Source: Pelagibacterales bacterium MED-G42 (GTDB lineage: Bacteria > Pseudomonadota > Alphaproteobacteria > Pelagibacterales > Pelagibacteraceae). From it: DNA of 38,416 nt. Made by a program: the position numbers and the translations under genes. Every line of letters starts with the position of its first letter. Positions within the stretch are counted from its first letter, which is position 1. The stretch is from assembly GCA_002457485.1 (NCBI GenBank), contig NTJL01000008.1, forward strand, positions 1 to 38,416. Reading direction: 5' to 3'. This document shows positions 1 through 38,416 of the stretch, piece after piece. Below the pieces are notes generated by a model that was not told the DNA's origin, ran no database searches, and saw nothing but the letters and a program-made list of their open reading frames with translations.

Positions 1-107
1 AAATTAGTAGAGAAAGAATAAGACAAATTGAAAATAAAGCTTTTGAAAAACTACAAAAGCATATGCTTTTATTAGCCAAGTCAAAAAATCTACTACCAGT
101 AAATTAA
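1..107 (+). CDS. rpoH: RNA polymerase sigma factor (RpoH/sigma-32 type), C-terminal fragment truncated by the window edge
   Basis: Frame starting at nt 3 reads [34 protein letters not shown], typical of sigma region 4.2 ([14 protein letters not shown]). Assignment as rpoH rather than another sigma70-family member is inference. Confidence 0.8.
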
Positions 108-1396
108 ATTTCAAAAGGGTTTACAACTAAAATAGTGTCATCTCTCTCAGGACTAGTTGATATACTGGATACTTTAGCTCCAATAAAATCCTCAACAGCA
201 AAGATGTATTGTTTTGCGTTTTCTGGTAATGAATTCATATTCTTAATCCCACTTGTGGAAACTTTCCACCCTGGAAATGTTTTATATACTGGTTTTATTT
301 TTATTTGATCCTCTACTGATGCAGGTAAATAATCTAACTTTTTTCCATCAAGCTCGTACGCAATACACATCTTAATCTCATCCAATTCATCTAAAACATC
401 TAATTTAGTTAAAGCAATACCATCTATACCTGAAATTTTTATTGTTTGCCTAACTAAAACTCCATCAAACCATCCACATCTTCTTTTTCTACTTGTGACT
501 GTTCCAAATTCTTTTCCTCGTGTACCTAATAATTCTCCAATATCATTTGTTAACTCTGTAGGAAAAGGACCTTCTCCAACTCTTGTGGTATAAGCTTTAG
601 TAATCCCAAGAACATAATTTATTGAGTTAGGACCGCACCCGGTTCCTGTTGCTGCACTTGATGCAACTGTATTTGAAGATGTAACGAAAGGATAAGTACC
701 ATGATCAACATCAAGCAAAATTCCTTGGGCGCCTTCAAATAAAATTCTCTTTTTTTGTTTTTTATATTGATCGATTTTAAGCCAAACTGGTTGGGAAAAC
801 TCTAATATTTTTGGAGCTATTTTAAGTAAATCTGACTTTAGTTGATCTTTTTCATAAATCTTTTTTCCCAATCCTTTTCTTATTGCATTATGATGAATTA
901 ACACAGACTCTAATCTTTGATCCAAATTTTTTTCTGACCTTAAATCCATTACTCTTATTGATCTTCTTCCAACTTTATCCTCATAAGCTGGTCCAATCCC
1001 TCTTCTAGTTGTTCCTATTTTTCCTTTTCCAGCAGCATCCTCTCTTATTTCGTCCATTTCTCTGTGAAAAGGTAAAATTAAATTCGCTGACTCTGAAATT
1101 ATAAAATTATTAACATTTACATCAACTCCTTTAGATCTTATCTCTTTAATTTCATCTAATAAAGCCCATGGATCAATGACTACACCGTTACCAATTATCG
1201 ATATTTTATCTTTTCTTACAATACCAGAAGGAAGTAATCTTAATTTAAAAGTGACACCATCAATAACAAGAGTATGTCCAGCATTGTGACCACCTTGAAA
1301 CCTAATTACAACATCAGCTTGTTCAGACAACCAGTCAACGATTTTACCTTTTCCTTCATCTCCCCACTGGGATCCAACAACAACTATATTTTTCAT
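104..1396 (-). CDS. purA: Adenylosuccinate synthetase
   Basis: ORF 430 aa; N-term [39 protein letters not shown] motifs. Confidence 0.98.
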
Positions 1397-2208
1397 TATC
1401 TAAATTTATTATCTATTTTCACAGAATTGAGATGATTAATTGGACCATAGCCATTTCCATATTTAGGGTTTGATTTAATCGCTAAATTTACATACTTAAT
1501 TCCAAGCTCACAAGATTTCTTTACTGTTTTTCCACATGATAAAAAAGTTGTAATTGCACTTGATAATGTACATCCGGTACCATGAGTGTTCTTTGTTCTA
1601 AATCTCTGACTATCAAAAACTTTTATTTCATTATTGTTAACAAAAACATCTCTAACAAATTTATTTTTTAAATGTCCACCTTTAATAAGTACATTTTTTG
1701 CACCATACTTAATTAATCTTTTAGCAGCATAAATCATATCTTCTTTATTTATGATCTTTGTATGAGTAAGTATCTCTGCTTCAGGAATATTTGGCGTGAT
1801 TAGAAATACTTTGTTGATCATCTTTAATTTAAGTAAATTTATTGCCTTGAAATCTATCAATTTAGCTCCACCTTTTGCAACCATGACAGGGTCTAGAACT
1901 ATTTTTTTAACTTTTACTATTTCTAGAGCTTTTAATACTGATTTTATTACATTTGAAGAGTGAAGCATTCCAATTTTAATTGCATCAGGCCTTATATCAT
2001 TAGAAGTAAAGACTATTTGGTTAAAAATTTCTTTTGAGTCAATACTAACAATTGATTTTACACCAGTAGTATTTTGAGATGTCACAGCGGTTACAGCTGT
2101 CATTGCATAAGAACCTAGAGATGTAACAGTTTTTATATCAGCTTGAATTCCTGCTCCACCTGATGAGTCTGACCCAGCAATTATCAGTATTTTTGATTTT
2201 GGTTTCAA
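1396..2208 (-). CDS. thiD: Hydroxymethylpyrimidine / phosphomethylpyrimidine kinase
   Basis: [43 protein letters not shown] motifs. Confidence 0.96.
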
Positions 2209-2209
2209 T

Positions 2210-3541
2210 TTATTTTATTTCTCTTTTAATTATACTAATACATCGATAAAGAAGTGCTTTATTCTCACTTTCTACCATTACTCTTATTTTTGATTCAGTT
2301 CCAGACTTTCTAACTAATATTCTTCCTTGACCTTTAATTAATTTTTCAGCTATTTTTATAGACTTTTTTATACTGGCTTTATTTATTATACTCTTATCTT
2401 TTACTTCTATATTTTGTAAAAGTTGAGGTGTCTTTTTAAATTTTTTAAAAAATTCACTAGCTTTTTTTCCTTTTCTCAAAGCAAACAGAGCTTCTAGAGC
2501 TACAAGTAGGCCATCCCCTGTCGTTGCAAATTTACCTAAAATAATATGTCCAGATTGCTCACCACCTAAATTGTAATTATTTTTTTGCATTTTTTCTTTA
2601 ACATACCTGTCTCCAACATTGGCTCTTATGAATTTTATACCATTAGATTTGAAATAATTTTCTAAACCATAATTCGACATTGATGTTCCTACCACACCTC
2701 CTTTAAGCATCTTTTTATTTTTCCATCTATCTGCTAAAGCAGCAATTATTTGGTCTCCATCTATAATATTACTATTTTCATCACACATTATTACTCTGTC
2801 TGCATCTCCATCTAATGAAATACCCATATGAGCTTTATATTTTTTTACAGCTGATTTAATTTTATTTGGAAAAGTAGAGCCACAATTTTTATTAATATTC
2901 AAACCATTTGGTTTTACTCCTATTGATATAACTTTGGCACCTAACGATTTTAATAATTCAGGTCCCGCTTTATATCCGGCACCATTTGCACAATCTATAA
3001 CGATTCTTAAACCTCTCAAATTAAATTCTTTATTAAAATTTTTTTTTAAAATTTTTATATACTTTTTGGTACCTGTTTCTAATCGTTTAACTCTTCCTAA
3101 TTTTTCAGGTTTTGAGAGATTTTTTGAAATATTTTTATCAATAAGACTTTCTATCTTCTTTTCTATTTTGTCGGATAATTTCATCCCATCAGGACCAAAT
3201 AATTTTAACCCATTATCATGGTGAGGATTATGAGATGCGGTTATCATTATACCCATATTCGCTTTCATTTCCTTAGTTAGCATTGCTAAACCGTTTGTTG
3301 GCAAAGGTCCCAAAGTATATACATGCATCCCAGCTGAGGCTAAACCAGATACAAGTGCTGGCTCGAGTGTATAACCTGATAATCTTGTATCCTTAGCAAT
3401 AATTGCAGTTTGTTTTAATTTTTTTTGAGATTTAAAGTATGTTCCACTTGCCAAACCAAATTTAAAGAACATATCTCCATTTATATATTTACTATTAATA
3501 GCACCTCTAATCCCATCTGTTCCAAAATATTTTTTTGACAT
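2210..3541 (-). CDS. glmM: Phosphoglucosamine mutase
   Basis: KYFGTDGIRG, active-site TASHNPHHDNGLK, DGDADR motifs. Confidence 0.97.
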   Translation of the reverse strand: MSKKYFGTDGIRGAINSKYINGDMFFKFGLASGTYFKSQKKLKQTAIIAKDTRLSGYTLEPALVSGLASAGMHVYTLGPLPTNGLAMLTKEMKANMGIMITASHNPHHDNGLKLFGPDGMKLSDKIEKKIESLIDKNISKNLSKPEKLGRVKRLETGTKKYIKILKKNFNKEFNLRGLRIVIDCANGAGYKAGPELLKSLGAKVISIGVKPNGLNINKNCGSTFPNKIKSAVKKYKAHMGISLDGDADRVIMCDENSNIIDGDQIIAALADRWKNKKMLKGGVVGTSMSNYGLENYFKSNGIKFIRANVGDRYVKEKMQKNNYNLGGEQSGHIILGKFATTGDGLLVALEALFALRKGKKASEFFKKFKKTPQLLQNIEVKDKSIINKASIKKSIKIAEKLIKGQGRILVRKSGTESKIRVMVESENKALLYRCISIIKREIK

Positions 3542-4593
3542 TAATTATTTATGATTTCTTTGAAAACTTTTATACACTGAATTGCTTCATTAACGTCATG
3601 AATTCTTAAAATTTGAACTCCTTGCATAATTAAATAGATTGTTGATGCCATAGTTCCCCCATATCTTAAATTGCTATCATTTTTTTTTGATATTTGTTTA
3701 ATAAATCTTTTTCTTGAATTACCTACAAGTATAGGAAAACCAAGTGAATGGAAAATAGATATATTCCTAATCAGACTCATATTATGTTTCAAATTTTTTC
3801 CAAAACCAATCCCTGGATCTAAAATTATTTGATTATGAACAATTCCTTTTGACCTCAATAATTTTATTTTATTCTCGAAAAAATCATATATCTCCAATAA
3901 TTCATTTTTATATTTTGGTCTAATTTGCATATTCTCAGGATTTCCTTGTATGTGTTGTATAACAAATGGAATTTTATATTGATTCAAAACTGATAAAGTT
4001 TTAGAGTCATAATTTAAGCCAGAGGTATCATTTATTAATTTTATTCCAAATTTAATACCTTTTTTCATAATATTAGATTTTCTAGTATCTAGAGATAAAG
4101 GTATTTTTTTACTTAGTAATTTTATAATTTTATTTATTCTTGCCCACTCTAGATCTTCACTTACTTCTACAGACCCTGGTCTGGTTGACTCTCCACCAAC
4201 ATCAATTAAGTCTGCACCATATTTAAATAAATCTAAAGCATGTTTTATACCTTTATTTTTTGAGTTGAATTTTCCTCCGTCTGAAAAACTATCTGGAGTT
4301 AAATTTAGCACTCCTAATATATTTGGAATTTTTTTAAAATTTAAATTTGAAAAGTTTTTTTTTTTTGACCTTATTTTTTTGATATCTAAATTAATTTTTA
4401 TCTTTAACTTTTTAGGTAAATTTTTTATTTCTTTTACTAAAATTCTTTTCTTAATTTTTTTTGTTATAATTTCAATTTGATCAAATGATATTTCATCTAG
4501 TCCATGTAAAGGAATTGTCTTTTTTTTTTTTACTAAAATTTTTGAGTGTGGACCATAGTAGAAATTACACGCTCTAGTGTAATATCTGTTCAT
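3541..4593 (-). CDS. folP: Dihydropteroate synthase
   Basis: ILGVLNLTPDSFSDGG, DVGGESTRPGS, DPGIGFGK motifs. Confidence 0.95.
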   Translation of the reverse strand: MNRYYTRACNFYYGPHSKILVKKKKTIPLHGLDEISFDQIEIITKKIKKRILVKEIKNLPKKLKIKINLDIKKIRSKKKNFSNLNFKKIPNILGVLNLTPDSFSDGGKFNSKNKGIKHALDLFKYGADLIDVGGESTRPGSVEVSEDLEWARINKIIKLLSKKIPLSLDTRKSNIMKKGIKFGIKLINDTSGLNYDSKTLSVLNQYKIPFVIQHIQGNPENMQIRPKYKNELLEIYDFFENKIKLLRSKGIVHNQIILDPGIGFGKNLKHNMSLIRNISIFHSLGFPILVGNSRKRFIKQISKKNDSNLRYGGTMASTIYLIMQGVQILRIHDVNEAIQCIKVFKEIINN

Positions 4594-4599
4594 AATTTT

Positions 4600-6534
4600 T
4601 TAATGTACTATTTTTGGTTTTAAACCCATTGCACCTAAGGCTGAGTCTTGATCATTTTTTTCTTCTGGATTTTCTGTAACTTTATCTTTAGGATATAAAT
4701 TTTTATTGATAATATTCTCAATTTCCTCACCTGTTAATGTTTCATATGTTATAAGGGCTTTTGCAATTTTATGTAAATCGTCAATTTTTTCAGTTAATAT
4801 TTTTTTAGCTTGATTGTATCCTTCATCAACTAACTTTCTTATTTCTTTATCTATTTTTTGTGCAATCTCCTCTGAAACTGATTGTGTTTGAGTAACAGAT
4901 CTTCCTAAAAATACTTCTTCCTGATTTTCACCATACTCCACAGGTCCCATTTCTTCACTCATACCGTATTTTGTTACCATAGCTCTAGCAAGTTGTGTTG
5001 CTTGGTTGATATCTGAGCCACTTCCTCCACCTGCACCAGTAGATATATTATCTTTACCAAAAATTAATTCTTCAGCTACTCTACCTCCAAAACATACTGC
5101 CAATCTAGCTTTGAGGTATTTGATTGAGTAACCATGTTTGTCTCTTTCAGGTAAATTCATAACCATTCCTAAGGCTCTTCCTCTAGGGATAATTGTGGCC
5201 TTATGTATAGGATCATAGCTAGGCATATTAAATGAAACTAGTGCATGACCTCCCTCGTGATATGCTGTCAGTTTTTTTTCATCTTCAGTCATTACCATTG
5301 AACGTCTTTCAGCTCCCATCATCACTTTATCTTTTGCATCTTCGAATTCTAGCAAAGTAACAATTCTTTTATTTTTTCTTGCTGCTAGCAGTGCTGCCTC
5401 ATTTACAAGGTTTGCTAAATCTGCACCTGAAAATCCTGGTGTACCACGCGCAATAGTTCTTAAGTTTACATCTGGAGCCATTTTAATTTTTTTAACATGA
5501 ACTTTTAATATTTTTTCTCTTCCAATTATATCTGGATTAGAAACGACTACTTGTCTATCAAATCTACCTGGTCTTAATAAAGCTGGATCTAACACATCAG
5601 GTCTATTGGTTGCTGCAATAATTATAACTCCTTCGTTAGTATCAAAGCCATCCATTTCGACTAATAATTGGTTTAAAGTTTGTTCTCTCTCATCATTACC
5701 TCCACCTAAGCCTGCTCCTCTACTTCTTCCAACAGCATCTATCTCATCTATAAAAATAATACATGGAGAATTTTTTTTACCTTGTTCAAACATATCTCTA
5801 ACTCTAGAAGCGCCAACTCCCACAAACATTTCCACAAAATCAGATCCCGATATTGTAAAAAAAGGAACTCCTGCTTCCCCGGCAATTGCTCTCGCTAACA
5901 AAGTTTTACCAGTTCCTGGGGGTCCTACTAATAAGGCTCCTCTTGGAATTTTTCCACCTAGTCTACTAAATTTTTTTGGATCTTTTAAGAATTCAACAAT
6001 TTCTTCAACTTCCTCTTTTGCTTCTTCTACCCCGGCAACGTCGTTGAACGTAACTTTACCCTTAAGTTCATTCATCATTTTAGCTTTAGATTTTCCAAAC
6101 CCCATAGCTCCACCTTTGCCTCCTTGCATTTGTCTCATAAAGAAAATCCAAACTGCAATCAATAATAGCATTGGAAACCAAGATAATAGAACACCAAATA
6201 ATGAAGGCATTTTTTCCTCTAAAGGTGCAGCTGAAATACTTACACCTTTGTCTGATAATTTTTCTATTAAATTTGGATCATTAGGAGAATAAGTGGAGAA
6301 AGCATTGCCATTTGCATAAACACCCTTAATATTATTTCCTTGTATTTCAACTTTTAAAACCTCACCATTTTCTACTGAGTTTAAGAATTCAGAAAATATA
6401 ACTTGATTACTTCCTCTAATGTTGGACTGTGGGTTTTTAAACATGTTATACAAGCCTATGGTTAAAAAGACTATGATACCCCACATTGCGAGATTTTTTA
6501 AATTCATGATCTTAAGATAAGAATTATTACACAA
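4600..6534 (-). CDS. ftsH: ATP-dependent zinc metalloprotease FtsH
   Basis: N-terminal TM segments, [40 protein letters not shown] zinc site. Confidence 0.99.
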
Positions 6535-6570
6535 TTAACAAGTGACAAAATATCAATAAATTCAAGAATT

Positions 6571-7599
6571 TTATTGTTCTTTTTTAATTATTACTGTTTG
6601 TCTAACTTTTTTAATTAAACATCCACCTAATGTGGCATTTAAGTAAGATTTATTAGTAATTAATTTAATCAGATTTACAATTTTTTTACCTCTTACTGGA
6701 TAGTGTTTTTTTCCAATAAATTTAATAATTTCGGTTAATGATCTAAAAGTAACCTCTTCAGATTGTTGAAAAAATTTTTCTTTTAAAATAAACGATTCTT
6801 TTTTTTTTATAAAAGTTGCATTCTCCCTTAAGTTTAAATTTTTATAAAAGATTATATTATTATTAGAAATTTTTAAATTATTAATTGTTAGAAGAAATTT
6901 ATTTCTATCTAGTCCTTCATTCTCTAGTTGTTTTAGAAGATTTCTAATTTTTACTCTTTTAAATTTATCATTTTTATTAGATGGATCATCAACATAAAAA
7001 CCAAATATATTTTTGCTAATGTAAATTAAATCATTTTTACTTAAGTCTAGAAGGGGTCTTATTATATCTATTTTATCTTGTTGAGTTTTTTTACCCAATG
7101 AAACTAATCCCTTAAGGCCACTTCCTCTAATAATTCTAATGAAAAAATTTTCAAATAAATCATCTAAATGATGACCTACGAGGATATGATTTATTTTAAA
7201 TTTTTTAGCCCTTTCAATCAATAAGTTGTACCTTTTATCTCTTGCAACGGATTGAATATTAGTTTCAGGTTTCGGTCCTTTCCAATTTAGAATATTCAAA
7301 TTCACTGAAATTTTTTTCAAACTTTTTTTTACATTATTTGCCTCTGAAGTGGAATTTTCTCTTAGTTTATGATCAACCAAAAAATATTTTGGATTTAATG
7401 AATTTTTTAAAGAATAAACTTTTGATAAAAATGATAAAGCTAGGCTATCTGGGCCTCCAGACACTGCTACAATAAAATTTTCATCAATATTTAAATTAGC
7501 TTCATACTTTTTGTAAATATTAAAGATTCTCTTATTTTTTAATTTATTTAATAAAAATTTATGAGTCTTGTTTTTTACACTCAAATTTTTTAGACTCAT
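6571..7599 (-). CDS. tilS: tRNA(Ile)-lysidine synthase
   Basis: SGGPDSLALSFL PP-loop, HHLDDLFENFFIRIIRGSGLKGL. ORF start overlaps the upstream ybgF 3' end by 41 nt; the true start may be internal. Confidence 0.93.
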   Translation of the reverse strand: MSLKNLSVKNKTHKFLLNKLKNKRIFNIYKKYEANLNIDENFIVAVSGGPDSLALSFLSKVYSLKNSLNPKYFLVDHKLRENSTSEANNVKKSLKKISVNLNILNWKGPKPETNIQSVARDKRYNLLIERAKKFKINHILVGHHLDDLFENFFIRIIRGSGLKGLVSLGKKTQQDKIDIIRPLLDLSKNDLIYISKNIFGFYVDDPSNKNDKFKRVKIRNLLKQLENEGLDRNKFLLTINNLKISNNNIIFYKNLNLRENATFIKKKESFILKEKFFQQSEEVTFRSLTEIIKFIGKKHYPVRGKKIVNLIKLITNKSYLNATLGGCLIKKVRQTVIIKKEQ

Positions 7600-8548
7600 A
7601 TTTTGCTTTTTGAATTACAGACTGATTTGCTTTTGGGTATTGAACTTCAACGCCATTTATCATTTTACATCCTTGATCTTTTTCTCCAATTTGAACCATC
7701 GATACACCAAGTTTTAATAGATTGATTGGAGCTTTTTTTCCTTTTGGATATTTTTGATATCCCTCTAAATATGCTGAAGCTGCGTCTGTATAAAGCTGTC
7801 TGATTCTGAATGTTTCTGCGTACCAATATTGGGCACTACCAGCTAATTCATGATTTGAATTTGAAAGAACAAATTCTCTAAAAGCTCTTTCTGCAGTACT
7901 GTAATCTCCTACTTTTAAGAAACTAGTTGCAAACTCATATTGTTTTTGAGGGTTAAGATCTTTAGGAAGAATTTTTTCTTCCGACTCAAACGTTTCTGTA
8001 ATTATTGTTGCAGTAGTGTCTACTGACTGTATTTGTTGAGAAGTTTCAGATGTTTCAGTATCTTTATAAGAAATTGAACCTAAATCTTGAGGTTGAGAGG
8101 TGCCTGGAAGAATATTATTATCATCTATTTTTGGTTTAGATGATAGATTAATCTCTTTATCTCCCGACATAATATTAGATTCTATACTTTGAAATCTCAT
8201 TTGATTATCCGCTTGTATTTTTGATAACCTATTGGATAACTTATCCAACTTAAAATTAATTTCCTCAAATTTATTTGTAAGTTCTCTAAATTGTTCCTCT
8301 ACCTCTGACAACTTAAGTAAGTGTCTTGTTAATACATCTTCAGAATTATTTTCTATCATATTATCGCTTTCCTCAAAATCAATGTTTCCAGAATACACTG
8401 CTTTCTCAAGAGTTTTTAAATCTTTTTGAATATTTTCTAAAGTTTGGTAGATATTATGATTATCTGCAGAGCTATTATTTAAAAAAAAAAAATTTAATAA
8501 AAATAAACTTAGTAGTACTAATTTAAATTTTTTGAACATAAATTGCAT
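7559..8548 (-). CDS. ybgF: Tol-Pal system protein YbgF/CpoB
   Basis: Signal peptide, coiled coil, C-terminal TPR region (YEFATSFLKVGDYSTAERAFREFV...AQYWYAETFR...Y...YPKGKKAP); next to pal/tolB. Confidence 0.9.
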   Translation of the reverse strand: MQFMFKKFKLVLLSLFLLNFFFLNNSSADNHNIYQTLENIQKDLKTLEKAVYSGNIDFEESDNMIENNSEDVLTRHLLKLSEVEEQFRELTNKFEEINFKLDKLSNRLSKIQADNQMRFQSIESNIMSGDKEINLSSKPKIDDNNILPGTSQPQDLGSISYKDTETSETSQQIQSVDTTATIITETFESEEKILPKDLNPQKQYEFATSFLKVGDYSTAERAFREFVLSNSNHELAGSAQYWYAETFRIRQLYTDAASAYLEGYQKYPKGKKAPINLLKLGVSMVQIGEKDQGCKMINGVEVQYPKANQSVIQKAKYESKKFECKKQDS

Positions 8549-8564
8549 TTTATCTTTAAAAAAA

Positions 8565-8612
8565 TGGCAAAAAAAAGACCCTGAAATTCATATTCGATTT
8601 TTCAGGGTCTTT
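8565..8612 (-). terminator. Rho-independent terminator after pal
   Basis: Perfect 13-bp inverted repeat AAAGACCCTGAAA (8574-8586) / TTTCAGGGTCTTT (8600-8612), followed on the minus strand by a T-run; lies in the pal-ybgF gap. Confidence 0.9.
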
Positions 8613-8624
8613 GAATTTTTAAAA

Positions 8625-9110
8625 CTAATTTGCCTTAACTGTTACAGATCTTCTATTTTTTGACCAAGCTAAAGGATTAGAGCCTGAATCTACAGGTCTT
8701 TCTTTTCCATAGCTCAAAACTGATATTCTATCCGAGGATATTCCATAAGTCATAAGATAATCTTTTGCTGCATTAGCTCTTCTTTCTCCTAAAGCTAAAT
8801 TATATTCTCTTGTACCTCTTTCGTCAGCATGTCCCTCTACAACAACATTAATACTTGAATTTTTTCTTAACCAAGCAGCTTGAGCTCTTAAAGTTTCTCT
8901 TGATGCTGTGGTTAATATAGATTCATTGGTTGCAAAGAAAACTCTATCTTTTACACCATCAGCTAAATATTCTACTGTATCTGTTCCTGTGTAAACATCG
9001 CCTTGAATTTGACCACTTAAAGTTTCAACTTTTTTTGAAGCACATGCAGTTAGCACTAGGCATGTAGCTAAAACTAACATTGTGTTATTTAAAATTTTGC
9101 TTATTTTCAT
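8625..9110 (-). CDS. pal: Peptidoglycan-associated lipoprotein Pal (OmpA-like)
   Basis: Lipobox LTAC, OmpA-like NVVVEGHADERGTREYNLALGERRANAAKDYL. Confidence 0.97.
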   Translation of the reverse strand: MKISKILNNTMLVLATCLVLTACASKKVETLSGQIQGDVYTGTDTVEYLADGVKDRVFFATNESILTTASRETLRAQAAWLRKNSSINVVVEGHADERGTREYNLALGERRANAAKDYLMTYGISSDRISVLSYGKERPVDSGSNPLAWSKNRRSVTVKAN

Positions 9111-9195
9111 TAAATTGCTCCTTGCTGCTATTTCTAAAAACCTACTTTTTCACAACTAAATAGAGGTTTCAAGTCTAAAAATCAAGTAAATTCAA

Positions 9196-10539
9196 CTAAT
9201 TACTTAATAAAGATGACCATGATGGGTCAGATGCATCAGTAGCTGTCTCTACCAATCGCTCATTATAGCCTGTTAAATCTATAGACCATAATTTAGCAGA
9301 AAAACCCTCACCTTTAGCGTTGGTCTTTGTTTCTCTATAAAAGATTAGAACCCTACCATTAGGCGACCACGAAGGTGCCTCCTGGTAAAAATTTTCTGTC
9401 AATAGTCTTTCGCCAGATCCATCAACTCTCATTACTCCAATATAAAATTTTCCTTTATGTAATTTAGTAAATGCAATTAAATCACCTCTTGGTGACCATA
9501 CAGGTGTTCCATATAATCCTTTACCAAAAGATATTCTTTTAACATTAGTTCCATCACTATTCATTACATATATTTGTTGATATCCACTTCTGTCAGAATT
9601 AAAACAAATATACTTACCATCTGGTGAATATGATGGGGATGTATCTATTGATGGATGATTAGTAATTCTCTCAACTATTCTATTTTCTAAATCCATAGTA
9701 TAAATATCTGATTTACCATCTTTAGCAAAACTCATAATAATTTTTTTACCATTTGGTGAAAATCTTGGAGCAAAAGTCATTCCTGGAAAATCTCCGACAA
9801 CTTCTTGGGTTCCAGTTTCAATATCAAGTAGATATACTCTTGGTAGATTTTTAAAATAAGAGAGATAAGTTACCATTTGACTTGTAGGATTAAACCTAGG
9901 GGTTAATACAAGCTCGTTTCCAAGTGTCAAAAACTTATTATTGAATCCATCTTGATCCATTATCGCTAATTTTTTTATTCTTTTTGTTTTTGGACCTTCC
10001 TCAGCAACATAAATGATCCTGGTATCAAAATATCCTTTTTCTCCAGTCAATCTCTCATAAATTTTATCAGTTATAATGTGACCAACTCTCCTCCAATTAC
10101 TTGGCACTGTAGTAAAAGCTAACGCCATCATTTCTTTTGCAGCCAACACGTCCCACAGTCTAAATTCAACTCTAAGTTTTTCATTTATATAACTTACTTT
10201 TCCTGTAATTAGTGCTTGTGCTTTGATTAAACGCCAGTCCTCAAATCTCGGTTTTAAATTAGCAATATCTGGTGCTTGGAGGAAGGCATCTTTACTTAAA
10301 GGATTAAATAATCCTGAAGTTCTAAGATTATTTTCAACAATATTTGAAATTTCAGATCCAATATTTTCTATTTTAACAATATTTTTAAATTCCTTTTTAG
10401 ACAAATCATCTATTGACAAAGGTGAAACAGCTAATGGAAGAGGATCTAAATTTCCTCTAGTTATATCAATTTCTATTAAAGCAAATACTTTAATTGGCAA
10501 AAAAATAAATAATACTAAATAAAATAATTTTTTTATCAT
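9196..10539 (-). CDS. tolB: Tol-Pal translocation protein TolB
   Basis: Signal peptide, WD40-like beta-propeller repeats ([26 protein letters not shown]). Confidence 0.97.
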
Positions 10540-10548
10540 AAGACTATA

Positions 10549-11358
10549 TTAACCTTCTAACATCTCTCTTGCATCAAAATTTAATTGTAATTCTTTCCAT
10601 CTTTCATATCCAGTAGTAGGGACTCTTAATGGCTGACATAATTTAATAGCTCTTAAGGCACTTTCAGCAAGCACTTTATAAAAGCCTTGCCCAGGCTTAT
10701 TCATTCTAGCATGATCTAATATCTCAGATTTAGTAACAGATCCATCAGGATCTAATTGCAACCTTATTCTTACCAGTAAATTTTCATTAAAAGGCAGTCC
10801 TAAAGGTATGCTCCAACAACCAAATATTTGAGCTTTTAAAGCATCCTCTTCACTAAGAGATAGGCCTGTAACTTCTACGTTTCTTTCTTGATCTTGAGTA
10901 ACCTTTTTTGATTGTTTGTTAACTTCTGAACTTTCAATTTTTGATTTATCTATCAGTGCAGCGATATTATTAGGATCAAATAGTTCTTTTTTTTCAAACT
11001 CCGAAACTTGTTTAACTTCATTATCTATTTTTTCAGGATTTTGTTTTTCATCTTTAATTTTTTCAATTTTATTTACTTTTTCATCTGGCAAAGGTATTGC
11101 ATCTGGTTTTTTCTTCTTAACTTTTTTTGGTGGGGCTTGTTCAGAAACTAATTTTTTTTCTTTTTCTTTGACTTTTTCAATTATTTTTTTTGCCTTAGGA
11201 GCAAATGGAATATTGGTTTTTTCAGTAATTTGAATTAATTCTACACTTACTATTGGTGGGAGATCAATTGGTTTTTTGGCTAAAAAGGGTAAGCTCATCG
11301 CAGTTATAAAAATAAGTAATAGATGTAAAGCAGAAGATAATATTATACTTCTATTCAA
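10549..11358 (-). CDS. tolA: TolA-like protein (TonB/TolA C-terminal)
   Basis: N-terminal TM, K/E-rich central region, C-terminal TonB/TolA-like domain; between tolB and tolR. Confidence 0.88.
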   Translation of the reverse strand: MNRSIILSSALHLLLIFITAMSLPFLAKKPIDLPPIVSVELIQITEKTNIPFAPKAKKIIEKVKEKEKKLVSEQAPPKKVKKKKPDAIPLPDEKVNKIEKIKDEKQNPEKIDNEVKQVSEFEKKELFDPNNIAALIDKSKIESSEVNKQSKKVTQDQERNVEVTGLSLSEEDALKAQIFGCWSIPLGLPFNENLLVRIRLQLDPDGSVTKSEILDHARMNKPGQGFYKVLAESALRAIKLCQPLRVPTTGYERWKELQLNFDAREMLEG

Positions 11359-11364
11359 TTTTAA

Positions 11365-11781
11365 CTACCTTTGCTTATAAGGTTCTGAAATTAAAGCCAC
11401 TTTTGTAAAACCAGAACCTGATAAAAGACCCATTATTTCTAACACTCTACCATAATTAATTGTTTTATCTCCTCGTACATAAATTCTGGTGTCTGTTCTA
11501 TTTTTTGATACGGCCAAAACCTTTGCTATAATTTTATCGTATTCTACTTGAGACTCTTGAATGAATATTTCACCTTTTGAATTTATAGATAAAGTAAGAG
11601 GTTCTACTTCTTCAGGCAGAGAGTCTGCAGAACTTTCTGGCAAATCAACCTGAACACCAACTGTAAGTAATGGTGCTGTAACCATAAAAATAATAAGTAA
11701 TACTAACATCACATCTACAAAAGGAGTTACATTAATTTCACTCATTGGTTCTTTAGAAGAACGATTAAATTTAAATGTCAT
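11365..11781 (-). CDS. tolR: Biopolymer transport protein TolR
   Basis: MSEINVTPFVDVMLVLLIIFMVTAP motif. Confidence 0.97.
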   Translation of the reverse strand: MTFKFNRSSKEPMSEINVTPFVDVMLVLLIIFMVTAPLLTVGVQVDLPESSADSLPEEVEPLTLSINSKGEIFIQESQVEYDKIIAKVLAVSKNRTDTRIYVRGDKTINYGRVLEIMGLLSGSGFTKVALISEPYKQR

Positions 11782-11782
11782 A

Positions 11783-12457
11783 TTAAATAATTGATAAAAA
11801 TCTCTTAGAGAAATTTTCTAGTTTTTGAGTATATTTTTTTGAGTCATTATTGAACTTATTGTAAGCAACAACTGCAGGTATAGCAGCTAAAAGACCTAGA
11901 GCTGTAGCGAAAAGTGCCTCAGCAATTCCTGGAGCTACTATTGCCAAACTTGTATTTCTTGAAATTGCTATTGATTGAAAAGAATTCATTATCCCCCAGA
12001 CCGTTCCAAACAACCCTATGAAGGGAGCTGTGGAGCCCACAGTAGCTAAAAAATTAAAACCTTTGTCTATTTTTGAAATTTGTTTTTCAATTCCAGCTTC
12101 AAGCATTCCACTCATTCTTTCACTTAAATTAGTTTTTGATTTCGATTTTAATAAACTCTGCATTGACTCCTTAAATAATGAAGCCATAGGATCATCTATA
12201 TTACTTGGCAAGCTATTATAAAAAGTTTCTGCAGACTTAGATCTCCAAAATTTTTCCTCAAATTCCTCTGATGAAATATTTATTTTTTTAAACAATCTAT
12301 ATTTTTCAAAAATTAATGCCCAAGAATAAACTGAACAAACTATCAAAATAATAATTACTGATTTGACAATTATATCTGCTCTTAAAAAAAGATTAATTAA
12401 AGAAAAATCTGTATTAGAGCCCAAACCTACCGCTTGAGATGCTATATCTGCTTCCAT
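11783..12457 (-). CDS. tolQ: TolQ / MotA-ExbB family protein
   Basis: TVGSTAPFIGLFGTVWGIMNSF motif; upstream of tolR. Confidence 0.97.
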   Translation of the reverse strand: MEADIASQAVGLGSNTDFSLINLFLRADIIVKSVIIILIVCSVYSWALIFEKYRLFKKINISSEEFEEKFWRSKSAETFYNSLPSNIDDPMASLFKESMQSLLKSKSKTNLSERMSGMLEAGIEKQISKIDKGFNFLATVGSTAPFIGLFGTVWGIMNSFQSIAISRNTSLAIVAPGIAEALFATALGLLAAIPAVVAYNKFNNDSKKYTQKLENFSKRFLSII

Positions 12458-12507
12458 AACAACTCTTCACACTTAATTGTGTCATGAATTTGGCTACTAT
12501 TTTTTTA

Positions 12508-13002
12508 TTATTCATCAGATTTGTACGTTTCATAATAAAAACTAGCTATTAAAATAGCATCTGCTTTATTACTATCTTTTTTCTTAGATAAATTTATTGA
12601 GAAATAAGGAAAAATTTCTATTGCTTTTGTTCTGCTGGCATCTTTTTCAGAATTTATAAGATTAAAATATTTTTTCCATTTTGCCGGTCTGACAAAGTAC
12701 ATGGGTAATTGCATTGCTGAGCAAATACCCTTTAAAATTCCAAATGATTGACCAAAATTAAACATGCTTGTTACTCCTTGTCCTGGCATTGCTGAGACTT
12801 GTTCAATAACAACCTTTATATTTCTTTTATCAACTTCATTAATTCTTTTTGAAATTTCATTAAAAATCTGAGAACCATTTACTTGTTTTTTATTTTTCTT
12901 CCCATCTGTCATGGTTGGCATATCTACTACATCTTTAATTTCTCCATCATGAAAAAAGCATATAGAGCCTGAAATACCTGGGTCAATTCCAATAATAAGC
13001 AT
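12508..13002 (-). CDS. RuvC-like Holliday junction resolvase (RNase H fold)
   Basis: IIGIDPGISGS (catalytic Asp), VVIEQVSAMPGQGVTSMFNFGQS (catalytic Glu), NKADAILIA (C-terminal Asp). Sits where ruvC is usual beside yebC, but the sequence looks like the divergent, phage-type RuvC subfamily. Confidence 0.78.
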   Translation of the reverse strand: MLIIGIDPGISGSICFFHDGEIKDVVDMPTMTDGKKNKKQVNGSQIFNEISKRINEVDKRNIKVVIEQVSAMPGQGVTSMFNFGQSFGILKGICSAMQLPMYFVRPAKWKKYFNLINSEKDASRTKAIEIFPYFSINLSKKKDSNKADAILIASFYYETYKSDE

Positions 13003-13727
13003 TAATTTCTCCCTAAATTAACGTTTGAATATACATATTGTACATCTTCATCGTCTGCAAGAGTCTCTAAAAATTCCACTATATTTTTTTTAATATCATC
13101 ATTAACATCAACTTTATTATGAGAAACCCATTCAATTTCTGTTGAAATAAAATTAGAAATTGACTTTTCTAATTCTTTTTTCACATTAAATATTTTATCG
13201 ATAGAACATTGAATTTCATGATAGTCATCATACGATATGCAATCATCTGCACCAGAGTCAATTGTAAGCTCTAAAATTTTTTCATCCAAAACTTCTTTTT
13301 TATCTATTTTAATTAAACCTATCTGTTTAAAATTATGAGATGCAGATCCTTGTGTTCCTAAACTTCCACCATTTTTTTGAAAAATAGTTCTTATGTTCGA
13401 GGCAGTTCTATTTTTATTGTCTGTAAGCGTTTCTACTATTACTGCTATTTTATTTGGACCAAATCCTTCATATCTAATATTTTCAAAATTGACCCCTGTT
13501 GAAACTGATGACTTATCTATCGCTCTTTCAATATTATCTTTAGGCATATTAGCTGATCTTGCAGTTTGAATTGCAGATCTTAATCGAGGATTCATGTTTG
13601 GATCTTTATCTCCAAGTTTTGCAGCTACAGTAATTTCTTTAGACAATTTTGAAAATATCTTAGAACGCTGCTTATCAGCTTTTCCTTTTTTGTGTTTAAT
13701 ACCAGCCCAATGTGAGTGCCCTGCCAT
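13002..13727 (-). CDS. yebC: YebC/PmpR family protein
   Basis: MAGHSHWAGIKHKKGKADKQRSKIFSKL, MPKDNIERAI. Confidence 0.98.
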   Translation of the reverse strand: MAGHSHWAGIKHKKGKADKQRSKIFSKLSKEITVAAKLGDKDPNMNPRLRSAIQTARSANMPKDNIERAIDKSSVSTGVNFENIRYEGFGPNKIAVIVETLTDNKNRTASNIRTIFQKNGGSLGTQGSASHNFKQIGLIKIDKKEVLDEKILELTIDSGADDCISYDDYHEIQCSIDKIFNVKKELEKSISNFISTEIEWVSHNKVDVNDDIKKNIVEFLETLADDEDVQYVYSNVNLGRN

Positions 13728-13733
13728 AAATAA

Positions 13734-14537
13734 TTAAATATTTTTTAATTGATCTCCGTAGATATAACTCTCAATATTAATAGCTAATCCTGTTTGAATA
13801 TTACACTCTAAAATAACACCACATAAAGTAGCATTACCTGTAGCAGGAAAATGTTTTAAAGAATCTTTTTTTAAAAATTTTTTTATAGAATTTTCTTTAC
13901 TCATTCCGATGACTGAGTCATAATCACCACACATACCTGCATCTGTTTGATATCCTGTACCACCTTTTAAAATTCTTGTATCATTAGTAGGAATATGAGT
14001 ATGAGTTCCAACTACTAATGAAGCCTTACCATCAAAAAAGTGACCGATAGCATTTTTTTCACTTGTTATTTCGCCGTGAAAATCAACAATTAAAAGATCA
14101 TAATTTTCTTTTAATTTATAATCTTTTAAAAATTTTTCTGAAATTTCAAAAACGTCTTCACATTTTTTCATAAAAACATTTCCCATTAAATTTAAAACTC
14201 CAATTTTAATACCATCATTAGTTAAATAAATATTAAAACCCTTACCAGGTGCAGGTTCAATAAGGTTTTTTGGTCGAAGCAATCTTTCCTCTTTTTCAAT
14301 AAACTCCATTATTTCCTTTTGATCCCAAACATGATTTCCAGTAGTAATTACATCAACACCGGAATTAAAAAAATCATTACAAATTTTCTTGGTTATTCCA
14401 ACACCTTGGTCTGCAGCATTTTCACCATTTACGATCACAAAATCTATCTTTTTTGATTTAATTTCTTCTTTAAGACTACTTACAATTTTAGACCTACCTG
14501 AAACACCTACCACATCTCCCAAAAATAATATTTTCAT
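13734..14537 (-). CDS. YmdB-type metallophosphoesterase (TIGR00282)
   Basis: MKILFLGDVVGVSGR, NGENAADQGVGITKKI, TTGNHVWDQKEI, GTHTHIPTNDTRIL. Confidence 0.92.
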   Translation of the reverse strand: MKILFLGDVVGVSGRSKIVSSLKEEIKSKKIDFVIVNGENAADQGVGITKKICNDFFNSGVDVITTGNHVWDQKEIMEFIEKEERLLRPKNLIEPAPGKGFNIYLTNDGIKIGVLNLMGNVFMKKCEDVFEISEKFLKDYKLKENYDLLIVDFHGEITSEKNAIGHFFDGKASLVVGTHTHIPTNDTRILKGGTGYQTDAGMCGDYDSVIGMSKENSIKKFLKKDSLKHFPATGNATLCGVILECNIQTGLAINIESYIYGDQLKNI

Positions 14538-15080
14538 TTAATAAATTCCTTGTTCCGTAATTATAAAATCTAGTTTTTTATCATGTTGATTAAATGGTAT
14601 TTTTTTTAATTTTTGAAAAGAATAGGCTAAACCAACTTTAGTAATAGTTTTACTTTTTTCAAATTTATCTAAATAACGATCATAAAACCCTCCACCATAA
14701 CCCAATCTGTTGAGGTCTTCATCGAAACCAACTAAAGGAATAAACATAATATCAGGGTAATAAATTTTTTTTGAAATTGGCTCGGGTATTCCAAATTTAT
14801 TAATTCTTAAAGGTTCGTTTTTAGACCATTTAAAAAAATCCATTTGATTATTTTCTCTTATAGTTGGAAGTAAAATATTATAATTCTTTTTTTCAAAAAA
14901 AAATAAAATTTCTAAATCACTGATTTCATAGTTTGAAGGATAATATCCTCCAATATTTTTAAAATATATTTTTTTTAATTTTAAAAAAGAAGATATCATC
15001 TTAAAATTAATAGAAAGATTCTTTTTATAATTTTTTTTTCTTAGCTTTAAAATTCTACTTCTTAAATTAGATTTATTCAC
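14538..15080 (-). CDS. 5-formyltetrahydrofolate cyclo-ligase
   Basis: LGYGGGFYDRYL motif, N-term K..LR..IL..RK; adjacent to zapA. Confidence 0.9.
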   Translation of the reverse strand: MNKSNLRSRILKLRKKNYKKNLSINFKMISSFLKLKKIYFKNIGGYYPSNYEISDLEILFFFEKKNYNILLPTIRENNQMDFFKWSKNEPLRINKFGIPEPISKKIYYPDIMFIPLVGFDEDLNRLGYGGGFYDRYLDKFEKSKTITKVGLAYSFQKLKKIPFNQHDKKLDFIITEQGIY

Positions 15081-15085
15081 AAAAT

Positions 15086-15532
15086 TTATTGAGATCTATT
15101 TTCTAATTTTGTTTTTTTAACAAAATTATTTATTTCATCAGCTGTGTTATCTATCAACTGTTCATACTTTTTTTGATTAATTTCAATTTGATTTTTAAGA
15201 TTTTGATAATTACGATTTAGCTTTACAATTTCATCTACTTTTGCATCTCTATATTCGTAAACAAGTGATTTTAATTCCTTAAATTTATTTGATAAATCTT
15301 TAAACTCATCTTTGGTTTGATTAACTTTTTTCTTAGTTTCGTAATATTCATCCATAATTTTTACAGCTGTAATCAATAGCAATTTATTTTCTCCTAAATT
15401 ACCGAGATCATTTTTTAAATTATTAAATTTCTGATTTATTTGAATTAGTAAATTTTCAAGATGATCTTCTTGACCATCTTCACATGATAATAAAAATTCT
15501 TTATTATTAAATTTAATACTTACATTTGCCAT
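15086..15532 (-). CDS. zapA: Cell division protein ZapA
   Basis: VSIKFNNKEFLLSCEDGQEDHLENL...LLITAVKIMDEYYE, followed by coiled coil. Confidence 0.85.
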   Translation of the reverse strand: MANVSIKFNNKEFLLSCEDGQEDHLENLLIQINQKFNNLKNDLGNLGENKLLLITAVKIMDEYYETKKKVNQTKDEFKDLSNKFKELKSLVYEYRDAKVDEIVKLNRNYQNLKNQIEINQKKYEQLIDNTADEINNFVKKTKLENRSQ

Positions 15533-15843
15533 TTATCAATTTCCTCCAGTAAAGTATCTGTTTCTTGATTTAATTCATCAATTTTTTCAGAAAATTCAAT
15601 TTGCTTTCTTTGTTCTAATTTTTCTTTATCTTTAAATTCCTCAAGCTTTTTTGATAAACTTGCATGATCATCTAGTAAAGCTTTATATTTATTTTCAAGA
15701 TCAGATTTTTCAATTTCTAATTGATTTTTTTGAAGATTTAATTCTTCAAGATTATTTTTAAAATCTGGATTATCAAGATCTAAATTTTTTAACTCTTCTA
15801 ACGCAATATTTAATTTTTTTTCTTTCTCGTTTATAGAATTCAT
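15520..15843 (-). CDS. Small coiled-coil protein of unknown function upstream of zapA
   Basis: 107-aa E/K/L-rich heptad-like ORF, overlapping the zapA start by 13 nt, same strand. Confidence 0.75.
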   Translation of the reverse strand: MNSINEKEKKLNIALEELKNLDLDNPDFKNNLEELNLQKNQLEIEKSDLENKYKALLDDHASLSKKLEEFKDKEKLEQRKQIEFSEKIDELNQETDTLLEEIDKWQM

Positions 15844-15896
15844 ATATATATGTTTATATTATTAAATAGATTCTTCTTAGTCTAGTCAGGATAATT

Positions 15897-17855
15897 TTGA
15901 GAAAACTACACAACGAATTAGCGAATTGTATTAGATTTTTATCTATAGATGCAGTGCAAAAGGCAAATTCAGGACATCCAGGTATGCCTATGGGCATGGC
16001 TGATATAGCAACAGTTTTGTTTAAAGATTTTCTAAGGTTTAATCCTAATAATCCAGATTGGATCAATAGAGACAGATTTGTTTTATCAGCGGGCCACGGT
16101 TCTATGTTGCTTTACTCTTTACTGCATCTTACTGGATATAAAAGCATTTCACTAAATAGTATAAAAAAATTTAGACAACTAAATTCAATTTGTGCTGGTC
16201 ACCCAGAATATCAACCAAAAACTGGGATAGAAACCACAACCGGACCACTAGGGCAAGGTATTGCAAACGCTGTTGGTTTTGCTATTGCTGAAGAAATTTT
16301 AAAAAAAAAATTAGGTAAAGAGATTATCAATCATAAGACTTATGTTCTCGCTGGAGATGGATGTCTAATGGAGGGAATAAGTCACGAAGCATTGAGTCTA
16401 GCAGGTCATTTAAAGTTGAAAAACTTAGTTATGATTTTTGATAACAATTCTATTTCGATAGATGGACCAACTAGTTTAGCGGTATCTGATAATATTAAAA
16501 AAAGGCTTGAAAGTTATGGTTGGGAATACATCCTTGTAGACGGACATAACAAAAATGAAATTTATAAAGCATTTAAAAAAGTTCAAAATGCAAAAAAGCC
16601 ATCTGTAATTTCCTGTAAAACAAAAATAGGTTATGGTTCACCTAATAAATCAGGAAAGGCCTCGTCCCATGGAAGTCCTTTAGGTTTTGATGAAATTAAA
16701 CTTGTTAGAAAAAAATTAAATTGGAGTCATAAACCATTTCAAATTCCTAAAAATATTTTAGATAAATGGATAAAGATAGGTAAAAAAGGTCAGCTTCTTG
16801 AGAACCAATGGAATAAAATTTATAAAAAAAGAAAAAATAAAATAGATAAAATTTTAAAAAATAACTTTACAAAGATTCTTCAAAAAGAAAAAAAACTTTC
16901 TATTAAAGAAAACAAGAGTTTGGCAACAAGAAAATCTTCTGAGCTTATTCTTAATGCACTAATGAGTGAAAAAAATACATTAATAGGAGGTTCTGCAGAT
17001 TTAGCAGGTTCAAATAATACCAAAACAAAACTTCATAAAACTATTAAACCTGGTGATTTTAGTGGTAATTATATACACTATGGAGTGAGAGAACATGCGA
17101 TGAGTGGGATAATGAACGGTCTTGCTCTTCATAGTAATTTTATTCCTTACGGTGGTACTTTTTTAATATTTTCAGATTATTGCAAACCTTCTATAAGATT
17201 ATCTGCTCTTATGCACCAAAGAGTTATATATGTAATGACACATGACTCCATAGGATTAGGGGAAGATGGTCCTACACATCAACCAATTGAACAATTATCC
17301 GGTTTAAGATCTATTCCAAATTTAAATGTTTTTAGACCCGCTGATAGGTTCGAAACTATAGAGTGTTGGGAACAAGCTTTAAAAAATTTTAAAACTCCTA
17401 GTGTTTTATCTTTAACTAGACAAAACCTAGATCCAATAAGAAAAAAATATTCACCTAATAACAAATGCTCATTTGGAGCTTACGAGGTACTAAGAACTAA
17501 TAAAAAAATTAATTTAACGATTCTTGCTAGTGGTTCTGAAGTTAGTTTAGCAATTGAGACTAGCCACAAATTGGCCAAAGAAAATATATATTCTAAGGTT
17601 ATTTCAATGCCATGTTTAGATCTTTTTGACCAACAATCGAAAGCCTATAAAAAAAAAATTCTTAATGAATCTAAGATGAAAATATCTATTGAAGCAGCTT
17701 CCACTATCGGTTGGAAAAAATATGTTGGTACAAATGGTTTAACTTTTGGAATTGATACTTTTGGTAAAAGTGCACCTTATAAAGATATTTATAAATACTT
17801 TGGCTTAACAACTTCAAATATTATCAAAAAAACTAAAAAATTGATGAAAAGTTAA
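15897..17855 (+). CDS. tkt: Transketolase
   Basis: RFLSIDAVQKANSGHPGMPMGMADI, GPLGQGIANAVGFAIAE, GDGCLMEGISHEA; TTG start. Confidence 0.98.
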   Translation: MRKLHNELANCIRFLSIDAVQKANSGHPGMPMGMADIATVLFKDFLRFNPNNPDWINRDRFVLSAGHGSMLLYSLLHLTGYKSISLNSIKKFRQLNSICAGHPEYQPKTGIETTTGPLGQGIANAVGFAIAEEILKKKLGKEIINHKTYVLAGDGCLMEGISHEALSLAGHLKLKNLVMIFDNNSISIDGPTSLAVSDNIKKRLESYGWEYILVDGHNKNEIYKAFKKVQNAKKPSVISCKTKIGYGSPNKSGKASSHGSPLGFDEIKLVRKKLNWSHKPFQIPKNILDKWIKIGKKGQLLENQWNKIYKKRKNKIDKILKNNFTKILQKEKKLSIKENKSLATRKSSELILNALMSEKNTLIGGSADLAGSNNTKTKLHKTIKPGDFSGNYIHYGVREHAMSGIMNGLALHSNFIPYGGTFLIFSDYCKPSIRLSALMHQRVIYVMTHDSIGLGEDGPTHQPIEQLSGLRSIPNLNVFRPADRFETIECWEQALKNFKTPSVLSLTRQNLDPIRKKYSPNNKCSFGAYEVLRTNKKINLTILASGSEVSLAIETSHKLAKENIYSKVISMPCLDLFDQQSKAYKKKILNESKMKISIEAASTIGWKKYVGTNGLTFGIDTFGKSAPYKDIYKYFGLTTSNIIKKTKKLMKS

Positions 17856-17856
17856 T

Positions 17857-18864
17857 ATGACAATAAAAATTGGAATTAATGGAATGGGAAGAATTGGTAG
17901 AATGATAATTAGAGCAATTATTGAAAACCAAAAAGATAATATCAAAATTCAACATATAAATAATAGATCTAATTCTGAAATAACTAGTACCTTGATAAAA
18001 TATGATTCTGTTCACGGTAAATTTAATACTAATTTAAATTTTGATAAAAATCATTTAATCATAAATAAAAATAAGATTTCATTTTCTCAAGAGTCAAAAA
18101 TTGAAAATATCAATTGGAAAAAATTTGGTGTTGATTATGTTTTTGAATGTACAGGTAAATTCAATTCAAAAGAAAAACTCATGGCTCATATAAAAAATGG
18201 AGCGAAAAAAGTAATTGTTTCAGCTCCATGTAAAAATTCTGATAAAACTATTGTATTTGGAGTAAATGAAAATATTCTTACTAAAAATGATCAAATTATT
18301 TCTGCTGCATCATGTACAACTAACTGTTTAGCACCAGTTGCAAATCTAATTAACAAGAAATTTATAATTGAAAAAGGATTCATGACTACAATTCATGCAT
18401 TTACAAGTGATCAAAGAATTTTAGATAATTCTCACAAAGACCCTAGACGAGCTAGATCTGCAAGTCAGTCGATTGTACCAACATCAACAGGAGCATCAAA
18501 AACTATAGGAGAGATCATTCCATCTTTGAAGGGAAAATTGGAAGGTATCGCTATGAGAGTACCTACACCAAATGTATCTTTAATTGAATTAGTTTTTTGT
18601 ACTAAAAAAAATATTACCAAGGAAAAAATTAACAAAGTATTCAAATCTGGTTACAAAAATCAATCTAAGAACATCATAGAGATAACCTCTGAAAAACTTG
18701 TATCAATCGATTTTAATCATAATTCTGCTTCTGCAATTATAGACTCCTCACTTACTAATGTTGTTGGAAAAAACATGGGAAAAATTTCAGCTTGGTACGA
18801 TAACGAATGGGGTTTTTCAAATAGAATGTGTGATATAGTAGAATATGTTCATAAGATCTCCTAA
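17857..18864 (+). CDS. gap: Glyceraldehyde-3-phosphate dehydrogenase
   Basis: IKIGINGMGRIGRM, ISAASCTTNCLAPV, SWYDNEWG-like AWYDNEWGFSNRM. Confidence 0.99.
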   Translation: MTIKIGINGMGRIGRMIIRAIIENQKDNIKIQHINNRSNSEITSTLIKYDSVHGKFNTNLNFDKNHLIINKNKISFSQESKIENINWKKFGVDYVFECTGKFNSKEKLMAHIKNGAKKVIVSAPCKNSDKTIVFGVNENILTKNDQIISAASCTTNCLAPVANLINKKFIIEKGFMTTIHAFTSDQRILDNSHKDPRRARSASQSIVPTSTGASKTIGEIIPSLKGKLEGIAMRVPTPNVSLIELVFCTKKNITKEKINKVFKSGYKNQSKNIIEITSEKLVSIDFNHNSASAIIDSSLTNVVGKNMGKISAWYDNEWGFSNRMCDIVEYVHKIS

Positions 18865-20042
18865 TGCGAAGTATAAAATTTGAGACTGAATTAATTAATA
18901 AAAAAATATTATTAAGATTAGATTTAAATGTTCCATTGGAGTCAGGAAAAATTACTGACACAACAAGAATTGATAAGATCATTCCTACTTTAAAATTTTT
19001 GATTAAAAAAAATTCGAAGATTATAATTTTATCACATATTGGTAGGCCCAAAGGTAAAATTCTAAAAGAACTTTCATTAAAACCAATATGTTTAAATTTA
19101 GAAAATAAACTACAACAAAGCGTAAAACTTTTAAAAAAAAATATAAATGAAATTAATCATTTAGATTTGTTCAAAAATAATGATGAAAAAATTATTATGT
19201 TAGAAAATATAAGGTTTTATGATGAAGAAGAGAAAAATGATTATAAGTTTGCGAAACATTTATCTAGTCTAGGTGATATTTATGTTAATGATGCGTTTTC
19301 TTGCTCTCATAGATCTCATGCTTCTATTTCTCAAATTACTAAATTTTTACCGTCTTACTCAGGTCTTCAAATGGAAGTTGAAATGACTGCTTTAAGGAAA
19401 ATAACCTCTGAAATTAAAAAGCCTATAACTTGTATAATTGGTGGGTCAAAAATTTCGACCAAAATTGATGTTATTAAAAACTTAATTTCTAAATTCGATA
19501 ATATTATTATTGTTGGAGGGATGGCAAATAATGTTATTAAACATATGGGTTATGAAATAGGAAAATCTTTACACGAAGACAATGCTGAAAAAATTATTGA
19601 AGAGATTTTTTCCCTTTCCAAAAAAGGTAAGTGTAATATATTTTTTCCACAAGATGTGGTGGTTGCAAATGATAAAAATGGAGTCCCTTTTCAAAAAGAG
19701 ATAGGTAAAATTTCTTCAGAAGAAATGATCCTAGATATAGGTGAAAAAACAATTAAAATGATTGAAGGTATAATAACTGAGAGTAAAACTGTTTTTTGGA
19801 ATGGTCCAGCTGGATTTTTTGAAAATAAAAATTTTGCTAATGGAAGTATTAAAATTGCAAAAAAAATTGTTGACAACAGTAAAGCTAAAAAAATTTACTC
19901 CGTAGCGGGAGGTGGTGATACCGTTTCATTGCTAAACTCATTAAACTTTGTAAATGATTTTGATTTTGTTTCAACTGCAGGTGGAGCCTTTTTAGAATAT
20001 CTTGAAGGTAAACAACTTCCTGGTATAACGGCTTTAAAATAA
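18864..20042 (+). CDS. pgk: Phosphoglycerate kinase
   Basis: LLRLDLNVPLESGKITDTTRI, LSHIGRPKG, VNDAFSCSHRSHAS, GGGDTVSLL. Confidence 0.99.
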   Translation: MRSIKFETELINKKILLRLDLNVPLESGKITDTTRIDKIIPTLKFLIKKNSKIIILSHIGRPKGKILKELSLKPICLNLENKLQQSVKLLKKNINEINHLDLFKNNDEKIIMLENIRFYDEEEKNDYKFAKHLSSLGDIYVNDAFSCSHRSHASISQITKFLPSYSGLQMEVEMTALRKITSEIKKPITCIIGGSKISTKIDVIKNLISKFDNIIIVGGMANNVIKHMGYEIGKSLHEDNAEKIIEEIFSLSKKGKCNIFFPQDVVVANDKNGVPFQKEIGKISSEEMILDIGEKTIKMIEGIITESKTVFWNGPAGFFENKNFANGSIKIAKKIVDNSKAKKIYSVAGGGDTVSLLNSLNFVNDFDFVSTAGGAFLEYLEGKQLPGITALK

Positions 20043-20050
20043 TTTGATTA

Positions 20051-21058
20051 ATGACCGAACTTAATAAAATAGCTTTAAATATACTTTCAAATGGTAAAGG
20101 AATACTAGCAGCTGATGAAAGCAATGGTACTATGAAGAAAAGATTAGATGCAGTAAAAGTTGCTTCCACATCTGAAAATAGACTTCTATTTAGAGAAACC
20201 CTTTTTACCTCTAAAGCTATGAAAGACTGCATTGGAGGAGTAATTTTATTTGATGAAACAATTAATCAAAAAACAAGTTTGAATAAAACAATTGCTGAAA
20301 CTATTATAAGCTCCAAGACAACTCCAGGAATAAAAGTTGATACTGGGGCTAAACCTTTAGCAAACTCATCTTTAGAAACAATTACTGAAGGATTAGACGG
20401 CTTGAGAGAAAGATTAAAAAAATATTATTCTTTAGGGGCAAGGTTTACAAAATGGAGAGGTGTCTATACGATCACAAAGGAGTATCCAAGTAAGCTATCA
20501 ATACATTCAAATGCTCATGCGCTAGCAAGATATTCTGCATTGGCACAAGAGTGTGGGATGGTTCCTATTGTTGAGCCTGAAGTTTTAATGGACGGAGATC
20601 ACTCTGCTGAAGATTGTTTTGTAAAAACCAGTGAGGTAATAAAAAAGTGTTTTGATGAATTAATCTTACATAAAATAGATTTAACTGGAATAATTTTAAA
20701 GCCAAATATGATTTTAGCTGGAACACAATCAAAAAAAAAGGCGTCAGGGGATGAAATTTCAATTAATACAGTTAAATGTTTAAAAGAATCAGTTCCCTCA
20801 GAAGTTCCAGGCATTGCTTTTTTATCAGGTGGTCAGACTGAAATTGAAGCTACTGAAAATCTCAATTTAATAAACAAAAATAATAATACAAATTTTATAA
20901 TGACCTATTCATATGGTAGGGCTTTACAACAAAGTGCATTAAAGTTTTGGTCTAAAGATATTAATAACATTAAAGAAACTCAAAATATTTTTAATCATAG
21001 AGCTAATATGTGTAGTTTAGCAGCGCAAGGTAAATGGTCTAAAGAACTTGAAAATTGA
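20051..21058 (+). CDS. Fructose-bisphosphate aldolase, class I
   Basis: GKGILAADESNGTMKKRL, ARFTKWRGVYTI, LKPNMILAG, FLSGGQTEIEATENL. Confidence 0.97.
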   Translation: MTELNKIALNILSNGKGILAADESNGTMKKRLDAVKVASTSENRLLFRETLFTSKAMKDCIGGVILFDETINQKTSLNKTIAETIISSKTTPGIKVDTGAKPLANSSLETITEGLDGLRERLKKYYSLGARFTKWRGVYTITKEYPSKLSIHSNAHALARYSALAQECGMVPIVEPEVLMDGDHSAEDCFVKTSEVIKKCFDELILHKIDLTGIILKPNMILAGTQSKKKASGDEISINTVKCLKESVPSEVPGIAFLSGGQTEIEATENLNLINKNNNTNFIMTYSYGRALQQSALKFWSKDINNIKETQNIFNHRANMCSLAAQGKWSKELEN

Positions 21059-21662
21059 TAAAAAAAAATACATTTATCTTATTTCTCCAAACAAAATAAA
21101 TTCTAAATTTTATTACAACTTAGGTAAAATTTTTGCAACTGGTAAAGTTGGACTTTTTCAAATGAGATTGAAAAAATATTCATTTAAAAAAAAAATTTTA
21201 ATTGGAAAAAAAATTAGAAAAATATGTAAAAAAAATGATGTAAAATTTTTAGTTAATGATGATCCTTTTTTAGCAAAAAAGTTGCATGCAGATGGTTGTC
21301 ATTTAGGCCAAAAAGATGATGATATAGATTATGCAAGAAATATTATTGGAAATAAAATTATAGGTATCACTTGCCACAATTCAATTGGTTTGGCGAAAAC
21401 TGCTATTAAAAAAAAAGCTAGTTATTTAGCTTTTGGAGCTTTTTATTCAACAAAAACAAAAAAAGTTAAATACAAAGCCACAATTAAAACTTTAATCAAA
21501 GTAAATAACATAACAAAAATTCCTTTGGTTGCGATAGGTGGTATTAATTATACAAATTATAAAAAACTATTATTGAACAAAGCTAATTTTTTAGCTATTT
21601 CAAGTTACGTTTGGAATAATAAAAAATATAAACCATTGAAAGCAATTGAAAAATTAAAATGA
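21048..21662 (+). CDS. thiE: Thiamine-phosphate synthase
   Basis: FLVNDDPFLAKKLHADGCHLGQKDDD, GITCHNSIGLA.KKA.YLAFGAFYSTKTK, VAIGGINYTN; TTG start overlapping the fba 3' end. Confidence 0.9.
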   Translation: MKIDKKKYIYLISPNKINSKFYYNLGKIFATGKVGLFQMRLKKYSFKKKILIGKKIRKICKKNDVKFLVNDDPFLAKKLHADGCHLGQKDDDIDYARNIIGNKIIGITCHNSIGLAKTAIKKKASYLAFGAFYSTKTKKVKYKATIKTLIKVNNITKIPLVAIGGINYTNYKKLLLNKANFLAISSYVWNNKKYKPLKAIEKLK

Positions 21663-22219
21663 AGATAAATGCAGGAGAAATAAGAGTAGGAATGCTTTTG
21701 GAATATAAAAATGACTTATGGCAAGTCCTTAAAACCCAACATGTAAAACCTGGTAAAGGTGGTGCATTTGCACAAATAGAAATGAAAAGTGTATTAAAAA
21801 ATACTAAACTTAATGAAAGATTTAGATCCAGTGAAAATGTTGAAAAGGCTTTAGTTGAAGAAGTAAATTTTAATTTTCTATATGAAGATGAAAATAGTTA
21901 TTTTTTTATGAGTCCTAAAACTTTTGAGCAGATAGAAATTAAAAAAATCATTATTGGAGAAAAAGGAAGATTATTAACAGAAAATCTTGAAGTTGTTGTA
22001 AGTTTTTATAATGAAAATCCAATTTCAATAGAACTACCTAATCAAGTAAGATGTGTAATTGATAAAACCGATGTTGCTTTAAAAGGTCAGACTGTTTCTT
22101 CCTCATATAAACCTGCAGTTCTTGAAAATGGATTAAATATTCAAGTCCCTCCTTTTATTGAGACTGGGGACGAAATAGTGATTGATACCAGAAATTTAGA
22201 ATACGTAAAAAAAATTTAA
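21659..22219 (+). CDS. efp: Elongation factor P
   Basis: KINAGEIRVGMLLEYKNDLWQVLKTQHVKPGKGGAFAQIEMKS. Confidence 0.98.
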   Translation: MKINAGEIRVGMLLEYKNDLWQVLKTQHVKPGKGGAFAQIEMKSVLKNTKLNERFRSSENVEKALVEEVNFNFLYEDENSYFFMSPKTFEQIEIKKIIIGEKGRLLTENLEVVVSFYNENPISIELPNQVRCVIDKTDVALKGQTVSSSYKPAVLENGLNIQVPPFIETGDEIVIDTRNLEYVKKI

Positions 22220-22223
22220 TCGG

Positions 22224-22964
22224 ATGAATTCTATTTCAGCAAATCTTAATGTAATGATCAAAGCTAGTGAAAAAGCATCTAAAATACTCATAAGAGATTT
22301 TGGTGAAGTAGAAAAGCTACAGGTCTCTAAAAAGGGTCCATCTGATTTTGTAACAAACGCAGATTTGAAAGCAGAAAAAATTATAATCGAGGAACTAAAA
22401 AAGGCTAGACCTAATTATTCAATCATTAGTGAAGAAAATGGAATTGAAGAAAATAAAGATAAAAAAAATACTTGGATAATTGATCCTATAGATGGAACTT
22501 TAAATTTTATGCATGGTATACCGCATTTTGCAATCTCAATTGCTTTAAAATCTAATGATGAGATAATTTCAGGATTAATTTTTGACCCCATAAAAGATGA
22601 AATGTTTTATGCTGAAAAAGATAATGGAGCTTTTTTAAATAATCATAGAGCGAGGGTATCAAAAAAAAATAAAATCAATGACTGCATATTTGCAACTAGC
22701 GGAAAAATCAATAAAGAGCTTGATTTACATTATAGAAAATCAGGAAGTGCGGCTCTAGACATGGCTTATGTTGCTGTAGGTAGATATGATGGATACTTTC
22801 AGCGTGAATTAAATCTATGGGATATTGCAGCTGGTATAATAATAATTAATGAGGCAGGAGGATTAATTAATAAAATAGACCTATCTCAAACAAAAAACCT
22901 TGATGTAATCACTTCCACCCCAGATATTCACCAAAAAATGTTAAAAAAAATAGATAACTTTTAA
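22224..22964 (+). CDS. suhB: Inositol monophosphatase family protein
   Basis: [48 protein letters not shown]. Confidence 0.93.
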
Positions 22965-22999
22965 TTGTTTTAAAAAAATCTTTTGTTATAAGTCTCGAT

Positions 23000-23230
23000 A
23001 TGAAAAAAGACTTACACCCTAAATACCATAATATTAAAGTAGAAATGACTGATGGTACCCAATTCGAAACTAAATCGACATGGGGAGCTGAAGGTGATTT
23101 ATTAAAACTAGAAATTGATCCAAAATCACATTCTGCTTGGACTGGTGGAAAACAAAAATTGATGGATAAAGGTAGAATAAGTAAATTTAATAAAAAATTC
23201 CAAAACTTCAAAACAGATAAAAAAAACTAA
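23000..23230 (+). CDS. rpmE: 50S ribosomal protein L31
   Basis: [36 protein letters not shown]. Confidence 0.97.
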
Positions 23231-23806
23231 ATGTCAAACGCTCCTTTAATGCCGATGGCTACAGCTGTTTGGTTGGTAGAAAATACAACATTAACTTTTA
23301 GACAAATTGCAAACTTTTGTAATTTACATGAGGTAGAAATTCAGGGGATAGCAGACGGAGAGGTTGCAAAAGGAATTAAAGCTTATAACCCAATAATTTC
23401 AGGTCAACTTTCAAGAGAAGAAATAGAACTATCCTCTAAAGATGAGGAAAGACCTTTAAATATTAAAAACACAGATATTGAAATTTCAAACACTGAAAAA
23501 AAAATAAAAAAATACATCCCTCTGTCAAAGAGGCAAGATAAACCAGATTCGGCCTTGTGGCTCATTAAGCAACACAATACTCTTAAAGACTCACAGGTAG
23601 CTAGACTTGTAGGAATTACTAAAAATTCAGTCACATCCATTAGGAACAAAAGCTATTGGAATTATAATAATCTTAACCCCAAAGACCCAGTGGCTTTAAA
23701 TTTATTTAGCCAAAAGGATTTGGTAGAAGCATTAGAAAAAGCTGAAAGAAGAATAAAAAGAGAAAAAAAGGAAAAGGAAAAACAAATAAATAAAACTCAA
23801 GTATAG
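23231..23806 (+). CDS. DUF1013 family / TrcR-like cell cycle transcriptional regulator
   Basis: APLMPMATAVWLVENTTLTFRQIANFCNLHEVEIQGIADGEVAKGIKAYNPI, conserved alphaproteobacterial family. Confidence 0.88.
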   Translation: MSNAPLMPMATAVWLVENTTLTFRQIANFCNLHEVEIQGIADGEVAKGIKAYNPIISGQLSREEIELSSKDEERPLNIKNTDIEISNTEKKIKKYIPLSKRQDKPDSALWLIKQHNTLKDSQVARLVGITKNSVTSIRNKSYWNYNNLNPKDPVALNLFSQKDLVEALEKAERRIKREKKEKEKQINKTQV

Positions 23807-23834
23807 TGTATAAAATGAATGGACATAAAATTAT

Positions 23835-23857
23835 AAAAGTGTTATTTAACCACTTTT
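23835..23857 (+). promoter_or_regulatory. Inverted repeat with T-run just upstream of the rpsU ribosome-binding site (candidate terminator/attenuator or leader hairpin)
   Basis: AAAAGTG (23835-23841) / CACTTTT (23851-23857), 9-nt loop, T-run continuing directly into the GGAGG Shine-Dalgarno. AT-rich, so stability is uncertain. Confidence 0.4.
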
Positions 23858-23869
23858 TTGGAGGTAGTT

Positions 23870-24064
23870 ATTAAAATAGAAGTAAAAGATAATAATATTG
23901 AACAAGCTTTAAGAGTTTTAAAAAGAAAACTTCAAAGAGATGGTTTTTTTAAAGTAATAAAATTAAAAAATACTTATGAAAAACCTTCAGAAAAGAAAAA
24001 AAGAATTCTTCAAGAAAATATTAAAAGAGTAAAAAAATTAAATAAACTTAAAAATAGAATTTAA
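23870..24064 (+). CDS. rpsU: 30S ribosomal protein S21 (proposed ATT start; the ORF track uses TTG at 23858)
   Basis: IEVKDNNIEQALRVLKRKLQRDGFFKVIKLKNTYEKPSEKKKR is S21. GGAGG at 23860-23864 is 5 nt upstream of ATT (23870), and MKIEVKDNN aligns in length with typical alphaproteobacterial S21 N-termini (MQVLVRDNN-like, from memory). Confidence 0.9.
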   Translation: MKIEVKDNNIEQALRVLKRKLQRDGFFKVIKLKNTYEKPSEKKKRILQENIKRVKKLNKLKNRI

Positions 24065-24070
24065 GTATAC

Positions 24071-24147
<77 letters not shown>

Positions 24148-24149
24148 AA

Positions 24150-24848
24150 TTAAATTTTAAAACTAGATTTTCTACTATCAATCAAAAACGCTTTAACAGT
24201 CTCTTTTGTAAGCTGATCAAATGTTTTTCCAAATTTTTCAATTTTTTCAATAATTTGTGGTGGAACTGTAATAATGTGACAACCCAACTGTTTTGCTTGT
24301 AAAAAATTATAAGGCTCCCTTACACTGGCCCATAGAATTTCTACATTTTTAAATTTTCTTGCAAGAGAAATACTTTTTTTAAATTCAGGAACAGGATCTT
24401 TTCCTGTGTCTGCAGCTCTTCCAGCAAATATTGAGATAATAACTTTAGTTTTTTTATTAATTAGTTTCAAAATTCTTTCAGCTTGTTTGGCGCTATATAC
24501 TGCTGTTATATTCAATTTTATATCTTGACTATTTAATTCTTTAATAATTCTTCCCATAAACTTACCTTTAGAGTTAGTTATTGGAACCTTGACATAAACA
24601 TTTTTGCCCCAGGTATTTATTTGGTTGGCTTGTATTTTCATCTCGTTGTAATTGTCTGCAAATACCTCCAATGAGATTGGTTTGTTGCTACATATTTTTA
24701 GTATTTTTTTCGAATAAACCTTATAGTCTTTTGCACCAGCTTTTCTCATTAAACTTGGATTAGTAGTAAAGCCTTTTACAATTTTTTTCTTATTAAACTT
24801 TTTAATTAGATTTAACTCTGCAATGTCACAAAATATTTTTGTACTCAA
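24150..24848 (-). CDS. tal: Transaldolase (short TalC/MipB-type)
   Basis: IFCDIAELN, GFTTNPSLMRKAG, VKVPITNSKG, SIFAGRAADTGKDP, ILWASVREPYN. Confidence 0.9.
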   Translation of the reverse strand: MSTKIFCDIAELNLIKKFNKKKIVKGFTTNPSLMRKAGAKDYKVYSKKILKICSNKPISLEVFADNYNEMKIQANQINTWGKNVYVKVPITNSKGKFMGRIIKELNSQDIKLNITAVYSAKQAERILKLINKKTKVIISIFAGRAADTGKDPVPEFKKSISLARKFKNVEILWASVREPYNFLQAKQLGCHIITVPPQIIEKIEKFGKTFDQLTKETVKAFLIDSRKSSFKI

Positions 24849-24858
24849 TTTTAAAATC

Positions 24859-26256
24859 CTACAAGTTTTTAGTTATATCTTCGGTCATTTTTTTTGCATC
24901 AGCAAATAACATCAGAGTATTTTCTTTATAAAATAAATCATTATCAATACCTGCGTATCCTGGAGATAGGCTTCTTTTTACAAATAAAACAGATTTACAT
25001 TTTTCAACATCTAAAACTGGCATACCATAAATAGGGCTTTGGGGGTCAGTTTTAGCTACTGGATTTGTAACATCGTTGGCCCCTATAACAAAAGCCACAT
25101 CTGCATTAGCAAAATCATTATTAATTTCCTCTAATTCAAACACTTCATCATATGGAACATTAGCCTCCGCTAACAAAACATTCATGTGTCCGGGCATTCT
25201 TCCCGCAACAGGATGAATTGCATAAGATACTTTGATATCATTTTTTTTTAATGTATCTACCATTTCTCTTAAAGCGTGCTGAGCTTGTGCAACCGCCATA
25301 CCATAACCAGGAACAATTATGACTGATGAAGCATTTTTCATTAAAAAAGCAGCATCATCTGCATTACCACTTTTCACAGGTTTTTGTTCTTTGCTTTTTG
25401 AAGATGATGATTGTTCTGTTGCTCCAAATCCTCCTAAAATTACACTGAAAAAAGAACGATTCATACCTTTGCACATTATATAAGATAAAATTGCTCCAGA
25501 AGAACCAACTAATGCACCTGTAATGATTAATGCAGAATTTTCTAGTGTAAATCCTATTCCGGCTGCAGCCCAGCCTGAATAAGAGTTAAGCATAGAAATC
25601 ACTACTGGCATGTCTGCACCACCTATTGGAATTATAAGTAAAAAACCTATCAAAAAAGAAACCGCTAATAGTATCCAGAAAATATTAGATGATTGTGTAG
25701 AGCAAAGTAAATACGTTAAAATTACTATTGAAATTAATATTAAACCATTTAATGGATGTTGGCCTTTAAATGTAATAGGAGATCCTGACATTATTCCTTG
25801 TAGTTTTAAAAAAGCAATTATTGATCCAGAAAAAGTAATGGCTCCTACTGCAGCCCCAATTGACATTTCTATTAGACTAGCAAGCTTTATATCACCAGGA
25901 TAACCCAGATTGAAAGCTTCAGGATTTAAAAATGCAGAAACAGCTACAAAAACAGCTGCAAGTCCCACAAGACTATGAAATCCAGCTACTAGTTCAGGCA
26001 TTGCGGTCATCGGTATTTTATATGCAATAAAAGCACCTATCAATCCTCCGATTAAAAGAAAAATTAATACTACAAAAAATCCTGTTGAGAAATTTCCAAC
26101 CGATAAAAATGTAACAGTTATTGCAATTATCATTCCTAAAATTCCAAAGAAATTTCCTTGTCTAGATGTTTCGGGAGAGGATAAGCCTCTTAAAGCAAGA
26201 ATAAATAATACCCCTGATATTAAGTAGAAAATTGCTGATAAATTTGATGATATCAT
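24859..26256 (-). CDS. pntB: NAD(P) transhydrogenase subunit beta
   Basis: GGADMPVVISMLNSYSGWAAAGIGF, VPGYGMAVAQAQHALREM, HPVAGRMPGHMNVLLAEANVPYD. Confidence 0.98.
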   Translation of the reverse strand: MISSNLSAIFYLISGVLFILALRGLSSPETSRQGNFFGILGMIIAITVTFLSVGNFSTGFFVVLIFLLIGGLIGAFIAYKIPMTAMPELVAGFHSLVGLAAVFVAVSAFLNPEAFNLGYPGDIKLASLIEMSIGAAVGAITFSGSIIAFLKLQGIMSGSPITFKGQHPLNGLILISIVILTYLLCSTQSSNIFWILLAVSFLIGFLLIIPIGGADMPVVISMLNSYSGWAAAGIGFTLENSALIITGALVGSSGAILSYIMCKGMNRSFFSVILGGFGATEQSSSSKSKEQKPVKSGNADDAAFLMKNASSVIIVPGYGMAVAQAQHALREMVDTLKKNDIKVSYAIHPVAGRMPGHMNVLLAEANVPYDEVFELEEINNDFANADVAFVIGANDVTNPVAKTDPQSPIYGMPVLDVEKCKSVLFVKRSLSPGYAGIDNDLFYKENTLMLFADAKKMTEDITKNL

Positions 26257-26564
26257 TCTTTATTTTTCTTTTTCTTCTTATACATAGCCAACATTCTTTG
26301 AGTTACCAAAAATCCACCAAAAATATTAATTGCAGCAAGTGATATCGCAATAAACCCAAAAATACTCGAAGTATCAAATATAGTGTCTGAATTACCTGCT
26401 AAACTGGCTATAATTGCACCAACTATGATTACTGATGAAATTGCATTAGTAACAGACATCAGAGGTGTGTGTAAAGATGGTGTTACACTCCATACAACAT
26501 AATATCCAATAAAAATAGATAAAATAAATATACTTAGTCTAAATATAAAAGGATCAATTTCCAT
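26253..26564 (-). CDS. NAD(P) transhydrogenase alpha subunit, membrane part (PntA2/PntAB)
   Basis: VWSVTPSLHTPLMSVTNAISSVIIVGA, between pntB and pntA1. Confidence 0.96.
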   Translation of the reverse strand: MEIDPFIFRLSIFILSIFIGYYVVWSVTPSLHTPLMSVTNAISSVIIVGAIIASLAGNSDTIFDTSSIFGFIAISLAAINIFGGFLVTQRMLAMYKKKKKNKE

Positions 26565-26567
26565 AAT

Positions 26568-27656
26568 TTATTTTATTAATGTTTTTTCGATGATTTCATC
26601 ATCTAAATTAATATTAATTTTTTTATTTTCTTTATCATACAAATTCATTACAAAATTAAATACATTTTTTGCATATAGACTTGAGGCTGAGGTAGGTAAC
26701 TTATTAAGAATATTTGTTTCACCCATAATTTTTACTCCATTTCTATTAACCACTTTATCTACTTCTGTAAATGATGTATTTCCACCTTGAGAAGCAGCTA
26801 AATCATAAATAATTGAGCCTGCGTTCATATTATCTATCATATTTTCTTTAATAATTAATGGAGCTTTTTTTCCAGGAATTAGTGCAGTACAAATTATGAT
26901 ATCAATTTTCTTTAATGTTTCAGCCAATAAGTTTTCTTGTTTTTTTTTAAATTCATCTGATGTTTCTTTTGCATAGCCACCCTCTGTTTCTAGGTTTTCT
27001 GAACCCTCTACAGTTAAAAATTTACCACCTAAACTTTCTACCTGTTCTTTTGATGCCATTCTTACATCCGTTGCAAAAACAATCGCCCCCATTCTTTTGG
27101 CCGTAGCAATAGCTTGAAGGCCTGCAACTCCTGCACCAACAACTAATACTTTTGCAGCTGGAACTGTACCAGCAGCTGTCATCATCATTGGTATAGCTTT
27201 TTCAAAATTTGCAAATGACTCAATTACAGCCTTATATCCTGCTAGATTAGCTTGAGATGAAAGTATATCCATAGACTGAGCTCTAGTTATTCTAGGAAGT
27301 AGTTCTAGAGAAAAAATATTAATATTTTTTTTATTAAGATTGTTAATTTTATTCATATTTTGAAAAGGATTTAAAACACCAATTAAAGTTTGATTTTCTT
27401 TAATTAATAAATTTTTTTCATCAGATAACAAACCTAATTGTACAATTATATCTGAACCTTCAATTACTTCATTTTCATTTTTGAAAACTTTTACACCTAG
27501 ATCTAAATAACTTTGATCATTAAAACCCAAATGAGTGCCATAATTTTCGGATAGCGCTACTTCAAAACCAAGATCAATATACTTTTTTGCAATGTCTGGT
27601 GTAATCGAAATTCTTTTTTCAAGTTCAGTGTTTTCAAGAATTGATGCTATTTTCAT
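26568..27656 (-). CDS. pntA: NAD(P) transhydrogenase alpha subunit, NAD-binding part (PntA1)
   Basis: ENTELEKRISITPDIAKKYIDLGFEV, VLVVGAGVAGLQAIATAKRMGAIVFATDVR. Confidence 0.97.
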   Translation of the reverse strand: MKIASILENTELEKRISITPDIAKKYIDLGFEVALSENYGTHLGFNDQSYLDLGVKVFKNENEVIEGSDIIVQLGLLSDEKNLLIKENQTLIGVLNPFQNMNKINNLNKKNINIFSLELLPRITRAQSMDILSSQANLAGYKAVIESFANFEKAIPMMMTAAGTVPAAKVLVVGAGVAGLQAIATAKRMGAIVFATDVRMASKEQVESLGGKFLTVEGSENLETEGGYAKETSDEFKKKQENLLAETLKKIDIIICTALIPGKKAPLIIKENMIDNMNAGSIIYDLAASQGGNTSFTEVDKVVNRNGVKIMGETNILNKLPTSASSLYAKNVFNFVMNLYDKENKKININLDDEIIEKTLIK

Positions 27657-27665
27657 AATTAAAAC

Positions 27666-27776
27666 CTATAATAAAAATAATGCCATTAATACTAAAACAG
27701 CTACTACTGCAACTGATCCCCAGAGTACAAATTTAGTAAAATTATTCCAAGTATTTTTATGGTTTTCATTATCCAT
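27666..27776 (-). CDS. aa3-type cytochrome c oxidase subunit IV-like small membrane protein (36 aa; absent from the ORF track)
   Basis: Minus-strand translation MDNENHKNTWNNFTKFVLWGSVAVVAVLVLMALFLL*, resembling the bacterial aa3-type COX subunit IV family (PF07835) H..TW..F.K...WG pattern with one TM helix. Confidence 0.8.
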   Translation of the reverse strand: MDNENHKNTWNNFTKFVLWGSVAVVAVLVLMALFLL

Positions 27777-27780
27777 AAAA

Positions 27781-27906
27781 TTACTTTTGCCTAGCTTTAA
27801 ATTTTGGATTAGTTTTATTTATCACATAAACTCTACCTCTTCTTCTTACAAGCTTAGAGTTTAGATCTCTTTTTTTTATAGATTTTAATGAGCTTTTAAT
27901 TTTCAT
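27781..27906 (-). CDS. rpmJ: 50S ribosomal protein L36 (41 aa; absent from the ORF track)
   Basis: Minus-strand translation [41 protein letters not shown], the L36 form seen in alphaproteobacteria. Confidence 0.95.
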
Positions 27907-28790
27907 AAATTCGATTTCTTAATAAACGATCTTATGTAATCTTTCAAATTTATTTTCCCATATTTCCTAATTATTTTATTATTTTGAGAAATTCGTGTTA
28001 AAGCTGACGCATATCTCTCTCCTATTCTTGGTTTTAAGTAAATAATTTTAGATTTAAACATCTTAGCAACATTTAATACTGAGTAAGATTTTTTATGAGT
28101 AACACTATAATAACAGCATTTATTTCTTTTCCAGGCTTCGTAACAAACATTTACAGTATCATCTATATGAGTAAATCTTCTTGTCTGAGACCCTGGTTTA
28201 ACAACTGTAAGTGGTTTTTTTTTTAAATATAAATCTTCAAATATTCCAATTATAGTTGCCATCTCACCAGTTTTAATTTGACCAGGACCATACACATTAT
28301 AAAAATATATTATTTCAAATTTAAAATTGAACCAATGTTTTAAGTTTTCTAATAATTCTAAATTTTTACATTTTGTAAAAGCATATGGAGAAAGATTCTT
28401 ATCTTTTCCTTTATTACCTAAACTAGCTGAAGTCGCTGAATAAATAAGTTTAATTTGGTTTTCTAAACAAAAATTAATCACTTCGTTAGTTCCAATTGAA
28501 TTAGTATACAAACAATCATTAAGTTTTTTAAAACTTTGATAAATTCTTGAAAATTCTCCAAAATGAAAAATTGAATGAATTTTTTTTTTTTTTGAATTAA
28601 ATATTTTTCTAATATCAGAAATATTTCCATTAATATAAGTTACGTTATTATTTTTAATATGATTTTTTTTTGTACCTGTGGAATAGTTATCTAAACTAAT
28701 TATTTTTTTATTAGTTTTTTTGATAAGAAATTTGATTAGATTAGATCCGATAAATCCAGCTCCACCGGTAACTATAATAAATTTTTTCAT
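27903..28790 (-). CDS. NAD-dependent sugar epimerase/dehydratase (UDP-glucose 4-epimerase-like)
   Basis: [29 protein letters not shown] (YxxxK), [19 protein letters not shown]; extended SDR. Confidence 0.88.
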
Positions 28791-28797
28791 TATGAAT

Positions 28798-28914
28798 TGC
28801 CTGGCAACGACTTACTCTCCCATGTCTTAAGACAAAGTACCATCAGCGCTGAGAGTCTTAACTGCCGAGTTCGGTATGGGGTCGGGTGTGACACTCTCGC
28901 TATAATCACCAGGC
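28798..28914 (-). rRNA. rrf: 5S ribosomal RNA
   Basis: Reverse complement CGCCTGGTGATTATAGCGAGAGTGTCACACCCGACCCCATACCGAACTCGGCAGTTAAGACTCTCAGCGCTGATGGTACTTTGTCTTAAGACATGGGAGAGTAAGTCGTTGCCAGGC; conserved CCGAACTCGG, GATGGTA, GGGAGAGTA and helix I CGCCTGG/CCAGGC. Confidence 0.97.
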
Positions 28915-28920
28915 GAAGAT

Positions 28921-28949
28921 TTATTACATCATCAAAATACTTTTGTAAA
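28921..28949 (-). promoter_or_regulatory. Candidate sigma70-type promoter for the orphan 5S gene
   Basis: Minus strand TTTACA - 17 bp - TAATAA, with +1 predicted at about 28914, the mature 5S 5' end. AT-rich background makes chance matches common. Confidence 0.45.
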
Positions 28950-29045
28950 CTACTAATAAGTATAAAAAAATAATAACTTAATCAAATAGTAGGATAATTA
29001 TTTTATTTTTTTAAACATAGGATAAATTTAGATAATATAAAAAAA

Positions 29046-29792
29046 ATGAAAAATTTTAAAATATCCATAATTACTGTTGTAAAAAATGGAATGCCTTATT
29101 TAAAAGACGCAATTAACTCTTTTAATAATCAAACTTACAAAAATATTGAACAAATTATAGTCTACTCAAATTCAATAGATCAAACTGAGAAATATCTTTT
29201 AAGTCTTAAAAATAAAAAGATTATAAAAGATGAAAATTCAGACAATAAATTTGGTTCTTTAAATCTAGCGGTAGAATACTGTTCAGGCGATTATGTGGGT
29301 ATTTTACATGCAGATGATTTTTTTTATAATGAAAAGACTATTGAAAAAATTGTAAATTTTTTAAATCATAATGAGTCGGACATAGTTTATGGTAATATAA
29401 AATTTTGTTCACAATCGGACAGTAAAAAAATTACTAGAACTTGGAATAGTAAAAAATTTAACAGATCTAGTTTAAAATTTGGATGGATGCCTCCACATAC
29501 TTCAATTTTTCTAAAAAAAAAAATTTTAGAAAATAATTTATATTCCGAAAAATACTCAATTTCTGGAGATTATGATTTTATTTTGAGAATTTTTTTAAAT
29601 AAGGATTATAAAATAGAATTTTTTGATGATTATTTAGTAACAATGAGAACTGGAGGAGATAGCACTAGTTTTAAACTATTTTACAAAAAGTTTAATCAGG
29701 ATATAGAAATAACAAAAAAATTTTTTAGATATTATCTTATTAGTGTAGCATTTAAAATTTTAAGAAAAATAAACCAATTTGTTTTTAAATAA
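29046..29792 (+). CDS. Glycosyltransferase family 2
   Basis: ISIITVVKNGMPYLKDAINSFNNQTYKNIEQIIVYSNSIDQT, GILHADDFF, SGDYDFILRIF. Confidence 0.93.
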   Translation: MKNFKISIITVVKNGMPYLKDAINSFNNQTYKNIEQIIVYSNSIDQTEKYLLSLKNKKIIKDENSDNKFGSLNLAVEYCSGDYVGILHADDFFYNEKTIEKIVNFLNHNESDIVYGNIKFCSQSDSKKITRTWNSKKFNRSSLKFGWMPPHTSIFLKKKILENNLYSEKYSISGDYDFILRIFLNKDYKIEFFDDYLVTMRTGGDSTSFKLFYKKFNQDIEITKKFFRYYLISVAFKILRKINQFVFK

Positions 29793-29797
29793 TTATT

Positions 29798-31480
29798 CTA
29801 AAGTTGTCTGGTGATAAAAGTATAAGAAAATTTTTTATAAAACTTTAATTTTTCACCCTTAGTAACACTGCATATATATGGTGTGGACCAGCATAATTTA
29901 GTCTTAAAATATTTGTCTGAAGAGTCTGGGTAATTAATAATGAACCCATTTTGTTTTTTTGTTGAATAATCTATAATTAAAATTTCTGGCCAGTAACTTT
30001 TTGAATTATTTTTTAATACTCTATTTACATTTTTTGTAAAATTAAAAATTATACATAGAGTTATTATTAAATATATTCCCCTATTGAAACTCACTTTTGT
30101 TAAAGAAATAGTCGTAATTAAAATTAAAAATATTAATGAAAATAAATAAGGTATACCAAAACGTATAACTGGCGACTTTAAGAACCATAAAGATAAACCA
30201 AATATGATAAGGATAAGTAATGTTACTAAACATAATTGATTAGAATTAGCTAAACTATTAATTTCTTTTAAATTGCTAAAAGTTGATTTTATATTAATTA
30301 AAAATAAAACTATAAAAGGTAATAAAATTGCAGCAAGGTGTTCAAATAATTCAATTTTATTTCTCTCGAACCATGTACCAACCCAGTTAAAATCCTTAAT
30401 ATACTCTTCTCTTAATAAATTTCCATCATAATGATTAAAAGATTTGTTAACACTTCCAGTCAAACCAGACATCATTTTTGAAATATCATTAGTATACCAT
30501 TCCATCGATTGAATGCATGTAAATTTAAAATGAGGAACAAAACAACCTGTAAATATAAACTGTTGAAATAACCAAAATAAAAAAAAAGCAAAACAAAAAA
30601 TTATTGGAATCTTAATAAGTGATAAATAAATTTTTTTTTTATAAATTAAGAAAGAGGCAAATAAAACGATAATCGGAGCAATAAAAGTCGATAATTTTAC
30701 CGTTAACGCGAATAAACCAAAACAACAAACTAAAATGAAATATTTGTTAATCTTATAAACATTATTTTCCTCAAATAGTTTAATAAAATAAAATATACTT
30801 AATAAGAGGTATATATTTGCAGGAAAATCAAAACCGTGCTCGGAAATTCTTGAAAACTTTATAATCACATAACTACCTAAAAATAAGATAAATAAATAAG
30901 AAATATTATTCTTATTTTTTTTGTACAATATTTCTTTAAGTAACATGTAAAATATAAAAAATGATAACAATGAATTACTTAATTGAGTTCCTTTTATTTC
31001 TAAAATAGGTAAATAAAAAATAGAAGAAAAGTTTAACCACGTAGAGTTCCATCCAAATTGTGGTTGTAAATTTGATAGACCAAATATAATTTTTTCAGAA
31101 ACTAAATTAATTATAAATGGAAGGTGATAATAACCATAGTCTTCATTAGGTTTATATTTCAAGGTCATTATGAAAATAAGAATAAATGAAATTAAAATAA
31201 ATTTATAATCTGATATAAGACTTTTAAAAATTTTTTTTTCGGTCTTAAAAATAAATAATAATATTAATAGTATAAAAATTAAAGAGTTAAAAGTTTCGTT
31301 TAATGGAACGATTAGATGAAATACAAAAGATAAAAAAACTAAAAAAATTATTCCAAGTAACCCTACTTCATAAATTTCTAGACTATTTGAATCTAATTTA
31401 AATATGTTTATTGATATTATAGATCCTGTAATTAATATTAGAAATATAAAAAGAATGAGAGATAATAAAATTTCAATCAT
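29798..31480 (-). CDS. Large multi-TM membrane protein (LIC_10190-like), probably polysaccharide-related
   Basis: Many hydrophobic helices; DYGYYHLPFIINLVSEKIIFGLSNLQPQFGWNSTWLNFSSIF resembles the LIC_10190-type membrane protein signature (from memory). Confidence 0.65.
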   Translation of the reverse strand: MIEILLSLILFIFLILITGSIISINIFKLDSNSLEIYEVGLLGIIFLVFLSFVFHLIVPLNETFNSLIFILLILLFIFKTEKKIFKSLISDYKFILISFILIFIMTLKYKPNEDYGYYHLPFIINLVSEKIIFGLSNLQPQFGWNSTWLNFSSIFYLPILEIKGTQLSNSLLSFFIFYMLLKEILYKKNKNNISYLFILFLGSYVIIKFSRISEHGFDFPANIYLLLSIFYFIKLFEENNVYKINKYFILVCCFGLFALTVKLSTFIAPIIVLFASFLIYKKKIYLSLIKIPIIFCFAFFLFWLFQQFIFTGCFVPHFKFTCIQSMEWYTNDISKMMSGLTGSVNKSFNHYDGNLLREEYIKDFNWVGTWFERNKIELFEHLAAILLPFIVLFLINIKSTFSNLKEINSLANSNQLCLVTLLILIIFGLSLWFLKSPVIRFGIPYLFSLIFLILITTISLTKVSFNRGIYLIITLCIIFNFTKNVNRVLKNNSKSYWPEILIIDYSTKKQNGFIINYPDSSDKYFKTKLCWSTPYICSVTKGEKLKFYKKFSYTFITRQL

Positions 31481-31623
31481 TAATTAACGTTATTACCTAA
31501 ATTGTATATGAAAAATTAAATTTATCATTATGCTTTAATTATTTTACGGACAATTTTTTTATAGTATAATATTTAAATATAAACTAAAATAAATATTATT
31601 TTAAAGAACCTTTTATAAATCCA

Positions 31624-32652
31624 ATGAAAAAAAAAACTGCTTTAATAACAGGTATCTCAGGCCAAGATGGAGCTTACCTAGCTGAATTTCTTTTAAAAAA
31701 AAAATATAAAATCGTTGGCACTGATAGACGATCGGCCAGAATGAACAATTGGCGTCTAGAAAGATTAGGTATTGAAAAAAAGATTATTTTTGAAGAGATG
31801 GAATTAGGAGAAACTTTTGAAATTGAAAGAGTTTTTAGAAAGTACAAATTTGATGAAGTTTATAATCTTGCTGCACAATCGTTTGTTGGAAGCTCTTTTG
31901 GAAGTCCGTTAAATACTTCAAATATTACTGGTCTTGGAGTTTTAAGAATTTTAGAAACTATACGAAATATCAATCCAAAGATAAAATTTTATCAAGCTTC
32001 ATCGTCTGAAATGTTTGGAGATGTATTAGAAAAAACTCAAACAGAAAAAACACCTTTTAATCCTCAAAGTCCTTATGCTATTTCAAAATTATTTGGTCAC
32101 TACATGTCTGTGAATTATAGAAATTCGTATAATATTTTTACCGTATCTGGTATTCTATTTAATCATGAGTCCCCATTGAGAGGTGAAGAGTTTGTAACCA
32201 GAAAAATAGTAAAAGGATTAGTTAAAATATTAAATAATGATCTCAATTTTTTAGAACTAGGAAACCTAGAAGCTAAAAGAGATTGGGGTTATGCAAAAGA
32301 ATACGTAGAGGCCATGTGGAAAATGATACAACAAAAAAAACCTAAAGATTACATTATTTGCACTGGCAAAACCTACTCGATAAAAGAATTTATTAACTAT
32401 TGTATAGATCACCTTAAAATGAATACTAAGTGGATAGGAAAAGGTTTGAATACAAAGCTTATAAATTTAGAGACAAATAAAGTTATTATTAAGATTAATC
32501 CAAAATATTTTCGACCGTCTGAAGTAAATTATTTAAAAGGTAGTTTTAAGAAAGCTAAAAGTAATTTGAATTGGATACCGAAAACTTCCTTAAAAGAATT
32601 GGTTAAAATAATGCTTAATGAGGAATTTAAATATTATAATAAAAAAAATTAA
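31624..32652 (+). CDS. gmd: GDP-mannose 4,6-dehydratase
   Basis: ALITGISGQDGAYLAEFLLKKKYKIVGTDRR, YNLAAQSFVGSSF, QASSSEMFGDV, SPYAISKLFGHYM, FNHESPLRGEEFVTRKI. Confidence 0.93.
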   Translation: MKKKTALITGISGQDGAYLAEFLLKKKYKIVGTDRRSARMNNWRLERLGIEKKIIFEEMELGETFEIERVFRKYKFDEVYNLAAQSFVGSSFGSPLNTSNITGLGVLRILETIRNINPKIKFYQASSSEMFGDVLEKTQTEKTPFNPQSPYAISKLFGHYMSVNYRNSYNIFTVSGILFNHESPLRGEEFVTRKIVKGLVKILNNDLNFLELGNLEAKRDWGYAKEYVEAMWKMIQQKKPKDYIICTGKTYSIKEFINYCIDHLKMNTKWIGKGLNTKLINLETNKVIIKINPKYFRPSEVNYLKGSFKKAKSNLNWIPKTSLKELVKIMLNEEFKYYNKKN

Positions 32653-32668
32653 TTTCTTTAAAAATTAC

Positions 32669-34393
32669 TTAATTTATTAATTTTCTAATTGATCCATCTT
32701 TAATTTCATATTTATTATCACAAAAAGATAAATTAGATTTATTATGTGAAACAATTACTATTGTTTTACTACCTTTTTCATCAATAATATTCTGATAAAT
32801 TGCTTTTTCAGTACTCTCATCTATCGCATTTGTAGCTTCATCTAGAACAAGTATTTCTCTAGAGTCATAAAATGCTCTAGCTATTACTAGTCTTTGTTTT
32901 TGACCTGACGAAATTTTTCTTCCATGCGTACCAACCATGTAATTTAATTGACCAGGAAGATCTTTAATAAATTTATCAGCACATGCAAGTTGAATTGCTT
33001 TTTCTAACTTTTTATCATCAATATTCTGATTAGAGGTTAAAGATATATTATTTTTTATTGTGTCCTCAATTAAAAAAGTATCTTGGGATAAAAATGTGAT
33101 TATATTTTGAAATTTTCTTTTATCAATATCACTAAATACTTCATTGTCGTCTATGTAAATTTTTCCTTTAGTAGGTTTAAATAAAAAAGTTATAAGATTT
33201 AAAAGAGTGCTTTTGCCTGATCCACTTTGACCGTATATTCCAGTAACCTTACCCCGCTCAAGAACAAAGTTTTCATTTGTAAAAAAATTTTTCTTATCAT
33301 TATAAGTGAAGTCAATATTTTCTAATTTTAACGATTTTTTAAAATTAAAATTTTCATGATTTGTTGTTTTTAAAACTCTTTTATCTTTTAATGAAAGAGC
33401 TTCATTAATAATTTTTACAGAATTTTCAGAATATCTTATTCTTTGTTTTTGAACTAAAATTCTACTTAATGATGGAAGTGCTCTATATGCAATTACAAAA
33501 TAAAATGTGATTTTTGATATAATTTCATCATTAGATATACCTGAGTCATATAAATAAATTAGTGTTATTAATAGAACAATCAAGCCCATTAATTCCAGTA
33601 GTGCTCTTGGAATAATACTTATTGTTTGCGTTTTGGCATCTAATAAACTTTGATTTTTATTTAAAAGATAAAAATTATTAATCAGTTGATCAATACTTTT
33701 TAAAAAATATATATCTCTTACACCTATAAAAATTCTTTGGCTTACAGTCACCATTTTTTCGGCAATTTCAACCCTTAGCTTTCCCCAAATTTTGATCCTT
33801 TTTTTTAAAAAGCTTAAAATTAGAAAAGTAATTAAGATTATAGGGATTATAGCTAAAAAGATTATACTATGACCTGTAAATATAATTAAAACAAAGATTG
33901 CAATCAAAAGCATACACTCACTTAATAATATCATCAACGCATCAAGAAATTCTGTTGAAAAAACTGATGTTTCAGAGCTCATTGTTGCAGAGAGTTTTCC
34001 TTGGCTATTGTTAATAAAATATAAATAGTCTTGATTAAAAAATTTTTTAAGAATTTTTGTGGAAACTTCTGCTCTTATCTCACTGTTGTAACCAAATATA
34101 TATCTATAAATAACTATAGAAAATACATTCTTTATGAGGAATATTGAAAAAAAAATAATACAAAAAATTGGTAAGATAATATTTTCTTTTTTTTCAATTA
34201 AATTGATAAAGTTATCTAAAATTGGAAGATCAGATAATTTTTCTGGAGAAAAAATAGCAGTAATAAATGGAATTACTGAAGCTATTCCAATTATTTCTAA
34301 TAAAGATAATAATAAAAACAAAAAAATAATAAAAAAAAATTTCTTTTGATTTTTTTTTGATAATATTGACCAAGCAGATAAATATAGATTCAC
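32669..34393 (-). CDS. ABC transporter, fused permease/ATPase (MsbA/PglK-like)
   Basis: N-terminal TM helices; GIYGQSGSGKSTLLNLI (Walker A), SSGQKQRLVIARAFYDSREILVLDEATNAID (signature/Walker B). Confidence 0.94.
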   Translation of the reverse strand: MNLYLSAWSILSKKNQKKFFFIIFLFLLLSLLEIIGIASVIPFITAIFSPEKLSDLPILDNFINLIEKKENIILPIFCIIFFSIFLIKNVFSIVIYRYIFGYNSEIRAEVSTKILKKFFNQDYLYFINNSQGKLSATMSSETSVFSTEFLDALMILLSECMLLIAIFVLIIFTGHSIIFLAIIPIILITFLILSFLKKRIKIWGKLRVEIAEKMVTVSQRIFIGVRDIYFLKSIDQLINNFYLLNKNQSLLDAKTQTISIIPRALLELMGLIVLLITLIYLYDSGISNDEIISKITFYFVIAYRALPSLSRILVQKQRIRYSENSVKIINEALSLKDKRVLKTTNHENFNFKKSLKLENIDFTYNDKKNFFTNENFVLERGKVTGIYGQSGSGKSTLLNLITFLFKPTKGKIYIDDNEVFSDIDKRKFQNIITFLSQDTFLIEDTIKNNISLTSNQNIDDKKLEKAIQLACADKFIKDLPGQLNYMVGTHGRKISSGQKQRLVIARAFYDSREILVLDEATNAIDESTEKAIYQNIIDEKGSKTIVIVSHNKSNLSFCDNKYEIKDGSIRKLIN

Positions 34394-34399
34394 AGTTAT

Positions 34400-35410
34400 T
34401 TAATTGTTAAGATCCTTTTTAGTAAATCTTATAAACTCGTCATTTTTTTTATTTAAATAAATATTTTCTATCCAATTATATGTCTTTTTTATACCTTCAT
34501 CTAAAGAATATTTATAATCCCAATTAAGTGTCTTTTTTATTAGATCGTTATTACTTGATCTTCCTCTTACACCTTGAGGTTTATCAAGTTGATAATTTTT
34601 TTTAAACTCTCTTCCAGATATTTTTTCAGCAATAGATAAAAGTTCGTTTATAGTAACTTTCTCATCACTTCCTATATTGATTGGATTAGAATAATCTGAA
34701 AAAAAAAGTTTTAATACAGCATCTACACAATCATCTATATATAAAAAACTTCTTGTTTGGGTTCCATCACCCCAAACATCAATAATATCTTTATTATTCA
34801 TTTTTGCTTCTATAACTTTTCTACATATAGCTGCGGGTGCTTTTTCTCTTCCTCCATCAAAGGTTCCCATGGGACCATAAATATTATGAAACCTTGCCAC
34901 TCTAGTTTCTAATCCATAATCTTCTGTAAAATGTCTACACATTCTTTCGCTGAACAATTTTTCCCAACCATAACCATCTTCGGGCATAGCTGGGTACGCA
35001 TCATCCTCTTTTAAACCATCAATATTTGGATCATTTTGTAAATCTTTATTATAAGCACAGGCACTAGATGAAAAAAAATATCTTTTAACGTTGTTTTTTT
35101 GGCATGCTTTTAAAAGATTAGTATTTATCAAAACTGATAACATGCAATCAGCTTTATTATTTTCAATAAATCCTATTCCACCCATATTACATGCTAAATT
35201 GATTACATAATCCATATCCTCAGACATCTTTAAACAATTTTTATACTCTTGCATATCTAGAGAATGATTATCTATTTTATCAAATTTTTGAAACCAAAAA
35301 TCGAGTGGTTTTACATCAACTGCTCTGACCAAATTGCCTTCATTTAAAAGTCTATTAATAAAATGACCCCCAATAAAGCCCCCTGCACCGACAACTAAGA
35401 ATTTATTCAT
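34400..35410 (-). CDS. GDP-mannose 3,5-epimerase-like NAD-dependent epimerase
   Basis: NLACNMGGIGFIENN, SSSACAYN, YGWEKLFSERMCRHFTEDYGLETRVARFHNIYGPMGTFDGGREKAPAAICRK, WGDGTQTRSFLYIDDCV; closely parallels plant-type GME sequence. Confidence 0.9.
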   Translation of the reverse strand: MNKFLVVGAGGFIGGHFINRLLNEGNLVRAVDVKPLDFWFQKFDKIDNHSLDMQEYKNCLKMSEDMDYVINLACNMGGIGFIENNKADCMLSVLINTNLLKACQKNNVKRYFFSSSACAYNKDLQNDPNIDGLKEDDAYPAMPEDGYGWEKLFSERMCRHFTEDYGLETRVARFHNIYGPMGTFDGGREKAPAAICRKVIEAKMNNKDIIDVWGDGTQTRSFLYIDDCVDAVLKLFFSDYSNPINIGSDEKVTINELLSIAEKISGREFKKNYQLDKPQGVRGRSSNNDLIKKTLNWDYKYSLDEGIKKTYNWIENIYLNKKNDEFIRFTKKDLNN

Positions 35411-35557
35411 ATACTAACTTGCGAATTATAATTGAAAAAATAAATGTAATATATTCTCCTTCTTTTTAAATGCAAACAAAAGGTATAAAGATTTTGAAAA
35501 AAAAGAGTAATATTCTTATAGAAATTGTAAAATTTTATTATAAATGTTGTTATATAG

Positions 35558-36400
35558 ATGATTGATAAAACAGCCGTTTTTTGTATCCCAGTAAAAAATG
35601 AGTCATCAAATATTAAAAGTCTATTTAAGACTTTAGATAAAATAACAAAATCATTTAAGGATTATTTTATAATTTTTGTAGAGTCAGACTCATCTGATAA
35701 CTCAAATATTTTGATAAAAAAATTTTTACAAAATAAAAAAGGAATTTTGCTTAACAAAAGTTTAAAACATATCAGTAATAGGGTTGCTAGGTTAGCAATA
35801 AGCAGGAATGAATATTTAAAATATATAAAAAATAATGATAAATTATTAAATTTTGACTTTATGATTGTACTAGATTGTGGAGGAGTTAATAACAATCTAA
35901 ATTCAGATAAATTAGAAAAAACTATTTCACAAAATCAGGAATTTATAGGTATTTTTCCTACACAAAGAATGTTCTATTATGATATTTGGACATTGAGAAT
36001 TAAAGATTTGATTAATTATGATTGTTTTGAAGAATTATTTAAAATTTACAAATACAAAAAAAATATTAAAAAAACATTTTATAAATTAATAGGTAAATTT
36101 ATGTTAATTAATTACTTTATAAAATCACAAAAAATTAGAGTAATTTCTGCTTATGGTGGAATGGCAATATATAGATTAAATAAAGTTATTGAGTTTACAT
36201 ATGATAGCAATAATGGGAAAAATTGCGAACACGTTGAATTTAATAAAAAAATTTCAAATAAATATGGTGATTGTTTAATTATAGATAAAAATTTGACTAA
36301 TTCTTACGGGTTGAATATCCATACTATAAATATTTTTCTTTGTAGTGTTTCAAATTTTTTTGCAAAAAGATTTATTAAAAAAATAATATGCAATTTTTAG
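35558..36400 (+). CDS. Glycosyltransferase, possibly CAP59/Cmt1-like mannosyltransferase type
   Basis: FCIPVKNESSNIKSLFKTLD, VESDSSDNSNILIKKFL, RVARLAISRNEYLKYI, FDFMIVLDCGGVNNN; family assignment from motif recall. Confidence 0.7.
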   Translation: MIDKTAVFCIPVKNESSNIKSLFKTLDKITKSFKDYFIIFVESDSSDNSNILIKKFLQNKKGILLNKSLKHISNRVARLAISRNEYLKYIKNNDKLLNFDFMIVLDCGGVNNNLNSDKLEKTISQNQEFIGIFPTQRMFYYDIWTLRIKDLINYDCFEELFKIYKYKKNIKKTFYKLIGKFMLINYFIKSQKIRVISAYGGMAIYRLNKVIEFTYDSNNGKNCEHVEFNKKISNKYGDCLIIDKNLTNSYGLNIHTINIFLCSVSNFFAKRFIKKIICNF

Positions 36401-37368
36401 TATATTATATTTTATCTTTTTTAATACTTTTTTTTTTATTTTTTTTTAGGAATAAAATTTGTACAAAATTAAAACTTATTGATTTTCCAAATGACAAAAG
36501 TATTCATAAAAAAAAGGCTTTATTATTTGGAGGTATTTTTTTAATTACAAGTTTATGTTTAAACGTAATTATTTTAATTTTAACAGATAAATTTCAAAGT
36601 AATTTTTTTAATTTTTTTTTAGTTTTTTCATTCTTCTTAATTGCTCTCATAGATGATATAAAAAATCTTAATCCCAACCTTAGAATGATTTTAAGTATAA
36701 TTATTTGCTTCATAGGAGTCGGCATAGACTCAGAGCTTAAAATAAATAGTCTATATTTTTTTTACAATAATAATATTTACCTTAATAACAATTTTTTTTT
36801 TGATTACATATTCTCAATTCTTTGTATTTTGTTGTTTTTAAACGCATTTAATTTTATTGATGGAATTAACGGGTTAGCATCAACTGTAGGATTAAGTTTT
36901 TTTTTATATCTTATAATGAAAAACCCTTCAATTTTCAGCTTTTATCACTTGTTTATAGTTTCTATTATATCTTTTTTATTTATAAATATTAAATATAGAG
37001 TTTTTTTAGGTGACTCTGGAAATTATCTTATCTCAATTAGTATTGCTATAATTCTATTAAAAGAAAATTCTTATCAACCTTCTCTGTATTATGCTGAAGA
37101 AATATTTCTTTTACTTCTTATACCTGGATTAGATATGCTTAGACTTTTTACAGTAAGAATTTTAAATAAAAGTAATCCTTTTAAAGGTGATCAAAACCAT
37201 CTTCATCATAGATTATTTAATAAGTTAGGTAATGTAAAAACTATTTTGATTTATTTATTTATAATAAATTTGCCAGTTTATATATTTTTCATTAGTCAAA
37301 GTTTTTTATATTCTCTTATTTTTATCTCAGTTTCATTTTATTTTATTTTGTTAAAATATACGTCTTAA
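36388..37368 (+). CDS. WecA/TagO/MraY-family polyprenyl-phosphate sugar-1-phosphate transferase
   Basis: KLIDFPNDKSIHKKKALLFGG, FFLIALIDDIKNLNP, NAFNFIDGINGLAS, FLGDSGNYLIS, KGDQNHLHHRLF. Confidence 0.95.
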   Translation: MQFLVYYILSFLILFFLFFFRNKICTKLKLIDFPNDKSIHKKKALLFGGIFLITSLCLNVIILILTDKFQSNFFNFFLVFSFFLIALIDDIKNLNPNLRMILSIIICFIGVGIDSELKINSLYFFYNNNIYLNNNFFFDYIFSILCILLFLNAFNFIDGINGLASTVGLSFFLYLIMKNPSIFSFYHLFIVSIISFLFINIKYRVFLGDSGNYLISISIAIILLKENSYQPSLYYAEEIFLLLLIPGLDMLRLFTVRILNKSNPFKGDQNHLHHRLFNKLGNVKTILIYLFIINLPVYIFFISQSFLYSLIFISVSFYFILLKYTS

Positions 37369-38125
37369 TAATAATATAAGGTAACAAAATAAATGAGATA
37401 AAATTTCTTATATATCTCAAGCTATAAAATGGAATATTTTTATATCCAATGCTTTTATATGTGAGAAGTCTATTTATTTTAGAATCCTGACCATCCCAAG
37501 ATCTAAAAAAACCAATCTTAAAAAAAACAGTTTGAAGAAATGTAATTTTTGAAAAACTGACCCATAATCCATAATCACAGGAATTGTTATACTTATAATC
37601 AAAACCACCGACCTTATTATATAAGCTTTTTCTAAAAGAAACACTTTCCTGTTGTACAAATCCCCATAATGCATGATGTGAATAACCTCTCCTTAAAATA
37701 AATCTGGGATATATATATGGAATACCTGAAAATCTAAAATTTTTTTTTATATAACCGTTGATACCAGATATCCATTGAACTTTAGAATTTTTTTTAAAAA
37801 AATTTGAGACATTATAAACAGCGTTTTTATCAAGTATATCATCAGAATTAATCCAGATTATAATTTCTCCTCTAGCTATTTGTATCCCTTTGTTAATTGC
37901 ATGATACATGCTTTCATCTTTTTCTGATATAAACGTATCAATTTTATCAATATATTTATTTATAATTTCACCAGATCTGTCTGTAGATTTACCATCGATT
38001 AAAATATACTCGTAATTTTTTGAAGTTTGATTTGTAACTGATTGAATTGTTTTTTCTAAAAACTTTTCACCATTTAAATTAGGTGTTATTATACTTACAT
38101 AAGGTTCACTAATTTGTTTTTTCAT
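37343..38125 (-). CDS. Glycosyltransferase family 2
   Basis: PYVSIITPNLNGEKFLEKTIQSVTNQTSKNYEYILIDGKSTDRSGEII, YHAINKGIQIARGEIIIWINSDDI. Confidence 0.95.
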   Translation of the reverse strand: MKKQISEPYVSIITPNLNGEKFLEKTIQSVTNQTSKNYEYILIDGKSTDRSGEIINKYIDKIDTFISEKDESMYHAINKGIQIARGEIIIWINSDDILDKNAVYNVSNFFKKNSKVQWISGINGYIKKNFRFSGIPYIYPRFILRRGYSHHALWGFVQQESVSFRKSLYNKVGGFDYKYNNSCDYGLWVSFSKITFLQTVFFKIGFFRSWDGQDSKINRLLTYKSIGYKNIPFYSLRYIRNFISFILLPYIIIKTYILTK

Positions 38126-38416
38126 TATTGATATTGTAATATAGATTTAAAGAGTACAAAAACCAGAGCATTGTGGCATATGAAGTCGTAAATAAACTTC
38201 CATGTGGTTTTAAAGGAAATATATAAGTTATAAACAATGCAAAAAATATTTTTGAGTAAATACCTAAATTATCTTTATTATTAAAATATTTTAATACAGG
38301 ATAAACTATAACTATAATGAACATAAGAAACCCAAATAATCCTGTATCAGACAATAGCTCAACATAAATGTTATGTGGATGGCTTGAACATAAATATTGC
38401 TTACTTTTTGGGTTCA
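38109..38416 (-). CDS. O-antigen ligase/polymerase (Wzy_C-like), C-terminal fragment truncated at the window end
   Basis: Extending the ORF to the window edge gives NPKSKQYLCSSHPHNIYVELLSDTGLFGFLMFIIVI, with the SHPHNIYVELLSDTG signature. Confidence 0.8.
   Translation of the reverse strand, partial: NPKSKQYLCSSHPHNIYVELLSDTGLFGFLMFIIVIVYPVLKYFNNKDNLGIYSKIFFALFITYIFPLKPHGSLFTTSYATMLWFLYSLNLYYNINNEKTN

Follow-up and report, generated by a model that had tools for sequence, protein, structure and literature searches.

The question raised by this locus is where translation of rpsU, the gene for ribosomal protein bS21, begins in a genome of SAR11, a group that is among the most abundant marine bacteria. 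The window, i.e., the whole stretch of DNA that was analysed, is 38,416 nucleotides long. Within it, the ORF caller picked a TTG codon, which yields an ORF of 68 aa (23858–24064) preceded by an in-frame TAA stop (23834–23836). The sequence-only reading of the window had proposed instead that the gene begins at a rare ATT codon further downstream. Upon re-reading, every base that it had quoted at the rpsU start was found to be correct, as was its statement that the stretch from the upstream stop to the DNN motif holds no in-frame ATG or GTG. The features of the locus are collected in Table 1.

Table 1. Features at and around rpsU in the window.
Feature	Position	Strand	Basis or remark
trcR (transcriptional cell cycle regulator), upstream gene, context	23231..23806	+	PF06242, 2.5e-54
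Promoter-like TGGACA-17 nt-TATTTA, extended -10 TG at 23840-23841	23820..23848	+	Read from sequence
TTG picked by the ORF caller; judged not to be the start	23858..23860	+	Overlaps the Shine-Dalgarno sequence; unconserved
Shine-Dalgarno sequence GGAGG, 5 nt upstream of ATT	23860..23864	+	GGAGG or GGGGG in 73/73 non-ATG rows
Predicted start codon ATT	23870..23872	+	Aligns with GTG/ATG/TTG in other Alphaproteobacteria and with ATG/ACG/ATC in sister lineages
rpsU (bS21), 64 aa, MKIEVKDNNIEQAL..., predicted ATT start, TAA stop	23870..24064	+	PF01165, TIGR00030, conserved ATT position
tRNA-Met (CAT), with the C1:A72 mismatch of initiator tRNA	24071..24147	+	6 nt 3' of the rpsU stop

The 64-aa product that an ATT start would give matches the bS21 family models PF01165 (8.3e-16, above the cut-off) and NCBIfam TIGR00030 (8.9e-15), and its TIGR00030 equivalog score of 54.3 bits, against a cut-off of 28.95, places it within bS21. 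A TAGTT spacer (23865–23869) separates GGAGG from ATT, and the codons that follow are AAA ATA GAA GTA AAA GAT AAT AAT. From the comparison with relatives described below, rpsU of this genome almost certainly starts at the ATT at 23870.

We searched 399 genomes of the genus for the pattern GGAGG-N5-ATT-AAR-ATH-GAN-GTN-AAR-GAY-AAY-AA, which joins the Shine-Dalgarno (SD) sequence and ATT to the S21 codons. The pattern was present in 266 of the 399 genomes, while ATG at exactly the position of the ATT codon was present in 16; the reversed control pattern had zero matches in all rows listed for the survey, and the pattern thus exceeds chance. Many of the genomes with neither pattern are incomplete and others carry near variants, and rpsU was undetectable in 47 of 201 genomes. 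In the first genus loci aligned, GGAGG and ATT were invariant (30/30), whereas the TTG codon was variable, which supports the proposal of an ATT start. Variants among the genomes followed were ACG behind GGAGG (four loci), ATC behind GGAGG (one locus) and ATT behind GGGGG (four loci). At this codon, ATT is replaced in relatives solely by ACG, ATC or ATG. A change from ATT to ACG would be odd for an internal isoleucine codon, yet it would be a swap between two weak starts. The hundreds of independent genomes rule out a sequencing or assembly error as the source of ATT.

Near-identical rpsU loci from named genomes, 80 in number, belong without exception to Pelagibacteraceae/Pelagibacterales/Pelagibacter records, which places the window in SAR11 (Pelagibacteraceae). 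Among 80 loci of named Pelagibacteraceae/SAR11 records, a non-canonical codon behind a strong SD was found in 79 (77 ATT, 2 ATC), the remaining one having ATG without an SD. Of the 73 aligned family loci, 16 have no canonical in-frame start anywhere from the upstream stop to ATT; these include all ten sampled loci from other genera of the family. Several family loci have a stop codon a few codons 5' of ATT. By codon position and by the lack of a canonical alternative, rpsU groups with conserved non-canonical-start genes of the infC kind, and a strong SD at a suitable spacing, as in genes of that kind, is present as well. A start at TTG, with the product MEVVIKIEVK..., is extremely improbable: although TTG is the sole canonical in-frame codon from the upstream stop to the conserved domain in this window, its position reads TAG, CTG, CCG, TGG, AGG or TAA in relatives, those 16 family loci have nothing canonical upstream of ATT, and TTG itself overlaps GGAGG and would be preceded by about 3 nt of the predicted transcript. 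The ATA codon at 23876 was discarded as a start, since it is with ATT that the ATG, ACG and ATC of sister lineages and the GTG, TTG and ATG of other Alphaproteobacteria align. Synonymous conservation was dropped as proof of the ATT start; the neighboring ATA codon is equally conserved (64 of 69 distinct sequences), and the third base of ATT is no more conserved than that of ATA.

The non-canonical start is not confined to the genus. In the sister family of the same order, rpsU starts with ATA at 37 of 38 loci and with ATC at the other, behind GGAGG or GGGGG, and 35 of the 38 lack any canonical in-frame start. The codon after ATA varies among GTT, GTC and GTA, which favours ATA as the start. 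From these alignments, rpsU appears to be translated from non-canonical starts nearly throughout the order Pelagibacterales. Inferred starts at 70 other alphaproteobacterial loci were GTG (38), ATG (13), TTG (11) and candidate ATC or ATA (8). At 54 of these 70 loci, GTG, ATG or TTG stands six codons ahead of DNN; the length of the ATT product had been said to match that of other alphaproteobacterial S21 proteins, and this count agrees. At loci L117, L131, L173, L183, L184, L170, L202 and L204, the most plausible start is ATC or ATA, one codon before GTT or GTA. All 30 copies of the control gene rpsO (uS15) have ATG close to the expected start, and in a phylum sample, with most of its loci scored, S21 genes of the gammaproteobacterial type mostly start with ATG. 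In Caulobacter, ATG accounts for 74.3% of mapped starts (PMC4117421).

The relation between start codon and SD was analysed on a tree of 91 rpsU loci, built with the leader and the start codon left out. Its rows comprise 68 ATT, 4 ACG, 1 ATC and 18 ATG. The weak codon and the strong SD occur as a pair, as GGAGG or GGGGG precedes the gene in all 73 non-ATG rows and in none of the 18 ATG rows. Four changes are needed to explain either trait on this tree, and well supported branches carry at least two of them. In an independent-pairs test, the coupling of SD and ATG rests on two to four independent events or pairs, too few for significance. ACG and ATG rows are intermixed within one clade, in which the ACG loci with GGAGG (L239, L240, L244 and L247) stand beside ATG lineages without SD.

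The 16S rRNA 3' tail of the relatives includes ACCTCC. In genomes G012, G203, G205, G201 and G209 this tail reads GGATTACCTCCTT, against the usual GGATCACCTCCTT, and the extended SD complement is hence GGAGGTAAT. GGAGG and the following TA at rpsU give 7 nt of pairing with the relatives' tail. As background we used 233 ATG ORFs from stretches of a complete relative and from the window. A pairing run of at least 6 nt was found in 4% of them versus 59 of the 73 non-ATG rpsU loci; runs of at least 5 nt occur in 15% of the ORFs, that is, SDs are rare in these genomes, not absent. Pairing at the non-ATG rpsU loci is mostly of 5–8 nt, with a run of 9 or more in just 2 of 73. For the ATG rpsU genes the run is 3 at 19 of 21 loci, with repeat loci counted among them. 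Judged by these pairing runs, the SD of rpsU is exceptional for the SD-poor SAR11 genus.

Directly 5' of rpsU lies the promoter-like element of Table 1. It was not among the matches listed by the consensus scanner, and a TAGACA-spacer-TGnTA arrangement is present in relatives. From it, a transcript start at about 23855 can be predicted, with a leader of about 15 nt. Such a leader would be too short for structure, so control would have to act via the SD and the start codon. A hairpin above the SD (AAAGTG...CACTTT) was discarded: some relatives lack it, and it shares sequence with the promoter-like element. A search for Rfam leader elements at rpsU gave no credible match apart from the tRNA. The anticodon stem of the initiator tRNA downstream is made of A29:U41, G30:C40 and G31:C39, not of three G:C pairs.

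IF3 has been shown to repress the ATT start of infC and the GTC start of sigR in other bacteria (PMC5472188). By analogy, the strong SD five bases upstream of ATT would recruit the 30S subunit to rpsU and compensate for a codon that IF3 destabilises. Synthesis of bS21 would thereby depend both on SD–anti-SD pairing and on IF3 activity; output would be held down, and could increase at times when free IF3 is scarce compared with 30S subunits. Sequence comparison shows the start codon, how it is coupled to the SD and how far it extends through the order; IF3 repression of rpsU and a feedback role would follow from the precedents of infC and sigR. As a joint explanation of the non-canonical start across the order and of the strong SD, we think it rather probable that bS21 synthesis is IF3- and SD-dependent. 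These parallels suggest that the cell throttles bS21 during translation, and infC-like translational control of rpsU fits the data. Only tentatively do we go further and propose that an IF3-disfavoured ATT, ATA, ATC or ACG with a strong SD constitutes start-codon control of rpsU across Pelagibacterales, and independently in some other Alphaproteobacteria, so that bS21 supply would read out the IF3/ribosome state in a second ribosome-linked loop of the infC type. Several findings stand against a regulatory reading. Two lineages have ATG without SD at rpsU and live without the weak codon, and infC of the window's genus starts with GTG, directly after the preceding stop. An ATT start in infC was considered for this genus and is absent; IF3 autocontrol by ATT is thus not used there. 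The residue of the IF3 C-domain matching E. coli R131 is K in the window's genome and in a relative (L162, L163), a replacement that could alter start discrimination in SAR11 and also speaks against this reading. In the sister family, infC genes with no canonical in-frame start (L132, L136, L140, L143–L151, L153, L155, L158–L161) probably begin at ATA, e.g., AAGGAGATTAAA-ATA, and in one other genus (L137, L142) the candidate start of infC is ATT.

The same observations could reflect static tuning, in which the weak ATT merely sets a fixed, modest rate, SD plus weak codon being equivalent to ATG with no SD, and no feedback exists. This is a real possibility, although we do not hold it to be the probable one. 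The two states swap on the tree with no intermediates, and in the ATG lineages both the promoter-like spacing and the tRNA 3' of rpsU are retained. The fit of static tuning is almost as good as that of IF3- and SD-dependent synthesis, because the weak codon is dispensable, as the ATG lineages demonstrate. Against it, to retain a strong SD in an SD-poor genome along with a weak codon, across two families, would be a roundabout way to a fixed rate, and the same design recurs with ATA in the sister family, with candidate ATC or ATA starts in scattered other Alphaproteobacteria.

Less likely, in our judgement, is autoregulation by bS21 through the SD as in Flavobacterium, where ribosomes lacking bS21 would make better use of a strong SD and the weak codon would raise SD dependence. 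rpsU of F. johnsoniae is indeed a strong-SD gene controlled via bS21 (PMC9976891), and the SD of SAR11 rpsU is exceptional in an SD-poor genome. In the Bacteroidia type of control, bS21, bS18 and bS6 sequester the anti-SD on the ribosome. However, pairing in SAR11 falls short of the extended SD of Bacteroidia (9–13 bp), with at least 9 reached at 2 of 73 non-ATG loci, and the residues of the anti-SD pocket are described as unique to Bacteroidia (PMC9976891). SD-based autoregulation and start-codon control by IF3 can be combined.

rpsU and the initiator tRNA gene are probably co-transcribed. The tRNA-Met was present at all 30 of the first genus loci, and of 94 loci scored, 83 have it 3–6 nt from rpsU. 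If rpsU were transcribed at the rate set by demand for the tRNA, the weak codon might serve to prevent an excess of bS21, and both the short gap and the promoter-like element directly 5' of rpsU would fit. We regard such transcript-level compensation as very unlikely, given that two ATT loci of one genus (L064, L065) have no nearby tRNA, that the tRNA lies more than 200 nt away in other genera, that it is absent at 11 of 11 scanned sister-family loci, which use ATA or ATC, and that ATG lineages retain it. A dependence of ATT on the adjacent tRNA is unsupported on the same grounds, since some ATT genomes have the tRNA far away or not at all and ATG lineages have kept it.

The literature searched, a coverage that mostly leaves out subscription papers, held no previous description of rpsU with a non-canonical start. 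To our knowledge, ATT-type starts occur in very few bacterial genes; in the order that contains the most abundant ocean bacteria, a gene for a ribosomal protein would carry them throughout. If so, gene callers limited to ATG, GTG and TTG give a wrong rpsU N-terminus in most of these genomes; in those that offer no canonical codon, they must overlook the start. The swap between a strong SD with a weak codon and ATG with no SD offers a natural experiment on compensation in translation start. According to a published account, no ribosomal protein is carried by phages more often than bS21 (PMC9976891). SAR11 phages also carry it: of three pelagiphage S21 genes (L220, L221, L222), two start with ATG and the third with TTG behind AGGAGGTAAT, and start-codon control in the host is possibly not shared by phages.

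Comparison with rpsU of other Alphaproteobacteria shows a start at the codon equivalent to ATT or one before, with ATG in the minority; most of them keep a canonical GTG or TTG, whereas the starts of Pelagibacterales are nearly all non-canonical. Among known systems, infC (ATT in E. coli, ATC in Streptomyces) is likewise a translation gene with a conserved ATH-type start, of a kind of codon against which IF3 discriminates (PMC5472188). It differs in its product, IF3, whereas that of rpsU is a ribosomal protein: any feedback loop would be indirect, and the IF3 dependence of rpsU is putative. In the window's genus, infC itself begins with GTG. Streptomyces sigR (GTC) offers another parallel, as it too does not encode IF3, is held at a low level by its non-canonical start and had that start misannotated to an upstream canonical codon (PMC5472188); it is a sigma factor gene of one genus, whereas the rpsU starts span an order and vary among ATT, ATA, ATC and ACG. 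Flavobacteriales rpsU is the same gene, with an exceptional SD within an SD-poor genome, and is autoregulated through an extended SD with pairing of 9–13 nt (PMC9976891). There the anti-SD is sequestered by the ribosome, whereas in SAR11 pairing is mostly of 5–8 nt and the start codon is the distinctive element.
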